A stretch of DNA of 64,000 bases from Achromobacter pestifer (GTDB lineage: Bacteria > Pseudomonadota > Gammaproteobacteria > Burkholderiales > Burkholderiaceae_B), in assembly GCF_013267355.1 (NCBI RefSeq), contig NZ_CP053985.1, positions 5,208,001 through 5,272,000 of the forward strand, in the 5' to 3' direction. Positions within the stretch are counted from its first letter, which is position 1. Each line of letters begins with the position of its first letter. The notes beneath the pieces are model-generated. The model saw only the letters and a program-made list of their open reading frames with translations, searched no databases and had not been told where the DNA came from. A program made the translations under genes and the position numbers. Shown in pieces: positions 1 through 64,000 of this stretch.

Positions 1-324
1 GATCCGCTGGCCTGCGGCAAGCGCGAGCTGCTGGAGGAAACCGGCTATACCGCCGGTCAATGGGCGCATGCGGGGGCCTTGCACCTGGCCATCGCCTATT
101 CCACCGAGATCATCCACATCTTTTTCGCGCGGGGCCTGCGCGCCGGGCCGCGCCAGCTGGACCAGGACGAATTCCTGGACGTGATCAGCGCCGATCCCGC
201 CGAGCTGATCGCGGCCTGCGCCAAGGGCGAAGTCACCGACGCCAAGACGCTGACCTGCGTGCTGTGGATGCAGAACGTGCTGTCCGGCGCCTGGCAGCTG
301 GACTGGCAGGACAACGCGGGCTGA
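1..324 (+). CDS. Nudix hydrolase, C-terminal part (cut by window edge)
   Basis: This is the 3' end of a gene whose start lies outside the window; it reads in frame from base 1 for 107 residues. The first residues hold most of a Nudix box, R-E-L-L-E-E-T-G-Y at residues 8-16, which supplies the metal-binding glutamates; the upstream G-x5-E part is missing. The C-terminal run V-T-D-A-K-T resembles ADP-ribose pyrophosphatases, which split nucleoside diphosphate sugars, so that is the likely activity. The ferredoxin gene follows after 23 bases. The family call is firm; the substrate is inferred. Confidence 0.8.
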   Translation, partial: DPLACGKRELLEETGYTAGQWAHAGALHLAIAYSTEIIHIFFARGLRAGPRQLDQDEFLDVISADPAELIAACAKGEVTDAKTLTCVLWMQNVLSGAWQLDWQDNAG

Positions 325-347
325 GGCCCGCCAGCGCTTGCGCCGCC

Positions 348-683
348 ATGCCCGCATTTCCCGTTCTGGTGCAACCCGCCGGCCTGCGCTTCGAGGCGCA
401 GGACGATACCTCCGTGCTGCTGGCGGCACAGGCGGCCGGCATCAAGCTGCCCAGCTCGTGCCGCAACGGCACCTGCCGCGCCTGCATGTGCCTGCTGCTG
501 GAAGGCGAGATCTCGTACCGTATCGAATGGCCCGGACTGTCGCGCGACGAGAAGGAAGAAGGCTGGATCCTGCCCTGCGTGGCGCGGGCCGAGTCCGCCC
601 TGGAAATCCAGGCGCCGTTGGCCGCGCCCATCGAGGCCGCGCCCGCGGCGCCGCAGCGCCCGCTTACCGGGGCGCGGCGCTAG
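348..683 (+). CDS. 2Fe-2S ferredoxin (plant type)
   Basis: A 111-residue electron carrier. The cluster ligands are visible as C38-x4-C43-x2-C46 and C77, the usual plant-type spacing, inside the sequence S-S-C-R-N-G-T-C-R-A-C. Such small ferredoxins pass electrons to oxygenases or reductases in the cytoplasm. The ATG at 348 was chosen because the protein then starts just before the first beta strand; the frame stays open upstream but there overlaps the Nudix gene. The tail after residue 90 is alanine/proline-rich and outside the domain. Its last 20 bases overlap the convergent membrane-protein gene. The redox partner is unknown. Confidence 0.85.
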   Translation: MPAFPVLVQPAGLRFEAQDDTSVLLAAQAAGIKLPSSCRNGTCRACMCLLLEGEISYRIEWPGLSRDEKEEGWILPCVARAESALEIQAPLAAPIEAAPAAPQRPLTGARR

Positions 684-1152
684 CGGCGGCGATCAACGCC
701 GTGGCGGCCATGGCCACCACCATGCCCAGTGCCATGCCGGCGGCCATGCCGCCGAACGGCGCGGCGCCCGCGGCCAGTGCCGCTGCCATTCCCCATTGAG
801 CCCCCGCCAGCATGCCCAGCCCCATCGCCAGCGCGCAGGTCAGGCGCGCGGCCACGCGGGGCGCGCCCGGCAGCGGCAACAGCGCGGCGATCAGCATGGC
901 TGCGCTGCTGGCGGGCATCAGGGTCGCATGGCGCCATGCCAGCTCCAGCAGCCCGCCGGGCGCCGCGCATTGGCTGGCCAGCAGCGCCGCCGGCGTGCGC
1001 AGCGTGTCGGCCCACAGGCCCGCGGCCATGGCCGCGGTGCACGCCAGCCACAGCACCGCGGCGTCGGCCGCCCTACGCCGCGCGCGGCCACCAGGCTTGG
1101 GCCTAGCCGCAGGCGTGGCAGGCGCGGGCCTGTGCGTCGTCGTAGCGGTCAT
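664..1152 (-). CDS. small integral membrane protein of unknown function
   Basis: A 162-residue protein with an arginine-rich N-terminus (about 20-28) followed by hydrophobic stretches at about 31-47, 78-95, 101-122 and 133-158, so probably four membrane spans. The composition is extremely alanine-, glycine- and methionine-rich. I do not recognise a family. It is the last gene of the ArsR/AHSA1/DUF899 series and overlaps the DUF899 gene by 50 bases, which suggests translational coupling; the ATG at 1152 is the first one that gives a plausible N-terminus. The frame remains open further upstream, where it shadows DUF899. Existence is likely; function is unknown. Confidence 0.6.
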   Translation of the reverse strand: MTATTTHRPAPATPAARPKPGGRARRRAADAAVLWLACTAAMAAGLWADTLRTPAALLASQCAAPGGLLELAWRHATLMPASSAAMLIAALLPLPGAPRVAARLTCALAMGLGMLAGAQWGMAAALAAGAAPFGGMAAGMALGMVVAMAATALIAAASAAPR

Positions 1153-1804
1153 GGTGGCGCACCCAGTCGCCCAGATCGAAGTGCGGACCGTTTTCGTTGC
1201 GGCCCAGCGGCGCGAAATCCAGGTAGTTGTAGGCGCCGGCCAGCCGTTCCACGCCACGCTCGAAGCTGGAATAGGTATGGAAGATCTCGCCGTGCGGATC
1301 ACGGAAAAAGGCGCTGGCGCCAGGGCGTTCCTCCATGCTGCCGTCGGCCTTGGGCACGGAGGCTTGCAGGTCGAAGTTGAAGTCGCCGCCTTCGGACGAG
1401 TACCACGGAAAGCGCCAGCCCATGCGCTGCTTGAAGGCGTCCAGCTTGGTGAACGAAGCCCGCGACACGGCGACCACCGCCACGTCATGCTGGCGCAGGT
1501 GCATCATCGCGCTGTCCATGTGGTCGGCCAGGAAAGAGCAGCCCACGCAGCCTTCTTCCCAGTCCGGATCGAACATGAAGTGGTAGACGATGAGCTGGCT
1601 CTTGCCCTGGAACAGGCTGGCCAGGTCCACGGGGCCGGCCGCGCCGTGGAAGCGGTACGGCTTGTCCACCTTGACCCAGGGCAGGGCCAGGCGCTCGCGG
1701 GCCAGGGCGTCCTGGGCCCGGGTCAGTTCCTTTTCGCGGCGCAGCAGCGCCTCGCGCGCGATGTCCCATTGCGCTCGGGATACGACGGGGTGATCGGTTT
1801 GCAT
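1103..1804 (-). CDS. DUF899 family thioredoxin-like protein
   Basis: A 233-residue soluble protein of the DUF899 family, which has a thioredoxin-like fold. The family hallmarks are visible: a central Y-H-F-M-F-D-P-D-W-E-E-G-C-V-G-C-S-F segment with C86-x2-C89, and the Y-N-Y-L-D-F-A-P-L-G-R segment near the C-terminus. The biochemical activity of the family is not established; a redox role is suggested by the C-x2-C pair. It lies downstream of the ArsR and AHSA1 genes on the same strand and probably belongs to that operon. The family call is confident, the role unknown. Confidence 0.85.
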   Translation of the reverse strand: MQTDHPVVSRAQWDIAREALLRREKELTRAQDALARERLALPWVKVDKPYRFHGAAGPVDLASLFQGKSQLIVYHFMFDPDWEEGCVGCSFLADHMDSAMMHLRQHDVAVVAVSRASFTKLDAFKQRMGWRFPWYSSEGGDFNFDLQASVPKADGSMEERPGASAFFRDPHGEIFHTYSSFERGVERLAGAYNYLDFAPLGRNENGPHFDLGDWVRHHDRYDDAQARACHACG

Positions 1805-1858
1805 CGTGTGTCTCCTCGGGACGGGCCGGCAGGCCCGGACAAGGCGAGCGGCAGGGAT

Positions 1859-2323
1859 TCAGGCCGGATTCGCCAGATGGGACGCCAGCCGGTCCAGCGC
1901 GCCGGACCAGCCATGGTCGTGGCTGTCGCGGGTGGCCTGGTCGACGAACGGGGTTTGCAGAAAGGCAAGTTCGGTGCCGCCGTCCGCAGGGGTGAATTCC
2001 AGCGTGATCAGCGAGACTTCCGCGGGCGTGTCGCGCCAGGCCCAGGTGAAGACCAGCCGGCGCTGCGGCTCGACTTCGCGGTAGTGGCCGCTGGCGTAAT
2101 GCTCCAGCCCGTCTTCGGTGGAGAATCCCACCTGGTAGGCGCCGCCCACGCGCACGTCGGTTTCCGCCCGCAACACCTGCCGGGTCTCGGCGGGGCCGAA
2201 CCAGCGCATCAGCGCTTGCGGGTCCGTCCAGGCGCGCCAGACGTGCTCGATGGGGGCGTCGAAGCGCCGCTTGAGCCGGAGTTCGATGGGGGCTGCTTGG
2301 TGTCGGGGGCTTCGGTTTTCCAT
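1859..2323 (-). CDS. SRPBCC/AHSA1 family protein
   Basis: A 154-residue helix-grip protein of the activator-of-Hsp90-ATPase-like (AHSA1) group. Typical signatures are F-D-A-P-I-E-H-V-W-R-A-W-T-D-P at the start, R-W-F-G-P, and a C-terminal G-H-x-x-G-W-type stretch (H-D-H-G-W-S-G-A-L-D-R-L). The fold makes a hydrophobic ligand cavity; the ligand here is unknown. The gene overlaps the end of the ArsR gene by 115 bases in another frame, a common arrangement for ArsR-AHSA1 pairs and a sign of coupled expression. Confidence 0.85.
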   Translation of the reverse strand: MENRSPRHQAAPIELRLKRRFDAPIEHVWRAWTDPQALMRWFGPAETRQVLRAETDVRVGGAYQVGFSTEDGLEHYASGHYREVEPQRRLVFTWAWRDTPAEVSLITLEFTPADGGTELAFLQTPFVDQATRDSHDHGWSGALDRLASHLANPA

Positions 2324-2661
2324 GGGTGGACCTCTTCCTCGTGGTACAGGTACCGCGCCAGCGAATCCAGCTGCCCGTTCCAGAACTTCTCGTAACGGGC
2401 CAGCCAGTCGGATGCCGCCCGCATGGGTTCGGGCGATAGCGTGCAGTTCACGACCCGGCCGTCCTTGGCGCGGGCGATCAGGCCGGCGTCTTCCAGCACG
2501 CGCAGATGCTTCATGAAAGCGGGCAGGGACATGGCGTGCGGCCGGGCCAGCTCGCTGACCGAGGCCGCGCCTTGTTCCAGGTCGGCCAGCACCCGGCGCC
2601 GCGTGCCGTCGGCCAGGGCCGCAAAGATGCCGTCGAGCATGTCGTCTTTAAACTTAACCAT
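2209..2661 (-). CDS. ArsR family transcriptional repressor
   Basis: A 150-residue winged-helix regulator. Residues 8-95 carry the ArsR HTH (F-A-A-L-A-D-G-T-R-R-R-V-L, then V-S-E-L-A-R-P-H-A-M-S-L-P-A-F-M-K-H-L-R-V-L-E). No metal-binding cysteine motif is present, as is usual for the subgroup paired with AHSA1 proteins. The tail after about residue 105 is low-complexity because it is read through the start of the AHSA1 gene in another frame. It probably represses its own operon through the palindrome that covers its start codon. No Shine-Dalgarno sequence is visible ahead of the ATG. Confidence 0.85.
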   Translation of the reverse strand: MVKFKDDMLDGIFAALADGTRRRVLADLEQGAASVSELARPHAMSLPAFMKHLRVLEDAGLIARAKDGRVVNCTLSPEPMRAASDWLARYEKFWNGQLDSLARYLYHEEEVHPWKTEAPDTKQPPSNSGSSGASTPPSSTSGAPGRTRKR

Positions 2662-2671
2662 AAGGTTAAGT
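2652..2671. promoter_or_regulatory. palindromic operator over the arsR-type start codon
   Basis: A perfect inverted repeat with 8-base arms, ACTTAACC and GGTTAAGT, separated by ATAA. It covers the start codon (2659-2661) and the expected transcription start of the ArsR-family gene, so it is the obvious autorepression site. In RNA it could also form a hairpin that holds the start codon. Confidence 0.7.
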
Positions 2672-2698
2672 ATTAAGCCGAAGCCGCGCGGCTGTCAA
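2670..2698 (-). promoter_or_regulatory. sigma-70 promoter of the ArsR operon
   Basis: On the minus strand a perfect -35 element TTGACA (2698-2693) is followed after 17 bases by TAATAC (2675-2670). Transcription would start near 2661-2663, at or within two bases of the ATG, so the message may be leaderless. The -10 element is weak. Confidence 0.6.
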
Positions 2699-2716
2699 GC
2701 AACAATGTTGGCGCGA

Positions 2717-4021
2717 TCAGGCGTGCTGGTGCATGGCCGAGTGATGCTTGGTGTCGCGCATGGTGGCGTACACCAGCAGTGACAGGAAAATGATGCCCGC
2801 GAGGTAGTAGTAGAACCACTCCTCATGCCCTTGCTGCTTGAAGAACAGGGCGATGGCCGGCGCCGTGCCGCCGAAGATCGATACGGTCACGGCGTAGGGC
2901 ACGGCCACGCCCGTGGCGCGGATATTGGTGGGAAAGAGTTCCGCCTTTACCACTGCATTGATGGAGGTGTAGCCGGCCGTGAACACCCAGGCGCCGCAAA
3001 CCAGCAGGAAGGCGACGAAGGGCGAACGGGTGTGCGACAGGGTCATCAGGATGGGCACGGTGAGCGCCGCGCCCGCCACGCCGAAGAAAATCAGCAGCGG
3101 CTTGCGCCCGATCCTGTCGGATAGCGCGCCATAGACCGGTTGCAGGATCAGCGCGAAGATCAGCGAGCCCGCGATGATGTAGGTCGTGACGATGTCGGAG
3201 AAGCCCGAGGTCTGGCGCACGAAGGTCTGCATGTAGGTGGTGAAGGTATAGAACGCCGCGGTGCCGCCCGCGGTCAGGCCCACCACGATCGCGACTTCGC
3301 GCGGATACTGCAGCAGGCCGCGCAGCGAACTGGTCTGCGGTTTGGGCGCCTTCTGGGCTTCCTTGTAGGAATCCGTCTCGGGCATGTCGCGCCGCATCAG
3401 CGCGGTGACGATGGCCAGCATGGCGCCGATGACGAACGGGATGCGCCAGCCCCATTCCACCAACTGCTCGTGGGTCAGGAATACGTTCTGCAACAGCAGC
3501 AGCACCAGGATGGCGCAAAGCTGTCCGCCGATCAGGGTCACGTACTGGAAGCTGGAATAGAAGCCGCGATGGTCGGGGTCGGCGATTTCGGTCAGATAGG
3601 TGGCGCTGGCGCCGTACTCGCCGCCCAGGCTCAGGCCCTCGATCACGCGCGCCAGGGCCAGAATGGCCGGCGCCGCCAGACCGATGGTGGCGTAGGTGGG
3701 CGTGATCGCGATGATCAGCGAGCCCACGCACATCATCCCCACCGACACCATCAGCGACAGGCGCCGCCCGTGGCGGTCCGCCAGATGGCCGAACAGCCAG
3801 CCGCCCAGCGGGCGCACGATGAAGCCGGCCGCGAACAGCGTGGCCGCGTTCAATTGCTGGACGACAGGGTCGTGCGAGGGGAAGAAGGCGGGGGCGAAGT
3901 ACAGCGCGAAGGCGGTATAGGCGTAGAAGTCATACCACTCCACCAGATTGCCCATGGAGCCGACGAAGATCGCCTTGATGCGGCGCTTCGCGTCGGGCAT
4001 GTCGAGATATGTTTGCGTCAT
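2717..4021 (-). CDS. MFS transporter, metabolite:H+ symporter (MHS) family
   Basis: A 434-residue inner-membrane permease with the twelve-helix MFS layout. Family marks are N-L-V-E-W-Y-D-F-Y-A-Y near the start of helix 1, the helix 2-3 loop G-H-L-A-D-R-H-G-R-R, and the repeat of that loop between helices 8 and 9, L-S-D-R-I-G-R-K-P. Proteins with this N-terminus (KgtP, ProP, ShiA and relatives) import organic acids or osmolytes with protons. The exact substrate cannot be read from sequence; a dicarboxylate or aromatic acid is plausible. It stands alone on the minus strand, 55 bases downstream of the ArsR-type gene's start, with no obvious partner. Confidence 0.85.
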   Translation of the reverse strand: MTQTYLDMPDAKRRIKAIFVGSMGNLVEWYDFYAYTAFALYFAPAFFPSHDPVVQQLNAATLFAAGFIVRPLGGWLFGHLADRHGRRLSLMVSVGMMCVGSLIIAITPTYATIGLAAPAILALARVIEGLSLGGEYGASATYLTEIADPDHRGFYSSFQYVTLIGGQLCAILVLLLLQNVFLTHEQLVEWGWRIPFVIGAMLAIVTALMRRDMPETDSYKEAQKAPKPQTSSLRGLLQYPREVAIVVGLTAGGTAAFYTFTTYMQTFVRQTSGFSDIVTTYIIAGSLIFALILQPVYGALSDRIGRKPLLIFFGVAGAALTVPILMTLSHTRSPFVAFLLVCGAWVFTAGYTSINAVVKAELFPTNIRATGVAVPYAVTVSIFGGTAPAIALFFKQQGHEEWFYYYLAGIIFLSLLVYATMRDTKHHSAMHQHA

Positions 4022-4183
4022 ATCCGTCCTTCGGGTGCGTTTGTCGGGGGACGCCGGACACGCGATCGCGGGCGGGCCGCGAATGGAACATGCATTGCGT
4101 TATGTTGCGCCCGCGCGCGCGGAAATGCACGCGTATCAGCGCCGCTTCGTCTTCAGCTTTTTGTCAGGACAGGCCGCGCGGGC

Positions 4184-5368
4184 TTACTTGCCGCGCGGCT
4201 TGATGACTTCGCAGGGCGCGGCGCCGTCGGCCGCCTGGGCCTCGTCGCCCAGCAGCGCCCGCGTGCCGCAAACCGAGCCGAACATGCCCCGGCTGTTGTG
4301 GCCGATGCCGGCCACTTCGAAGGCGCGCCGGTGTAGCGCCACGGGCCGAGCGCCGCGGGCGGCCAGCACCTGTTCGTATTGCGCGTAGCCCGTGCCGCGG
4401 GCCAGCCGGGTCGCGCCCTGGGCTTCCGCGCCGCAGGTCTTGTCCAGCAGCCGGTCTTCGGGATTGTTGTCGGCGCCGCCCAGCAGATAGGTGACATCGC
4501 GTGCCGCGTAGCGCACGAAGAGCTTGGACTCATCGGTCTCGCGCGAGTAGGCGGGCAGCTTGTCCGGGCCGTATTTGTACTGGTTGTAGGTAGGGCAGAT
4601 GCCGCGCTCGTAGGGCGCATAGCCCTTGCCGTCTGGGCGAGGGCGCTCGTTGCTCAGGTACAGGTAGGACGAGGGATTGGCGATGACGTAGCGCAGCGCC
4701 AGTCCGTCGCGCCGCAGCGGGCCGTCGATGTTGTTCAGCACGGCGTAGCGCTGCACCAGCTGCCCGCCGGCCGAATGGCCGGCCAGCACGATGCCGGTCA
4801 GCGCAGCCAAACGCTTGCGGTCGTCCAGGCTGCGCAGCAGGTCGTCGAGCACCTGGAACGAGCTGACCGGCGCGGGGCGTCCCGCGGCCTGCACGCTGTC
4901 TTCGCCGTCTTCCCAACTGGCCTTGCGCCAGGCCGCCATGCCGCCGAAGCCCGAATCGATCGAACCCGAGAAGCGCGGCGCCAGGATCAGCGTATCGCGC
5001 GCGCGCTCCGGGTTGTGCGCCAGCAGCGCGGCGACGGATTCGTAATAGCGGTCGGCGTCGCGCTTGACGCCGTGGATCACGACCACGACCTGCTTGATGT
5101 TGCGCAGGTCGTCCTTTGCCAGGTCGCGATTGGCATAGACCGGCATCTTGTAGCGGTGGCCGGGCTTGCCCAATTCCACGGACTGCCAGCGCAAGGGCGC
5201 TGCACGCTTGGGCGTGGGCGCGGTTTCGCTGTAATCGTAAGGGTCGGGCAGGGGCGTCTGGGCGCGCGCGGCCAGCGGCGCGAGCGCCGCCAGGACGAAC
5301 AGCGCGGCCAGGCCGCGCTTGCGGTCCGGCCGCGCTTGAAGCAAGGGGAAGATGGGCGCGCGGCGCAT
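4184..5368 (-). CDS. secreted alpha/beta hydrolase
   Basis: A 394-residue protein with a likely signal peptide at 1-36 (hydrophobic core 20-34, cleavage after A-A-R-A). The mature part is an alpha/beta hydrolase: an oxyanion strand V-V-V-V-I-H-G at about 94-100 and the nucleophile elbow G-H-S-A-G-G with S199; a late histidine in G-I-G-H-N-S-R-G could complete the triad. The substrate is unknown; similar proteins are annotated only as periplasmic hydrolases. The gene sits 14 bases downstream of the FNR-type gene on the same strand, but a functional link is not evident. Confidence 0.75.
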   Translation of the reverse strand: MRRAPIFPLLQARPDRKRGLAALFVLAALAPLAARAQTPLPDPYDYSETAPTPKRAAPLRWQSVELGKPGHRYKMPVYANRDLAKDDLRNIKQVVVVIHGVKRDADRYYESVAALLAHNPERARDTLILAPRFSGSIDSGFGGMAAWRKASWEDGEDSVQAAGRPAPVSSFQVLDDLLRSLDDRKRLAALTGIVLAGHSAGGQLVQRYAVLNNIDGPLRRDGLALRYVIANPSSYLYLSNERPRPDGKGYAPYERGICPTYNQYKYGPDKLPAYSRETDESKLFVRYAARDVTYLLGGADNNPEDRLLDKTCGAEAQGATRLARGTGYAQYEQVLAARGARPVALHRRAFEVAGIGHNSRGMFGSVCGTRALLGDEAQAADGAAPCEVIKPRGK

Positions 5369-5382
5369 GGCGCGGCAGGAAC

Positions 5383-6111
5383 TCAGCAGCTCTCTTGGCC
5401 CAGCAGCTGCTTGAGCGCGAGCAGGTCCAGGATACGGACCTCGCGCTGGTTGATCTTGATGAGGCCGTCGCGCGCAAAGCGCGAAAACAGCCGGCTGACC
5501 GTTTCCAGGGTCAGGCCGAGATAGTTGCCGATTTCCTCGCGGCTCATGCGCAGCACGAATTCGGTGGAGGAATAGCCCAGCGAGGCGTAGCGCTGCGACA
5601 GGTTCAGCAGGAACGCGGCCAGGCGCTGCTCGGAGCGCATGGAGCCCAGCGAGGCCAGCATCTGGTGCGAGCGGTTGATCTCGCGGCTCATCAGGCGGCG
5701 GAACTGTTGCTGCAGCGAGGGCAGGTGGGTCGCGACCCGGTCGATATCGGCCAGGCGGATGACACAGACCTCGGAATCTTCCAGCGCGACGGCGGTCGAG
5801 ACGTGCTTGCCGTCCAGCATGCCGTCCATGCCGACGATTTCGCCAGGCAGGTGAAAGCCGGTGACCTGGATCTGGCCGGTCGCGTCTTCCAGCTGCGTCT
5901 TGAGGCTGCCGAAGCGCACGCTGTAGACAGCGTCGAGCGGGTGGTTCAGCGAGTAGAGCGGCTTGCCTTTTTCAAGGCGCACGCGTTCCTTGACCAGTTC
6001 GTCCAGCTTTTCCACTTCGGCGGCTGCCATGCCCACGGGCACGCACACATGTCCCAGCATGCATGTGGAGCAATGGGCGGCATCAGGGGCAACGGGGACC
6101 CGTTTTTGCAT
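5383..6111 (-). CDS. fnr: FNR-type anaerobic transcriptional regulator
   Basis: A 242-residue Crp/Fnr regulator with the full oxygen-sensing set: C14-x2-C17-x5-C23 at the N-terminus plus a fourth cysteine in D-S-E-V-C-V-I-R-L, the usual ligands of an FNR [4Fe-4S] cluster. The HTH reads I-G-N-Y-L-G-L-T-L-E-T-V-S-R-L, with the E-x2-S-R residues that read TTGAT-N4-ATCAA boxes in E. coli FNR. It should switch gene expression when oxygen is low (called Fnr or Btr in Bordetella). The ATG at 6111 is preferred over a longer frame because it puts the cysteines at the family position. Confidence 0.9.
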   Translation of the reverse strand: MQKRVPVAPDAAHCSTCMLGHVCVPVGMAAAEVEKLDELVKERVRLEKGKPLYSLNHPLDAVYSVRFGSLKTQLEDATGQIQVTGFHLPGEIVGMDGMLDGKHVSTAVALEDSEVCVIRLADIDRVATHLPSLQQQFRRLMSREINRSHQMLASLGSMRSEQRLAAFLLNLSQRYASLGYSSTEFVLRMSREEIGNYLGLTLETVSRLFSRFARDGLIKINQREVRILDLLALKQLLGQESC

Positions 6112-6208
6112 ACGATGACCTCTATAGTGCCCATTGCGCGGACGTATGCCGGAATGGGTATAAAGCTTAAGACAAGCTGTATTGTAGTCCGTTGTTACTA
6201 CGGGCGTC

Positions 6209-6643
6209 TTACGGGCCGTCCGGCAGGGGGCGGGCAAGGCGGTACGTGACCCAGTCGTCGGCGCCGATATCGACCGCCGCGCCACGCAGGGCCGGGTCTA
6301 TCGGGTAGTACTGGCAGCGCAGTTCCGCGGCCGCCGCGGGCGGTTGCAGGCGCGCCACGACCTCGCGCCGCACGAAGCAGCAGGGCTTGCCGGGCTCGTA
6401 CTCCTCGATTTCGTCCATCAGAGCCAGCAGGGCCGGCTCCACCTGGAAAATGTCGCCCCGCACGCGCCGGCCGTCATCCGCCGGGATCAGGCCGGGCCAG
6501 TCGCCGAAGTCCACCAGCCGCCCCGGCACGCTGGCCGGACCGACGTAGCGGGCCGCCGGCAACCCGCGCCGCGCGGCGGCTTGAGCCAGATCATTGATTT
6601 CGCCCGCGCGTAGCGTGCCGTAGACAAAAACGTATATGCTCAT
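6209..6643 (-). CDS. gamma-glutamylcyclotransferase-like (AIG2/GGCT) protein
   Basis: A 144-residue protein of the gamma-glutamylcyclotransferase fold. The N-terminal substrate-binding motif is clear (V-F-V-Y-G-T-L-R, residues 5-12) and the expected catalytic glutamate region follows in A-L-M-D-E-I-E-E-Y-E-P-G. Family members release 5-oxoproline from gamma-glutamyl compounds or modify gamma-glutamylamines; the actual substrate is unknown. It is divergent from clpB, so 6644-6780 holds both promoters. Confidence 0.85.
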   Translation of the reverse strand: MSIYVFVYGTLRAGEINDLAQAAARRGLPAARYVGPASVPGRLVDFGDWPGLIPADDGRRVRGDIFQVEPALLALMDEIEEYEPGKPCCFVRREVVARLQPPAAAAELRCQYYPIDPALRGAAVDIGADDWVTYRLARPLPDGP

Positions 6644-6691
6644 AAGTCAGATTGTTGCTGCACGTCGAAAAAACCATGGCGCGGGCAAGGT

Positions 6692-6720
6692 GTTGAAATT
6701 CTCGCATCTGGCCGCATATT
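6692..6720 (+). promoter_or_regulatory. heat-shock (sigma-32-like) promoter of clpB
   Basis: GTTGAAA (6692-6698) and CCGCATATT (6712-6720) are separated by 13 bases, close to the sigma-32 pattern CTTGAAA-N11-16-CCCCATnT. It lies about 60 bases upstream of the clpB start codon, where such a promoter is expected. Confidence 0.6.
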
Positions 6721-6780
6721 CAGGATATCGAGCCAGCCGGCACGTATCGGTCAGGCTCCCCAACAAGCCAAACGACCATT

Positions 6781-9387
<2,607 letters not shown>

Positions 9388-9429
9388 GCGGGTCCGGCGC
9401 GGCAAGCGCCAAGCCGGGCATGAGAACAA

Positions 9430-9470
9430 CCCCCGGCAGCCGGATTGAAATCCAGCTGCCGGGGGTTTTT
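9430..9470 (+). terminator. Rho-independent terminator of clpB
   Basis: An 11-base perfect stem (9430-9440 with 9455-9465; CCCCCGGCAGC arm) with a 14-base loop is followed directly by TTTTT. It sits 42 bases after the clpB stop codon and just before the convergent DUF1641 gene. Confidence 0.9.
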
Positions 9471-9480
9471 ACATGCGCGC

Positions 9481-9909
9481 TCAGGCCGCGTCGGCGTAGT
9501 CCTTGCGCTGCGCCGCCATCTGCCGGCCCAACGTTTGCAGCGCCCGCAGCGCCACGGCCATGCCGCGGCGCGTGTCTTCATCGCGCAGCAGGCCGATCAG
9601 GCCCGTCAGGCTGGGAGGGCGGGCTTCCCGCAGCGTGCGCGCATGCGCGTCGCGCAGGGTGTTGGCCGCCGTCCAGGCGGCGCTGCTGGCCTGCTCCGAC
9701 AGCAGCGCCAGCTTTTCCACCATGGACTGGTCCAGCAGGTCCACCAGGTCGGAGGCCAGCGACAGCAGGTCGGCGATGTTGTCCAGCCGTCCGGCTTCGG
9801 CCAATAGGCTAAGCCTGTCGGCCAGGGCGCGCGCGCCCGGCCCGCCGCCCAGGAAGGGAGCGGACGCATCGACTGCCTGCGTGGCATTCTGTTCATGCGG
9901 CGCGTTCAT
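9481..9909 (-). CDS. DUF1641 family protein
   Basis: A 142-residue, leucine- and alanine-rich helical protein of the DUF1641 family: a central segment L-L-S-L-A-S-D-L-V-D-L-L-D-Q-S-M-V-E-K-L and the C-terminal G-L-I-G-L-L-R-D-E-D-T-R-R-G-M. The family has no proven activity but is often found next to oxidoreductases. Here its start codon overlaps the stop of the quinone-reductase-like gene by four bases (ATGA), which argues that the two proteins are made together and may form a complex. Confidence 0.8.
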   Translation of the reverse strand: MNAPHEQNATQAVDASAPFLGGGPGARALADRLSLLAEAGRLDNIADLLSLASDLVDLLDQSMVEKLALLSEQASSAAWTAANTLRDAHARTLREARPPSLTGLIGLLRDEDTRRGMAVALRALQTLGRQMAAQRKDYADAA

Positions 9910-11096
9910 AGCATTCCCCTTGCGACGGCCCAGTACAGGCCGCGGTTGAACCCGTGGCGCAGCAGGCCGCCGAGCTTGGTGGGCGGCGTGGGCAGTACGT
10001 CGTGGGTGTAGTCGTACCAGAGCGGCATGCCGGCGTTCAGCCCCATCTGGGCCACCGCCTGCACCCGGCCGTCATAGGCGCTGCAAGGGCGGCCCAGCCG
10101 GATCTCGCCGGCGATGTTGTTGGCGATGACCGGCGCCTGGTTGTGGCAGGAGCCGCCCGCCTTGCTGACCGGCAGGTCGACGGTGTCGCCGATGACGTAG
10201 ACGTTTGGCAGCCCGTAGACCTGCAGCGTCTCGTGGTCGGTTGGCAGCCAGCCTTCGTCGTTCTCGGCCTGCGACACGCCCGATTCCAGCACCACGTCCA
10301 CCGCGCGTATCGGCGGCGTGGCCATGAGGATGTCGAAGGGCTGTTCGGCGCCTTCCTCCGAGTACGCGATGCGCCGCTCGGGATCCACCCGCGACAGCGT
10401 GAAGCCGCGCTGGAACTGTATGCCCTTCTGCTCGAAGATCGCGGGCAGCACTTCGCAGGTTGGCCGTTGCAGGAACAGGCAGTTGCGCAACAGTTGCGAG
10501 GTGGTCGGGTAGGTGTAGACGATTTCTATCTTGTCGCGCACCCCGCGCCGCCGCAGGTAGTCGTCCAGCATCAGCGTGGTTTCGATGGGCGCAATGCCGC
10601 ATTGGTGCGGGACGTTGGGCGTCTTGGGGAAGGTGACGCTGATGAAGACGCGTCCGCGCTCGATGCGCGACAGGCGGTCGGCCAGCTGCCTGGCCGGTGC
10701 GTACTGGTAGAAATGGTCCCCGGCTTCCTTCAGCCCTTCGATGCGCTCGGGCGAGGGCACGCAGCCCGTGGCGATGACCAGGTAGTCATAGCCGTAGCGC
10801 TTGCCGCTCTGCGTGGAGACTTCCTGGCGGTCGAAGTGGAAGCGCGTGACCTTGTCGACGCGGAACTCGATTTCGGGCCGCAGCAGGGAGCGTTCCGGCC
10901 GTTTCAGTTCTTCCTGGAAGAAGAGATTGAAGGCCACGTACATGAACGCCGGCTTGTAGTAGTGATCCGGCGTGTCCGAGAGCAGCGTGATGGAGACTTC
11001 GCCGCGCGTGATCTCGGGGTAGAGCTTTCCGGCCAGCTGATTGGCGAGCATGGTGCCGCCTACGCCGCCGCCTACGACAACAATACGCTTGTTCAT
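9906..11096 (-). CDS. FAD-dependent oxidoreductase, sulfide:quinone reductase-like
   Basis: A 396-residue flavoprotein of the SQR/type II NADH dehydrogenase superfamily. The FAD-binding G-G-G-V-G-G motif is at residues 9-14, the second dinucleotide motif appears as D-Y-L-V-I-A-T-G, and the C-terminal FAD contact as V-Y-V-I-G-D-T-V-D. Cysteines occur in H-Q-C-G-I, P-T-C-E-V-L-P and G-S-C-H-N-Q-A-P; SQR enzymes use a cysteine pair near the flavin, so sulfide or polysulfide chemistry is possible but unproven. The ATG at 11096 has an AGGTGG ribosome site. The gene is coupled to the downstream DUF1641 gene. Confidence 0.8.
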   Translation of the reverse strand: MNKRIVVVGGGVGGTMLANQLAGKLYPEITRGEVSITLLSDTPDHYYKPAFMYVAFNLFFQEELKRPERSLLRPEIEFRVDKVTRFHFDRQEVSTQSGKRYGYDYLVIATGCVPSPERIEGLKEAGDHFYQYAPARQLADRLSRIERGRVFISVTFPKTPNVPHQCGIAPIETTLMLDDYLRRRGVRDKIEIVYTYPTTSQLLRNCLFLQRPTCEVLPAIFEQKGIQFQRGFTLSRVDPERRIAYSEEGAEQPFDILMATPPIRAVDVVLESGVSQAENDEGWLPTDHETLQVYGLPNVYVIGDTVDLPVSKAGGSCHNQAPVIANNIAGEIRLGRPCSAYDGRVQAVAQMGLNAGMPLWYDYTHDVLPTPPTKLGGLLRHGFNRGLYWAVARGML

Positions 11097-11181
11097 AAAC
11101 CACCTCTTATGGAGAGATTTTGAGGGCAAGTGCAGTGCGTCTGTGTGTTTAGCAATAGTTGCAGGCGGCGTCAACCGGCGT

Positions 11182-12159
11182 TCAGTATCCCAAGTCGGCG
11201 TCGGCGCAGGTATCAGGCCGCCGGCCCTCCAACACCGTCTGCAGATTCTCCAGAGTCTGGCGGGCGATGGCCGCGGCCGGCGTGCGGGTGGCGATGTGCG
11301 GCGTGACCAGCACGTTGCGGTGACGCCAGAGCGCATGTTCGGGCGGCAAGGGCTCCTGCGGCGTCGCGTCCAGCGTGGCGTAGGCAAGCTGGCCGCTGTC
11401 CAGCGCCGCCAGCAGCGCGTCCGGATCCAGATGTTCGCCGCGGCCCGTGTTGACGACGTGGGCGCCGCGCGGCAATTGCGCGAAAGTGGCCGCGCCCAGG
11501 AAGCCGCGGGTCTCGTCCGTCAGGGGCAGCAGGCAGACCAGGGTGTCGGCCTCTGCCAGCAGCGCCGGCAGTCCGTCCGCGCCGTGATGGCCGGTGATGC
11601 CGACGGGCAGGCCGGGCTTGGGCGTGCGGCTCCAGCCCGATACGCGATAGCCCAGGGCCGAGAGCGCGCTGGCCGCGGCCAGGCCCAGCCGGCCCAGTCC
11701 CGCGATGGCGACGCGGTGCTCCGACGGCGGCACGATGGGGCTTTCGCGCCAGATGCCTTCAGCGCAATTGCGCACGTAATCGGGAAAGTGCCGGTGATGG
11801 TTGATCACGGCCCAGGCGACATAGGTGCTCATGCCCGCGGTCATGCCGGCCTCGGACACGCGGCATACCGGCACCTGGCGCGGCACGGCGGGATCGGCAT
11901 AGATATGGTCCACGCCCGCGCCTATCGACTGGATCAGGCGCAGGTTGGGCAGCGTGCCCAGCAGTCCGGCGGGGGGGAGCCAGCAGACGGCCGCGTCGAT
12001 CCGCGCCGGGTCGCCCAGGTCGTCCGCCGTGCGCCATTCGATGTCGGGCCGCAGGGCCTGGAACGCGGGCGCCAGGTAGCGCATGTCCAGCACCCGGCTC
12101 AGCAGCGCGATGCGGGGCGGCCGGTCCGCGGCCATGGCGGGGGGGAATGGCGCGCTCAT
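11182..12159 (-). CDS. 2-hydroxyacid dehydrogenase (glyoxylate/hydroxypyruvate reductase A type)
   Basis: A 325-residue NAD(P)-dependent D-2-hydroxyacid dehydrogenase resembling GhrA, which reduces glyoxylate and hydroxypyruvate. Visible features are the Rossmann motif G-L-G-R-L-G at about residues 154-159, the catalytic-arginine segment V-V-N-T-G-R-G, and the late histidine in V-T-P-H-I-A. The start codon overlaps the stop of the ABC ATPase gene by four bases, making it the last gene of the transporter operon. The operon context suggests it reduces a 2-oxo acid derived from the imported compound, possibly after the class II aldolase step. Confidence 0.85.
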   Translation of the reverse strand: MSAPFPPAMAADRPPRIALLSRVLDMRYLAPAFQALRPDIEWRTADDLGDPARIDAAVCWLPPAGLLGTLPNLRLIQSIGAGVDHIYADPAVPRQVPVCRVSEAGMTAGMSTYVAWAVINHHRHFPDYVRNCAEGIWRESPIVPPSEHRVAIAGLGRLGLAAASALSALGYRVSGWSRTPKPGLPVGITGHHGADGLPALLAEADTLVCLLPLTDETRGFLGAATFAQLPRGAHVVNTGRGEHLDPDALLAALDSGQLAYATLDATPQEPLPPEHALWRHRNVLVTPHIATRTPAAAIARQTLENLQTVLEGRRPDTCADADLGY

Positions 12160-13802
12160 GCCGCGACCTCCAATCGAGTGATGCCGGTCAACCGCGCCCG
12201 CCCGGACACGATGCTGGCGAAGTCCGGCACGGCCTGCACCAATTCGCGCGTGTAGGCCTGGCTGGGGCTGCGGATGACCTCGGCTGCGGGGCCGCATTCG
12301 ATGATGCGGCCCTGCTGCATGACGGCGATGCGGTCGCACATCTGCGCCGCCACGCGCAGGTCGTGGGTCACGAACAGCATGCTCAGCTGGAACTGCCGGC
12401 GCACGCTGGCGAACAGCTCCAGCACCTGGGCCTGCACCGACACGTCCAGCGCGGAGACGGGTTCGTCCGCCACGATCAGTTCGGGTTCCGAAGCCAGCGC
12501 GCGCGCGATGCCGATGCGCTGGCGCTGGCCGCCGGAAAATTCATGTGGATAGCGGTGGGCGGCATCCGGATTCAGGCCGACCAGTTGCAGCAGTTCGGCC
12601 GCGCGCTCGCGGGCGCGCGGCAGTGCCACGCCTTGCGCCAGCGGCCCGGCCATGATCGAGCGGCCCACGGTGTGGCGCGGATTGAGCGAGGCCTGCGGGT
12701 CCTGGAAGACCATCTGCACGCGGCCCGGCGCCGGCCGTGCGCCGCGCGTCTGGCCGTTGAAGAGGATCTCCCCGCCGTCCTGCGCCAGCAGGCCGGCGAT
12801 GCAGCGGCCCAGGGTGGATTTGCCGGAGCCGGATTCGCCCACCAGGCCCAGCACCTCGCCGCGCTGCAGGGTGAAGCTGATACCGCGCATGGCCGCGGTT
12901 TCGCGGCCGCGCCGCAACAACCCGCCGCCGGATACATAGGTCTTGCGCAGGTCGCGCACGTCCAGCAGCACGGGCTGCGGCTCGGCTGCGGCGCCGGTCG
13001 CCGGCACGCCGTGCGGAATGGCGGCGATCAGCTTGCGGGTGTAGCCGTGTTGCGGGTTGCCCAGGACGTCGGCGGCGTCGCCGGCCTCCACGATCTCGCC
13101 CGTCTGCATGACGGCAACCCGGTCCGCGATCTGCGACACCACGCCGAAGTCGTGGGTGATGAACAGCACTGCCGTGCCTTGCCTGGCCTGCAGGTCGCGG
13201 ATCAGTTCCAGGATCTGCGCCTGGGTGGTGACGTCCAGCGCGGTGGTTGGCTCGTCGGCGATCAGCAGGGCGGGCTCCAGCATCAGCGCGCAGGCGATCA
13301 TGACGCGCTGGCGCTGTCCGCCCGACAGCCGCCCGGGGTAGCTGGCGGCGATGCCTGCGGGATCGGGCAGGCGCACGTCGCGCAGCGCCGCGAGGATGCG
13401 GGCGCGTTTCTCGGCGGGCGCGAGCGTCAGGTGCGCGTCCAGCGCTTCCTCCAGCTGCTCGCCGATGCGCATGACCGGATTGAGCGCCGACATCGGGTCC
13501 TGGAAGATCATGCCGATGCGGTTGCCGCGCAGCGTGCGCCATTGCGGTTCCTGCAGAGCCAGCAGGTCCTGGCCCTGGAAGGCGATGCTGCCGGCCACGG
13601 GCGCCACCAGCGGCTGCGGCAGCAGGCCCATGACCGCATTGGCGATCATGGATTTGCCCGAGCCGCTCTCGCCCACGATGCACAGCGTTTCGCCGGCCGC
13701 GACGGACAGGCTGGCTTCCTTGACGGCCAGGGCGCGGTCGGCGCCGGCGGGCAGCCGGATGCTCAGGCCGCGGATGTCCAGCAATGGGGGGGTGGGCGTC
13801 AT
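12156..13802 (-). CDS. dipeptide/oligopeptide-type ABC transporter, fused ATPase
   Basis: A 548-residue protein with two complete ABC ATPase domains in tandem, equivalent to DppD plus DppF (GsiA-like). Each half has Walker A (G-E-S-G-S-G-K-S), signature (L-S-G-G-Q-R-Q-R and F-S-G-G-Q-R-Q-R) and Walker B followed by D-E-P. It drives the two permeases encoded next, with which it shares four-base overlaps at both ends. The ATG at 13802 was chosen from that ATGA overlap; the frame is open much further but shadows the permease. Confidence 0.93.
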
Positions 13803-14644
13803 GCGCGGCTCCTTGCGTCCAGGCGGGTGTTCAGGCCGTCGCTCAAGCCTTCGCCCACCAGGTTCAGGGCCAGCACGGTCAGCAGGATGGCCACGCCAGG
13901 GAACAGGCTGATCCACCAGGCCTGGCGCAAGGCGGTGCGGGCCGCGCCTATCATGTAGCCCCAGCTCATGACGTTGGGATCGCCCAGGCCCATGAAGCTC
14001 AGGCTGGATTCCAGCAGAATGGCGGTGGCCACCATGAGCGAGCCCATGACCACGATGGGCGCGGCGGCGTTGGGCAGGATCTGGGTGACGATGATGCGCA
14101 GATTGGATTCGCCCGCCAGATGCGCCGCGTGCACGAAGTCGCGGTGGCGCAGCGTCAGGAATTCGCCGCGCACCAGGCGCGCCACCGGCGGCCACGAGAC
14201 CAGCGCGATGGCGGTGACGATGGAACCCACCGAGGGCTGGAAGATCGCCACCAGCACGATGGCCAGCGCAAAGCTGGGGATGGCCTGGAACAGTTCGGTA
14301 AAGCGCATCAGGCCGCTGTCGATCCAGCCGCCGTAGTAGCCGGCCAGGGCGCCCACCGACACGCCGATCAACAGGCCGGCCAGCGTGGAGATCAGGCCGA
14401 TCAGCAACGACACGCGCGCGCCGTAAGCCAGACCGGAGCCGATGTCGCGGCCCATGGTGTCGGTGCCGAAGGGCAGGCTGGCCATGTCCAGCGGCGGCAG
14501 AAAGGGGCGCTGCACCATGGCCCAGGGATCGTGCGCCGCGATCAGCGGCGCGGCCAGCGCCAGCAGCAGCACCGCGGCCATCACGGCCAGGCCGGCCAGG
14601 GCGCCTTTGTTGCGGCGAAAGCGCCGCCAGAATCCGTTGTTCAT
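13799..14644 (-). CDS. ABC transporter permease, DppC type
   Basis: A 281-residue inner-membrane subunit. It has an N-terminal anchor (about 14-36), the short periplasmic stretch with F-G-T-D-T-M-G-R-D typical of DppC/OppC, and about five further spans; the EAA loop is recognisable in the segment A-A-H-L-A-G-E-S-N-L-R-I-I. It pairs with the DppB-type permease upstream. The start overlaps that gene's stop by four bases. Confidence 0.92.
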   Translation of the reverse strand: MNNGFWRRFRRNKGALAGLAVMAAVLLLALAAPLIAAHDPWAMVQRPFLPPLDMASLPFGTDTMGRDIGSGLAYGARVSLLIGLISTLAGLLIGVSVGALAGYYGGWIDSGLMRFTELFQAIPSFALAIVLVAIFQPSVGSIVTAIALVSWPPVARLVRGEFLTLRHRDFVHAAHLAGESNLRIIVTQILPNAAAPIVVMGSLMVATAILLESSLSFMGLGDPNVMSWGYMIGAARTALRQAWWISLFPGVAILLTVLALNLVGEGLSDGLNTRLDARSRA

Positions 14645-15615
14645 TGCAGTTCTATCCTCGGGTCGGCCAACGTGTAGAGCAGGTCGGTGACGATGTTGAA
14701 CGCCACGGCGAGTGCGGCAGTGATCAGGAAGGTGCCCAGCAGCAGGTTGTAGTCGCGCTGCACCAGCGCATCGAACATCAGGCGGCCGATGCCGGGCCAG
14801 GCGAACACGGTTTCGATCAGCACCGTGCCGCCCACCATGGAGCCGGCCTGGATGCCGGCCAGGGTGATGACGGGCAGCAGCGCGTTGCGCAGGATGTGGT
14901 GGCGCTGGATGCGGCGCGGCGACAGGCCCTTGGCGCGCGCGGTCTTGATGAAGTCCATCTGCGCCACTTCCAGCATGGACGTGCGGGTCATGCGCGCATA
15001 GACCGCCATGTAGAAGAGCGCCAGCGTGGCGGCGGGCAGCGCCAGGTGGCGCGCGATGTCCACCGCCCGCGCCAGGCCCGAGTAGCCCGCGCCCACGGTC
15101 TCGAAGCCGAAGCCCGGCAGCCATTCCAGCTTCACGGAAAACAGCAGTACCGCCATCAGCGCCAGCCAGAACAGCGGCGTGGCGTAGAACAGCATGGACA
15201 GCGTGCTGACCAGGCTGTCCAGCCAGGTCCCGGCGCGCGCGCTGGTCCACGCGCCCAGCGCCACCCCCGCGGTCAGCGAGATGACGAAGGCCGTCATGGT
15301 CAGCAGCAGCGTGGCTGGCAGGCGCTCGGCGATCAGGCTCATCACCGGCCGCTGCTGACGGTAGGAGTCGCCCAGATCCAGCCGCGCGGCGTGGCCCAGG
15401 TAGTTCGCCAGCTGCTGGGGCAGGGGCTGGTCGAGCCCGAAGCGCTCGCGCAGTTGCGCCATGAAGACCTCGTCGGCCGCCCCGGCTTCGCCCGCCATGA
15501 CGGTGGCGGGATCGCCGGGCGCGGCGCGGATGAGCAGGAAATTGATGACCGCGATCAAGGCCAGCACCAGCAGGCCCTGGACCACGCGGCGCATCAGGTA
15601 GGCGAGTTTCTTCAT
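14641..15615 (-). CDS. ABC transporter permease, DppB type
   Basis: A 324-residue inner-membrane subunit with the DppB/OppB plan: an N-terminal membrane span (about 10-30), the L-I-R-A-A-P-G-D-P motif just after it, and a permease core with the EAA loop A-R-A-K-G-L-S-P-R-R-I. Such permeases import di- or oligopeptides, nickel, or other small solutes depending on the binding protein. It is 28 bases downstream of the binding-protein gene. Confidence 0.92.
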   Translation of the reverse strand: MKKLAYLMRRVVQGLLVLALIAVINFLLIRAAPGDPATVMAGEAGAADEVFMAQLRERFGLDQPLPQQLANYLGHAARLDLGDSYRQQRPVMSLIAERLPATLLLTMTAFVISLTAGVALGAWTSARAGTWLDSLVSTLSMLFYATPLFWLALMAVLLFSVKLEWLPGFGFETVGAGYSGLARAVDIARHLALPAATLALFYMAVYARMTRTSMLEVAQMDFIKTARAKGLSPRRIQRHHILRNALLPVITLAGIQAGSMVGGTVLIETVFAWPGIGRLMFDALVQRDYNLLLGTFLITAALAVAFNIVTDLLYTLADPRIELQ

Positions 15616-15643
15616 GGCGTTCCCCCTGTGCGTATGGCCGCGT

Positions 15644-17209
15644 TCAGGCCAGCGTGGCGCGCGCCAGGCTGTCGTTCAAGCCTATGCCTGAATTGATCAG
15701 GTTCTTGATGTTGTTGCGGTACAGGGTGGGGAACTGCAGTTCCAGCAGCCAGGCCACCGGCACCTCGTCCACCAGCACGCGCTGCACCTCCTCGTACAGG
15801 CGGCGGCGGGCTTCCGGGTCGGCTTCGCGCGAGCCGCGTTCGAACAGCTCGTCCACCTTGGGATTGCTGTAGCCCTCGACGTTGTTCCAGGGCGAACCCT
15901 TGGCGATGGTCGAGGTGAGGTAGTTGCGCGCGACGCCCAGCGCGGCATCGCCGTACTGGTAGAGATAGCAGAAGGCGATGTCGTAATCCCAGTTGGCGGT
16001 CTTTTCGCTCCAGCCGGCCACGTCGGTGGCGGTCATTTCCAGCTTGATGCCGGCTTCGGCCAGGTTCTGGCGCGCGATCTCGGCAAAACGCTGCCAGGTT
16101 TCGCCATAGGGCAGCGGCAGCAAGCGCAGGGTCTGGCCCTTGTAGCCGGCTTCCTTGAGCAGTTGTCTGGCGCGGGCCAGGTCGCGCGGATACTTGGTCA
16201 CCTCGTCGGTGTGGTAACGCACGGTGCTGTTGAACGGGCCGGTGGCCACCTTGCCGAAGCCGTACCAGGCCACGTTGCGCATGGCCTCGCGGTCCAGCGC
16301 GTACATGATGGCGCGGCGCACCCGCACGTCGGCCAGCACCGGGTTGCGGTTGTTCAGCCACATGAAGGAGTGGGGACCGAAAAACTCCCAGCCCTTGGTG
16401 GTGATCTCCACATTGGGCAGGCCCTTCAGGCGCGCGATGTCGAAGTATTCGACGGTGCCGCCGGGCAGCACGTCCAGCTTGCCGGATTCGAATGCCGCCG
16501 AGCGCGAGGCCGCGTCGGGAATCACATGGAAGTACAGCGTCTCCACGTTGGGCACGGCGGGCTCGTGGTACTGCTCGTTGCGCACCAGCTGGATGTATGA
16601 GCCGCGGCGCCATTCCTTGAACTTGTAGGGGCCGGTGCCGATGGGCGTGTTGTTGGCCGGGTTGGCCTGGAAGTCCGTGCCTTCGTAGATGTGGCGCGGC
16701 ACCATGGGCATGGTGCCGACCTCGAACAGTCCCAGGAAGGGGGCGAAAGGGCGCGGCAGGCGGAATTCCACCGTGTGCTCGTCCAGCGCCTTGATGCTCT
16801 CCACGAAGGCCAGGCCGGCGCGCAGGCGCGCATGGGTCTTGCGTAGGAACTGGTCGACGCTGAACACCACGTCGTGCGCGTTGAAGGGCTTGCCGTCATG
16901 CCACAGCACGCCTTGCTTGAGCTTGAAGGTGTACACGGTGGCCGTGTCGTTCACGGTCCAGGAGGCCGCCAGGCCGGGCATGGGCTCCAGCTTTTCGTCG
17001 TAGCGCAGCAGGCCTTCGTAGATGTTGCCGCCGATCATCTGGGTGGGGCCGTTCTGGATGATGCCCAGCATGAGGCCGGACGGTTCCGGCTGCACGGCGA
17101 TGTTCAGCACGCCGTTGCGGGCGGCTGCGGCCCACGCGGGCAGGGCGGCGCTGCCGCTCCACCATCCAGCGGTTGCGGCGCTGGCGATCAGAAAGTCGCG
17201 ACGATTCAT
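15644..17209 (-). CDS. extracellular solute-binding protein family 5
   Basis: A 521-residue periplasmic binding protein for the adjacent peptide-type ABC transporter. The N-terminus M-N-R-R-D-F-L-I-A-S is a twin-arginine-like signal with a hydrophobic stretch ending near A-W-A-A at about 28. The mature protein has the SBP-5 signatures: I-G-G-N-I-Y-E-G-L-L-R-Y-D, W-H-D-G-K-P-F-N-A-H-D-V and I-G-T-G-P-Y-K-F. AGGAGA precedes the ATG at 17209. The ligand is unknown; the class II aldolase and hydroxyacid dehydrogenase in the operon hint at a sugar-acid- or amino-acid-derived compound rather than a plain peptide. Confidence 0.9.
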   Translation of the reverse strand: MNRRDFLIASAATAGWWSGSAALPAWAAAARNGVLNIAVQPEPSGLMLGIIQNGPTQMIGGNIYEGLLRYDEKLEPMPGLAASWTVNDTATVYTFKLKQGVLWHDGKPFNAHDVVFSVDQFLRKTHARLRAGLAFVESIKALDEHTVEFRLPRPFAPFLGLFEVGTMPMVPRHIYEGTDFQANPANNTPIGTGPYKFKEWRRGSYIQLVRNEQYHEPAVPNVETLYFHVIPDAASRSAAFESGKLDVLPGGTVEYFDIARLKGLPNVEITTKGWEFFGPHSFMWLNNRNPVLADVRVRRAIMYALDREAMRNVAWYGFGKVATGPFNSTVRYHTDEVTKYPRDLARARQLLKEAGYKGQTLRLLPLPYGETWQRFAEIARQNLAEAGIKLEMTATDVAGWSEKTANWDYDIAFCYLYQYGDAALGVARNYLTSTIAKGSPWNNVEGYSNPKVDELFERGSREADPEARRRLYEEVQRVLVDEVPVAWLLELQFPTLYRNNIKNLINSGIGLNDSLARATLA

Positions 17210-17262
17210 GAGGTTCTCCTGGAGTCGGGGGACGAAGCGGCAGATGGAGCGGCGCGCGCGGT

Positions 17263-18054
17263 TCAGGCGCGCGGCGCGGCGGGGGCGCTGGACGAGGGAG
17301 TCACCAGCTTGAGCAGCGCGCGCCATTCGCGTTCGCTGGGATCGGTGGAGCCGGGCAGGCGGTTGGTGTCGCCGCTGGCGTATTGCCGCGCGGTCTTCTC
17401 GCTGACCTGCGGACTGACCGGGTAGGTCGCCTGGCCGGTCGCCTGGATCGCCAGCTGGACGCGGCAGGCGCGGTCCAGGTTGAGCATGAGGATGAAGGCC
17501 TCGGCGACCGTGGCGCCGAGGGTGAGCAGGCCGTGGTTGCGCAGGATCATGGCCTTGTGCCGGCCCAGGTCGGCGACCAGGCGCTCGCGTTCCTCCAGGT
17601 CCAGCGCGATGCCCTCGTACTCGTGGTAGGCGACCCGGTTGTAGAACTGCAGCGCCCATTGGTTCACCGGCTGCAGGCCGCAGGCGAGCGAGGACACGGC
17701 CACGCCCGCGACGGTGTGGGTGTGCAGCACGCAACCCGCGTCGGCGCGTCCCATGTGCACGGCGCTGTGGATGGTGAAGCCGGCCGGGTTCACGTCATGG
17801 GGGGTGGGCGCGACGGCGGTGCCGTCCATGCCGACCTTGACCAGGGAGTCCGCGCTGATGTCGCGGAACAGGTGGCCGTAGGGATTGATCAGGAACGCGT
17901 CTTCCTCGCCCGGCACGCGCGCCGAGATGTGGGTGTAGATGCTGTCGTCCATGCCGAAGTGGGCGGTCAGGCGATAGCACGCGGCGAGATCCTGGCGGGT
18001 CTGCCACTCCGCCGCACTCATGGACTGCGGCGCGGTGTCTAGGGAAGTGACCAT
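17263..18054 (-). CDS. class II aldolase/adducin family protein
   Basis: A 263-residue protein of the class II (zinc) aldolase fold. The zinc histidines are present in V-L-H-T-H-T-V-A-G and in the later R-N-H-G-L-L-T-L-G. Family members include fuculose-phosphate aldolase, ribulose-phosphate epimerase and several decarboxylases, so the reaction here is uncertain. It is the first gene of the minus-strand operon that continues with the ABC transporter and ends with the hydroxyacid dehydrogenase, and is read away from the GntR gene. Confidence 0.88.
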   Translation of the reverse strand: MVTSLDTAPQSMSAAEWQTRQDLAACYRLTAHFGMDDSIYTHISARVPGEEDAFLINPYGHLFRDISADSLVKVGMDGTAVAPTPHDVNPAGFTIHSAVHMGRADAGCVLHTHTVAGVAVSSLACGLQPVNQWALQFYNRVAYHEYEGIALDLEERERLVADLGRHKAMILRNHGLLTLGATVAEAFILMLNLDRACRVQLAIQATGQATYPVSPQVSEKTARQYASGDTNRLPGSTDPSEREWRALLKLVTPSSSAPAAPRA

Positions 18055-18120
18055 ACATGCGTCCTTGGTGAGTTCGGCCGCGGTGGCGGGCCGGATGCGA
18101 AGGATTATGCGTCGATAGTC

Positions 18121-18134
18121 AACTGTCGACAGTT
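18121..18134. promoter_or_regulatory. perfect palindrome, likely GntR operator
   Basis: AACTGTCGACAGTT is a perfect 14-base palindrome in the 172-base gap between the divergent class II aldolase and GntR genes. Its position and symmetry fit an operator for the neighbouring FCD-type GntR regulator, controlling both directions. Confidence 0.65.
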
Positions 18135-18226
18135 AGCAGTAATACTGATATGCTGGGCGAAAATGGGGTGCTATATAGCTGACGCCTTGCCGCATTTCCC
18201 TACCCCAGACCGAGACAGAACCCGCC

Positions 18227-18952
18227 ATGCCCGAAACTCCGGACGCCGCCAGCCCCTTCGAATCCATCAATGTTCCCGACCTGGTCGGCGTGGTCGAGGA
18301 CCGGCTCACCCAGGCCATCGTGCAGGGCCGCCTGCCGCCCGGCAGCCGCGTGGTCGAAGCGGAGATCGCGCGGCAGATGGCGATCAGCCGCGCGCCCGTG
18401 CGCGAGGCCTCGCGACGCCTGGAGCGCCAGGGCATCCTGGTGTCCAAGCCGCGCCGCGGTTTTTTCGTGCGCGATATGTCGGTGCGCGAGGTCGACGACC
18501 TGTTCCAGGTCCGCCTGAGCCTGGAGCTGACCGCGGTGGCGGCGGCCTGCCAGCATGCGGACGCCGCTGGCCTGGCGCGCCTGAAGGAGTTGCTGGCGCT
18601 GATGATCGCCGAGGCCGCCGACGCCCCGCAGCACCGCCGCATCGAACTGGACCTGAGCTTCCATACCCTGATCTGCGAACTCTCGGGCAACGCCTATCTG
18701 CTGCGCCTGTTCTCCAGCACCCAGACCGAGATGCGCATGATCATTTCGCTGATCGACGACGTCTACCAGGATCCGGAGATGGTGGCGGCCACCCACCAGC
18801 CCATCCTGGACGCCCTGGCGCGGCGCGATGCCGAGGCCGCCCAGGCCTGCATGAAAGTCCATCTGGACGATGCCTGGCAGCACGTCCGCAATCTGTTCGT
18901 CTCGCAGCACGGCGGGGCGGGCGATAAGCCCAGGGGCACGGCAAAACCATGA
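18227..18952 (+). CDS. GntR family regulator (FCD subfamily)
   Basis: A 241-residue regulator with an N-terminal winged HTH (about 18-85; A-R-Q-M-A-I-S-R-A-P-V-R-E-A-S-R-R-L) and a C-terminal FCD domain whose metal or ligand-binding residues lie in the D-L-S-F-H-T-L-I and T-H-Q-P-I-L-D-A-L-A-R-R-D segments. FCD regulators usually respond to small organic acids. It likely controls the divergent transporter operon and its own transcript, which continues into the deacetylase gene through a four-base ATGA overlap. Confidence 0.9.
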   Translation: MPETPDAASPFESINVPDLVGVVEDRLTQAIVQGRLPPGSRVVEAEIARQMAISRAPVREASRRLERQGILVSKPRRGFFVRDMSVREVDDLFQVRLSLELTAVAAACQHADAAGLARLKELLALMIAEAADAPQHRRIELDLSFHTLICELSGNAYLLRLFSSTQTEMRMIISLIDDVYQDPEMVAATHQPILDALARRDAEAAQACMKVHLDDAWQHVRNLFVSQHGGAGDKPRGTAKP

Positions 18953-19977
18953 AGGTCGTCTACAGCGATAAGCATCAGCTCCACGATCCGCAGTTCTTCA
19001 TCGCGCGCGGCAAGGTCAAGCGCAGCAACGAGCAGCCCGAACGCGGCGCCCGCCTGCTGGCCGCGGCGCGCGCGGCGGGACACCAGATCATCGCGCCGGA
19101 CGACCACGGCGCCGGCCCGCGCGCGGCCGTGCACACGCCGCAGTACCTGCGCTTCCTGGAAACGGCCCACGCCCGCTGGCGCGAGCTGCCCGACGCCTCG
19201 GACGAGGTGATCGCGAACGTGCATCCCTTTCCGGGCGAGCCTTGCGCCTATCCCGAGCACATCGTGGGCCTGGCGGGGTATCACATGGGCGACACGGCCT
19301 GCCCGATAGGCGCGGGCACCTGGGAAGCGGCAGTCTGGTCCGCGCATTGCGCCACCCATGCCGCCCGGCTGGTGCTGGACGGCGAGCGCGCGGCCTACGC
19401 CTTGTGCCGCCCGCCCGGCCACCACGCCTATACCGAACGCGCCAACGGCTTCTGCTACCTGAACAACACGGCCATCGCGGCGCAGTACCTGCGAGGCACG
19501 CATCAGCGCGTCGCGATCCTGGACCTGGACGTGCACCACGGCAACGGCACCCAGGGCATCTTCTACCGCCGCGCCGACGTGCTGACCGTGTCGCTGCACG
19601 CGGATGCCTACAACACCACGCCGTTCTTCGTGGGCCATGCGCACGAGACCGGCGCAGGCGACGGGCTGGGCTACAACATCAACCGCCCCTTGGCCGTCGG
19701 CACGGGCGACGCAGGCTATCTGGCCGCGTTGCGGCGGGTCTGCCTGGAAATCCAGGCATTTGCGCCGGGTGCGCTGGTGGTCGCGCTGGGGCTGGACGCG
19801 CACGAGAAGGATCCCTACAAGGGGCTGGCCGTGAGCACCGGCGGTTTCGCGGCCATCCTCGCCCAGGTGGCCTCGCTGGGCCTGCCCACGGTGCTGGTGC
19901 AGGAAGGCGGCTACCTGTCGGACGACCTGGGGCCCAACCTGGCCAGCGCGCTGCGCGGCTTCGAGTCCGCCGCGTAG
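18949..19977 (+). CDS. acetylpolyamine amidohydrolase-like deacetylase (HDAC family)
   Basis: A 342-residue zinc deacetylase of the histone deacetylase superfamily, closest in its visible motifs to bacterial acetylpolyamine amidohydrolases: P-I-G-A-G-T-W-E-A-A, C-R-P-P-G-H-H-A-Y, the zinc-ligand segment D-L-D-V-H-H-G-N-G-T-Q and L-G-L-D-A-H-E-K-D-P. The reaction would remove acetyl groups from N-acetylated amines in the cytoplasm. It is translationally coupled to the GntR gene and divergent from the transporter operon, so the imported compound may be N-acetylated. Its last 67 bases overlap the convergent Rieske gene. Confidence 0.88.
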   Translation: MKVVYSDKHQLHDPQFFIARGKVKRSNEQPERGARLLAAARAAGHQIIAPDDHGAGPRAAVHTPQYLRFLETAHARWRELPDASDEVIANVHPFPGEPCAYPEHIVGLAGYHMGDTACPIGAGTWEAAVWSAHCATHAARLVLDGERAAYALCRPPGHHAYTERANGFCYLNNTAIAAQYLRGTHQRVAILDLDVHHGNGTQGIFYRRADVLTVSLHADAYNTTPFFVGHAHETGAGDGLGYNINRPLAVGTGDAGYLAALRRVCLEIQAFAPGALVVALGLDAHEKDPYKGLAVSTGGFAAILAQVASLGLPTVLVQEGGYLSDDLGPNLASALRGFESAA

Positions 19978-20315
19978 ACCTGGCCGGCGGCCACGCGGAG
20001 CGGTTGCGGATCCAGCGCCGCGCCCTGGCAGGGGCCTTCGATGCAGAGCCCATCCTCGAAGCGGAACAGGGCCGAATGATGCGCGCACATCAGCACCTGG
20101 GCCTCATAGGTGAGTACGGCGCCGTGGGCCGCGTCCAGCGTGACGGAGAAGTGCGGGCAACGGTTCAGGTAGCCCCAGACCGTCATGCCCCGCCGCAGCA
20201 GAATCACCGGCTGCGCGTCGATCTGCACCGACAGGGAGCCGCCATCCGGAATGTCCTCAATCCGGCACAGCGCCGCCCCGGCCGCATGTTCAAGCGCGGG
20301 GCAGCACGAAGTCAT
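19911..20315 (-). CDS. Rieske [2Fe-2S] ferredoxin
   Basis: A 134-residue Rieske protein. The ligand boxes are C-P-H-F-S-V-T-L and C-A-H-H-S-A-L-F, that is C-x-H then C-x2-H, inside a small domain typical of oxygenase-associated ferredoxins. It overlaps the upstream intradiol dioxygenase gene by 26 bases, so it belongs to the hydroquinone operon and is its last gene. No Rieske oxygenase is encoded nearby; a role in re-reducing an oxidised dioxygenase iron, as XylT-type ferredoxins do, is an inference. Its 3' end runs 67 bases into the convergent deacetylase gene. Confidence 0.82.
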   Translation of the reverse strand: MTSCCPALEHAAGAALCRIEDIPDGGSLSVQIDAQPVILLRRGMTVWGYLNRCPHFSVTLDAAHGAVLTYEAQVLMCAHHSALFRFEDGLCIEGPCQGAALDPQPLRVAAGQVYAADSKPRSALARLGPRSSDR

Positions 20316-21162
20316 AGCGCCCCTCGTGGAAGTCCGACTCGAATCCGTAGCGCTTGCCCAGGACTGAATCTGCGCCTTGCGGGCTGTATTGCAGCACCAG
20401 CGACGGCTTCACGCCGAACACCGCATCCGACGCGAGATACGGATCGCCGGCATTGAACAGATGGGTGACCAGCCGCTGGTGTCCCGGCGCGTCGATCATG
20501 AAATGCAGGTGCGCGGGCCGGAAGATGTGGCGGCCGGTCGCCGCCATCATGCGGCCGACGGGACCGTCGCCCGGGATCGGATAGGACACGGGCAGGATGG
20601 TGCGGATGGCGAAACTGCCGTCCTCGCCGCTGCGGTAGCGGCCGCGCAGATTGCCTTGCGGCTGGTCCAGGTCCTGGCCCGAGTACATGCCGTTGGCGGC
20701 TGTCTGCCACACGTCGAGCACGGCGCCGGCCAGCGGCTGGCCGTCGGTGTCGCGCACGGTCCCGTGCACCAGCGCGGGCTCACCCGGCGTCTGCGCCATG
20801 TCCTCGCCCGGCGCGCGGTCGGGCATGCCGGCCATGTAGAAGGGGCCGAACACCGTGCTCTCGGTGGCCTGGCCCGGCTTGCGGTGGTTGATGGCGTCCA
20901 CCAGCATCGACACGCCCAGCGTGTCGGACAGCAGGATGAACTCCTGCCGCACCGCGCCGTCACAGATCTGGCCGGTCTCGGTCAGGAACCGGATCGCGGC
21001 CATCCATTCGGCCTCGGTGGGCTCGACGTCGGCAACGAAGGCGTGCAGATGCCGCACCAGGGACTGCATCAGCTGGCGCAGCCTGGGATCCGGCGTCTGG
21101 GAGAAGCTGGCGGCGACCGTGTCGGTCAAGGCGGTTTCGGCATTCGGCATGGCAGGGTTCAT
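20290..21162 (-). CDS. intradiol dioxygenase, probable hydroxyquinol 1,2-dioxygenase
   Basis: A 290-residue non-heme Fe(III) dioxygenase that opens a catecholic ring between its hydroxyls. The four iron ligands are visible: Y160 (N-G-M-Y), Y194 (V-S-Y-P-I-P), H218 and H220 (P-A-H-L-H-F). The N-terminal helical dimerisation domain and the overall length match hydroxyquinol 1,2-dioxygenases, which make maleylacetate from benzene-1,2,4-triol; chlorocatechol or catechol activity is the alternative. It lies 9 bases after the semialdehyde dehydrogenase gene and overlaps the Rieske gene, placing it in the hydroquinone operon. Confidence 0.87.
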   Translation of the reverse strand: MNPAMPNAETALTDTVAASFSQTPDPRLRQLMQSLVRHLHAFVADVEPTEAEWMAAIRFLTETGQICDGAVRQEFILLSDTLGVSMLVDAINHRKPGQATESTVFGPFYMAGMPDRAPGEDMAQTPGEPALVHGTVRDTDGQPLAGAVLDVWQTAANGMYSGQDLDQPQGNLRGRYRSGEDGSFAIRTILPVSYPIPGDGPVGRMMAATGRHIFRPAHLHFMIDAPGHQRLVTHLFNAGDPYLASDAVFGVKPSLVLQYSPQGADSVLGKRYGFESDFHEGRYDFVLPRA

Positions 21163-21171
21163 GGCGGCTCC

Positions 21172-22632
21172 TCAGCGCTTGAAATGCGGCGGCACGGCGG
21201 CGTCCACGTTGACCCACACGGACCTGGCCTCAGTGTAGTCATGCATGGCCTCGAAGCCCATCTCGCGTCCGTAGCCCGACTGGCCCACGCCGCCGAACGG
21301 ACTGCCGGGATTGACCCGCTTGTAGCAGTTGATCCAGCACATGCCGGCGTGGATGGCGCCCGCCAGCTTGTGGGCGCGCGCCAAGTCGCGCGTCCACAGG
21401 CCGCTGCCCAGGCCGTAGTCGGTGGCGTTGGCGATGGCCAGCGCTTCCTCGTCGCTGCCAAAGCGCAGCACCGTGACGAAGGGGCCGAAGACTTCTTCCT
21501 GCGCGACGCGGTCCTGGGGCCGGGCTTCGACGATGGTGGGCGCGACGTAGTAGCCGCGGGCCAGCTCGCCGCCGGGCGCCTTGCCGCCGGCCAGCAGGCG
21601 CGCGCCCTGTTCGGCGGCGACGCCCACATAGGACAGGACCTTGTCGCGGTGCTGGGCCGAGGTCAGCGGACCCATTTCGGTGTCGGGCGAACGCGGGTCG
21701 CCCAGGCGGATGGAGTTCGCCAGCGCCGTGAAACGCTCCAGGAACGCGTCGGCAATTTTTTCATGCAGCATCAGCCGCGAGCCCGCGATGCAGGCCTGGC
21801 CCTGATTGTGGAAGATGGCCCAGGCCGCGCCGTTGATGGCGGCGTCGAGGTTGGCGTCGTCGAACACGATGTTGGCGCCCTTGCCGCCCAGTTCCAGCTG
21901 CACGCGCTTGAGGTTGCCCTGGGACGCTTGCACGATGCGGCGGCCGGTCGCGGTGGATCCCGTAAAGGCGATCTTGCCCACGTCGGGATGTTCCGCCAGC
22001 CGTTGGCCCGCGGTGTGGCCGTAGCCGGGGACCATGTTCACCACGCCTTCGGGAAAGCCCGCCTGGGCCATCAGCTCCGCAATCCGCAGGGTCGACAGCG
22101 GTGTGAGCTCGGACGGCTTGAGCACGACGGTATTGCCGGCCGCCAGCGCCGGGCCCAGCTTCCAGCTGGTGAACATCAGCGGAAAGTTCCACGGCACGAT
22201 CTGGCCGACCACGCCGATGGGCGCGCGTTGCACGTAGTTGAGGAAGCCCGTTTCCACCGGGATGACGCTGCCTTGCAGCTTGTCGGCCATGCCGCCGAAG
22301 TAGCGGAAGCAGCCCGCGGTGCGCGGCACGTCCAGGCCGCGCGTGTCGCGTATCGGATGGCCGGTGTCCAGCGTTTCCAGCTGCGCCAGTTCTTCCGTGT
22401 TGGCTTCGATCAGGTCGGCCAGCTTGAGCAGCAGGCGTCCGCGTTCGGCCGCCGGCATGCGTGACCAGGCGGGAAAGGCGCGTTGCGCGGCCGCGACGGC
22501 GCGGTCCACGTCCTCGGCTTCGGCCGCGGCGATGGCGGTGATGAGGGTTCCGTCGTGCGGGTTGAGCACGTCTATCGTGCCGCCGGCGGTCGCGGCCACG
22601 AAGCGGCCGTCGATAAAGAGTTTGTTCTGCAT
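21172..22632 (-). CDS. aldehyde dehydrogenase, probable 4-hydroxymuconic semialdehyde dehydrogenase
   Basis: A 486-residue NAD(P)-dependent aldehyde dehydrogenase with catalytic E247 (L-E-L-G-G-K) and C281 (G-Q-A-C-I-A-G-S). Its position directly after the hydroquinone dioxygenase genes matches PnpE/HapE, which oxidises the ring-cleavage product 4-hydroxymuconic semialdehyde to maleylacetate. The family call is certain; the substrate rests on gene order. The ATG at 22632 gives the usual N-terminus N-K-L-F-I-D-G; the frame stays open into the large-subunit gene. Confidence 0.88.
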   Translation of the reverse strand: MQNKLFIDGRFVAATAGGTIDVLNPHDGTLITAIAAAEAEDVDRAVAAAQRAFPAWSRMPAAERGRLLLKLADLIEANTEELAQLETLDTGHPIRDTRGLDVPRTAGCFRYFGGMADKLQGSVIPVETGFLNYVQRAPIGVVGQIVPWNFPLMFTSWKLGPALAAGNTVVLKPSELTPLSTLRIAELMAQAGFPEGVVNMVPGYGHTAGQRLAEHPDVGKIAFTGSTATGRRIVQASQGNLKRVQLELGGKGANIVFDDANLDAAINGAAWAIFHNQGQACIAGSRLMLHEKIADAFLERFTALANSIRLGDPRSPDTEMGPLTSAQHRDKVLSYVGVAAEQGARLLAGGKAPGGELARGYYVAPTIVEARPQDRVAQEEVFGPFVTVLRFGSDEEALAIANATDYGLGSGLWTRDLARAHKLAGAIHAGMCWINCYKRVNPGSPFGGVGQSGYGREMGFEAMHDYTEARSVWVNVDAAVPPHFKR

Positions 22633-22667
22633 GGCTCTGGATACGTGATGAGTGGGAGGGGGCGGAT

Positions 22668-23687
22668 TCAGAACTCGACCGGGTAGGGCGCGAGTTCGCC
22701 GCTTTCGTAGCGCAGGGGCAAGTCGGGGGTGGCGTTCTCCCAGACCAGCAGCATCGAACGCTTGGTCGAATAGCCCTGATGGCGGATGTCGGCGGGCATG
22801 GCGCAGATGTCGCCGGCGCGCATGGTGACGCGGGCGCGCGGGGCGCCGGTGTCCTTGTCGCCGATGTCCCACACGATCTCGTCGGACAGCTGCAGGAACC
22901 ATTCGACGCGGTCGTTGCCATGGAACACCGGCAGGATGAATTCCTCGGTGGTGGGGCAGAACAGGCTGGCGCCGCAGACGGAGGTGACCGATGGATTCCA
23001 GGTCACGTCGGAGCGCGACAGGTACTTGAACAGGCTGAACGCATGCAGCGCGCCTTCGTAGCCCGGTTCGGCCTGGATCTGCGGCTCCTCCTGGGTCACG
23101 TCGGCGAAGGCCCGGTTGACCGGCAGGTCGTCGCGCAGGGGCGAGTCTTCTGGCAGGCCCGGCATGCGCCGCGTGGCGATGCGCGACCGCTCGATGGCGG
23201 CGATGTTGTCGCCATGCTTGCGGCCGAAGGCAGAGCCGGTTTCCTCGGGCGCGGCGAACGGATCGAAGCCTTCGTTGGTCCAGTCGTGCAGCATGGCCTT
23301 GAAGGTGGCCATGATGAGCGGCGTGTCGAAAGTCTCCGTGTAGTCCACGCCCGCGGCCTTCATGACGCCGTTGAACGAACCGGCGTAGACGTCCACCTTG
23401 CCATAGTGGTTGCGGGTGCCGAACACGTGGTCGAAGTTGACCCAGCCATAGAAGAAGCCCCAGGCCACGTCGCGCATCAGGGCCCGCAGGAAGGCGTCGG
23501 CCGCGATGGCGTGGGTGCGCGTCTGGCCCTTGGAAGGCCAGTGCACCTTGACGAAATACTCGTCGCGCGTGAAGGTGAACGCGCCGAGGTCGAAGCGTTT
23601 GTAGCCGGTGGCGGCGTCGGCGGCGCCAGCCACGACTTTGCCGGCGGCGAAGGAAGTAGCGGGAGCGGGGGTGTCCAGCATGGCCAT
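22668..23687 (-). CDS. hydroquinone 1,2-dioxygenase, large subunit (PnpD/HapD type)
   Basis: A 339-residue cupin-fold protein that matches the large subunit of two-component hydroquinone 1,2-dioxygenases, which cleave hydroquinone to 4-hydroxymuconic semialdehyde. Established work on Pseudomonas PnpCD places Fe(II) at H256, N258, E262 and H303; this protein has H256-x-N258-x3-E262 and H303 at exactly those numbers (F-H-G-N-D-R-V-E and A-D-I-R-H-Q-G). That agreement also supports the start at 23687, which has a GGAG site seven bases away. It works with the small cupin encoded just upstream. A substrate other than hydroquinone, such as a substituted one, cannot be excluded. Confidence 0.88.
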   Translation of the reverse strand: MAMLDTPAPATSFAAGKVVAGAADAATGYKRFDLGAFTFTRDEYFVKVHWPSKGQTRTHAIAADAFLRALMRDVAWGFFYGWVNFDHVFGTRNHYGKVDVYAGSFNGVMKAAGVDYTETFDTPLIMATFKAMLHDWTNEGFDPFAAPEETGSAFGRKHGDNIAAIERSRIATRRMPGLPEDSPLRDDLPVNRAFADVTQEEPQIQAEPGYEGALHAFSLFKYLSRSDVTWNPSVTSVCGASLFCPTTEEFILPVFHGNDRVEWFLQLSDEIVWDIGDKDTGAPRARVTMRAGDICAMPADIRHQGYSTKRSMLLVWENATPDLPLRYESGELAPYPVEF

Positions 23688-23722
23688 ATCGGTACTCCAG
23701 AAAGGGAAAAGGGGGTAGCGGC

Positions 23723-24217
23723 TTACTGCAGGCAGATGTCCGCCCACTTCTCGACGGACAATTCGCCGGCGCGGGTCTGGACCAGCAGCACGCCCGGATA
23801 CGGCGCCGTAAAGCGGTAGGCGCAGCCGGCGGGCAGCAGGCATTGGTGTCCGCGGCCCAGCAGCACGCGGCCCATGGGCTTGCCGGCGGGGGTTGCGCCC
23901 GCCAGCACCGTGCCGTCCGCGGCTGCGGGGGGCTGGCCCAGCGCCAGGAACTCGACCTGGGCCTGGCCGTCCATCAGGATGGCGAACTCGTCGTGGCTGC
24001 AGGCGTACCAGGGCGACACGCCTTCGGCGCGCAGGGTTTCGATGACGTATTCCAGGTTCTTGCCGACGACGACCTTTTCGTAGGGCGCCGAGTTCGCGGC
24101 CACCTCGAAGATGTTGGAAAAGACGTAGTGCCGGGGCGAGCCCTGCGTGATCTCGATCGAGCCCTTGCGGTAATCCGTAAGCGAGCCGAAAACGGTGGTC
24201 GGTGTTGCGGTGTTCAT
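23723..24217 (-). CDS. hydroquinone 1,2-dioxygenase, small subunit (PnpC/HapC type)
   Basis: A 164-residue single-cupin protein. The size (about 18 kDa), its place directly ahead of the large-subunit gene and the P-Y-E-K-V-V-V-G-K-N-L-E-Y-V and S-H-D-E-F-A-I-L-M-D-G segments fit the small subunit of the heterotetrameric hydroquinone dioxygenase. It is thought to be structural, with the catalytic iron in the large subunit. AGGAGG precedes the ATG at 24217. On its own it would only be called a cupin; the pairing gives the assignment. Confidence 0.82.
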   Translation of the reverse strand: MNTATPTTVFGSLTDYRKGSIEITQGSPRHYVFSNIFEVAANSAPYEKVVVGKNLEYVIETLRAEGVSPWYACSHDEFAILMDGQAQVEFLALGQPPAAADGTVLAGATPAGKPMGRVLLGRGHQCLLPAGCAYRFTAPYPGVLLVQTRAGELSVEKWADICLQ

Positions 24218-24288
24218 GGAGCCTCCTGTGTCGGGTAGTGCCGCCCGCGCGGCGGAGTGGCGCGGACGTGGGGAGCGGGGCGGGCGTG

Positions 24289-25257
24289 TCAGTCCACCTT
24301 GAGATTGATCTTGCGGATGACGCCGGTCCATTTGGCGGCGTCTTCACGCAGGCGGCGCGCGGTGGCATCGGGCGATTCGGGCTGCGGATCCAGGTCATTG
24401 CCCTGCAGCTTCTGCTTCACTTCCGGCAGCGCCAGGGCGCGCGCCACTTCCTCATTCATGCGCTGCACGATGCCGGCCGGCGTGCCCTTGGGCGCGAACA
24501 GCATCTCGCGGAAGGTGGCGTCGTAGCCGGCCACGCCCGCCTGCTGCATGGTCGGCACGTCCGGCGCCTGGACCGAGCGCGCGCTGCCCGACACCGCCAG
24601 CCCGTGGAGCTTGCCGGCCGCGACGTAAGGCGCGACCACCGGAGAGGCCAGATAGCCGCAAGGCACCTGCCCGGCCAGCACGTCCTGCGTGGCGGGCGAG
24701 GGCCCCTTGTAGGGAACGTGCAGGATGTCCAGGCCGGCGCCGGACAGATAAAGCTCCATTGCCAGGTGGCCGGGCACGCCCTGGCCGCCGGAGGCGTAGC
24801 TGAGGGCGCCGGGCGTCTTCCTGGCCTGCGCGTCCAGCTGCGCCAGCGTGCGCAGGCCCGAGGCGGCCGAGCACACCAGCATCTGGTTGAAGTTCGCCAG
24901 CGCGACCACGGGCGTCAAGTCATCGGCCTTGAAATTCAGCTTGCGGTAGATGGCGGGATTGATGGTGACGACGGTGTCGGGCGCTTCAAGAAAGGTGTAG
25001 CCGTCGGCGGGTGAACGGACCACCGCTTCGGCGCCGATGTTGCCGCCCGCGCCGGGCCGGTTCTCGATGATGACCGGCTGCTTGAGCGACTGTCCCACCG
25101 CGTCGGCCACGATGCGCGCCGCCGTGTCGCCGGGTGATCCGGCGGGAAAGGCGACCACGATGCGGATGGCGCGCGTGGGCCAGTCCTCTTTCGGCTGGGC
25201 GTGCGACGCCGTGCTGGCGGCGATACAGGCTGCCAGCGCAAGTAATTGCGGTTTCAT
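24289..25257 (-). CDS. Bug-family tripartite tricarboxylate transporter receptor
   Basis: A 322-residue periplasmic binding protein with a signal peptide at about 1-20 (cleavage near S-H-A-Q). The Bug hallmarks are R-I-V-V-A-F-P-A-G-S-P-G-D, V-I-I-E-N-R-P-G-A-G-G-N-I-G and H-V-P-Y-K-G. Such proteins capture carboxylates, amino acids or aromatic acids, sometimes acting with membrane components encoded elsewhere; no TctA/TctB gene is present here. Inside the hydroquinone operon it probably binds the aromatic substrate or a conjugate. The Bug proteins as a group are strongly expanded in Bordetella and relatives. Confidence 0.9.
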   Translation of the reverse strand: MKPQLLALAACIAASTASHAQPKEDWPTRAIRIVVAFPAGSPGDTAARIVADAVGQSLKQPVIIENRPGAGGNIGAEAVVRSPADGYTFLEAPDTVVTINPAIYRKLNFKADDLTPVVALANFNQMLVCSAASGLRTLAQLDAQARKTPGALSYASGGQGVPGHLAMELYLSGAGLDILHVPYKGPSPATQDVLAGQVPCGYLASPVVAPYVAAGKLHGLAVSGSARSVQAPDVPTMQQAGVAGYDATFREMLFAPKGTPAGIVQRMNEEVARALALPEVKQKLQGNDLDPQPESPDATARRLREDAAKWTGVIRKINLKVD

Positions 25258-25307
25258 GCTGTCTCCTGACGTTTATTTTTCAGGCGCCCTGATCCGGGCG
25301 CGCTGCG

Positions 25308-26885
25308 CTACCACCTGCCGATATGGATGCCGGCCGAATCCTCCTTGCGTGTCCATCCCGTCATGGTCGCGTGGCTGACGGTGGGGTGGATCTTGCGGTT
25401 GCGCAGCCAGTCGAACAGCATGGCCTGGTAGCGTTCCCGGACCGGCGCGTGCGCGGGGTCCGCGCCCAGGTCGTCGTATTCGTCGGGGTCGGCGCGCAGA
25501 TCGAACAATTGCGGGCGCAGGCCTTCGAAATGAACGTATTTCCATTCGTGGTCGCGCACCATGATGGTGTGGCAGCCGTCGGCGGGACGGCCCAGCGGTT
25601 CGCGCACGAAGTCGCGGAACGCGTAGTTGTTTTCCGAGAACACGGCGCGGCGCCAGTCGGCGGGCTCTTCGCCGCGCAGCAGCGGCAGCAGGGAGCGTCC
25701 TTCGAGGATATGGTCGGGAATCTCCGCGCCGATGGCGTCCAGGATGGTGGGCACCAGGTCTATGGCTTCCACCAGCCGCGATTCCACCGCGCCGCGGCGC
25801 GCGCCGTCGCCGGGCAGGCGCACGATCAGCGGCACCTTGGCCACGCAATCATGGAACAGCTCCTTCTCGCCCAGGTAGTGATCGCCCAGGTAGTCGCCAT
25901 GGTCGCTGCAGAAGATGACCATGGTGTCCTGGTCGCGGCCGCTGCGCCGCAGATAGTCGAACAGCACGCCCAACTGGTCGTCCACCTGCTTGATCAGGCC
26001 CATGTAGGTGGGAATCACGGTCTCGCGCACCTGGTCGCAGGAGAAGTTCCTGCTGACCTCCGCCTGGCGAAAGCCTTGCAGCACGGGATGCGCATTTTCG
26101 AGTTCGCGCGCCGCGCGCTTGGCGGGCTGCATGTCGTCGGGCGAGTACATGGCGTGGTAGGGCGCGGGCGCGACATAGGGCCAGTGCGGTTTGATGTAGG
26201 ACAGGTGCAGCACCCAGGGCCGATCGCCGCTTTGCTCCATGAACTCGATCGCGCGCCGCGTCATGTAGGGCGTTTCGGAGTCCGTCTCCGCGACGCGCGC
26301 CGGCAGGCCCGCGTAGCGCATGTTCCAGCCGGAGAGGATCTCGCCGTTGGCACCTAGCGCCGAGTTGGCGTGGTCGTGCCAGGGGTTGGCGCCGTCGTAG
26401 CCTTGCTGGCGCAGGTATTGCGTGTAGCGGTGCGATTCGTCGCTGAAGCCCGGCGGCCAGATGCCGTCGTCGCGGTCGTAGGGCTCGAATCCGCCTTGCG
26501 CCGCCAGGATGCCGGTGGCGCCCGCTGGGTCCATCCCCAGGCGCTGCATGCCGGACCTGTCGGCTTCCACGTGGGTCTTGCCCGCCACCGCCACGCGCAC
26601 GCCCAGCGGGCGCAGGTAGTCGCCCAGCGTCATTTCGCTGACGGGCATGGGCACGAAGTTCCACACCGCGCCGTGGCTGGTGACATAGCGGCCCGTGTAA
26701 TAGGACATGCGCGACGGGCCGCAGACCGGCCCTTGCACGAAGGCATTGTCGAAGCGCACGCCTTCGGCGGCCAGGCGGTCGATGTTGGGGGTGCGCAGGC
26801 GCGGATGTCCGTAGCAGGACAGGTAGTCCCAGCGCAGTTGGTCGCACATGATCCAGAGTACATTGCGTACAGCCTGTCCGCTCAT
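25308..26885 (-). CDS. sulfatase-family hydrolase, phosphonate monoester hydrolase-like
   Basis: A 525-residue type I sulfatase-superfamily enzyme. The formylglycine site is C55-x-P57-S58-R59, and the first metal aspartate is in M-C-D-Q (D15); the second metal cluster appears as I-F-C-S-D-H-G-D-Y-L-G-D-H. The long segment Y-I-K-P-H-W-P-Y-V-A-P-A-P-Y-H-A-M-Y resembles phosphonate monoester hydrolases/phosphodiesterases rather than classical arylsulfatases, so sulfate ester, phosphodiester or phosphonate ester hydrolysis are all possible. No export signal is visible, implying a cytoplasmic enzyme that needs a maturase elsewhere. It is the first gene of the hydroquinone operon, which suggests release of a phenol from a conjugate. 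Confidence 0.85.
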   Translation of the reverse strand: MSGQAVRNVLWIMCDQLRWDYLSCYGHPRLRTPNIDRLAAEGVRFDNAFVQGPVCGPSRMSYYTGRYVTSHGAVWNFVPMPVSEMTLGDYLRPLGVRVAVAGKTHVEADRSGMQRLGMDPAGATGILAAQGGFEPYDRDDGIWPPGFSDESHRYTQYLRQQGYDGANPWHDHANSALGANGEILSGWNMRYAGLPARVAETDSETPYMTRRAIEFMEQSGDRPWVLHLSYIKPHWPYVAPAPYHAMYSPDDMQPAKRAARELENAHPVLQGFRQAEVSRNFSCDQVRETVIPTYMGLIKQVDDQLGVLFDYLRRSGRDQDTMVIFCSDHGDYLGDHYLGEKELFHDCVAKVPLIVRLPGDGARRGAVESRLVEAIDLVPTILDAIGAEIPDHILEGRSLLPLLRGEEPADWRRAVFSENNYAFRDFVREPLGRPADGCHTIMVRDHEWKYVHFEGLRPQLFDLRADPDEYDDLGADPAHAPVRERYQAMLFDWLRNRKIHPTVSHATMTGWTRKEDSAGIHIGRW

Positions 26886-26981
26886 TCCCGCCTCTCTTGC
26901 CGTTCCGCCAGCCACCACGGCTTGCGTTAGACGCCACGATATTTCGCAGGGGCTGGGCGGCTCAAGCAGGTTTTGCTGGAG

Positions 26982-26996
26982 TTTCACTGAGTGAAA
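26982..26996. promoter_or_regulatory. palindrome, likely IclR operator
   Basis: TTTCACT-G-AGTGAAA is a perfect inverted repeat with 7-base arms, in the 140-base gap between the divergent sulfatase and IclR genes and 30 bases upstream of the IclR start. Symmetry and position fit the binding site of the IclR regulator for both transcripts. Confidence 0.65.
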
Positions 26997-27025
26997 TTTC
27001 CAGCCGTGCGGAAAGAGGGGGCGCA

Positions 27026-27844
27026 ATGAGCCGTTGGACGCCGAAGGTGAAGACGATAGACGCGCTGGAGCGCGGGCTGATCGTGCTGGACGAGGTGCGC
27101 GCCACGCAGGGCGCGAGCCTGCAGGAGCTGCACGTGCGCACCGGCTATGCCAAGGCCACGCTGCTGCGCATCCTGGCGACGCTGCAATTGCGCGGGCTGA
27201 TCTGGCGGCGGATCGCCGACGACTATTTCTGCCCCGCCAGCTCGCTCAACCAGCCCAGCCGGCGCGCGCGCGTGCTGGATCTGCTGGGCCAGTGCGCGGC
27301 GCCGGAACTGGACCGCCTGCAGGCGGAGGTGCTATGGCCGTCGGACCTGACGGTGCGCCACGGCAACGCCATGATCGTGCGCGAAACCAACCGCAGCCAG
27401 TCGTACTTCACCATCCGCCGCGACAACATCGGCTTCCAGATCAACATGCTGCGTTCGGCGGTGGGGCGCGCCTATCTGGCGTTTTGCGACGAGAAAGAGC
27501 GCGATTCGATCCTGGCCGCGCTGCGCCGCAGCCGCCGCGAGGGCGACGCGCTGGCGCACGATTGCGCCGCCGTGGAAAAAATGCTGGAGCAGACCCGCCG
27601 CCAGGGCTACGGCCTGCGCGAACAGCGTTTCGGCGGCGACTACGACAAGACCCGCAAGGACCAGAACGACAGGCTGGAGGCTATCGCCCTGCCCATCATG
27701 GTCGCGCCGGGGCGGCTCTATGGCTGCGTCAACATCGTATGGATCCAGGGTGTGCGCTCGACCGAGCAGATGGTGGAGCAGTGCCTGGAGCCGCTGTGCC
27801 GCACGGCGCGGGCCATCTCCGCCGGCATGGTCCGGCGCGCCTGA
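27026..27844 (+). CDS. IclR family transcriptional regulator
   Basis: A 272-residue regulator with an N-terminal winged HTH (about 8-70; T-I-D-A-L-E-R-G-L-I-V-L and G-Y-A-K-A-T-L-L-R-I-L) and a C-terminal effector domain (M-L-R-S-A-V-G-R-A-Y-L-A-F and L-P-I-M-V-A-P-G-R-L-Y-G-C). IclR members often govern aromatic degradation operons. It is divergent from the hydroquinone operon with a palindrome between them, so it is the probable regulator of that operon. The ATG at 27026 gives the shortest complete HTH. Confidence 0.9.
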   Translation: MSRWTPKVKTIDALERGLIVLDEVRATQGASLQELHVRTGYAKATLLRILATLQLRGLIWRRIADDYFCPASSLNQPSRRARVLDLLGQCAAPELDRLQAEVLWPSDLTVRHGNAMIVRETNRSQSYFTIRRDNIGFQINMLRSAVGRAYLAFCDEKERDSILAALRRSRREGDALAHDCAAVEKMLEQTRRQGYGLREQRFGGDYDKTRKDQNDRLEAIALPIMVAPGRLYGCVNIVWIQGVRSTEQMVEQCLEPLCRTARAISAGMVRRA

Positions 27845-28136
27845 GGCATCCAGCAATGCATTGCCGTGGCTGCCCGCAGCGCAGCCGCGCGCATCGCGCT
27901 ATTCCCCATCTCTGAATCGCCGCCAGCCATCGCGCGCACTCGCGCCAATCCCGCGTGCGTGCCGCTAGGCGCGGTGCCTGCGCGCGTCCGGTTTCCTTGC
28001 TCCTGGCGACAGCTTCTGGATCAAATAATGTTTTTTTAATGTACTAAAAATATAAAAAACATAGGGTTTATACGAATAATATCGGCAAAAATTTCATTAT
28101 ATAAAGAATCATTGTTTTTTTATTGTATTTATAGAG
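27845..28136. other. intergenic region with AT-rich block
   Basis: No gene is supported here. The first half is GC-rich like the rest of the window; from about 28020 to 28136 the sequence turns strikingly AT-rich, with runs of T and A (for example TTTTTTTAATGTACT). It lies directly in front of the DUF1932 dehydrogenase gene and is the natural place for its promoter. AT-rich patches like this can be bound by H-NS-type proteins; that is inference. Confidence 0.6.
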
Positions 28137-29012
28137 ATGAAAATTGCTTTGATGGGCTGCGGCGAGGTCGGTTCCTGCTATGCGCAGGCATGGAGCGCCG
28201 CCGGGCATGCGCTGGTCGGGATCTGCGAGTTGCGGCAGGACGAAGAAATGGCGGGACGCGCCCGGCGTCATGGCGCCGGATTGCACGCCGAGCCCGGGGC
28301 ATGGTTGGGCGAGGCGGACATCGTTGTGTCGGCGGTGTATGGCCACGCGGCGCTGGAGATGGCACGGCAGAGCTTCCCGCACATGCGCCAGGACGCGGTC
28401 TACGCCGACTTCACGACAGCCAGCGCGCCTGACATGCAGGCCGCCTCGGCGGCCGCCGCCGAACGGAACATCGACTTCACCGACGTCGCGATCATGGGCG
28501 CCATTGCCCTGCTGGCGGAACGCACGCCCTTGCTCTGCGCCGGGACCGGCACGGACGCGGTGCTGCGGCTGGCCGAGAGCGGCGGGGCGCCGGCGCGCGC
28601 CATACAAGGCGCGGCGGGCGATGCCGTGCGCCTGAAGCTGCTGCGCAGCATCATGACCAAGGGCATGGAAAGCCTGGCCGTGGAATGTCTGGTGGCGGCC
28701 GAGTCCATGGGTTTGAGAGCCTCGCTTTACGAGGTGCTGGCGGACATCGACCAGACGCCGCTTACGGCCTTCATGGATTCGTTTGTCCGATCCCACGTGC
28801 TGCATGCGCAGCGCCGGCAGGCGGAAGTCCGGGAGGCCCGCGAGCAACTGATCGAGGCGGGACTGGAGCCCCTGGTTCTGGACGGCGTCGAACGGCTTTT
28901 CAGCCGCACCAGCCGAGGCATCCAGGATGCGCGGGCAGGCGGCGATTTCAATCTGCCGGATTCGGTCGAGGCGCGCCTGGCCTGGCTGACGGTTTTGGCG
29001 CGCGAGCGCTGA
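28137..29012 (+). CDS. NAD(P)-dependent dehydrogenase, 6-phosphogluconate dehydrogenase-like (DUF1932)
   Basis: A 291-residue beta-hydroxyacid dehydrogenase-like protein. The Rossmann motif G-C-G-E-V-G is at residues 7-12, and the C-terminal half (L-L-R-S-I-M-T-K-G-M-E-S-L-A-V-E) matches the DUF1932 extension. This group probably oxidises a hydroxy acid, but substrates are not established. It is the first gene of a plus-strand operon with a Bug receptor, an RraA-like protein and a hydroxyacid dehydrogenase. There is only a weak ribosome site (AGAG, very close to the ATG), and the region in front is AT-rich. Confidence 0.8.
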   Translation: MKIALMGCGEVGSCYAQAWSAAGHALVGICELRQDEEMAGRARRHGAGLHAEPGAWLGEADIVVSAVYGHAALEMARQSFPHMRQDAVYADFTTASAPDMQAASAAAAERNIDFTDVAIMGAIALLAERTPLLCAGTGTDAVLRLAESGGAPARAIQGAAGDAVRLKLLRSIMTKGMESLAVECLVAAESMGLRASLYEVLADIDQTPLTAFMDSFVRSHVLHAQRRQAEVREAREQLIEAGLEPLVLDGVERLFSRTSRGIQDARAGGDFNLPDSVEARLAWLTVLARER

Positions 29013-29077
29013 GCGCCGCGCGGCATCGCGACGCGGCGACGGCATATCCAACAAGAACCAACTGTGTGAGGAAGACA

Positions 29078-30043
29078 ATGAAGGTCCTGAAGAAACTCCT
29101 GGCCGCCACGCTAGTGCTGGGCTGCGCCGCCGCGAACGCGGCGGATATGGGCACGGCGCCCATCACGCTTATTTCCCCGTTCCCGCCCGGAGGCGGCACT
29201 GATACGCTGACCCGCATGATCGGCAGCGCGATCGGCCAGGATCAGGGTTGGAACATGGTGGTGGAGAACAAGCCGGGCGCCGGCGGCAACCTGGCGCTGG
29301 ACGCCACCGCCCGCGCGCGTCCGGATGGACATACGCTGGTGATGGCCCAGACCGACAACATCGTGCTGAATCCCTGGCTCTACAACAAGCTCAGCTACGA
29401 CACATTCAAGGATTTCAAGCCTGTCGGCCCGGTGGCCACCTCACCGAGCGTTTTCGTGGTTCTGCCCGAATCCCCGTTCAAGACGGTCGGCGATGTGGTC
29501 AAGGCGGCGCAGGCCCGCCCCGGCGTGGTGTCGCTGGGCATTCCCGGCATCGGCGGCACCGGCGACCTGACCGGCTATCTCTGGCGCAAGGCGGCGAACA
29601 TCGAGTTGATGCACGTGCCGTACCGCGGCTGGGGCCAGGCGTTCCCGGATCTGGCCAGCGGCCGCATCGACATGTATGTGGGCTCGGTGGCTTCGCTGCT
29701 GCCACAGATCAGAGGCGGCAAGGTCCGCGCGCTGGCCGTGGTCGCCAAGGCGCGCGCGCCGGCCTTGCCCGATGTGCCCACCTTCGCGGAAAGCGGGTTC
29801 AAGACGATAGACCAATCGATCTGGTGGGGCCTGATGGCTCCCGCCAAGACGCCGGACGACGTGGTTGCCGCGTTGAACAAGGCGTTGCAGCAGGTCCAGT
29901 CCCAGCCCGAACTGGTGAAAAAACTGGAGGACGCCGGCTATAGCGTGCTCAAGGGCACGCCCGAGGATCTGGCTCGCCAGCATCGGGCGGACCACGAGAC
30001 CTTTGGCAAGGTCGTGCAGGACGCCGGCATTCCCAAGCAGTAA
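29078..30043 (+). CDS. Bug-family tripartite tricarboxylate transporter receptor
   Basis: A 321-residue periplasmic binding protein with a signal peptide (about 1-22, ending A-N-A-A). Bug motifs are L-I-S-P-F-P-P-G-G-G-T-D, V-V-E-N-K-P-G-A-G-G-N and H-V-P-Y-R-G. Tight placement between the DUF1932 dehydrogenase and the RraA-like gene suggests it captures the acid that those enzymes degrade. A GAGGAAG site precedes the ATG. No membrane partner is encoded nearby. Confidence 0.9.
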   Translation: MKVLKKLLAATLVLGCAAANAADMGTAPITLISPFPPGGGTDTLTRMIGSAIGQDQGWNMVVENKPGAGGNLALDATARARPDGHTLVMAQTDNIVLNPWLYNKLSYDTFKDFKPVGPVATSPSVFVVLPESPFKTVGDVVKAAQARPGVVSLGIPGIGGTGDLTGYLWRKAANIELMHVPYRGWGQAFPDLASGRIDMYVGSVASLLPQIRGGKVRALAVVAKARAPALPDVPTFAESGFKTIDQSIWWGLMAPAKTPDDVVAALNKALQQVQSQPELVKKLEDAGYSVLKGTPEDLARQHRADHETFGKVVQDAGIPKQ

Positions 30044-30077
30044 TGGCAACGCATTGCAATTCCCGACAGGAGCAAAA

Positions 30078-30755
30078 ATGATCGGCTTTGAGATCCATGC
30101 CCGCAAGCGCGCGGTGAGCCCGCAAACCGTGGACAAGTTCAAAGGCGTGCCGGTCGCCAACATCAGCGACTGCATGTCGCGGATGACGGCCGGCGGCGCG
30201 CCCTTGCAGCCCATGCACGATGGCAGCCCGCTTGCGGGTCCGGCCCTGACCGTGCGCACTCGTCCTGGCGACAATCTGCTGGTGCACAAGGCGCTCGAAC
30301 TGGCGCAGCCTGGCGATGTCATCGTGGTGGATGCGGGCGGCGACCTGACCAACGCCATCATCGGCGAAATCATGACCAGCTATGCGCAGACGCGCGGCAT
30401 CGCAGGCATTGTGATCAACGGCGCCATCCGCGATAGCGGCACGATCCGCCGCGGCGCGTTTCCCGTCTATGCGGCCGGCGTGACCCACCGGGGACCCTAC
30501 AAGGACGGGCCTGGCGAGATCAACTGCGTCATCGCCTTGAACGGCATGACCATTTCGCCGGGCGACCTGATCCTGGGCGACGAGGACGGCTTGCTGTCGA
30601 TTCCGTTCGAGCAGACGGAAGCGGTCTACCTGGCTGCCCAGTCCAAGCACGAACTGGAAACGAAGATGCTGGCGGACATCGCGGCGGGATCGCTGGATAC
30701 GTCCTGGGTCGATGCCCGGCTCAAGCAGCTGGGCTGCGCGGAGGCCCGGCCGTGA
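30078..30755 (+). CDS. RraA-like protein, probable 4-hydroxy-4-methyl-2-oxoglutarate aldolase family
   Basis: A 225-residue protein of the RraA/HMG aldolase fold. The conserved G-x3-(N)-D segment for substrate and metal binding is visible in I-V-I-N-G-A-I-R-D-S-G, with D-A-G-G-D-L-T-N-A-I-I-G-E before it. True RraA (RNase E inhibitor) lacks catalysis, whereas operonic relatives act as pyruvate-releasing aldolases or oxaloacetate decarboxylases; the catabolic setting favours an aldolase. AGGAG sits well before the ATG at 30078. The stop overlaps the next gene's GTG by four bases. Confidence 0.82.
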   Translation: MIGFEIHARKRAVSPQTVDKFKGVPVANISDCMSRMTAGGAPLQPMHDGSPLAGPALTVRTRPGDNLLVHKALELAQPGDVIVVDAGGDLTNAIIGEIMTSYAQTRGIAGIVINGAIRDSGTIRRGAFPVYAAGVTHRGPYKDGPGEINCVIALNGMTISPGDLILGDEDGLLSIPFEQTEAVYLAAQSKHELETKMLADIAAGSLDTSWVDARLKQLGCAEARP

Positions 30756-31798
30756 GCCTGGCGCAGCGGCTGCCGGACAAGATGAGGGTCGTCCGGCTGG
30801 ATCTCTGGATCGACCCCGCGTTCGACGCGGGCATCGGGCGCGAGCCGGCCCTGAGCCTCGAAGCGCTGCCTGCGCACGGCGATGCGATCACGGCGGCGGG
30901 ACTGGCCGGCGCGCATGCCTATCATGTCAGCGCGGCCAAGGACGAAGTCCCCGCGCGCTGGCAGGTTACGGAAAGCCTGCTGGCGCAGTGCCCGGAGTTG
31001 CTTTGCGTTTCCTCGGGCGGCGCGGGCTACGACACTGTCGATGTGGCGGCCTGCACGCGCGCCGGGGTAGCGGTGGTGAACCAGGCCGGCGCCAATGCCG
31101 CGTCAGTGGCGGAAATGACGTTCGCCTTGCTGCTGTCGCTGGTCAAGCGCCTGCGTGAATCCCAGGCCGCGCTGCTGGGGGGATCCGTCGTCTCGCGCGA
31201 GGCCCTGATGGGGCGCGAGATCGAGGGGCGCGTGCTGGGCATCGTGGGCATTGGTGAAATCGGCTGCCGAGTGGCGCGCGTTGCCGCCGGCTTCGGCATG
31301 CGGGTGATGGCATGCGACCCGTTGCTTACGCCCGAGGAAATCCGCACCCGCGGCGCCGAGCCCGTGAGTCTCCCGCAATTGCTCGAACAGGCTGACGTGG
31401 TGAGCTTGCACTGTCCGCTGAACGAGGACACGCGGGGCATGATCGGGACTGAAGCGTACGCCAGGATGCGTCCCGGCGCGCTGTTCATTTCCACCGCGCG
31501 CGGCGGAATCCATGATGAGCAGGCGCTGCTTTCGGCCTTGCAGGACGGACGGCTGGCGGGAGCGGGGCTGGATGTCTGGAGCCAGGAGCCTCCCCCGCCC
31601 GGGCATGGCCTGCTGCTGCGTTCGGATGTCGTGGCGACCTATCACACCGCAGGCGTCACGCACGAAGGCCGGCGCAAGGTCGCGCAAGGGTCGGCCCACC
31701 AGATCATGGAAATGTTGGCCGGACGCCGTCCGTCCCGGCTGCTGAATCCGGAAGTCTGGCCCAGGTTCCTGGAGCGGCTCGGGCAACGCCAGCGCTGA
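30752..31798 (+). CDS. D-2-hydroxyacid dehydrogenase
   Basis: A 348-residue NAD-dependent dehydrogenase of the SerA/formate dehydrogenase superfamily. The nucleotide motif G-I-G-E-I-G is near residue 168, the catalytic arginine appears in S-T-A-R-G-G-I, and the active-site histidine in T-Y-H-T-A-G. It starts with GTG at 30752, overlapping the RraA-like stop as GTGA, so translation is coupled. It likely interconverts a 2-oxo and a 2-hydroxy acid in the same pathway as its neighbours; phosphoglycerate activity is possible but not favoured by context. Confidence 0.85.
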   Translation: MSLAQRLPDKMRVVRLDLWIDPAFDAGIGREPALSLEALPAHGDAITAAGLAGAHAYHVSAAKDEVPARWQVTESLLAQCPELLCVSSGGAGYDTVDVAACTRAGVAVVNQAGANAASVAEMTFALLLSLVKRLRESQAALLGGSVVSREALMGREIEGRVLGIVGIGEIGCRVARVAAGFGMRVMACDPLLTPEEIRTRGAEPVSLPQLLEQADVVSLHCPLNEDTRGMIGTEAYARMRPGALFISTARGGIHDEQALLSALQDGRLAGAGLDVWSQEPPPPGHGLLLRSDVVATYHTAGVTHEGRRKVAQGSAHQIMEMLAGRRPSRLLNPEVWPRFLERLGQRQR

Positions 31799-31871
31799 CG
31801 CGGCCAGGCGCGATTGCCGCGATAGGCTTCCGGTATAGTTCGAGAACCCGGAATTGGAGTCATGCGCCATC

Positions 31872-32522
31872 ATGTCGAGCGCCCGCGATTACGTTTATGC
31901 AGAGTTGCGCCGCCGCTTGATGGCAGGCTCTTTCATGCCTGGCGAACGGCTGCGCGAGGAACACATCGCGGCCGAACTCTCCGTCAGCCGTACGCCGGTG
32001 CGCAGCGCGATCGAACGCCTGGTGACGGACGGCCTGGTCAAGCACGAAGGCCGGCGCGGAGCCGTGGTGCTGGGCTGGCAGGACCGCGACATCGACGAGG
32101 CGTTCGAACTGCGCATGCTGCTTGAACCCTATTCCGCCAAGGCGGCGGCCGAACGGGCCAGCCCGGAGCAGATACAGGAACTCGAGCGCATCAATCAGTG
32201 CATGCTCGATGCCATCAACGCCGATGCTCCCGACAGCGTCGCGCAGGTACAGCACTTCAACAACCAGTTCCACCACGCGCTGCTCGAAGCGGCGCAATCC
32301 GCCCGGGTGCGGTCCATGGTGGAAAGCCTGCTGGACATGCCCATCATCATTGGCTCGTTCTACTTCTACACCAAGGACGACATGCTGCGCAGCGTGGAGC
32401 ATCATCGCCAGATCATCGCGGCGCTGCGTGCGCGAGACGCGGAATGCGCCCAGATCGCCATGCGCTTCCACCTGGCTGCCACGCATCTGCTTTTCCGCAG
32501 CCACCGCAAGTCGGGGCAGTAA
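31872..32522 (+). CDS. GntR family regulator (FCD subfamily)
   Basis: A 216-residue regulator with a winged HTH (about 3-70; A-A-E-L-S-V-S-R-T-P-V-R-S-A-I-E-R-L) and an FCD ligand domain (F-N-N-Q-F-H-H-A-L-L-E-A and E-H-H-R-Q-I-I-A-A-L). It follows the hydroxyacid dehydrogenase by 73 bases and probably regulates the preceding operon. The ATG at 31872 gives the standard domain start; a GGAG lies 12 bases upstream, rather far. An in-frame TTG at 31854 would add six residues and is less likely. Confidence 0.88.
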   Translation: MSSARDYVYAELRRRLMAGSFMPGERLREEHIAAELSVSRTPVRSAIERLVTDGLVKHEGRRGAVVLGWQDRDIDEAFELRMLLEPYSAKAAAERASPEQIQELERINQCMLDAINADAPDSVAQVQHFNNQFHHALLEAAQSARVRSMVESLLDMPIIIGSFYFYTKDDMLRSVEHHRQIIAALRARDAECAQIAMRFHLAATHLLFRSHRKSGQ

Positions 32523-32530
32523 GCAACGGC

Positions 32531-33277
32531 TTACTCCCGACCGCGCTTTCCTGGTTGTTTCTTCTCGGATCGGGCCTCGGCCAGCGCCTGGGCGATGATG
32601 GCCTGGGCGGTCCAGCGCGCCACGTCGGTGAGTTCGGGCAGATCCAGTTTCCAGATGTCCTTCAACACCAGGAACACCTCGGTGCCATAGACCAGCGACA
32701 GGGCCTGGGCCACGCGGTCCTGCTGGGCCGGCGTCAGCTCGGGCGCCAGCGGCGCGATGGCGCGCCTGAGGATGTCGACGCGATGGCCGCGCACCAGCCG
32801 GGGCTCCATGCCTGCGCGGCCGGCGCTGGCTTCGGCGTGTTGCTGCAGTGACACCATGATGGCGGCGCGCAACGGCGCTTCGTGCTCTGCCAGCCGGGGG
32901 TAGGCGAAGCGCAGCAGTTGATCGACACGGTCGGCGGCGTCGGGCGCGGCCGAGTCCCAGGCCAGGATGGGCCCGAGGCTTTCGTCCACCACGGCGGCGA
33001 TCAGCGCGCTCTGGCTGGGAAAGTAGCGGTAGGCGGTGGCGCGCGATACCTGCGCGTGTTCGGCCAGTTCGGCCACCGATGGCGTGATGCCCTGGGCCAT
33101 CAGCCGCTGCGCCGCATCCAGCAGGATCTTGCGCATGCGCGCGCGCGGCCCGTGCGGCGGTTCGCCGCTGGCGGCGGCTTGCGGACTGGCGGGCGCGATC
33201 AGCCGCGCCGTGCCGGCCGTGGAAGGGGCGGGAGTTTGACGTGAGACTAGTGTCTCAGTATGATTCTTTCGTCTCAT
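32531..33277 (-). CDS. TetR family transcriptional regulator
   Basis: A 248-residue repressor. The HTH lies at about residues 48-95 (I-L-L-D-A-A-Q-R-L-M-A, then S-V-A-E-L-A-E-H-A-Q-V-S-R-A-T-A-Y-R-Y-F). The 45 residues ahead of it are low-complexity and unlike the family, and the bases coding for residues 1-12 form an operator-like repeat, so translation may begin later, for instance at the methionine near residue 48. It is divergent from the Tm-1-like gene and probably regulates it. The ligand-binding C-terminal domain has no recognisable specificity. Confidence 0.82.
   Translation of the reverse strand: MRRKNHTETLVSRQTPAPSTAGTARLIAPASPQAAASGEPPHGPRARMRKILLDAAQRLMAQGITPSVAELAEHAQVSRATAYRYFPSQSALIAAVVDESLGPILAWDSAAPDAADRVDQLLRFAYPRLAEHEAPLRAAIMVSLQQHAEASAGRAGMEPRLVRGHRVDILRRAIAPLAPELTPAQQDRVAQALSLVYGTEVFLVLKDIWKLDLPELTDVARWTAQAIIAQALAEARSEKKQPGKRGRE
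33242..33276. promoter_or_regulatory. repeated TGAGAC boxes, likely TetR operator
   Basis: TGAGAC (33242-33247) and GTCTCA (33252-33257) form an inverted repeat with a 4-base centre, and another GTCTCA follows at 33271-33276. The group lies between the TetR gene and the divergent UPF0261 gene and overlaps the annotated TetR start, as an autoregulatory operator would. Confidence 0.55.
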
Positions 33278-33349
33278 TTCTAGATTCTACAGGCCTCGCG
33301 GCCTCACATATCGAGGCGCGCACCGAGTGTAGCCGCCCGCGGAGGAGTC

Positions 33350-34561
33350 ATGACGCATGCGAACCGGCGGGTCTACGTGGCCGCCACCTACGACACCAAG
33401 GGCCAAGAGGCTGAATACGTGATGGACCTGTTGCGCCGGGACGGACTGGATCCGGTCTCGGTGGACGTGTCCACCTCGGGCGCCGCCAGCGCGGCGCAGG
33501 TGCAGGCCAGCGAGGTGGCCGCCAGCCATCCGGAGGGCGCTGGCGCCGTTTTCACCGGCGACCGGGGCACCGCCATCGCGGCCATGGCGCTGGCGTTCGA
33601 ACGCTATGCGGCCGGCAACGCCGGGATCGGCGCATTGCTGGGCCTGGGCGGCTCGGGCGGCACCGCCCTGATCACGCCCGCCATGCGCGCACTGCCCATC
33701 GGCACGCCCAAGCTGATGGTGTCGACCATGGCCTCGGGCAATGTCGCGCCCTATGTCGGGCCCTCGGACATCGCCATGATGTATTCCGTGACCGACGTGG
33801 CGGGCCTGAACCGCATTTCGCGCCGGGTGCTGGCCAACGCCGCCGGCGCGATCGGGGGCGCTTTCAAACAGGCCGCCAGCGCGGCCGCCGACGACGGCCG
33901 GCCCGCCGTGGGCATCACCATGTTCGGCGTCACCACCGCCTGCGTGCAGCAGGTGACGCCGCTGCTGGAGTCGCGCTATGACTGCCTGGTGTTCCATGCC
34001 ACGGGCACGGGCGGGCAGTCCATGGAAAAGCTGCTGGACAGCCATTTGCTGGGTGGCGTGCTGGACCTGACCACCACCGAAGTCTGCGACTTCCTGTTCG
34101 GCGGCGTGCTGGCCTGCACCGAGGACCGCTTCGGCGCCGTGGCCCGCACCGGCTTGCCTTATGTGGGTTCCTGCGGCGCGCTGGACATGGTGAATTTCGG
34201 CGCCATGGACACCGTCCCGGAACGCTACCGCGGCCGCAAGTTCTATCCGCACAATCCGCAGGTGACGCTGATGCGCACCACCGTGGAAGAAAACATCCGC
34301 CAGGGCGAGTGGATCGCCGCCAGGCTGAACCAATGCCAGGGGCCGGTGCGCTTCCTGATCCCGGAAGGCGGCGTGTCCGCGCTGGACGCGCCGGGCCAGG
34401 CGTTCTGGGATCCGGCGGCCGACGCGGCCCTGTTCGCCGCGCTGGAGAAAAACCTGGTGCAGACCGCCGACCGCCGCCTGGTGCGCGTGCCTTGCCACAT
34501 CAACGACCCGCTCTTCGCCCAGACCGCGGTCGACCAATTTCTTGAAATCGCCACACACTGA
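33350..34561 (+). CDS. UPF0261 / Tm-1-like ATP-binding protein
   Basis: A 403-residue protein of the UPF0261 family, the same family as the N-terminal half of tomato Tm-1, an inhibitor of tobamovirus replication. Hallmarks are [12 protein letters not shown] near the start, [12 protein letters not shown], and F-G-V-T-T-A-C-V-Q. The bacterial function is not established; ATP-binding is known for the plant protein. It is followed after 11 bases by a TIM-barrel gene that corresponds to the second half of Tm-1. It starts 72 bases from the divergent TetR gene. Confidence 0.88.
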
Positions 34562-34572
34562 GGACCGCCGCC

Positions 34573-35403
34573 ATGCCGCGCTTTGACCGCAACGAACTCC
34601 TGGATAAGTATCGCGCCATGGTGCGCGCGCGCACGCCCATCGTCGGCGGCGGCGCGGGCACGGGCCTGTCGGCCAAGTGCGAGGAAGCGGGCGGCATCGA
34701 CCTGATCGTGATCTACAACTCGGGCCGCTACCGCATGGCGGGCCGCGGTTCGCTGGCCGGCCTGCTGGCCTATGGCAACGCCAACGAGATCGTGGTGGAC
34801 ATGGGGCGCGAGGTCCTGCCGGTGGTGAAGAAGACCCCGGTGCTGGCCGGCGTCAACGGCACCGATCCGTTCTGCGATTTCGACCTGTTCCTGGACGACC
34901 TCAAGCGCCAGGGCTTTGCCGGCGTGCAGAATTTCCCCACCGTGGGCCTGATCGACGGCACCTTCCGCGCCAACCTGGAAGAGACTGGCATGGGCTACGC
35001 GCTGGAAGTGGACATGATCCGCCTGGCGCACAAGAAGGGCATGCTGACCACGCCCTACGTGTTCAACGAGGACGACGCCGTGGCCATGACGCGCGCCGGC
35101 GCCGACATCATCGTGGCCCACATGGGCCTGACGACCGGCGGCTCGATCGGCGCCGAAACCGCGCAGACGCTGGACGGCTGCGTGGCGGCCATCGACCGCA
35201 TCGCCGCGGCCGCGATGGCGGTGCGGCCGGATATCATCGTGTTGTGCCACGGTGGCCCCATCGCCACGCCCGAGGATGCGGCCCACGTGCTGCGCGCGTG
35301 CAAGCATTGCCATGGCTTCTACGGCGCAAGCTCCATGGAGCGGCTGCCCACCGAACAGGCGCTGACCGCGGCGACCCGCGAATTCAAGAGCCTGACGTTC
35401 TGA
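34573..35403 (+). CDS. TIM-barrel protein, phosphoenolpyruvate hydrolase-like
   Basis: A 276-residue TIM-barrel protein of the family annotated as PEP hydrolase-like, equivalent to the C-terminal half of plant Tm-1. Typical segments are [36 protein letters not shown] and a late C-H-G-G-P-I. The enzymatic reaction is uncertain despite the family name. It is spaced 11 bases after the UPF0261 gene and almost certainly co-expressed and functionally paired with it. Confidence 0.86.
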
Positions 35404-35459
35404 TTCCGTAGTTTTCGCAGTTTCCACTATCCCTGGGCCGCGCGCCCGCAGGAGTTCGC

Positions 35460-35903
35460 ATGCCGCATACCGTACACGTCAGCGCCATCATCCACGCGCC
35501 GCTTCAGAAGGTCTGGGCCAGCTTTCGCGATTTCAACGGCCTGGCCGCCTGGCATCCCGGCATTGCCGAAAGCCGCCTGGAAGAGGGCGGCCGCCATGAC
35601 GCGGTGGGCAGCGTGCGGCACCTGTCGCTCAAGCCTTCGGGCTTCGTCCGCGAGCAGTTGTTGATGCTGGACGATCCGGGCACGGCGCTGCGCTACTCCA
35701 TCATCGAGACCGACCTGCCCATGCGCGATTACGTCGCCGGCGTGTCGCTGCACGCCGTCACCGAAGGCGGCCAGACGCTGGTCGAGTGGTGGGCGGATTT
35801 CCGCGTCGAGGGCGCGGAGTTGGGCGACGTGGCCGACGCCGTGGGCCGCAACGTGTTCGCGGCGGGGCTGGCGGCGCTGGACGAGAAGCTGCGCGAGGCC
35901 TGA
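35460..35903 (+). CDS. SRPBCC family protein
   Basis: A 147-residue helix-grip protein with the MxaD/PYR-like layout: H-A-P-L-Q-K-V-W-A-S-F-R-D-F-N-G-L-A-A-W-H-P near the N-terminus and a long C-terminal helix (F-A-A-G-L-A-A-L-D-E-K-L). It should bind a hydrophobic or aromatic small molecule. Placed after the UPF0261/TIM-barrel pair on the same strand with a 56-base gap; AGGAG precedes the ATG. The ligand is unknown. Confidence 0.85.
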   Translation: MPHTVHVSAIIHAPLQKVWASFRDFNGLAAWHPGIAESRLEEGGRHDAVGSVRHLSLKPSGFVREQLLMLDDPGTALRYSIIETDLPMRDYVAGVSLHAVTEGGQTLVEWWADFRVEGAELGDVADAVGRNVFAAGLAALDEKLREA

Positions 35904-35918
35904 TCGCGCCGGCTATTT

Positions 35919-36884
35919 TCAGGTCTTCAGGCCCTTGGCCGGCATGCGCTTGCAGCCGGCCGGCAGCCGCGCGGTGCGCAGGTAGTCGTGGATGGCGCGG
36001 ATCAGGGCTTGCGCGGCGGGGCTCAAGGGGTATTCCTTGTGCCGGATGATGCAGACCGTGCGCACGACCGTGGGCCGGGCCAGCAATGCGTAGGCCAGGC
36101 CGGGTTCCATCACCCGCTGCGCGGCCAGCGCCGGCAGTAGCGCCACGCCCAGGCCCGCCTTGACCAGCGCCGCCTGCGAGGTGGTGCTGGACGCTTCATA
36201 GAACGGCGCGCCGGCTTCTATCGGCAGGTCGGCGCGGGAGCGCAGCAGCGCCATGATGCCGGTTTCGTCCACCACCCCCACCAGCTTGCGGCCGGCCAGG
36301 TCCGCCCAGCGCATCGTGCCGTCGCGCGCGGGGCGCAGGCTGGCGTCGTCCTCGCGGTACAGCACGCCGAAACGGTCTTCCAGCAAGGCGTCGAACTGCA
36401 GGCCGGGCGCGTCGGCCCAGCGGCTGGTCAGGCCGAAGTCCACTTCGCGCGCGGCGACCTTGCGCTGGATGCGGCCGGAGTTGTCGTCGCTGAGATACAG
36501 GCGCACCGCCGGATAGCGCGCGGAAAAGGCCGCGGCAGAGGGCGCGATGATCTGCGTGATGGCCGATGGCGCCGCCGCCACCCCGACGCGCCCACGCTCC
36601 AGCGCGCCGTAGCGCTGCAGGTCGTCGATCACGCCATCGAAATCCGCCAGCAACCGCAACACGCGCGGCAGGAACTCCTCGCCCGCCGCCGTCAGCAGCA
36701 CGCGCCGGCTGGTGCGGGCGAACAGCTGCGTGGCGAGCGCGTCTTCCAGCTGCCGCACCAGGCTGGTCACCGAGGACTGCGTCTGGAACAGGCGCTTGGC
36801 CGCATGCGTGAAGCTGGATTCCTGCGCCACCGCGACAAAGGCGGTCAGGTGCTTCAGTGTGACGTGCTTGGGCAGACGATTCAT
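35919..36884 (-). CDS. LysR family transcriptional regulator
   Basis: A 321-residue LysR regulator with the HTH at about 8-66 (L-T-A-F-V-A-V-A-Q-E-S-S-F-T-H-A-A-K-R-L) and a periplasmic-binding-protein-like effector domain. It is read away from the D-aminoacylase gene, with a 126-base shared control region, so it probably controls that gene and the Bug receptor after it. The ATG at 36884 was chosen because the HTH then starts at the normal distance; the frame happens to stay open far beyond. Confidence 0.9.
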   Translation of the reverse strand: MNRLPKHVTLKHLTAFVAVAQESSFTHAAKRLFQTQSSVTSLVRQLEDALATQLFARTSRRVLLTAAGEEFLPRVLRLLADFDGVIDDLQRYGALERGRVGVAAAPSAITQIIAPSAAAFSARYPAVRLYLSDDNSGRIQRKVAAREVDFGLTSRWADAPGLQFDALLEDRFGVLYREDDASLRPARDGTMRWADLAGRKLVGVVDETGIMALLRSRADLPIEAGAPFYEASSTTSQAALVKAGLGVALLPALAAQRVMEPGLAYALLARPTVVRTVCIIRHKEYPLSPAAQALIRAIHDYLRTARLPAGCKRMPAKGLKT

Positions 36885-36902
36885 TTCAAATGATGATAGA
36901 TG

Positions 36903-36933
36903 GATCAATAAAAACAATTTTCCCAGATTGATC
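36903..36933. promoter_or_regulatory. inverted repeat in the LysR/D-aminoacylase control region
   Basis: GATCAAT (36903-36909) and ATTGATC (36927-36933) are perfect inverted repeats separated by 17 bases. Divergent LysR promoters often carry such dyads for the activator. The spacing is longer than the usual T-N11-A core, so this is a candidate only. Confidence 0.45.
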
Positions 36934-37010
36934 GGGCGAACGATACTAGCCCCTTTCGGCGTCCGCTGGCCCAGCGCGTCCGCCGGCAAGACCACCAAGG
37001 CGGGAGCACC

Positions 37011-38495
37011 ATGCGGCAGGAACCTCTGGATCTGATCATTGAAGGCGGCTGGGTCATCGACGGCCTGGGCGGCGCCCGGCGGCGCGCCGACGTGGGCGTG
37101 GCGGGCGAGCGCATCGCCGCCATCGGCGACCTGTCGGGCGCGTCGGCCGCCCGCAGGGTGGACGCGCGTGGCAAGATCGTGGCCCCGGGCTTCATCGACG
37201 TGCATGGCCATGACGACCTGATGTTCGTGGAACGTCCGGGTCTGGAATGGAAGACCACCCAAGGCATCACTTCGGTGGTGGTGGGCAATTGCGGCGTCAG
37301 CGGCGCGCCCGCGCCTCTGCCCGGCAATACCGCCGCGGCGCTGGCGCTGCTGGGGGAAACGCCGCTGTTCGCCGACATGCAGGCCTATTTCGGCGAGCTG
37401 CGCGCGCAGCAGCCCATGATCAACGTGGCGGCGCTGGTGGGACATGCCAACCTGCGCCTGGCCGCCATGCGCGACCCGGCGGCCCAGCCCACGGCCGAAG
37501 AACAGGAAAGCATGCAGCGCATGCTGGACCAGGCCCTGGCGGCGGGCGCGGTGGGCTTCAGCACCGGCCTGGCCTACCAGCCGGGCGGGGCGGCCCGCCC
37601 CGCTGAACTGGAAGGCCTGGCCCGGGTGGCCGCGGCGCGCGGCGCCATGCACACCAGCCATATCCGCAATGAAGGCGACGAGGTCGAGGCGGCCGTCGAC
37701 GAGGTGCTCTCGGTGGGCCGCAACACTGGCTGCGCCACCGTGCTGTCGCACCACAAATGCATGATGCCGCAGAACTGGGGCAAGAGCCGCGCCACGTTGG
37801 CGAACATCGACCGCGCGCGCGGCGAGGGCGTCGAGGTGGCGCTGGACATCTACCCATACCCCGGCAGCTCCACCATCCTGATTCCGGAGCGCGCCGAGAC
37901 CATCGAAGACATACGCATCACCTGGTCCACGCCGCATCCCGAATGCAGCGGCCAGTTCCTCAGCGACATCGCGGCGCGCTGGGGCTGCGACAAGACCACC
38001 GCGGCGCAGCGCCTGTGTCCGGCGGGCGCCATCTACTTCGCCATGGACGAAGCCGAGGTCCAGCGCATCTTCCAGCACGAGTGCTGCATGGTGGGCTCGG
38101 ACGGGCTGCCCAACGACGCGCATCCGCATCCGCGGCTGTGGGGCAGTTTCACGCGCGTGCTGGGCCGCTATGTGCGCGAGGCCGAGCTGATGACGCTGGA
38201 GGCCGCCGTCGCCAAGATGACCTCCCTGCCGGCCCGCGTGTTCGGACTGGCCGGACGCGGCCAGTTGAGCGAGGGCGCCTGGGCCGACATCGTCGTGTTC
38301 GACGCCGACACGGTCGAGGACCGCGCCACCTGGGAAGCGCCGACGCTGGCCTCCGCCGGCGTGGAGCACGTGCTGGTCAACGGCCAGCAGGTCTACCCGG
38401 CCGAGGCCGGCATGGCCCGCCCCGGGACGGCCCGCCCCGGCAAGATCCTGCGCCGCGAGGCCATGGCGCAGGCCGCCGCCAGCGCGGCCACATAA
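37011..38495 (+). CDS. N-acyl-D-amino-acid deacylase (D-aminoacylase) family amidohydrolase
   Basis: A 494-residue zinc amidohydrolase. The first metal site is P-G-F-I-D-V-H-G-H-D-D, the bridging cysteine of D-aminoacylases is in V-V-G-N-C-G-V-S-G, further ligands are T-S-H-I-R-N-E-G and S-H-H-K, and the catalytic aspartate is in G-S-D-G-L-P-N-D-A-H-P. The enzyme class removes acyl groups from N-acyl-D-amino acids or related dihydro compounds. It is divergent from a LysR gene and followed after 32 bases by a Bug receptor, which may import the substrate. Confidence 0.87.
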   Translation: MRQEPLDLIIEGGWVIDGLGGARRRADVGVAGERIAAIGDLSGASAARRVDARGKIVAPGFIDVHGHDDLMFVERPGLEWKTTQGITSVVVGNCGVSGAPAPLPGNTAAALALLGETPLFADMQAYFGELRAQQPMINVAALVGHANLRLAAMRDPAAQPTAEEQESMQRMLDQALAAGAVGFSTGLAYQPGGAARPAELEGLARVAAARGAMHTSHIRNEGDEVEAAVDEVLSVGRNTGCATVLSHHKCMMPQNWGKSRATLANIDRARGEGVEVALDIYPYPGSSTILIPERAETIEDIRITWSTPHPECSGQFLSDIAARWGCDKTTAAQRLCPAGAIYFAMDEAEVQRIFQHECCMVGSDGLPNDAHPHPRLWGSFTRVLGRYVREAELMTLEAAVAKMTSLPARVFGLAGRGQLSEGAWADIVVFDADTVEDRATWEAPTLASAGVEHVLVNGQQVYPAEAGMARPGTARPGKILRREAMAQAAASAAT

Positions 38496-38527
38496 GAATT
38501 CCAACCATCCCCACAGGAGACATACCC

Positions 38528-39487
38528 ATGATGCGCAAGACTTGTCTGGCCCTGGCGCTGGCCGCCGTGCTGCCCGCCGCCCACGCGGCCTTTCCCGACC
38601 ATCCCATCACCCTGATCGTGCCGTTCCCCGCGGGCGGCCCGACCGACATCGTGGGCCGGCTGGCCGCGGCCAAGGCCGGCGAGATCCTGGGCCAGCAGAT
38701 CGTGGTGGAGAACCGCACGGGCGCGTCCGGCACCATAGGCATGACCGCCACCGCGCGCGCCAAGCCGGACGGCTACACCGTGGGCCTGGCCACCGTCAGC
38801 ACGCACGGCACCGCGCCGCACCTGTTCCCCAAGCTGGCCTACGATCCGGTCAAGGATTTCACGCCCGTCAGCAACCTGGTCACCAGCCCCAACATCCTCA
38901 GCGTCAATCCGCAGTTTCCGGCCAAGACGCTGGCCGAATTCGTCGAGCACGTGCGCGCCAATCCCAACAAGGACGGCTATGCCAACGCCGGCGCGGGCGG
39001 GGTGAACGACCTGGGCATGATCTGGTTCCTGCAGATCATCGGCGGCAAGATGAGCAGCATTTCCTACCGCGGTTCCGCGCCCGCGCTCACCGATACGGTG
39101 GGCGGCGTGGTGCCGGTGATCTTCGATAACTTCCCGTCGTCGTTGCCTTACGTCAAGAGCAATCATTTGCGCGCCCTCGCCATCACCGGCGCCCAGCGCA
39201 ACGCGCACCTGCCGGACGTGCCCACGTTCGCCGAGCAGGGCTACAAGGATTACGACGTGACGGCCTGGTACGGCGTGGTGGGACCCGCCGGCATGCCCGA
39301 CGACGTGCGCGACAAGCTGGCCGATGCCTTCGCGCGCGCCGTGCGCGACCCCGCGACCGCGGCCAAGATGGAAGAGACGGGCGCGTTTCCGCTGGGCAAT
39401 ACGCCGGCCGAATTCGGCCAGCAGATCCGCGCCGAACGTGATCGCTGGAAGACCGTGATCGACAAGGCCGACATCAAGCTGCAGTAA
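38528..39487 (+). CDS. Bug-family tripartite tricarboxylate transporter receptor
   Basis: A 319-residue periplasmic binding protein with a signal peptide (about 1-20, ending A-H-A-A). Bug motifs are L-I-V-P-F-P-A-G-G-P-T-D-I-V, V-V-E-N-R-T-G-A-S-G-T-I-G and I-S-Y-R-G-S. It is the second gene after the D-aminoacylase, suggesting that it collects an N-acylated amino acid or similar anion. An AGGAGA site lies upstream of the ATG at 38528. Confidence 0.9.
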   Translation: MMRKTCLALALAAVLPAAHAAFPDHPITLIVPFPAGGPTDIVGRLAAAKAGEILGQQIVVENRTGASGTIGMTATARAKPDGYTVGLATVSTHGTAPHLFPKLAYDPVKDFTPVSNLVTSPNILSVNPQFPAKTLAEFVEHVRANPNKDGYANAGAGGVNDLGMIWFLQIIGGKMSSISYRGSAPALTDTVGGVVPVIFDNFPSSLPYVKSNHLRALAITGAQRNAHLPDVPTFAEQGYKDYDVTAWYGVVGPAGMPDDVRDKLADAFARAVRDPATAAKMEETGAFPLGNTPAEFGQQIRAERDRWKTVIDKADIKLQ

Positions 39488-39502
39488 GCGCGGCGGGCGC
39501 GC

Positions 39503-40873
39503 TCAGTACACGTCGCGGCGGTAGCGGCCGTCGCGCTGCAGGGCCTGCAGGCGCGCGGCGCCCAGGATGTCCTGCAGCGCGGCGTCCACGCCGCTGGCCA
39601 TGCCTTGCAGGCTGCCGCAGACGTAGATGGCGGCGCCCGCGTCGGCCCAGGCGCGCACGGCGTCGGCCTTGTCGCGCAGATGGTGCTGCACATAGCGGCG
39701 CTCGGCCTGGTCGCGCGAGAACACCGCATCCACGCGTTCCAGCGTGCCGTCATCGCGCCATGCGTCGATATCTTCCCGGCAGAACCAGTCGTGTGCTGCG
39801 TTGCGTTCGCCGAAGACCAGCCAGTTGCGCCGCTGGCCAGCGGCGCGGCGCGCCTTGATCAGCGCGCGCAGGCCGGCCAGGCCGGTGCCGTTGCCCACCA
39901 GCAGCAGCGGGCGGTCGTCGGCTGGCGCGTGGAAATTGCGGTTGACTCGCACACGCAGGTCTATCGCGGCGCCGGGCTGGGCGATGTGGGTCAGCCAACC
40001 GCTGCCCAAGCCCAGCGCGCCATCGGCATCGCGCATCTGGCGCACCAGCAACTGTATCGAGCCGTCTTCGGGCAGCGATGCAATCGAGTATTCGCGGTGC
40101 GGCAGCAAGGGGCCGCCGGCTTCGCGCCGGGGGCCGATTTCGGCGATATCGCCGGCCTGCCATTCGCGCGCGCCATCGGCAGGCGGCGTCAACGTCAGCA
40201 GATAGCAAGGGCCGCCCTGGCTTTGAGGGTTGAGCTGCTCGCGCGCAGCCAGGCGCCAGGATTCGTATGCCGGCGTCTGCCAGTCGGGCAGGTCGCTGCG
40301 CCCGGCCAGAAGGCCGAGGTGGTGCTGCCAATGCCGCAAGGCTGCCGGGTCGCCGTTGTCGACCTCGACCAGGTCGAACAGTGGCGCCGCGCCCTGCGCA
40401 TGCAGCCAGTCGTCCAGGCGATGGCCAAAGCCGCAGAACTGGGCGTACTCGCTGTCGCCCAGCGCCAGCACTGCGTAATGCGCGCCGGCCAGCGCCGGGA
40501 CTGCCTGCTGCATCTGTTCGGCGAAGGCCGCGGCGGCATCGGGCGGATCGCCTTCGCCATAGGTGCTGACCACGAACAGCATGCGGCGATACGCCGTCAG
40601 ACGCTTGGCGTCCAACTGTTCCAGCGCCGCCACGCGCACGGCGAGGCCGCCCGCGCGCAGGGATTCGGCGGTCTGCGCCGCCAGCGATTCGGCATAGCCG
40701 GTCTGCGTGGCGTAGGCGACCAGCAAGGTGTCTTCGGGGACAGGCGCTTGCAGGGCTTGCAGGGCCAGCGCCTGCTGCGCCTCATGGCGTTTGGCGCGGC
40801 GCCGGGCCCAGGCGCACAGCAGCAGCCAGGCTCCCACCACGCATGCTGCCGCGATCAACCGGGTTGCTGGCAT
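39503..40873 (-). CDS. membrane-anchored flavodoxin/NADPH-flavin oxidoreductase (CysJ-like)
   Basis: A 456-residue diflavin reductase. An N-terminal membrane span (about 5-22, followed by R-R-R-A-K-R) anchors it. The FMN flavodoxin domain has T-Q-T-G-Y at 56-60 and S-T-Y-G-E-G-D-P at 103-110; the FAD and NADPH domains show R-E-Y-S-I-A-S and G-N-G-T-G-L-A-G. It resembles sulfite reductase flavoprotein but no sulfite reductase is nearby. As the last gene of the PepSY/DUF2271/DUF4198/ApbE operon it most likely supplies cytoplasmic NADPH electrons to the membrane partner. Confidence 0.85.
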   Translation of the reverse strand: MPATRLIAAACVVGAWLLLCAWARRRAKRHEAQQALALQALQAPVPEDTLLVAYATQTGYAESLAAQTAESLRAGGLAVRVAALEQLDAKRLTAYRRMLFVVSTYGEGDPPDAAAAFAEQMQQAVPALAGAHYAVLALGDSEYAQFCGFGHRLDDWLHAQGAAPLFDLVEVDNGDPAALRHWQHHLGLLAGRSDLPDWQTPAYESWRLAAREQLNPQSQGGPCYLLTLTPPADGAREWQAGDIAEIGPRREAGGPLLPHREYSIASLPEDGSIQLLVRQMRDADGALGLGSGWLTHIAQPGAAIDLRVRVNRNFHAPADDRPLLLVGNGTGLAGLRALIKARRAAGQRRNWLVFGERNAAHDWFCREDIDAWRDDGTLERVDAVFSRDQAERRYVQHHLRDKADAVRAWADAGAAIYVCGSLQGMASGVDAALQDILGAARLQALQRDGRYRRDVY

Positions 40874-40877
40874 GTCG

Positions 40878-41903
40878 TCAGGCTATGGCGGCCAGCGCCT
40901 GGAATTCGGGCGTGGCGACGACGCGCCAGGCGTCGCGCTCGCGCAGGATGAACAAGGCCGCGAGGCCGTGGCGGCGCGCGTAGGCCAGGCCCTCGTCTTC
41001 GCCCAGCACGGTCAGGGCGGTGGCGAGCGCGTCGGCCTGCATGCATCCCGGATGCAGCACGGTGACCGAAGCCAGGCTGTTGCGCACCGGCAGGCCGGTG
41101 CGCGGATCGATGGTGTGGGCGTAGCGCTCGTCGCCGCTGCCCGCGTGGCGGCGGTAATCGCCCGAGGTGGCGATGCTGCGGTCGCACAGCGGCAGGGCCA
41201 GCGCATGGTCGTCGCTGGCGTCCGGCACTTCGATGGCCACGCGCCAGGGCTGGCCGTCGGGCCGCCTGCCGCGCGCGCACAGCTCGCCGCCCACTTCGAC
41301 CAGGTATTGGCTGATGCCCAGGGCATCGAGCGCCATTGCGGCGCGGTCCACGCCGTAGCCCTTGGCGATGGAGGAAAGATCCAGATAGGCGCCGCCCGGC
41401 TGCAGCGCGGCGCGGCGCTCGGCATCGAGCTGCACGCGGCGCCAGCCGCAGCGGGCGCGCGCGGCCTCGATGGCGGCGGGAGAGGGCGGTTCAAATGCGC
41501 GCTGATGCGGTCCGAACCCCCAGGCGTTCACCAGCGGCCCGACCGTGGGATCGTAAGCGCCGCCGCTGTCCTCGGCCAGCGCCAGCGCGTGGCTCAGCAC
41601 GTGGAAGAACTCCGCCGGTAGATTCTGCCAGCCGGATGCGGCCTGGTTGTAGCGCGTGATGTCGGAGTCGGGTTCCCAGGTGCTCATCTGGGCGACCACC
41701 TCGTCCAGCGCGGTCTGGATGGCATGGCGCGCCGCGGCTTCCGTGCGCCCAGCCGGCAGCGCCATGCGCGCCGACCAGGTGGTGCCCATGGTGGCGCCGG
41801 CCAGCGCCGCGGGCGCCGCCGGCATGGCCGGCATGGCGCCGTAGGCGACGCGCACGGCCGCGGCCGGCGCGCCGCGCTGGGCGTAGGAGGGAGAGCTGGC
41901 CAT
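40878..41903 (-). CDS. apbE: FAD:protein FMN transferase (ApbE family)
   Basis: A 341-residue flavin transferase that attaches FMN through a phosphoester to serine or threonine of target proteins. Signatures are M-G-T-T-W-S near residue 40, V-G-P-L-V-N-A-W-G-F-G, L-D-L-S-S-I-A-K-G-Y-G-V-D, V-E-V-G-G-E-L and the metal-binding late A-D-A-L-A-T-A-L. The N-terminus is alanine/proline-rich without a convincing signal peptide or lipobox, which is odd for an enzyme that modifies exported proteins. Its neighbour DUF2271 protein carries the likely target motif. The start at 41903 is the best of several; a different start could add an export signal. Confidence 0.9.
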   Translation of the reverse strand: MASSPSYAQRGAPAAAVRVAYGAMPAMPAAPAALAGATMGTTWSARMALPAGRTEAAARHAIQTALDEVVAQMSTWEPDSDITRYNQAASGWQNLPAEFFHVLSHALALAEDSGGAYDPTVGPLVNAWGFGPHQRAFEPPSPAAIEAARARCGWRRVQLDAERRAALQPGGAYLDLSSIAKGYGVDRAAMALDALGISQYLVEVGGELCARGRRPDGQPWRVAIEVPDASDDHALALPLCDRSIATSGDYRRHAGSGDERYAHTIDPRTGLPVRNSLASVTVLHPGCMQADALATALTVLGEDEGLAYARRHGLAALFILRERDAWRVVATPEFQALAAIA

Positions 41904-41917
41904 GCGCCCGCGACGGC

Positions 41918-42718
41918 TTAGGGTTGCAGCACTTCGACCGTGCCCGCGTAGGACAGGCGGCGCTTCTTGGCTTGCGGCACGCTGACCTTGGCATCTTCCA
42001 TGCCGGCTTCGATCCAGTACAGGCCGGGCTGCGGCCACTTCACGGAGAACTTGCCGTCCTTGTCCGTCTTCAGCTGGATTTCGCCGACCTTGTCGCGATA
42101 GCGGCTGCCGCCGGGCACCACGTTGACTTCCAGGTCGGCGGCGGGCTTGCCGTCCAGCAGCATCTGGAAGGTGGCGGGCTCGTCCGTGAACAGGTCGTTC
42201 GGGTGGGTCACGGGGGCCAGTTCCAGGCCGCGGCCGACCGGCTTGACAGCCGAAGGCTTGCCCGCGGTCACGAAGGTTTCGACGCGGCCCAGGCTTTGCG
42301 AGACTTCCAGCTCATCGGCCTTGGCCGGCACGGCCTGCGCCAGGCCTTCGGGCTTGCCGAAGTAGCGCTTGTTCTTGCCGTCTTCCTTCCAGCGCGCGAA
42401 CACGCCGTCGTTGACCACGGCCACGCGGTAGGTGCCGGCCTGTTTCAGTTGCAGGTCGAAGGTGCTGCGCAGCTTGCCCTTATTGATGTTTTCGGCTTCG
42501 GCGGCGCTGCCGTCCGGCGCGGTCACGGCCAGGCCGTCCAGGCGCAGCGGGGCGTGGTTGAAATAGAACTTGTCGTTGCCGACGGCGGCGTCGACGGTGA
42601 CCCAGCTGTCGGTGCCCGACAGCACCGTCGAGGACGGCACCATCCAGACGTCATGCGCCTGGGAGGCGAAGGGCAGGCACAGCGCCAGGGCGGCGGCCAG
42701 TTTGGCGGCGGATTTCAT
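41918..42718 (-). CDS. DUF4198 domain exported protein
   Basis: A 266-residue protein with a clear signal peptide (about 1-21, A-S-Q-A|H). The mature start H-D-V-W-M-V-P matches DUF4198 (also seen in nickel/cobalt and iron-linked periplasmic proteins). A C-terminal segment, G-L-Y-W-I-E-A-G, closes a beta-sandwich-like domain. No enzymatic function is established; such proteins occur in flavinylation-linked gene clusters. It sits between the ApbE and DUF2271 genes on the same strand. Confidence 0.85.
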   Translation of the reverse strand: MKSAAKLAAALALCLPFASQAHDVWMVPSSTVLSGTDSWVTVDAAVGNDKFYFNHAPLRLDGLAVTAPDGSAAEAENINKGKLRSTFDLQLKQAGTYRVAVVNDGVFARWKEDGKNKRYFGKPEGLAQAVPAKADELEVSQSLGRVETFVTAGKPSAVKPVGRGLELAPVTHPNDLFTDEPATFQMLLDGKPAADLEVNVVPGGSRYRDKVGEIQLKTDKDGKFSVKWPQPGLYWIEAGMEDAKVSVPQAKKRRLSYAGTVEVLQP

Positions 42719-42738
42719 CGTTGCGCTCCTTGGGGATC

Positions 42739-43254
42739 TCAGGGTTTCAGGTCGAGCGCGATGGCGCCCAGTTCGTGTTCGCCGCGCGCCGTCAACTGCT
42801 CGGCCTTTTGCGGCGGCCATTGGAAGGGGATGCGCAGCAGCTCGCGGCCGCCGACTTCGCGCGCGGCTTCGATCACCACGGCGTACTGGCCGGGCTTGAG
42901 GCCCGACAGCGGCTTGCTGGCCGCATCAAAGCTCAGCGCGTGCTTGCCCACGGGCTTGGTGGCGCCGCTGACGCCGTCCACCGGAAATTGCTGGTTGCGG
43001 CCGCTGCGGCGCCACCATTGGCGCATGTCCTTGAGCCATTCCGTGCCCTCGTTGTTCTTCTTGGCCACGTCGTACCAGACGGCCAGGTCGGTCGCCACGC
43101 TCTGGTCGGGGTTCTCGATCCAGATCGCCACGTAGGGGCGGTGGTACTCCGCCACGTCCAGGCGCGGGATCTCGATGGACAGGCCGATGTCGGCCGCTTG
43201 GGCCGTTCGGGCGATCAGGCCGGCCAGCAGGGCCGACAGCAACAGCTTGCGCAT
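42739..43254 (-). CDS. DUF2271 exported protein with flavinylation motif
   Basis: A 171-residue periplasmic protein with a signal peptide (about 1-20, T-A-Q-A|A). It contains D93-G-V-S96-G-A-T99, which fits the D-x2-(S/T)-G-A-(S/T) consensus that ApbE modifies with FMN, so T99 is the predicted flavin site. DUF2271 proteins have been linked in published surveys to flavin-based electron transfer outside the cytoplasm. The gene lies between the PepSY and DUF4198 genes. Confidence 0.85.
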   Translation of the reverse strand: MRKLLLSALLAGLIARTAQAADIGLSIEIPRLDVAEYHRPYVAIWIENPDQSVATDLAVWYDVAKKNNEGTEWLKDMRQWWRRSGRNQQFPVDGVSGATKPVGKHALSFDAASKPLSGLKPGQYAVVIEAAREVGGRELLRIPFQWPPQKAEQLTARGEHELGAIALDLKP

Positions 43255-43282
43255 GGAAATCTCCAGGGGCGGATCGTTGGAA

Positions 43283-43909
43283 TCAATGAATGAAAAGCAG
43301 GGCCAGCACCACCGGGATCACCACGCCCAGACCGACCATGGGCCAGGTCGCGCTGCGGTTGCCGGCATGCATCTTGAGCAGCACCAGTCCGGTCAGCGAA
43401 AAGACCAGACAGGCGACGGCGAAGATGTCCAGGAACCAGCTCCAGGCCAGGCCGGTATTGCGGCCCTTGTGCAGGTCGTTCAGGTACGAGATCCAGCCGC
43501 GGTCGGTGCGTTCGTATGCCACGTCGCCGCTGGCCAGGTCGATGGACAGCCAGGCGTCGCCGCCGGCGCGCGGCAGCGACAGATAGACCTCGTCGGCCGA
43601 CCACTCGGCCGGCTTGCCGGCGGCGGACGCGTCCAGCGTCTGGTCCAACCACTGCGCGACGGGTGCGGGCAGCGGCGCTTTTTTTTGTGCGGGCGGGGGC
43701 GACAGTCGCTGCAGCACGGCAGCGGGCATGCGGGCTTCGCGGCTGGTCACCACGGCCCGGGCCTCGATGTGCGAGGCGTTGTTCAAGGTCAGGCCCGTCA
43801 CCGCGAACAGCAGCATGCCCAACAGGCACAGCGCCGAGCTGATCCAATGCCATTGGTGCAGCGTCTTGAGCCAATAGGCCCGGCGGCGAGGGGTGGGTTG
43901 ACTGTCCAT
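43283..43909 (-). CDS. PepSY-associated transmembrane protein
   Basis: A 208-residue inner-membrane protein of the PepSY_TM type. Spans are seen at about 22-44 (W-H-W-I-S-S-A-L-C-L-L), 150-175 and 185-206, with a periplasmic loop between the first two. Histidines in T-L-H-Q-W-H-W, N-D-L-H-K-G and L-K-M-H-A could bind heme, as in related membrane reductases. It is the first gene of a five-gene operon (PepSY, DUF2271, DUF4198, ApbE, flavoprotein reductase) and its promoter region contains a Fur box. Confidence 0.85.
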   Translation of the reverse strand: MDSQPTPRRRAYWLKTLHQWHWISSALCLLGMLLFAVTGLTLNNASHIEARAVVTSREARMPAAVLQRLSPPPAQKKAPLPAPVAQWLDQTLDASAAGKPAEWSADEVYLSLPRAGGDAWLSIDLASGDVAYERTDRGWISYLNDLHKGRNTGLAWSWFLDIFAVACLVFSLTGLVLLKMHAGNRSATWPMVGLGVVIPVVLALLFIH

Positions 43910-43942
43910 GGGGTATAGGGTGAAAGCCCGCGGATTCTAACA

Positions 43943-43961
43943 TTTAATGAGAATGACTCTT
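43943..43961. promoter_or_regulatory. Fur box
   Basis: TTTAATGAGAATGACTCTT matches the 19-base E. coli Fur consensus at 12 positions, including the AATGA-AAT core, and lies 34 bases upstream of the PepSY gene. It predicts iron-repressed expression of the whole flavinylation operon. Confidence 0.7.
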
Positions 43962-44097
43962 ATAAATGCCGGGATGGTCCGCCCAAGGAAATTTCAATCG
44001 GTTTCGGGCGGCACGCGGCGGCAGGGAGGGGGCGCCGTGGCGCCAGCCGGCCAGCGGCGATAAGATAGGCCACCCGTTACAAACACCGGAGGTCGTC

Positions 44098-44652
44098 ATG
44101 CTTGAACAGCAAGTCGTGGATCAGATCGGTCGTCATTGGGGTTGGGTGGCCTTGCGCGGCGTCGTCGCCATCCTGTTCGGCCTCATGGCCTTGCTCATGC
44201 CCGCCATCACCTTGTCCGCCCTGGTGCTGGTGTGGGGCGCGTTCGCGCTGGTGGACGGCGTGCTGGCCCTGGTTGCCGGCGTGCGCATCCGCGACCAAGG
44301 CAAGCCCTTGTGGGCGCTCATCATCGTGGGCCTGCTGGGTATCGCGGCCGGCATCGTCACTTTCCTCTATCCCGGCCTGACCGCGCTGGTCCTGCTCTAC
44401 ATCATCGCGATCTGGGCGCTGGTGTCCGGCGTGTTCCAGGTCGTGGCCGCGATCCGTTTCCGCAAGGACATCCGCAATGAATGGCTGCTGGGCCTGTCGG
44501 GCTTGGTTTCCATCCTGTTCGGCGGCATGCTGATCATGCAGCCCGGCGCGGGCGCGCTGGCGCTGGTCTGGGTCATCGGCGCCTACGCCGTGTTTTTCGG
44601 CATACTGCTGCTGGTCTTTTCCTTCCGGCTCAAACAGCACAAGGCGTCCTGA
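44098..44652 (+). CDS. HdeD/DUF308 family membrane protein
   Basis: A 184-residue polytopic protein with six hydrophobic segments and the HdeD repeat G-V-V-A-I-L-F-G-L-M-A-L-L-M-P. In E. coli HdeD supports acid resistance at high cell density; whether this one does is not known. GGAGG lies seven bases before the ATG at 44098. It is 6 bases upstream of crcB, which is probably coexpressed. Confidence 0.87.
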   Translation: MLEQQVVDQIGRHWGWVALRGVVAILFGLMALLMPAITLSALVLVWGAFALVDGVLALVAGVRIRDQGKPLWALIIVGLLGIAAGIVTFLYPGLTALVLLYIIAIWALVSGVFQVVAAIRFRKDIRNEWLLGLSGLVSILFGGMLIMQPGAGALALVWVIGAYAVFFGILLLVFSFRLKQHKAS

Positions 44653-44658
44653 AGTCCG

Positions 44659-45051
44659 ATGTCCGCATACCAAACCCTGATTCCCCTGAATTTCCTGGCC
44701 GTGGGCGTGGGCGCCATGTTCGGCGCCTGGGTCCGCTGGCTGGTCAGCCTGTGGCTGAACGTGGAGTCCTGGCCCTGGGGAACCTTCGCGGTGAACCTGG
44801 CCGGCGGCTATCTGGTGGGCCTGGCGCTGGCGCTGGTGGCCGGGCATCCCGAATGGCCGGCCTGGGTGCGGCTGAGTGCGATCACGGGTTTCATGGGGGG
44901 CTTGACCACGTTCTCGACCTTTTCGGCCGAGACCGTGGCGATGCTGGAGCGCGGCGCCTACGCCAGCGCGCTGGGCTATGCGGGTTTCAGCCTGGTCGGG
45001 TCGCTCTTGCTGACGGTGGCCGGCCTGGCCACCGCCAACCTGCTGCGTTAA
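44659..45051 (+). CDS. crcB: fluoride exporter CrcB/Fluc
   Basis: A 130-residue membrane protein with four spans. The diagnostic pieces are P-W-G-T-F-A-V-N-L-A-G-G-Y in the second span and G-F-M-G-G-L-T-T-F-S-T-F-S-A-E in the third, which lines the fluoride pore. It works as an antiparallel dimer that exports F-. No fluoride riboswitch is present upstream, since the HdeD-like gene ends 6 bases before it. Confidence 0.93.
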   Translation: MSAYQTLIPLNFLAVGVGAMFGAWVRWLVSLWLNVESWPWGTFAVNLAGGYLVGLALALVAGHPEWPAWVRLSAITGFMGGLTTFSTFSAETVAMLERGAYASALGYAGFSLVGSLLLTVAGLATANLLR

Positions 45052-45066
45052 GGCCGGCGGCGGCGC

Positions 45067-46389
45067 TCAGGCAGCTGCCGGATTCAGCACGCGGGCGGCC
45101 TGCAGACCGCTGCGCACCGCGCCTTCGAGCACGCCCGGATAGCCCGTGTCGGTCCAGTCGCCGGCCAGCGCCAGCGTGGGCCAGGGCGTGGAGTTCAGCG
45201 GGCGGGTCAGGCCTGGCACCGCCGCGAAGGTGGCGCGCTTTTCGATGAACAGTTCCGCGGCCGTCACGTCCGGCATGGCCGGCAGGCGCGCGGGATGGCG
45301 CGCCGCCTGTTCGGCCACCTGGTCGATCAGTGCTTCGATGACCTGCCGGCGATTGCGTTCCGCGATGCCGGTGGCCGCGCTGGTCACCACGGCCAGTTCG
45401 CCGGCCTTGGTGTCGCCGGCCAGCTGCGCGCGGTCGAACAACCATTGGCCGTAGTGGTCGCGGGCGGATTCCTCGCGCAGCATCATCATGGGTTCAGGCA
45501 GGCGCCAGGGATCCTGCAGCCGCAGGTTCAGCGTGGCGATGGGCATGTATTCGAATGCCTTGAGCGCATCCAGCAGCCCGGTGGCGCCGGCTTCCCGCAG
45601 CGGGGCGTCGAGCAGCCGCGCGGCGAACGAGGGCGGCACCGCCAGCACGGCCGCGTCGAACCGTTCCTGGTTGATGTCGATGCCCTCGGCGGACGGGCGG
45701 AGCTGGCGCACGGTGCTGCCGTAGCGCATGGTCACCTGGCGCGCCGCGGCGTCGGGCCAGAGCGCGGATAGGTCGGTGCAGGGCAGCAGCATGTCGCTGT
45801 TTTCGCGGCTGCCGGTCAGGCTGTCGCGCAGCACGCGCGCGAACAGCGCGGCGCTGGCCGTGGCGGCGGGCGTGTTCAGCGCGGCCAGGCACAGCGGCTC
45901 CCAGATCTGGCGGATCAGCGCGTCCGATTGCGCGTGGTAGTGCAGCAGGTGCAGCACGGTCCATTCGCGCGGCGGCGTCCACGACATGGCCTTCAGGCCG
46001 CGCATCAGGCGCAGGGTCGCGAGGCGGTCCTTCCAGGACAGGCCGCGCGCGCGCAGGATCGCAGCAGCCATGTGCAGCGGCGCCGGCAGCCGTGGCGCGG
46101 CCAGGCGGAAACGGCCGTCCAGGCTGGCCAGCTGCAAGGGCCGGCGCATCAGCAAGGCGTCCGGGTTGCGGCCCACGCGGCGCATGAGCGCCAGCGTGTG
46201 CTTGTAGGCGCCCGACAGCAGGTGCTGGCCGTTGTCCAGCGGCGCGTCGAAATCGGTGTGGAAGACGCGCCGGGCGCGTCCGCCTGGAGTATGGCCGGCT
46301 TCGAACACCGTGACCTTGGCGCCGGCTTCGCGCAGCGCGACGCTGGCTGCCAGGCCGGCCCAGCCGGCGCCGATGACCGCCGCCTTCAC
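45067..46389 (-). CDS. hpnE: hydroxysqualene dehydroxylase HpnE
   Basis: A 440-residue FAD-dependent amine-oxidase-like enzyme that converts hydroxysqualene to squalene. The FAD motif is at residues 7-12 (G-A-G-W-A-G), continued by F-E-A-G-H-T-P-G-G-R-A-R-R, and the C-terminal contact is L-A-G-D-W-T-D-T-G-Y-P-G-V-L-E-G-A. Start is GTG at 46389, overlapping the hpnD stop as GTGA. Last gene of hpnC-hpnD-hpnE, which makes squalene for hopanoids. Confidence 0.92.
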   Translation of the reverse strand: MKAAVIGAGWAGLAASVALREAGAKVTVFEAGHTPGGRARRVFHTDFDAPLDNGQHLLSGAYKHTLALMRRVGRNPDALLMRRPLQLASLDGRFRLAAPRLPAPLHMAAAILRARGLSWKDRLATLRLMRGLKAMSWTPPREWTVLHLLHYHAQSDALIRQIWEPLCLAALNTPAATASAALFARVLRDSLTGSRENSDMLLPCTDLSALWPDAAARQVTMRYGSTVRQLRPSAEGIDINQERFDAAVLAVPPSFAARLLDAPLREAGATGLLDALKAFEYMPIATLNLRLQDPWRLPEPMMMLREESARDHYGQWLFDRAQLAGDTKAGELAVVTSAATGIAERNRRQVIEALIDQVAEQAARHPARLPAMPDVTAAELFIEKRATFAAVPGLTRPLNSTPWPTLALAGDWTDTGYPGVLEGAVRSGLQAARVLNPAAA

Positions 46390-47249
46390 CGGCCCAACCG
46401 GCGGACCAGTCCGCGTCCGCCGCCTACCCAGGTCTTCCAGGCGAGCCACAGCTTGCGCAAGGGGGTGAGCGAGATGCGTTGGTGCAGCACCTGCCAGTTG
46501 TCGCGTTCGATCTCGTCGAGCAGCGCGTGGTAGATGGCCGCCATCATCAGGCCTGGGCGCTGCGCGCGGCGGTCGGCCTCGGGCAGGTTGCTCATGGCCT
46601 CGCGGTACAGTTCGCGGGCGCGCTCGGCCTGGAACTTCATCAGCGCGCTGAAGCGGTCGGAGTATTCGCCGTTCAGGATGTCCGAGGCCTTGACCTCGAA
46701 CTGCTGCATGTCGTTGACGGGCAGGTAGATGCGGCCGCGGCGGGCGTCGTCGCCCACGTCGCGGATGATGTTGGTCATCTGGAACGCCAGCCCCAGCTTT
46801 TCCGCATAGACCAGGGTCTTGGGGTCGGAATAGCCGAAGACGCCGGCGGACAGTTCGCCCACCACGCCGGCGGCGTGCCAGCAATATTTGCGCAGGCCCG
46901 GCCAGTCCAGGTAGCGGGTCTGGTCCAGGTCCATTTCCATGCCGTCGATCACGGCCAGCAGGCGCTCGCGCGTGATCGAACAGCTTTGCAGGTGCGGCTG
47001 CAGGGCGCGCGTCACCGGGTGGTCCGGATTGCCGTTGTACATCTGGTCGACCTGCGTGCGCCACCAGGCCAGCTTGACGCGGGCCAGCGACGGGTCGGTG
47101 CATTCGTCCACCACGTCGTCCACTTCGCGGCAGAACGCGTACAGGGCCGTGATGGCGCGCCGCCGCTCAGGCGGCAGGAACAGGAACGAGTAATAGAAGC
47201 TGGAACCGCTCTTGGCGGCTTTCTCCTGGCAGTATTCGTCAGGGGTCAT
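46386..47249 (-). CDS. hpnD: presqualene diphosphate synthase HpnD
   Basis: A 287-residue head-to-head prenyl synthase that joins two farnesyl diphosphates into presqualene diphosphate. The aspartate-rich motifs are F-C-R-E-V-D-D-V-V-D-E and M-T-N-I-I-R-D-V-G-D-D-A-R-R-G-R-I-Y-L-P. It follows hpnC after a single base and is coupled to hpnE by a four-base overlap. The start M-T-P-D-E-Y-C-Q is the family norm. Confidence 0.93.
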   Translation of the reverse strand: MTPDEYCQEKAAKSGSSFYYSFLFLPPERRRAITALYAFCREVDDVVDECTDPSLARVKLAWWRTQVDQMYNGNPDHPVTRALQPHLQSCSITRERLLAVIDGMEMDLDQTRYLDWPGLRKYCWHAAGVVGELSAGVFGYSDPKTLVYAEKLGLAFQMTNIIRDVGDDARRGRIYLPVNDMQQFEVKASDILNGEYSDRFSALMKFQAERARELYREAMSNLPEADRRAQRPGLMMAAIYHALLDEIERDNWQVLHQRISLTPLRKLWLAWKTWVGGGRGLVRRLGR

Positions 47250-47250
47250 A

Positions 47251-48081
47251 TCAGGTAATTGCGCGCCACAACATGATGGCCCAATCTTTGGCGCCCAATT
47301 CGGGGCGATTCATGAATACGTCGTAGCCGCCCGCCTCGATACGCTCCAGCACGCGCAGCCCGCCTTGCACCACCAGGCGCAGCTCCAGGCCCATGCGGCC
47401 CGGCAGGCGGCGTGCCAGCGGAGCGCCGAAGTGTAGCAGTGCGCGGGCGCGTTCGACTTCAAAGGCCATCAGGTCGCGCCAGGCGGGCGTCAGGCGGCAG
47501 GCCGCCAGGTCCTCGTCCGTCACGCCGTGGCGGCGCAGGTCTTCCTGCGGCAGGTAGACGCGCTGCTTGTGCCAGTCCACCCGCACGTCCTGCCAGAAGT
47601 TCACCAACTGCAGGCCGGTGCAGATGGCGTCGGCCTCGCTGACATTCTGCGGATTGGTGGCCTCGAACAGGTGCAGCATCAGCCTGCCCACCGGATTGGC
47701 GGAGCGGGTGCAGTAGTCCGCCAGCGTGGCGTAGTCTTCGTAGCGCTTGACGCTGATGTCCTGCTCGAAGGCGGACAGCAAGTCGTAGAACGGCGTGATG
47801 GGCAGTTGGTGGCGCGCGATGGTGGCCGCCAGCGGCACGAAGATGCCGGCCAGCTCGGGCGAGCCGGGTTCGGGCGTGGCGCCCGGTTCGGCGCCGATGC
47901 GGTGCAGCTCGGCCCGGAAGGCGGCCAGCTGGTTCAGCCGTTCTGCGTCCGTGGCGCTGCCTTCGTCGGCGATGTCGTCCGCTGCGCGCGCGAACCGGTA
48001 GATATCGGTCACGGCGCCGCGCAGCCTGCGCGGCAGCAGCAGCGAGGCGACGGGAAAATTCTCGTAGTGATCGATGGGCAT
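47251..48081 (-). CDS. hpnC: hydroxysqualene synthase HpnC
   Basis: A 276-residue squalene-synthase-family enzyme that converts presqualene diphosphate to hydroxysqualene. Its aspartate-rich motifs are F-A-R-A-A-D-D-I-A-D-E and L-V-N-F-W-Q-D-V-R-V-D-W. The ATG at 48081 gives the typical start H-Y-E-N-F-P-V-A-S. First gene of the hpnCDE operon; no hopene cyclase gene is in the window. It is divergent from alr. Confidence 0.93.
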   Translation of the reverse strand: MPIDHYENFPVASLLLPRRLRGAVTDIYRFARAADDIADEGSATDAERLNQLAAFRAELHRIGAEPGATPEPGSPELAGIFVPLAATIARHQLPITPFYDLLSAFEQDISVKRYEDYATLADYCTRSANPVGRLMLHLFEATNPQNVSEADAICTGLQLVNFWQDVRVDWHKQRVYLPQEDLRRHGVTDEDLAACRLTPAWRDLMAFEVERARALLHFGAPLARRLPGRMGLELRLVVQGGLRVLERIEAGGYDVFMNRPELGAKDWAIMLWRAIT

Positions 48082-48210
48082 ATGTGGGCTTGCGGATCTG
48101 GCCTTGGAGCCAGGACCTCTCCATTTTAGAGTAGTCGCATTTCCGTGACACGGCGCAACGCCGCGCAAGGCGAGGATCAGTTAGACTTAAGCGCCACAGG
48201 ATCCCACACC

Positions 48211-49338
48211 ATGCCGCGCCCAATCTCAGCCACCGTCTCCGTTTCCGCTCTTGCGCACAACCTTGCGGCCGTGCGTCGCCACCTGGATCAGACCGCTGAG
48301 GCCGCATCGGGCCTGCCGCCCTCGATTTGGGCGGTCATCAAGGCCAATGCCTATGGGCATGGCATCGAGCAGGCGGTCGCCGGCTTCTCCAAGGCGCAAG
48401 GCCTGGCCATGCTGGACCTGGACGAGGCCGTGCGCTGCCGCGAGGCGGGCTGGGGCGGGCCCATCCTGCTGCTGGAAGGCTTTTTCGAACCCTCCGACCT
48501 GGACATCGTCGACCGCTACCACTTGAGCGCCACCGTGCACAACCGGGAGCAGCTGGACATGCTGGCTCGCGCGCGCTTCTCGCGCCGCGTCGACATCATG
48601 CTCAAGTTGAACAGCGGCATGAACCGCCTGGGCTTCAGCCCAGCCGCCTATGCCGCCGCGCATGAGCGCGCCATGCTGCTGCAACAGCAGGGCGTGCTGG
48701 GCTCGGTGGGCAAGATGACGCATTTCGCCTGCGCCGACGGCCCCCAGGGCGTGAACGAGCAACTGGCGGTGTTCAATTCGGTGACGCATAAGATGCCGGG
48801 CGCCATCAGCGTCTGCAATTCGGCCGCCACGCTGCGCTTCGCCGAGATCGCCGTCGCCTCGGAAACCCAGGCGCACTGGGTGCGCCCGGGCATCTGCCTG
48901 TACGGCGCCTCGCCGTTCGCGGACGCCGAAGCCGCTTCCTTCGGTCTGAAACCGGCCATGTCGCTGCGCTCGGAAATCATTGCCGTGCAGGATCTGAAGG
49001 CGGGCGATTCCGTCGGCTACGGCGCCATCTTCCGCGCCGACCGCTCCATGCGCATCGGCATCGTCGCCTGCGGCTATGCCGACGGCTATCCGCGCCACGC
49101 GACCACCGGCACGCCGGTGGTGGTGGCCGGCATCCGCACCCAATTGGTGGGCCGCGTCTCCATGGATATGCTGATCGTCGATCTGGGGCCCGTCCCCGCC
49201 GCCGGCGTCGGCTCGCCCGTGTCGCTCTGGGGCGAGGAAGGCCCCTCCGTGGACGAGGTGGCCCAGGCCGCCGGGACCATCGGCTACGAGCTGCTGTGCG
49301 CCCTGGCGCCGCGCGTTCCGGTCACCCGGGACGTCTGA
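48211..49338 (+). CDS. alr: alanine racemase
   Basis: A 375-residue PLP enzyme that makes D-alanine for peptidoglycan. The PLP lysine is K44 in [10 protein letters not shown] and the second catalytic base is Y270 in D-S-V-G-Y-G-A. The ATG at 48211 sets the lysine at the family position; a longer frame is open to 48145. An excellent terminator follows about 100 bases after the stop, so it is likely transcribed alone. Confidence 0.96.
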
Positions 49339-49438
49339 GGCGGCCCGGTTCCGCGCTGTCTGGCGGGCCGTCCGGCTGGCAAGAATTGCTACGCAATTTA
49401 CAAGACAGGCAGCGCCGGATGGTGTCTACTTGGAAGAC

Positions 49439-49462
49439 CGGGCGCCCAAGCGCCCGTTTTTT
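49439..49462 (+). terminator. Rho-independent terminator of alr
   Basis: A 7-base perfect stem (CGGGCGC with GCGCCCG) closed by a CCAA loop is followed immediately by six T. It lies 101 bases after alr and 31 bases before the next start codon, so the SDR gene needs its own promoter or read-through. Confidence 0.9.
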
Positions 49463-49492
49463 ACCAAGAAAACAGAAGCGAGGTTTCAACCC

Positions 49493-50212
49493 ATGAAGGA
49501 CAAATGCGTGCTCGTCACGGGCGCCACCAAAGGCATAGGCTGGGCGCTTACTCAGCGGCTGTCCGACATGGGTTGTCATGTGGTGGGCATCGCGCGCAAC
49601 ACCACCGACGTGGATTTCCCGGGCTACCTCTACGCCTGTGACCTGGCGGATGCCGGCCGCACCGAGGAAGTGCTGCGCGAGATCCGCGAGAAATTCCCGG
49701 TCGACGCCGTCGTCAACAATGTGGGCATCGTCTCGCCCCAGCCGCTGGGCGAGATCGACCTGGCAACGCTGTACAACGTGCTCGACCTGAACGTGCGCGT
49801 GGCCGTGCAGGTCACCCAGGCGTTCATCGAATCCATGAAGGTGCGCCGCGCCGGGCGCATCGTCAACGTGGTCAGCCGCGCCATTCACGGCGGCCTGGAA
49901 CGCACCGCCTATTCGGCCGCCAAGAGCGCGCTGGTGGGCTGCACGCGCACCTGGGCGCTGGAGCTGGCCGAATATGGCGTCACCGCCAACGCGGTGGCTC
50001 CCGGCCCGATCGAAACCGAGATGTTCCGAGCCACGCGGCCGGCCGGCAGCGACGCGGAAAAACGCGCGCTGGCTTCCGTGCCGATGAAGCGCCTGGGCAC
50101 GCCCGCCGAAGTCGCGGCCGCGATCGCCTTCCTGCTGTCGGACGACGCCGGCTTCATCACCGGCCAGGTGCTGGGCGTGGACGGCGGCGGCAGCCTGGGC
50201 GGCCGTTCCTGA
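49493..50212 (+). CDS. SDR family oxidoreductase
   Basis: A 239-residue short-chain dehydrogenase. The cofactor motif is T-G-A-T-K-G-I-G (9-16), the structural N-N-V-G is at 75-78, and the catalytic residues are S128, Y140 and K144 in Y-S-A-A-K. The absence of an acidic residue after the second strand suggests NADPH preference. Like many of these it resembles 3-oxoacyl-ACP reductase but a catabolic ketone or alcohol is equally likely. It is convergent with the LysR gene at 50218. Confidence 0.88.
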   Translation: MKDKCVLVTGATKGIGWALTQRLSDMGCHVVGIARNTTDVDFPGYLYACDLADAGRTEEVLREIREKFPVDAVVNNVGIVSPQPLGEIDLATLYNVLDLNVRVAVQVTQAFIESMKVRRAGRIVNVVSRAIHGGLERTAYSAAKSALVGCTRTWALELAEYGVTANAVAPGPIETEMFRATRPAGSDAEKRALASVPMKRLGTPAEVAAAIAFLLSDDAGFITGQVLGVDGGGSLGGRS

Positions 50213-50217
50213 GGCTT

Positions 50218-51075
50218 TCAGCCTTTCACTGCGCTGCGGAACGCCGCGCCCAGGGCCGTTAGCGCATCGCGCTTGCGGCCATCCCTGACCCGGGTGTGCA
50301 GCAAGACCGGCAATTGCGGCAGGGCAGGCAGTCCTAATCTCGGACCCGCGTCGACCGCGCCGAAGGGCAGCATGCGCGGAGACAGCGCCGCAACGCCGAG
50401 TCCCGCCATTACGGCGGCCGCGACCGCCATCACGCCGCCGCCCACAAAGACCTCCGTCCACGGTATGCCCGATTCGTCGAGCAATTGTTCGGCGATGGCG
50501 CGCACGCCGCAAGGTTGCGCCATGGTGGCCAGGGGCAACGGTTCTCCGGCCCGATGCTGCCAGCCGGGCGCCGCGAACCAGCCGAATTTTTCCTTGGTCA
50601 GGACTTGTCCGTCGTCGCGTCCCGCATGCAGGCGCACGATCACCGTATCGAGTTCGCGCCGGTCGAAGCTCTGGAGCAGGTCGCCGGACGAGGCAATCCG
50701 GATTTCGATCAGCAACTGGGGATCCGCCGCGTTCATGCGTGCGATCAGCGCCGGCAGTTCGGGGCCCGCCACATGTTCGCTGATGCCGATGGCAAGGCGT
50801 TGCCTGCCCTCGGCCGCGACGGACAGTGCGCGGTCGTGCGCCGCAAGGAGTTCGCGCGCCTGCCCAAGAAAGGCGGCGCCCCGTGCCGAAAGCTCCACGT
50901 ACCGCGGCGTGCGTTCGATCAGGCGAAAGCCCAGGCGGTCCTCGAGCCGCTTGAGTTTCAGGCTGATGGCCGCCTGTGTCGTGTGCAGGACTTCGGCGGC
51001 GCGCGTGAAACTGCCCAACTCGGCAATGCGGACAAAGGCCCTGACGGCAGCGATGTCCAGCGAGCGCTCAGTCAT
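50218..51075 (-). CDS. LysR family transcriptional regulator
   Basis: A 285-residue LysR protein: HTH at about 8-66 (V-R-A-F-V-R-I-A-E-L-G-S-F-T-R-A-A-E-V-L-H-T-T-Q-style helix) and an effector domain ending near residue 285. It is divergent from the tautomerase gene, with an 81-base gap that includes the repeat ATTTCA-N12-TGAAAT overlapping its own start codon. It likely controls that gene and itself. Confidence 0.88.
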   Translation of the reverse strand: MTERSLDIAAVRAFVRIAELGSFTRAAEVLHTTQAAISLKLKRLEDRLGFRLIERTPRYVELSARGAAFLGQARELLAAHDRALSVAAEGRQRLAIGISEHVAGPELPALIARMNAADPQLLIEIRIASSGDLLQSFDRRELDTVIVRLHAGRDDGQVLTKEKFGWFAAPGWQHRAGEPLPLATMAQPCGVRAIAEQLLDESGIPWTEVFVGGGVMAVAAAVMAGLGVAALSPRMLPFGAVDAGPRLGLPALPQLPVLLHTRVRDGRKRDALTALGAAFRSAVKG

Positions 51076-51156
51076 TTCAGATACTTATTATTGAAATATA
51101 GAGCCATAGCTTATCAGAATGACTAACATGAGGCTGCTCAACAGGGAGAACCCACT

Positions 51157-51537
51157 ATGCCGCTAGTCCATGTCTCATTGCGCGCGGGAAAGCCGCAAGC
51201 CTATCGCCAGGCCATCTTCGACAATATCTATCTGGCCATGCGCGAAACGTTCAATGTTCCCGAAGACGACCAATTCATGACCATGACCGAGCATGATGCG
51301 TCGAACTTCCGCTATAGCCCGACCTACATGGATGTGGCGCGTAGCGATGACCTCGTGTACATCCAGATCACCGCGAACAACACGCGCAGCCTGGAGCAGA
51401 AGAAAGCACTGTTCCAGCGGATCGCGCAGCGCTTGGGCGACGATCCCGGCCTGCGGCCCGAGGACGTGTTCGTGAACCTGGTGGAAGTGGCGAAAGAGAA
51501 CTGGTCTTTCGGATATGGTCTCGCGCAATACGCCTGA
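51157..51537 (+). CDS. tautomerase family protein
   Basis: A 126-residue protein that begins M-P-L-V-H-V-S-L, so after methionine removal it has the catalytic N-terminal proline of 4-oxalocrotonate tautomerase-type enzymes. The length fits the longer subgroup with the layout of malonate semialdehyde decarboxylase. The reaction is unknown; a keto-enol isomerisation or decarboxylation of a dicarboxylic intermediate is plausible. A GGGAGAA site precedes the ATG; the gene is divergent from a LysR gene. Confidence 0.85.
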   Translation: MPLVHVSLRAGKPQAYRQAIFDNIYLAMRETFNVPEDDQFMTMTEHDASNFRYSPTYMDVARSDDLVYIQITANNTRSLEQKKALFQRIAQRLGDDPGLRPEDVFVNLVEVAKENWSFGYGLAQYA

Positions 51538-51559
51538 GACCGGCGGGGCGGCTGCGGCG

Positions 51560-52513
51560 CTACGCGCCCAGCGCGCCGGCTTCCACTCGCAGCGCATCCA
51601 GAAAGCGCAGCAGCGCCGGCGCCGCTTCCACCTGCGCCCGCTGCACCACGCCCACCGGTGGCAGGTTCCAGTCGGGCCGGAATCGCAGGATCGCGAGCAC
51701 GCCCAGCGCGGCGTAGTGCTGCGCCACGGCGCGCGGCATGGCCGAGAGCACGTCGCTGCTGCGCAATAGCACCTCGTTGGCCAGCAGCGATACCGATTCG
51801 GCCATGGGCGCGCGCAGCGTCAGCCCCTGTTCGGCGAAGTAGGAGTCGATGCGCTGGCGCAGCGGCGCCTGCGGCGGCGGCAGGATCCAGTCCTGCCGCG
51901 CCAGCGCGGCGGCGGTGATGCGGGTGGACTTGGCCAGCGGATGGCCGACGCGCGCCACCACGCAGATCGGCTCTTCATACAGGACTTCGGTGCGGAACAC
52001 GGGTTGCGTGGCATCCAGCATCAGGCGTCCCAGCACGCAATCGAGTTCGCCGCGCGCCAGGCCGGCCAGCAGCGCATCGTGCGCGCCTTCCTGCAGCATG
52101 ACGGTGACGCCGGCATGGTCGGCGCGCAGGCGCTGCAAGGCGCGCGGCACCAGCACGGGCAGGGCCACCTGCTGCACGCCGACTCGGATGCGGCCGCTGG
52201 CGCCGGCGGCCAGCGCCGCGATCTCGTTGCGGGCGCCGGACAGGTCGGACCAGAGCACATCGGCCTTGCGCGCCAGCGCGTGGCCAAAGCCCGTGGGTAC
52301 GATGCCGCGGCGCGTGCGCTGGAACAGCGGCACGCCGAACATGTCCTCCAGTTCCAGCAGTTGCTTGCTGGCCGCGGGCTGCGTCATGCCGAGCTCGGCC
52401 GCGGCCTTGTGCACGCTGCCCAGCGCGTATAGGGCGCGCAGCAGATCCAGGTGACGCATGCGCAGGCGTCCGCCGATGTGGTGCAGCTCTGGAATCCGGG
52501 GCGTGGCAGGCAT
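51560..52513 (-). CDS. LysR family transcriptional regulator
   Basis: A 317-residue LysR protein with HTH at about 16-76 (L-D-L-L-R-A-L-Y-A-L-G-S-V-H-K-A-A-A-E-L) followed by T-Q-P-A-A-S-K-Q-L-L-E-L. The ATG at 52513 was preferred to an upstream one at 52612 because the longer start would run through the LysR box and has an unusual leader. It is divergent from the metallo-hydrolase/Bug receptor operon. Confidence 0.87.
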   Translation of the reverse strand: MPATPRIPELHHIGGRLRMRHLDLLRALYALGSVHKAAAELGMTQPAASKQLLELEDMFGVPLFQRTRRGIVPTGFGHALARKADVLWSDLSGARNEIAALAAGASGRIRVGVQQVALPVLVPRALQRLRADHAGVTVMLQEGAHDALLAGLARGELDCVLGRLMLDATQPVFRTEVLYEEPICVVARVGHPLAKSTRITAAALARQDWILPPPQAPLRQRIDSYFAEQGLTLRAPMAESVSLLANEVLLRSSDVLSAMPRAVAQHYAALGVLAILRFRPDWNLPPVGVVQRAQVEAAPALLRFLDALRVEAGALGA

Positions 52514-52544
52514 TTTGTGTAATTCCTGTTGGTTATCACAGCAT

Positions 52545-52561
52545 TCTAATAATTGATTAGA
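52545..52561. promoter_or_regulatory. LysR box (T-N11-A dyad)
   Basis: TCTAAT-AATTG-ATTAGA is a perfect 6-base inverted repeat, with the inner bases forming the classical T-N11-A LysR core. It sits 31 bases upstream of the LysR start and 62 bases upstream of the metallo-hydrolase start, a good position for controlling both. Confidence 0.72.
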
Positions 52562-52623
52562 TTGTATGCACCCCATACCTATACTGGATCGCAGTTCAAC
52601 TGACCTGTACAAAAGGGGAAACC

Positions 52624-53517
52624 ATGAAGATCACGATGCTGGGAACCGGAGCGGCGCTGCCCGATCCGGACCGGGGCCAGTCCGCCATCCTGCTGACCCT
52701 GGATGACGATACCCACTATCTGTTCGATTGCGGCGAGGGCGCCACGCGCCAGATGGTGCGCGCCAATGTCGATCCCGCCAAGGTCGGCTTTGTGTTCCTG
52801 ACGCACCTGCACCACGACCACATCTGCGACTATCCCTACTTCGTCATCTCCAGCTGGATGCTGAACAAGACCGGCGCGCCGCTGGTGCTGGGGCCGAAGG
52901 GCACGCGCCATTTCGTCGATCATCTGTTCGAGAACGGCGCCTACCATACCGACTACCAGGCGCGCAGCGCCTATCCCGTGCGCCAGGCCAACCTGGAAGC
53001 CATGCGCCCCGAGGTGCGGGAAGTCAGCCCCGGGCCGGTGTTCGACGACGGCCGCGTGCGCATTTCGGTCGACTGGGTGGAGCACATTCCGCGCGACGTG
53101 TGCGAATGCTTCGGCGTGCGGGTGGAGGCCGAAGGCAAGGTCATCGCGTTCAGCGGCGACACCGCGCCCTGTGAAGCCATGGTGCGGCTGGCACAGGACG
53201 CCGACCTGCTGATCCATGAATGCACCTTCCCCGAATCGTTCATCGCGCATCGCGCCAAGACCGGCGTGGGCACTTATGCGCACACCAGCCCCACGGACCT
53301 GGGCATCATCGCCAGCCGCGCCGGCGTCAAGAGCCTGGTGGCGACGCACTTCGGCCATTTCGATTCGACCAGCCCGGTGATCAAGCGCGCCGCGGCCAAG
53401 CATCTGCCGGTGGAACTGATGGGGCCGCACCTGATGGACGAAATCGTGGCCGACATCCGCAAGAACTACTCGGGTCCGCTGCGGCTGGCGCACGACCTGA
53501 TGCGCATCGACCTGTAG
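52624..53517 (+). CDS. MBL-fold metallo-hydrolase (RNase Z-like)
   Basis: A 297-residue metallo-beta-lactamase-fold hydrolase. The zinc ligands are H61-x-H63-x-D65-H66 in T-H-L-H-H-D-H, with a later D in F-S-G-D-T and a final histidine in T-H-F-G-H-F. The N-terminus M-L-G-T-G-A-A-L-P and the layout resemble RNase Z/arylsulfatase-like members, but a catabolic ester or lactone hydrolase is more likely here. First gene of an operon with a Bug receptor and an alpha/beta hydrolase. Confidence 0.83.
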   Translation: MKITMLGTGAALPDPDRGQSAILLTLDDDTHYLFDCGEGATRQMVRANVDPAKVGFVFLTHLHHDHICDYPYFVISSWMLNKTGAPLVLGPKGTRHFVDHLFENGAYHTDYQARSAYPVRQANLEAMRPEVREVSPGPVFDDGRVRISVDWVEHIPRDVCECFGVRVEAEGKVIAFSGDTAPCEAMVRLAQDADLLIHECTFPESFIAHRAKTGVGTYAHTSPTDLGIIASRAGVKSLVATHFGHFDSTSPVIKRAAAKHLPVELMGPHLMDEIVADIRKNYSGPLRLAHDLMRIDL

Positions 53518-53534
53518 CATCCGCGAGGAAAAAT

Positions 53535-53552
53535 GCCGGCCACCGGGCCGGC
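53535..53552. other. intercistronic hairpin
   Basis: GCCGGCC-ACCG-GGCCGGC can form a 7-base perfect GC stem in the 73-base gap between the metallo-hydrolase and Bug receptor genes. No T-run follows, so it is not a classic terminator; it might stabilise the upstream message. Confidence 0.4.
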
Positions 53553-53590
53553 GCGTGCGCGGGCGATGCCCGCCGGCCAGGGAGAACACC

Positions 53591-54568
53591 ATGACGTACC
53601 GGACTTGCGCCGTATCCGTTTTGCTAGCCTTGGGCGTGGCGGCGTCGCCGCTGGCCGCCTGGGCGCAGTATCCCGATCACCCCATCCGCATCGTCCTGCC
53701 GTACGCGCCGGGCGCGGCGGGCGACGTGGCCATGCGCCAGATCCAGCCCCTGCTGGAAAAGCGCCTGGGCCAGCCTCTGATTGTCGATTACAAGACCGGC
53801 GCCGGCGGCAATATCGGTGCGCTGGAAGTGGCGCGCGCCAAGCCCGACGGCTACACGCTGGTGCTGGGCGCGACCAACAATTTCGTCATCAATCAGTTCC
53901 TGTACCGCAAGTTGGGCTTTGATCCATTGGCCGACCTGGAGCCGGTGGGCAAGCTGGCGGATGTGCCCGCTTTCGTCTATGTCAGCGCGCAAGTGCCGGC
54001 GCAGGACTACGCGCAGTTCGCGCAGTATGCGCGCGCGCAGGCCGGCAAGCTGAACTATGGTTCCCCGGGCATGGGCACCACGCCGCATCTTTCCGGCTAC
54101 CGCCTGTCGCACGCCATGGGCGCGGGTATGACGCACATCGCCTACCGAGGGTCCTCGCCGGGCGTGCAGGCCTTGCTGGCCAACGAGATCCAGATGTACA
54201 TCGGTGGCTACAGCATTGCCGCGGCCTACATGCCGCAGGGCAAGGTGCGGGCCCTCGCGGTGGCGGCGCCCGAGCGCTTCGCCGCCTTGCCCGACGTGCC
54301 CACCGCGGCCCAGGCCGGCATGCCGGACGTGGTGCAAGGCAACTGGTGGGGCTTCGCCGCGCCCAAGGGCACGCCACCCGAGCGCGTGGCGCGCTTTGCG
54401 GACGTCCTGCATGAGGTGCTGGCCTTGCCGGAGGTGCGCCAGGCGTTCCTGGCCGGCGGCTTTGTGCCTGGGCAGGACACGCCCGCTTCCTTCGCCGCGG
54501 CCTGGCGCAGCGAAGCGCCGCAATGGCAGGCGGTGGTGCGCGAATCCGGCGTGGTGCTGGACAACTGA
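53591..54568 (+). CDS. Bug-family tripartite tricarboxylate transporter receptor
   Basis: A 325-residue periplasmic binding protein with a signal peptide (about 1-25, A-A-W-A|Q). Bug motifs are I-R-I-V-L-P-Y-A-P-G-A-A-G-D, V-D-Y-K-T-G-A-G-G-N-I-G and I-A-Y-R-G-S-S-P. GGAGAA lies just before the ATG at 53591. It is between the metallo-hydrolase and an alpha/beta hydrolase, which may act on the compound it captures. Confidence 0.9.
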   Translation: MTYRTCAVSVLLALGVAASPLAAWAQYPDHPIRIVLPYAPGAAGDVAMRQIQPLLEKRLGQPLIVDYKTGAGGNIGALEVARAKPDGYTLVLGATNNFVINQFLYRKLGFDPLADLEPVGKLADVPAFVYVSAQVPAQDYAQFAQYARAQAGKLNYGSPGMGTTPHLSGYRLSHAMGAGMTHIAYRGSSPGVQALLANEIQMYIGGYSIAAAYMPQGKVRALAVAAPERFAALPDVPTAAQAGMPDVVQGNWWGFAAPKGTPPERVARFADVLHEVLALPEVRQAFLAGGFVPGQDTPASFAAAWRSEAPQWQAVVRESGVVLDN

Positions 54569-54578
54569 GGAGGGCGTC

Positions 54579-55328
54579 ATGGAATACACGCGCCGCGGTT
54601 CGGGCCGTCCGCTGTTTCTGTTGCATGGCTTTTGTTCATCGTCCGCGATCTGGGATGGGCTGGCGGGCGCGCTGGCGCAAGAGCGCGACGTGATCGCACC
54701 CGACTGGCCGGGCTTCGGACGCGATGCGCAAGCGGCGCCCTTGCAGGGACTACCGGCGTACGCGGACGCGATCGTCGCCTTGGCGGACGAACTCGGCATC
54801 GGGACGTTCGACGTGCTGGGGCATTCGTTCAGCGGTTTCGTTGCACAGCAGCTGCTGTGCGCGGCTCCCGCACGTCTGGGCCGGACGGTGCTGTATGGCG
54901 CCGGCCTGCGGGTTGATCGCGCCGCGCGCTTCGAACCCATGGACCAGACCTTGGCGCGCCTGCGCGCGGATGGTCCACGAGCGACCGCCCGGCGCGTGCT
55001 GGAGACCTGGTTCCGGGCGGGGGAGCAGGCGCCTGCCTATGCGGCCTGCCTGGAAGACGGCATGTCCATGAGCGCCGCCGGCGCGGCCTCGATGCTCGCG
55101 GCGGTCGAAGGCGTGGACTACACGCAGGCCCTGGCGGCGGTGCGCGCGCCGGTGCTAGTCATATCGGGCGAACATGAACGCAGCCATCCGCTGGCTTCGG
55201 CGCTGGACCTGCGCGCAGCGCTGACCCACGGCAGCCTGTGCGTGCTGCCGGATTGCGGGCATGCCGCGCACCTGGAGCGCCCGCTATTGTTCAATACCGC
55301 CGTGCGCGAATTCCTGGCACGGCGGTGA
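54579..55328 (+). CDS. alpha/beta hydrolase
   Basis: A 249-residue cytoplasmic hydrolase: oxyanion loop L-L-H-G-F, nucleophile elbow G-H-S-F-S-G with S83, an acid in I-S-G-E-H-E and the catalytic histidine in D-C-G-H-A-A-H-L-E-R-P. The form is that of ring-cleavage product or ester hydrolases. Its GAGGAGG ribosome site overlaps the end of the receptor gene, so the two are cotranslated. It is convergent with the hpa cluster. Confidence 0.87.
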   Translation: MEYTRRGSGRPLFLLHGFCSSSAIWDGLAGALAQERDVIAPDWPGFGRDAQAAPLQGLPAYADAIVALADELGIGTFDVLGHSFSGFVAQQLLCAAPARLGRTVLYGAGLRVDRAARFEPMDQTLARLRADGPRATARRVLETWFRAGEQAPAYAACLEDGMSMSAAGAASMLAAVEGVDYTQALAAVRAPVLVISGEHERSHPLASALDLRAALTHGSLCVLPDCGHAAHLERPLLFNTAVREFLARR

Positions 55329-55333
55329 ATCGG

Positions 55334-55354
55334 GCCGGGGCGGGGAGCCCCGGC
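55334..55354. terminator. hairpin between convergent operons
   Basis: GCCGGGGC and GCCCCGGC form a perfect 8-base stem with a GGGGA loop, in the 33-base gap between the convergent hydrolase and hpaI genes. There is no T-tract, so any terminator role would be weak or Rho-assisted. Confidence 0.4.
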
Positions 55355-55361
55355 GCCCGCG

Positions 55362-56165
55362 TCAGTACGGACCCTTGGCCGCCGCCGCGGGTGCGGCGGC
55401 GTTCTTGAACTGGCCCGCCAACTGCTCGGCCGCGCGCGCCAGCAGCGTGGCGTCCACGCCCACGGCCACGAAGGTGGCGCCCAGCGACAGATAGTGCTTG
55501 GCGCGGTCCACGCCGCTGTGCAGGATGCCGGCCGCCTTGCCGCTGCGGACGATGCGCAGGATGGCGTCGTCGATCGCCTTGACCACGTCCGGATGCTCAG
55601 GCTGGCCCAGGTAGCCCATGCTGGCCGACAGGTCTGCCGGGCCGATGAAGGCGCCATCGACGCCATCCACCGCCAGGATCTCTTCCAGCGCCTCGACGCC
55701 GCGCGGCGTTTCGATCTGCACCAGCACGCACATCTCGTCGTTGGCGCGGCGCAGGTAGTCGGGAATGCGGTTCCAGCGCGACGAGCGGGCCAGCGCGCTG
55801 CCCACGCCGCGTACGCCCTGGGGCGGATAGCGTACCGCGGCCACGGCGGCGGCGGCTTCTTCCGCGGACTGCACCATGGGCACCAGCAGCGTCTGCGCAC
55901 CCGTGTCCAGGATCTGCTTGATCTGGACCGCGTCGTTCCAGGCCGGCCGCACCACCGGCGCGACCGGATAGGCAGCCATGGACTGCAGCTGCTGCAGCGT
56001 GGTCTGCAAGGTGTTGGGGGCGTGCTCGCCGTCGATCAGCAGCCAGTCGAAACCGGCGCCGGCGATGATCTCGGTGGAGTAGGCGCTGGCCAGGCCGGCC
56101 CACAGGCCGATCTGGGGCTTGCCGCTGCGCAAGGCCTGCTTGAAGGTATTGGTCAGTATGTCCAT
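55362..56165 (-). CDS. hpaI: 4-hydroxy-2-oxo-heptane-1,7-dioate aldolase HpaI
   Basis: A 267-residue class II pyruvate aldolase that performs the last step of homoprotocatechuate meta-cleavage, giving pyruvate and succinate semialdehyde. It matches E. coli HpaI closely: [19 protein letters not shown] and [11 protein letters not shown], with the metal ligands in V-Q-I-E-T and F-I-G-P-A-D-L-S. It has an alanine-rich tail of about 15 residues. Last gene of the minus-strand hpa operon. Confidence 0.94.
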
Positions 56166-56179
56166 GGATGGTGGCGCGG

Positions 56180-56983
56180 TCAGATGAAGTGGCAGTTGAC
56201 GGAACCCAGCACGCCATAATCGACGTTGAAGGTATCGCCAGGGCGGGCCAGCACCGGCCGGGTGAAGGAACCCGACAGGATGATCTCTCCCGCTTCCAGC
56301 GCCACGTCGTGGGCGGCCAGCTTGTTCGCCAGCCATACTACGCCATTGGCGGGATGGTTCAAGACGCCCGCGGCCACGCCGGTTTCCTCGATGACGGCGT
56401 TGCGCGACAGGATGGCGCCGATCCAGCGCAGGTCCAGTTCGCCGATCTTCACCGGCCGTCCGCCCATCACCACGCCGGCGTTGGCGGCGTTGTCGGCGAT
56501 GGTGTCGAACACCTTGCGCGGGCGCTTGCTGTCGGGGTCGATGCTGTGCGAGCGCGCGTCGATGATCTCCAGCGCCGGGATCACGTAGTCGACCGCGTCA
56601 TAGACCTGGAACAGCGTGACGTTGGGGCCTTGCAGGCGCTTGCCCAGCACGAAGGCCAGTTCAACCTCCAGCCGCGGCAGGATGAAGCGGCCCGCGGGTA
56701 TGTCCGCGCCGTCGTTGAAGAACATGTCGTCCAGCAGCATGCCGAAGTCCGGCTCATCGATCTGCGAGGCCTGCTGCATGGCGCGCGAGGTCAAGCCGAT
56801 CTTGTGCCCGCGCTTGACCCGGCCCTCGGCCAGCTTGATGTCCATCCAGGCGCGCTGGATGGCGTAGGCGTCGGCGATCGTGATGTCGGGGTACTCGAGC
56901 GAAATCTGGCGGATCTGCTGGCGGGTGCGTTCGGCTTCGTGCAGGCGCGCGGCAATGGCGCGCACGGTATCGTTATCTAGCAT
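56180..56983 (-). CDS. hpaH: 2-oxo-hept-4-ene-1,7-dioate hydratase HpaH
   Basis: A 267-residue hydratase of the 4-oxalocrotonate decarboxylase/hydratase fold that adds water to the decarboxylated ring-cleavage product. It runs parallel to E. coli HpaH (267 aa) through [22 protein letters not shown] and [10 protein letters not shown]. It lies 14 bases upstream of hpaI. Confidence 0.94.
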
Positions 56984-57016
56984 CGGGGTTCCAGGTGTGG
57001 TGGAGTTGGAGTGGAA

Positions 57017-57766
57017 TCAGTTGGGGAAGGGGATCAGCGTGTTGACCAGCCGCCCCACGCTTTCGATTTCGGTCACGACTTCGTCGCCGGGCTGCACGTT
57101 GACGATGCCGTCGGGCGTGCCCGTCAGGATCAGGTCGCCGGGCGAGAGCGTCATGAAGCTGCTGAAGTACTCGATCAGCGCGGGCACATCGAACACCATG
57201 TCGCGGGTATTGGCGCGCTGCGTCTCGACGCCGTTGACCGTGGTGCGCAGGTTCAGGTTCATGGGGTCCGGCACGTCGTCGCGGTCCACCAGCCAGGGGC
57301 CGAGCGGCGTGCAGGTGTCGCGGCTTTTCACGCGCAGGTTGGGGCGGTACCAGTTTTCCAGGTAGTCGCGCAGCGCGTAGTCGTTGGCCACGGTGTAGCC
57401 CGCCACGCAGTCATAGGCCTGGGCGCGGCTGACCTTGCTGGCGGTCTTGCCTATCACCACCGCCAGTTCGCATTCGTAGTGCATGAAGGCGACGTCGGCG
57501 GGGCGCAAGGTCCGGGCGCGGTGGCCGACAAAGGTGTTGGCGGCCTTGAGGAAACCCAGCGGTTCATCGGGCGCCTTGAAGGCCAGTTCCTTGGCGTGGT
57601 CGGCGTAGTTGATGGCCAGCGTGAAGGTGGTGCGCGGCTCGAAGGGCGGCAGCCAGTCCACCGCGTCTTCGGCGTAAACGCGTCCGTCGGCCAGACGGAC
57701 CTGGCCTGGGCCGGCTTCGGTGACGGCGTGGATGACGCCGTCCAGGGAGATGCGGGCATGTTTCAT
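57017..57766 (-). CDS. hpaG2: HpaG2, homoprotocatechuate isomerase/decarboxylase C-terminal-type subunit
   Basis: A 249-residue FAH-fold protein equal to the second half of E. coli HpaG (429 aa), which decarboxylates the isomerised ring-cleavage product. The metal site is visible in M-H-Y-E-C-E-L-A-V-V-I-G-K and V-A-N-D-Y-A-L-R-D, and T-G-T-P-D-G-I closes the domain. In this genome the first half of HpaG is fused to HpaF in the next gene upstream, so the two proteins together replace one bifunctional enzyme. Confidence 0.88.
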   Translation of the reverse strand: MKHARISLDGVIHAVTEAGPGQVRLADGRVYAEDAVDWLPPFEPRTTFTLAINYADHAKELAFKAPDEPLGFLKAANTFVGHRARTLRPADVAFMHYECELAVVIGKTASKVSRAQAYDCVAGYTVANDYALRDYLENWYRPNLRVKSRDTCTPLGPWLVDRDDVPDPMNLNLRTTVNGVETQRANTRDMVFDVPALIEYFSSFMTLSPGDLILTGTPDGIVNVQPGDEVVTEIESVGRLVNTLIPFPN

Positions 57767-57781
57767 GGCGGGCTCCTGTGC

Positions 57782-58822
57782 TTATCGGGCGGCGGCCAGC
57801 GGATTGCCCAGCGTGCCGACCCGAGCAATGCTGATCTCGTAGCGCTGTCCGGCGCGTGCGCGCGGCGCGCCGTGGGGCGTGCCGGCCAGCAGGATGTCGC
57901 CCGCTTCCAGCGTCATGAACTGGGTGACGTCGGCGATCAGCCGCGCCACGGGACGGATCAGGTCGGCGGTGTTGGCGCGCTGCGCCAACTGGCCGTCGAT
58001 GCGCACTTCGATGTCCAGCGCGTCCGGGTCGCCGACCGCGGCCACGGGGGCGAGATCCTGGCCGATGGGGCAGAAGCCGTCGCGGCATTTCTGCTTGAGC
58101 GCGGGGCGGAAGTAACTGGCATGCGGCACGGACAGGTCGGCCACCACGCGGTAGCCCGCGACATAGTCCAGCGCCTCGGCTTCGCTCACGCGGGTCGCGC
58201 GGCGGGCGAACACCACGCCCAGACAGGCGCCGACTTCGACCTCGCCCACGTCGGTGGGCAGGGTGATCACCTCGCCATGGCGCGCATAGGTGTTGGCCGG
58301 CTTGATGTAGAGCACGGGCGCCTTGGGGGCGCCTTTGTAGGGGGGCGCGTCCACGGCGTCGCCCAGCGCGGCCAGCGCCTGGCGCGTGTTGAGCGCCGCG
58401 CCCACCACGGTTCGCGGCCAGGGCGCCGCAGCCGCGGCGGCGCGCGCGGCCAGGTGTTCGCGGTAGTTGTTGAGCTTGTAGTTCAGCACCGGGTCGGCCT
58501 CCTCGATCTGCATCGAGATACCCAGCGGGCGCACCGCCATCTGCGGCGCCAGCGCGGCGCTCAGCGCCTGGAATACCCGTTCGCCGAGCGCGGCCTTCTG
58601 TTCGGCGTTGCGGCCGTGGCCGATGCGCAGCACCACGTGGACGAAGGCATTGTCGGGATGGCCGTCGACGATCAGGCAGTCGTCCACCCGCAGCGCGCGG
58701 GTGCGCGCGCCGGCCAGCGGGAACAGGCTGCCGTCGCCCACGGCGGCGTCCTGCACGGTTCGCATCAGGGCCTGGGTATCCAGGGTCAGATTGCCCGAGT
58801 ATTCGATCCAGATATGGGGCAT
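57782..58822 (-). CDS. HpaF-HpaG1 fusion: 5-carboxymethyl-2-hydroxymuconate isomerase with FAH domain
   Basis: A 346-residue two-domain protein. Residues 1-124 match HpaF (126 aa in E. coli): P2 as the catalytic N-terminal proline, M-P-H-x5-E-Y-S-G-N, F-P-L-A-G-A-R-T-R, F-V-H-V-V-L-R-I-G and N-Y-K-L-N-N. Residues about 137-346 form an FAH-fold domain like HpaG1, with the metal acids in E-V-E-V-G-A-C-L and A-D-L-S-V-P-H and T-P-H-G near the end. An alanine run (127-133) links them. It is the first gene of the minus-strand operon and divergent from hpaE. The HpaF assignment is strong; which isomerisation each half performs is inferred. Confidence 0.85.
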   Translation of the reverse strand: MPHIWIEYSGNLTLDTQALMRTVQDAAVGDGSLFPLAGARTRALRVDDCLIVDGHPDNAFVHVVLRIGHGRNAEQKAALGERVFQALSAALAPQMAVRPLGISMQIEEADPVLNYKLNNYREHLAARAAAAAAPWPRTVVGAALNTRQALAALGDAVDAPPYKGAPKAPVLYIKPANTYARHGEVITLPTDVGEVEVGACLGVVFARRATRVSEAEALDYVAGYRVVADLSVPHASYFRPALKQKCRDGFCPIGQDLAPVAAVGDPDALDIEVRIDGQLAQRANTADLIRPVARLIADVTQFMTLEAGDILLAGTPHGAPRARAGQRYEISIARVGTLGNPLAAAR

Positions 58823-58852
58823 GGCCTTGCTCCACCGAATGTAATTATCATG

Positions 58853-58865
58853 TTAACTATATTAA
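58853..58865. promoter_or_regulatory. candidate HpaR operator near hpaFG
   Basis: TTAAC-TAT-ATTAA, two inverted half-sites, lies 31 bases upstream of the HpaF-HpaG1 start in the divergent control region. A closely similar repeat stands on the hpaE side, which supports a common MarR-type regulator. Confidence 0.5.
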
Positions 58866-58963
58866 TGAAAATCCAGGATGGCGACAATCCGCCAGCAGGC
58901 CATGGGGCCTGGTCATGCCTGGGGGTTTCCCGACATTGACAGCCCGGTCGGTCGAGCATAACG

Positions 58964-58975
58964 TTAACTTGTTAA
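58964..58975. promoter_or_regulatory. candidate HpaR operator near hpaE
   Basis: TTAAC-TT-GTTAA is a perfect inverted repeat 49 bases upstream of the hpaE start. With the repeat at 58853 it brackets the divergent control region; HpaR of E. coli is also known to act at two sites between its operons. Confidence 0.55.
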
Positions 58976-59023
58976 TTAAATTTGCGCCGCACCATCCGGC
59001 ACAGACGGGACGAGGAGCCTAGC

Positions 59024-60490
59024 GTGAGCATCAAGCACTGGATCAACGGCAAGCAGGTCGACAGCAGCGACCGCTTCATCACCAGCAACCCGGCGACGGG
59101 CGAGGCCATCGCCGAGGTGGCCGCGGGCGGGCAGGCCGAGATTGACGCCGCCGTCGCGGCCGCGGCCGCAGCCTTCCCCAAGTGGGCCAACACGCCCGCC
59201 AAGGAGCGCGCCCGCCTGATGCGCAGGCTGGGCGAACTGATAGACCAGAACGTGCCGCAGTTGGCCGAGCTGGAAACCCGCGACACCGGGTTGCCCATCT
59301 CGCAGACCCGCAAGCAGCTGATCCCGCGCGCCTCGGAGAACTTCAACTTCTTTGCCGAGGTCTGCACGCGCATGAACGGCCACACCTATCCGGTGGACGA
59401 CCAGATGCTGAATTACACGCTCTACCAGCCGGTGGGCGTGTGCGCGCTGGTGTCGCCCTGGAACGTGCCGTTCATGACCGCCACGTGGAAGACGGCGCCG
59501 TGCCTGGCGTTGGGCAATACGGCCGTGTTGAAGATGTCCGAGCTTTCGCCGCTGACGGCCGACCAGCTGGGCATGCTGGCGCTGGAAGCCGGCATTCCGG
59601 CCGGCGTGCTGAACGTGGTGCAGGGCTATGGCGCCACCGCCGGCGACGCGCTGGTGCGCCACCCCGGCGTGCGCGCGATTTCCTTCACGGGCGGCACCGT
59701 CACGGGCAAGAAGATCCTGGCCAGCGCGGGCGGCGTCAAGAAGTACTCGATGGAACTGGGCGGCAAATCGCCCGTGCTGATCTTCGACGACGCGGACGTG
59801 GAGCGGGCGCTGGACGCGGCGCTCTTCACCATCTTCTCGCTCAACGGCGAGCGTTGCACCGCGGGCTCGCGCATCTTCATCCAGCAATCCATCTATGACG
59901 ATTTCGTGCACAGGTTTGCCGAACGCGCGCAGCGCCTGGCCGTGGGCGACCCCACCGACGACAATACCCATGTGGGCGCGATGATCACGCGTCAGCATTG
60001 GGAAAAGGTCACGGGCTACATCCGCCTGGCCGAGCAGGAAGGCGCGCGCATACTCGCGGGCGGCGCGGACCGGCCTGCCGGCCTGCCGGCCCATCTCGCG
60101 GGCGGCAATTTCGTCAGCCCCACGGTGCTGGCCGACGTCGACAACCGCATGCGCTGCGCGCAGGAAGAGATCTTCGGACCGGTCGCCTGCCTGCTGCCGT
60201 TCAAGGACGAGGCCGAGGGCCTGGCGCTGGCCAACGACGTGAAGTATGGCCTGGCCTCCTACATCTGGACCCGCGACATCGGCCGGGCGCACCGCCTGGC
60301 CCGCGGCATCGAAGCCGGCATGGTGTTCATCAACAGCCAGAACGTGCGCGACCTGCGCCAGCCCTTTGGCGGCACCAAGGAATCGGGCACGGGACGCGAG
60401 GGCGGCGAATACAGTTACGAGGTCTTTGCCGAGATCAAGAACGTGTGCGTGTCCATGGGCAGCCACCACATCCCCAGGTGGGGCGTCTGA
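59024..60490 (+). CDS. hpaE: 5-carboxymethyl-2-hydroxymuconate semialdehyde dehydrogenase HpaE
   Basis: A 488-residue NAD-dependent aldehyde dehydrogenase, the same length as E. coli HpaE. It oxidises the homoprotocatechuate ring-cleavage product. Catalytic E244 (M-E-L-G-G-K-S-P) and C278 (E-R-C-T-A-G-S) are present. The start is GTG at 59024 with a GAGGAG site; it gives the family N-terminus (K-H-W-I-N-G-K). A longer start at 58982 would add 14 residues outside the fold. It is followed after 37 bases by hpaD. Confidence 0.93.
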   Translation: MSIKHWINGKQVDSSDRFITSNPATGEAIAEVAAGGQAEIDAAVAAAAAAFPKWANTPAKERARLMRRLGELIDQNVPQLAELETRDTGLPISQTRKQLIPRASENFNFFAEVCTRMNGHTYPVDDQMLNYTLYQPVGVCALVSPWNVPFMTATWKTAPCLALGNTAVLKMSELSPLTADQLGMLALEAGIPAGVLNVVQGYGATAGDALVRHPGVRAISFTGGTVTGKKILASAGGVKKYSMELGGKSPVLIFDDADVERALDAALFTIFSLNGERCTAGSRIFIQQSIYDDFVHRFAERAQRLAVGDPTDDNTHVGAMITRQHWEKVTGYIRLAEQEGARILAGGADRPAGLPAHLAGGNFVSPTVLADVDNRMRCAQEEIFGPVACLLPFKDEAEGLALANDVKYGLASYIWTRDIGRAHRLARGIEAGMVFINSQNVRDLRQPFGGTKESGTGREGGEYSYEVFAEIKNVCVSMGSHHIPRWGV

Positions 60491-60527
60491 ATCCGGCCCG
60501 GACCATAAGAACGAGGAGACTAGCATC

Positions 60528-61379
60528 ATGGGCAAGCTCGCGCTGGCGGCCAAGGTAACGCATGTGCCGTCCATGTATCTTTCGGAACTGCCTGGCAAGC
60601 ACCAGGGCTGCAGGGAGGCCGCGATCCAGGGACACCGCCTCATCGGCCAGCGTTGCCGCGACCTGGACGTGGACAGCATCGTGGTGCTGGACGTGCACTG
60701 GCTGGTCAACGGCGGCTATCACGTGAACTGCAACAGCGGCTTCAAGGGCCGCTACACCAGCAACGAACTGCCGCATTTCATCAAGGACATGGATTACGCC
60801 TACCGCGGCAATCCGCAGCTGGGACGCCGCATCGCCGAATTCGCCAACGCGGCGGGCGTGGGTACGCGCTCGCACGAGATCGACAGCCTGGAGCTGGAGT
60901 ACGGCACCCTGGTGCCCATGCGCTACATGAATGGCGACGGGCGTTTCAACGTGGTGTCGGTGGCCGCATGGTGCGCCTGGCACTCGCTGGACGAAAGCCG
61001 GCGCTTCGGCGCGGCGCTGCGCCAGGCCATCGAAGCCAGCGACAGCCGCGTGGCGGTGCTGGCCAGCGGCTCGCTGTCGCACCGCTTCAACGACAACGGC
61101 AGCCCCGAGGCCGCCATGCATCAGATCAGCCGCGAGTTCTTCCGGCAGGTGGATCTGCGCGTGGTGGAACTGTGGCGCCAGGGCGACTGGAAGACCTTCT
61201 GCGCCATGCTGCCCGAATACGCCGACCTGTGCGTGGGCGAGGGCGGCATGCACGATACCGCGATGTTGTTGGGCCTGTTGGGCTGGGACGGCTACGACCA
61301 GCCGGTGGAGATCGTCACCGATTACTTCGCCAGTTCCGGCACGGGACAGATCAACGCGATCTTCCCGGTGCCGGCCTGA
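60528..61379 (+). CDS. hpaD: 3,4-dihydroxyphenylacetate 2,3-dioxygenase HpaD
   Basis: A 283-residue LigB-type extradiol dioxygenase, equal in length to E. coli HpaD, which opens the homoprotocatechuate ring. Shared stretches are T-H-V-P-S-M-Y-L-S-E-L-P-G-K-H, D-V-H-W-L-V-N, Y-T-S-N-E-L-P-H-F-I, L-E-Y-G-T-L-V-P-M-R-Y-M-N and S-L-S-H-R-F, which hold the iron histidines and glutamate. ACGAGGAG precedes the ATG. Its stop is at 61379, directly next to the hpaR stop on the other strand. Confidence 0.96.
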   Translation: MGKLALAAKVTHVPSMYLSELPGKHQGCREAAIQGHRLIGQRCRDLDVDSIVVLDVHWLVNGGYHVNCNSGFKGRYTSNELPHFIKDMDYAYRGNPQLGRRIAEFANAAGVGTRSHEIDSLELEYGTLVPMRYMNGDGRFNVVSVAAWCAWHSLDESRRFGAALRQAIEASDSRVAVLASGSLSHRFNDNGSPEAAMHQISREFFRQVDLRVVELWRQGDWKTFCAMLPEYADLCVGEGGMHDTAMLLGLLGWDGYDQPVEIVTDYFASSGTGQINAIFPVPA

Positions 61380-61844
61380 TCATTCGTCTTCGGAGGCGCG
61401 CGGGTCGGCGGGCTCGCGCTTGATCAGTTCGACCATGGTGTCGACGTCGCGGTACAGGCGGTCCAGCAGTTCCTTGCCGATCCGGGCTTCGATTTCCTGG
61501 TACTTCGCATCCACTTGCGGCCGCATGCGGTCGATGAGCTTGTTGCTCTTGGGGGTCAGCGAAATTTCCTGGCGCCGCTGGTCGGCGCTGGAGCGCGTGC
61601 GCTTGATCAGGCCCTGTTCCTGCATGCCCGCCAGCATGCGGGTGAGGCTGGGGCTGAGGATCTGGCAGGTGCGGGCGATCTGGTTGGGTTCCATGGAGCC
61701 CACTTCGCTCAGCGTGCGCAGCACCCGCCATTGTTGTTCGGTGACGCCCGCGGCGTGCAGGATGGGGCGGAAGTGCGCCATCAGCGTTTCGCGCGCGTAG
61801 AGCAGCAGATGGGGAAGATTGCGGTGGTGGAAGCTCGGACTCAT
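61380..61844 (-). CDS. hpaR: MarR family repressor HpaR
   Basis: A 154-residue MarR regulator with a winged HTH (about 35-105; M-E-P-N-Q-I-A-R-T-C-Q-I-L-S-P-S-L-T-R-M-L) and wing Q-R-R-Q-E-I. In E. coli HpaR blocks the meta-cleavage operon until homoprotocatechuate or a relative binds. Context (next to hpaD, no other MarR in the area) supports the name. The ATG at 61844 gives the usual N-terminus; the frame extends further upstream. It is convergent and abutting with hpaD. Confidence 0.88.
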   Translation of the reverse strand: MSPSFHHRNLPHLLLYARETLMAHFRPILHAAGVTEQQWRVLRTLSEVGSMEPNQIARTCQILSPSLTRMLAGMQEQGLIKRTRSSADQRRQEISLTPKSNKLIDRMRPQVDAKYQEIEARIGKELLDRLYRDVDTMVELIKREPADPRASEDE

Positions 61845-61942
61845 GGCGGCTATGTTAGCAAGAAGCCGGGCCGCGCCGCAGCGAAATCGGAGACGCGCGC
61901 CCATCGGCCCGCGCCGGGCGCGGGTCCGATGCGCGGCGGCGT

Positions 61943-62557
61943 TCAGGAGGGGATCTGCTGAGCCAGTTCCTGCAGGTCGTCGGGCAGGGTCAGGTCGGGC
62001 GCGGCCTGTTGCAGTTCGCGCAGCGCCTGCACGGCCTCTGCCTGTTGTTCCTCGCGCACCAGCGCCCGGATATGGGTCACGCGGGCTTCGATGTCCTGGT
62101 CGCTGAGGGCGGGTGTTTCCGGCGCGGCGGGTTCGGCGGCCGGCTGTTCCGCAGGGGCGGCTTCCTGGGCCGGGGCGGCTTGCGGCACTGCTTCCTGCTG
62201 CGGCGCGGCCACGCGTTCGGTGACGGGCGCGGTCTGTTCGGCGGGCGCTTCCGCCGGCGTGGACAGCAGGGCGGGCGCGCGTTCCGAACTTGTCCCTATT
62301 TCATGGGGGGCGATGACCGGGGTGTTCTGCTCGGTAAAGTCCTGAGCTTCACGCATTTCGGTCCAGGCGAACAGGCCGAAGACCATCGCGGCGCAGGCGG
62401 CGGCGCCCCAGGCGGGGTGCCAACTATGGCCGGGGTGCCAACTGCGGCGCACGGCCGCGTCCAATTCGGGGCTGGCGCCGGAGCCGTGCCTGCGATACAA
62501 GGCGCGCAGATCCCGTTCATCGTCTTCGTCGAAAGGGGGGCGGTAGGTAATGCTCAT
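61943..62557 (-). CDS. hypothetical single-span membrane protein, Ala/Pro/Glu/Gln-rich
   Basis: A 204-residue protein with an acidic N-terminus, one membrane span (about 49-65, W-G-A-A-A-C-A-A-M-V-F-G-L-F-A-W) and a long low-complexity A/P/E/Q tail (about 95-150) ending in helical E-E-Q-Q-A-E-A-V-Q-A-L. Its layout, with cytoplasmic N-terminus and periplasmic tail, is anti-sigma-like, but I do not recognise the family. AGGAG precedes the ATG at 62557. The gene sits between hpaR and radA. Confidence 0.65.
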   Translation of the reverse strand: MSITYRPPFDEDDERDLRALYRRHGSGASPELDAAVRRSWHPGHSWHPAWGAAACAAMVFGLFAWTEMREAQDFTEQNTPVIAPHEIGTSSERAPALLSTPAEAPAEQTAPVTERVAAPQQEAVPQAAPAQEAAPAEQPAAEPAAPETPALSDQDIEARVTHIRALVREEQQAEAVQALRELQQAAPDLTLPDDLQELAQQIPS

Positions 62558-62980
62558 GCGCGTACTCCTCGCGCATGCGCCTGGTGGCAAGGCGCATCCG
62601 CGTCTGGCCTTTGCGCACGCCGCGCCGGTGGTCCGGCGGTCTCGTCGTGGCTCGGGTCCTGTTCCGGTTTAGGCGGCTTCCTGGAAAGCCGCGGGTGATT
62701 GCGCCGCGATTCCCGCTGCCGCGCCCGGGGGCGCGTCGCCGCAGGTATGCCGCCCTGGACCGGGCGGTTCGTCAATGCGCTGCACTTGATGATTATGCGC
62801 GATTTGGAGAAATCCGCCAGAGAATTTCTTGAGTTTGCATCATGTAACTTCAGCCCGTCCCTGTTTTTGAAAGCAGAATGACAGATGGCTGCACCATCGT
62901 GGGGCGCGCGAGGATGAATGCGCGCGTTCGCGCCCGCATGCCGCGCGCCGCGGCCCGGGCTTGCCGGTACACTTTCGCGC
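62558..62980. other. intergenic region upstream of radA
   Basis: This 423-base gap shows no gene I can support. The part near 62783-62880 is less GC-rich than the rest and may hold the radA and divergent membrane-protein promoters; no clear -35/-10 pair, terminator or palindrome was found. Short open frames here are arginine-rich and look like noncoding shadows. Confidence 0.5.
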
Positions 62981-64000
62981 ATGGCCAAATCCCGAACCGT
63001 ATACGTGTGCGCCGATTGCGGCGGCACCACCCCGAAGTGGCAGGGCAAATGCCCGCATTGCAACGCCTGGAACACGCTGGAAGAAACCGTGGAGTCGTCG
63101 GCGCCGGCCGCCGCCTCCCACCGTTACGCGCCGCTGGCGGCCGCCAGCCCGGTGCGCAGCCTGTCTGAAATCGAAGCCCGTGAAACGCCGCGCCAGCCTA
63201 CCGGGCTGGAAGAGTTCGACCGCGTGCTGGGCGGCGGCCTGGTGGCCGGCGCCGTGGTGCTGATCGGCGGCGATCCGGGCATAGGCAAGTCCACCTTGCT
63301 GTTGCAGGCGCTGGCGTCGCTGTCCGAAGTCACCAATGTGCTGTACGTCACGGGCGAGGAATCCGCCGAGCAGGTGGCCCTGCGCGCGCGCCGCCTGGGC
63401 CTGCAGACGGGCAACGTCAACCTGCTGGCCGAGATCCGGCTGGAGTCGATCCAGGCGGCGGTGTCGGAGCAACAGCCCACCGTTGCCGTGATCGACTCGA
63501 TCCAGACACTGTATAGCGGCGAGCTGAGCGCCGCGCCGGGTTCGGTCTCGCAGGTGCGCGAATGCGCGGCGCAGCTTACGCGCCTGGCCAAGCAGACGGG
63601 CATCGCCATCGTCATGATCGGCCACGTCACCAAGGACGGGGCGCTGGCCGGGCCGCGGGTGCTGGAGCACATCGTGGACACCGTGCTGTATTTCGAGGGC
63701 GATACGCATTCTTCGTTCCGCCTGGTGCGCGCTTTCAAGAACCGCTTCGGCGCGGTCAACGAACTGGGCGTCTTCGCCATGACGGACCGCGGGCTGCGCG
63801 GCGTGGCCAATCCGTCCGCGCTGTTCCTGTCGCAGCACGAACAGCAGGTCGCTGGATCCTGCGTGATGGCCACGCAGGAAGGTACTCGCCCGTTGCTGGT
63901 GGAGATCCAGGCGCTGGTGGATAGTTCGCACGCGCCCAACCCGCGCCGGCTGACGGTGGGTCTGGAAGGCAACCGCCTGGCGATGCTGCTGGCCGTGCTG
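62981..64000 (+). CDS. radA: DNA repair protein RadA (5' part, cut by window edge)
   Basis: The first 340 residues of RadA, which drives branch migration in recombinational repair. The zinc finger is C10-x2-C13-x10-C24-x2-C27, the Walker A motif is G-G-D-P-G-I-G-K-S-T, and the RadA-specific F-K-N-R-F-G motif is present at about residues 250-255. The C-terminal Lon-protease-like domain begins before the edge and continues outside. No terminator or regulatory site is obvious; in other betaproteobacteria radA is often next to alr. Confidence 0.95.
   Translation, partial: MAKSRTVYVCADCGGTTPKWQGKCPHCNAWNTLEETVESSAPAAASHRYAPLAAASPVRSLSEIEARETPRQPTGLEEFDRVLGGGLVAGAVVLIGGDPGIGKSTLLLQALASLSEVTNVLYVTGEESAEQVALRARRLGLQTGNVNLLAEIRLESIQAAVSEQQPTVAVIDSIQTLYSGELSAAPGSVSQVRECAAQLTRLAKQTGIAIVMIGHVTKDGALAGPRVLEHIVDTVLYFEGDTHSSFRLVRAFKNRFGAVNELGVFAMTDRGLRGVANPSALFLSQHEQQVAGSCVMATQEGTRPLLVEIQALVDSSHAPNPRRLTVGLEGNRLAMLLAVL

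Follow-up and report, generated by a model that had tools for sequence, protein, structure and literature searches.

PepSY-like flavinylation systems were defined by Meheust et al. 2021 (PMC8238504). They combine a PF16357 or PF03929 protein, a DUF2271 protein carrying [S/T]GA[S/T], a DUF4198 protein and an ApbE, and the survey ties this cluster to iron reduction, reporting Fur control in Shewanella and Caulobacter. In Amantichitinum, the DUF2271 protein is flavinylated by its own ApbE, and a Thr-to-Ala mutation abolishes the modification (PMC8238504). The Caulobacter counterpart, CC3059-3063 (CCNA_03155-03159), encodes a PepSY-family protein, DUF2271, DUF4198, ApbE and a sulfite-reductase-type flavoprotein in one Fur-regulated operon. 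Iron limitation induces this operon, loss of fur derepresses it, and its Fur site has been validated (PMC3751524). Transposon insertions in this ortholog lower fitness in EDTA (PMC11870441); EDTA in Caulobacter lowers intracellular iron. ApbE itself is described in review as an enzyme that is typically periplasmic and anchored in the membrane, with a supply of FAD that is still obscure (PMC12052999).

The window, the whole 64 kb stretch of Achromobacter DNA analysed, contains five co-oriented open reading frames on the minus strand (39503-43961). In order of transcription they encode PepSY_TM_like_2, DUF2271, DUF4198, ApbE and a diflavin reductase, separated by gaps of 28, 20, 14 and 4 nt. An earlier note had read five same-strand genes of these families from the letters alone; the reading frames were confirmed, and a Pfam profile search placed every named family above its cut-off. 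The note's appeal to surveys of extracytosolic flavinylation was also sound, as PMC8238504 names the PepSY-like cluster type. All five genes are present in 63 of 80 related loci, with order and strand identical in all 63, which eliminates a chance neighbourhood. The locus differs from the surveyed systems in that its ApbE lacks a recognisable signal peptide and that a diflavin protein, encoded separately and anchored, serves as its reductase. An extracytosolic location, marked by a signal peptide of the kind not recognised here, is usual for ApbE but lies outside the definition of PepSY-like systems that the survey states. Taken together, the data make it likely that this is an iron-repressed ferric-reductase operon of the PepSY-like flavinylation kind, in which electrons pass from NADPH through hemes and FMN-bearing DUF2271 to iron, and FMN is attached in the cytosol.

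The PepSY_TM_like_2 protein (208 aa; 43283..43909, minus strand; PF16357, E 4.9e-88) has three long helices in its structure model. Across 104 sequences, His147 is conserved in 100%, His21 in 98%, His208 in 94% and His181 in 82%. The predicted topology would place His18, His21 and His181 on the cytosolic face and His147 and His208 on the periplasmic face, and these five residues may coordinate two b hemes. With the sides so assigned, the protein has the two histidines per membrane face expected of a FoxB-type diheme PepSY reductase. The last gene encodes the reductase (456 aa; 39503..40873, minus strand), which matches a flavodoxin domain (PF00258, E 5.6e-30) and an FAD/NAD(P) domain (PF00175, E 3.1e-10) and has an N-terminal anchor legible in its sequence, in agreement with the membrane-anchored flavoprotein reductase first proposed. 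It is CysJ/CPR-like; a score of 238.5 bits against the NCBIfam cysJ model, below the cut-off of 668.15, marks it as a protein of the diflavin-reductase type but not a true CysJ. The anchored reductase would take electrons from NADPH in the cytosol, pass them from FAD to FMN and hand them to the PepSY protein, whose two stacked b hemes would carry them across the membrane.

The probable recipient is the DUF2271 protein (171 aa; 42739..43254, minus strand; PF10029, E 3.2e-51). Its D-G-V-S-G-A-T flavinylation motif spans D93-T99 (codons 42958..42978, minus strand; T99 codon 42958-42960) and contains the [S/T]GA[S/T] core. The form of the signal peptide indicates that the protein is exported; this Sec-type leader is near-identical to that of a related locus (L073). 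The genome inventory comprises one DUF2271, one FMN_bind protein and two ApbEs. We propose that the hemes would reduce FMN on T99 of periplasmic DUF2271, and that this FMN would then reduce ferric complexes.

The operon ApbE (341 aa; 40878..41903, minus strand; PF02424, E 9.9e-90) aligns to 5mgy with Ser247, His263 and Asp291 at the positions of the reported catalytic triad (PMC12052999). Family and triad bear out the FMN transferase of the earlier note, which never claimed that it was exported; no signal peptide was recognisable on this ApbE by a home-made score combined with judgement by eye, and its closest relatives score likewise. Signal-less ApbEs are known elsewhere. The cytosolic ApbE of Klebsiella, which acts on fumarate reductase, also has no signal peptide, but its target is cytosolic, whereas the apparent target here is exported (PMC12052999).

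ApbE and DUF2271 leaders were scored in 137 operon rows, which come from three overlapping samples and include at least 12 ApbE leader windows that duplicate another row's. On this partly duplicated set, 128 of the 137 ApbEs lack a recognisable signal and the remaining nine carry one; the DUF2271 partners of the signal-less ApbEs do carry signal peptides. The original cut-offs were unequal (1.29, the laxer, for DUF2271 and 2.0 for ApbE); at a common cut-off of 1.6, 17/137 ApbEs pass compared with 133/137 DUF2271s. Thirteen ApbE rows scoring 1.4-2.0 were classed as signal-less, as was L276/L312 (genome G099), which has an uncharged hydrophobic stretch upstream of its usual start. The stretch scoring 2.16 in the L074 ApbE was judged by eye to be an alanine run within a linker, and the ApbE of control L286 received no score, yet its twin-arginine signal is visible. 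ApbEs encoded away from DUF2271 carry a signal in 25 of 28 readable cases and lack one in three (L304, L309 and L310); a 29th, L305, is cut by a contig end. An N-terminal stretch resembling R-V-L-I-P recurs in 47 of the 128 signal-less operon ApbEs and is, as far as can be judged, no signal peptide.

Since the ApbE lacks a recognisable signal and its partner DUF2271 has one, DUF2271 probably acquires its FMN in the cytosol, either ahead of Sec export or in the course of it. A doubtful but serious alternative is that this ApbE reaches the periplasm by an unrecognised export route, or that the genome's second ApbE, a nos-type protein with a twin-arginine (Tat) signal, modifies DUF2271 there. Most characterised ApbEs are indeed periplasmic lipoproteins (PMC12052999), and the Tat-signal ApbE and the nine signal-bearing operon ApbEs are consistent with such a route. 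Evidence to the contrary comes from 29 genomes of the family that combine the DUF2271 operon with a single ApbE gene. In all 29 this gene adjoins DUF2271, and in 27 (one of them ambiguous) it is signal-less, meaning that no exported ApbE is at hand. The PepSY-reductase-fusion type, with its very short ApbE leader (for example L068), also argues against this alternative. The nos-type ApbE need not serve DUF2271, as 29 of 45 relatives with DUF2271 lack a second ApbE gene. A weaker hydrophobicity of the DUF2271 signal alongside a signal-less ApbE was seen in Lysobacter, but the relation fails for Achromobacter. Returning to cytosolic attachment, there is an even chance that it extends to most PepSY-DUF2271 operons, with a cytosolic ApbE, Sec export of DUF2271 bearing covalent FMN and no need for FAD export. 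In some lineages that keep the operon, namely part of the Lysobacter group, Luteibacter and one genus of the window's family, ApbE would act outside.

The DUF4198 protein (266 aa; 41918..42718, minus strand; PF10670, E 1.1e-60) also carries a signal peptide, so the proposed export of both DUF2271 and DUF4198 agrees with the form of their leaders. Its signal peptide ends S-Q-A, with inferred cleavage just before His22; the only histidines, 22, 55 and 172, are conserved in 98%, 85% and 95% of 104 sequences, respectively. Structures that match its model are those of Zcp, including entries with bound copper, zinc or cobalt, and the Ni-bound DUF4198 protein 9GCB from Ideonella (Foldseek E 7.3e-09, TM 0.57/0.68). 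The Ideonella protein shares the fold and a conserved histidine right after the signal peptide, but binds Ni by its N-terminal His and His18 (PMC12537917), whereas here His22, His55 and His172 are conserved and the gene lies in a Fur-linked redox operon. On the basis of the fold and the conserved histidines, DUF4198 is probably a periplasmic iron carrier. It would bind released metal through the N-terminal histidine and hand it onward, most likely to an FtrABCD-like Fe(II) importer, for which genes are present in this genome. No FeoB hit was found in the genome, in contrast to the Caulobacter control genome, which belongs to another bacterial class and gives a FeoB hit.

The metals bound by these solved relatives could instead mean that the same electron path serves reduction or handling of copper, nickel or zinc, with Fur a mere co-regulator. 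We consider this quite unlikely. A Bordetella PepSY_TM protein does support heme-copper oxidoreductase function (PMC13038864), but a Fur-like box precedes the present operon, and in Caulobacter the ortholog is under the control of iron and Fur and its disruption lowers fitness in EDTA.

The Fur-like box (43943..43961) lies upstream of the PepSY gene and matches the E. coli consensus at 12/19 positions. Because 15 strand-positions in the window score at least 12, the box alone is not significant. What sustains the earlier note's claim of a Fur box is recurrence: a box is found at the same position before the PepSY gene in most examined Achromobacter and Bordetella loci. Of 78 related loci, 19 have a match of at least 13 within 250 nt ahead of the PepSY helix motif, compared with 40 of 3704 windows of equal length drawn from these loci, uncorrected for kinship. 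In 13 of 29 genus-level groups the median box score is reached by at most 5% of the group's own windows (fractions of 0.042 for Achromobacter and 0.028 for Bordetella); in the other 16 it is not. Fur with Fe(II) would repress the operon, and iron shortage would lead to its expression.

Iron control could also reflect the cost of heme, if the electrons ended up not on iron but on a periplasmic acceptor in repair or respiration. The PepSY heme core is common to MsrQ, and the survey ties other flavinylated systems to respiration (PMC8238504). This is very unlikely given the iron derepression and EDTA fitness defect of the Caulobacter ortholog, and given that each of the 80 named-genome loci (gene-order types P24.. 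and -24..) has a gene for DUF4198, the putative metal carrier. The evidence supports the electron-transfer and iron interpretation of the earlier note as largely right and largely already known.

The operon is a further, Achromobacter-like case of a described class, whose iron role is made likelier; the additions are a signal-less ApbE with an exported target and DUF4198 as a probable iron carrier. The missing ApbE signal is the unexpected part, against the typical picture of a periplasmic enzyme. If flavinylation precedes export, FAD supply ceases to be a question in this class, and Sec has to translocate an FMN-bearing chain. ApbE has a signal in some species but not in others, even among Lysobacter, which provides a natural experiment. 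If DUF4198 catches iron, a strongly iron-responsive Caulobacter protein of unknown function (PMC3751524) would gain a role. The purpose of exporting electrons to a flavin protein is probably to free iron for uptake.

Five minus-strand genes fill positions 39503-43909, as the earlier note had proposed: PepSY_TM_like_2 (43283-43909), DUF2271 (42739-43254), DUF4198 (41918-42718), ApbE (40878-41903) and a diflavin reductase (39503-40873), each matching its Pfam family, the best E-values being 9.9e-90 for ApbE at one end of the range and 5.6e-30 for the reductase's flavodoxin domain at the other. The intergenic gaps, 28, 20, 14 and 4 nt in gene order, make a single transcript likely. Opposite-strand genes for a TctC-type binding protein and an amidohydrolase lie 3′ of the operon, and divergent DUF308 (HdeD-like) and CrcB genes (44098-45051) lie 5′ of it; judged by family, there is no iron gene among the four. 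Conservation was assessed in the best 80 of 477 relatives, drawn by DUF2271 from named genomes, so near relatives dominate the set; the closest are Achromobacter loci, with DUF2271 identity up to 99%. The complete five-gene set occurs in 63 of these 80 loci, always in the order PepSY-DUF2271-DUF4198-ApbE-reductase on one strand (63/63), and conserved loci span Achromobacter, Bordetella, Pigmentiphaga, Lysobacter, Cupriavidus and others. The reductase was not detected in 10/80 loci (e.g. L123, L128, L138, L139, L149, L150), ApbE is absent from two Azoarcus loci (L131, L137), and the five loci missing an end gene (L083, L085, L104, L119, L133) each lie close to a contig end. For its class the operon is unexceptional, and its essentials have been described before.

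The flavinylation motif claimed for DUF2271 is present, D-G-V-S-G-A-T ending at T99, with the Thr column 98% conserved among 99 sequences. ApbE retains Ser247, His263 and Asp291, the Ser-His-Asp triad given in a review (PMC12052999). Beside an ApbE, the published [S/T]GA[S/T] core is often relaxed (SGPT, TGPT, SSAT, SSPT), the last Thr being near-invariant. PepSY-DUF2271-DUF4198-reductase operons with no adjacent ApbE (L131, L137, L192, L195, L201, L207, L213, L227) have the motif intact in some cases (DGVSGAT in L192) and changed in others (DGVTSAT in L131, DGLSAAT in L201).

The Fur-like box reported before the operon (43943-43961, in the gap that separates it from the DUF308 gene) matches 12 of 19 positions of the E. 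coli consensus and says little alone because 15 strand-positions of the 64,000-nt window score at least as high. It recurs in part of the related loci: scores of at least 13 were found 5′ of the PepSY gene in 19/78 loci with enough sequence vs 40/3704 windows, a comparison that ignores kinship among rows of one genus. Tested by genus-level group at the 5% level, 13/29 pass (Achromobacter, Bordetella, Pigmentiphaga and Cupriavidus are of this number) and 16/29 fail (Lysobacter, Caulobacteraceae MAGs and Roseomonas are examples). The genome encodes three Fur-family proteins; the Fur site of the Caulobacter ortholog was tested experimentally (PMC3751524).

The reductase sequence reads as a hydrophobic N-terminus and a basic stretch, followed by flavodoxin and FAD/NADP domains. 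Among solved structures, CysJ and cytochrome P450 reductases are nearest to it in sequence, and by model score it is not CysJ (238 bits against a cut-off of 668). The model of the PepSY protein (mean pLDDT 86) shows three long helices, the first two separated by a domain; among 104 sequences, His147 is conserved in 100%, His21 in 98%, His208 in 94%, His181 in 82% and His18 in 75%. Topology would place these histidines in two groups per membrane side, as in FoxB, whose equivalent histidines bind two hemes (PMC11334425, PMC13038864). The PepSY model resembles the FoxB structure only weakly, so its two hemes are putative.

A FeoB_C profile search of the 7.18 Mb genome gave no match. An FTR1 permease gene is flanked by genes for a P19-type Fe2+ protein, a cupredoxin and a Fer4_5 protein, which we take to be an FtrABCD set. 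FtrABCD is reported to take Fe2+ only (PMC11966278). A periplasmic ferric reductase would supply such an importer.

The DUF4198 model (mean pLDDT 86.4) matches Zcp structures, copper-, zinc- and cobalt-bound among them (E 1.4e-13 to 5.0e-13), on which our literature search found no paper, and a Ni-bound Ideonella DUF4198 (9GCB; E 7.3e-09). In the latter, nickel is bound by the N-terminal histidine and His18 (PMC12537917). The window protein has only three histidines, His22, His55 and His172 (conserved in 98%, 85% and 95% of 104 sequences), and His22 directly follows the predicted signal peptide. DUF4198 is most probably a periplasmic metal carrier, a role worth following up; its metal may be iron, because the operon is Fur-linked.

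In the family sample of 121 genomes, DUF2271 was above cut-off in 45 and ApbE in 60, ApbE being present in 45/45 genomes with DUF2271 vs 15/76 without; in the phylum sample DUF2271 was above cut-off in 65/398. ApbE frames were read from the preceding stop and each possible start scored for a signal peptide. Among loci with PepSY, DUF2271 and ApbE (n=137 rows over three overlapping samples), we accepted a signal peptide as real in 9: 2/32 in the family sample (L050, L051), 5/73 in named genomes (L121, L130, L134, L135, L145) and 2/32 in the phylum sample (L205 and L241, an ApbE-DUF2271 fusion), 13 further rows scoring within the range of real signals having been rejected by eye. Judged purely on score, with one threshold of 1.6 for both proteins, 17/137 ApbEs and 133/137 DUF2271s pass. 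As controls we read all 29 ApbE genes lying away from DUF2271 in family genomes: 25 have a signal of the twin-arginine or Sec kind (one of them recognised by eye alone), three have none and one is cut. With 128/137 operon ApbEs signal-less vs 3/28 controls, the missing signal is strongly linked to PepSY-DUF2271 operons, yet not exclusive to them.

The signal-less controls (L304 in G014, L309 in G034, L310 in G086) come from genomes without DUF2271 above cut-off. The window genome also carries a nos-type ApbE with a twin-arginine signal (L002, G000:C2:4846051-4849872), whose likely partner is an FMN_bind protein at C2:4855760. An R-V-L-I-P-like stretch precedes the ApbE domain in 47/128 signal-less operon ApbEs (e.g. 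L132, L148, L152, L190). In a second arrangement (14 loci, L065-L072 and L242-L247), a long diflavin reductase frame, PepSY-fused where read (L068, 737 aa), accompanies a short-leadered signal-less ApbE; DUF2271 is short in these loci. ApbE-DUF2271 fusions in one frame have a signal peptide at the front in 4/4 cases (L237, L238, L240, L241). On a quick LG+G4 tree of 77 ApbEs, including 12 controls and half of the thinned set's signal-less rows, five changes are required to explain which operon rows have a signal, and both forms occur within Lysobacter (with signal in L121, L130, L134, L145; without in their relatives L120, L127, L136).

A single ApbE gene, adjoining DUF2271, is found in 29 of the 45 DUF2271 genomes of the family sample; it has a signal in two (G013, G080, one genus) and none in 27 (G099 ambiguous). 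In one genome (L033, G116) the ApbE match falls in two pieces ~200 nt apart within one 550-residue open frame. Where the sole ApbE is signal-less, DUF2271 would be either modified by that enzyme or not modified. Published work reports that a seven-residue tag suffices as ApbE target (PMC12052999) and that in E. coli DUF2271 and ApbE, both without signal peptides, yielded flavinylated protein (PMC8238504), so cytosolic flavinylation of DUF2271 is chemically possible. In the passages searched, all from open-access literature, no mention of a modify-then-export route was found. The compartment of ApbE is worth following up.
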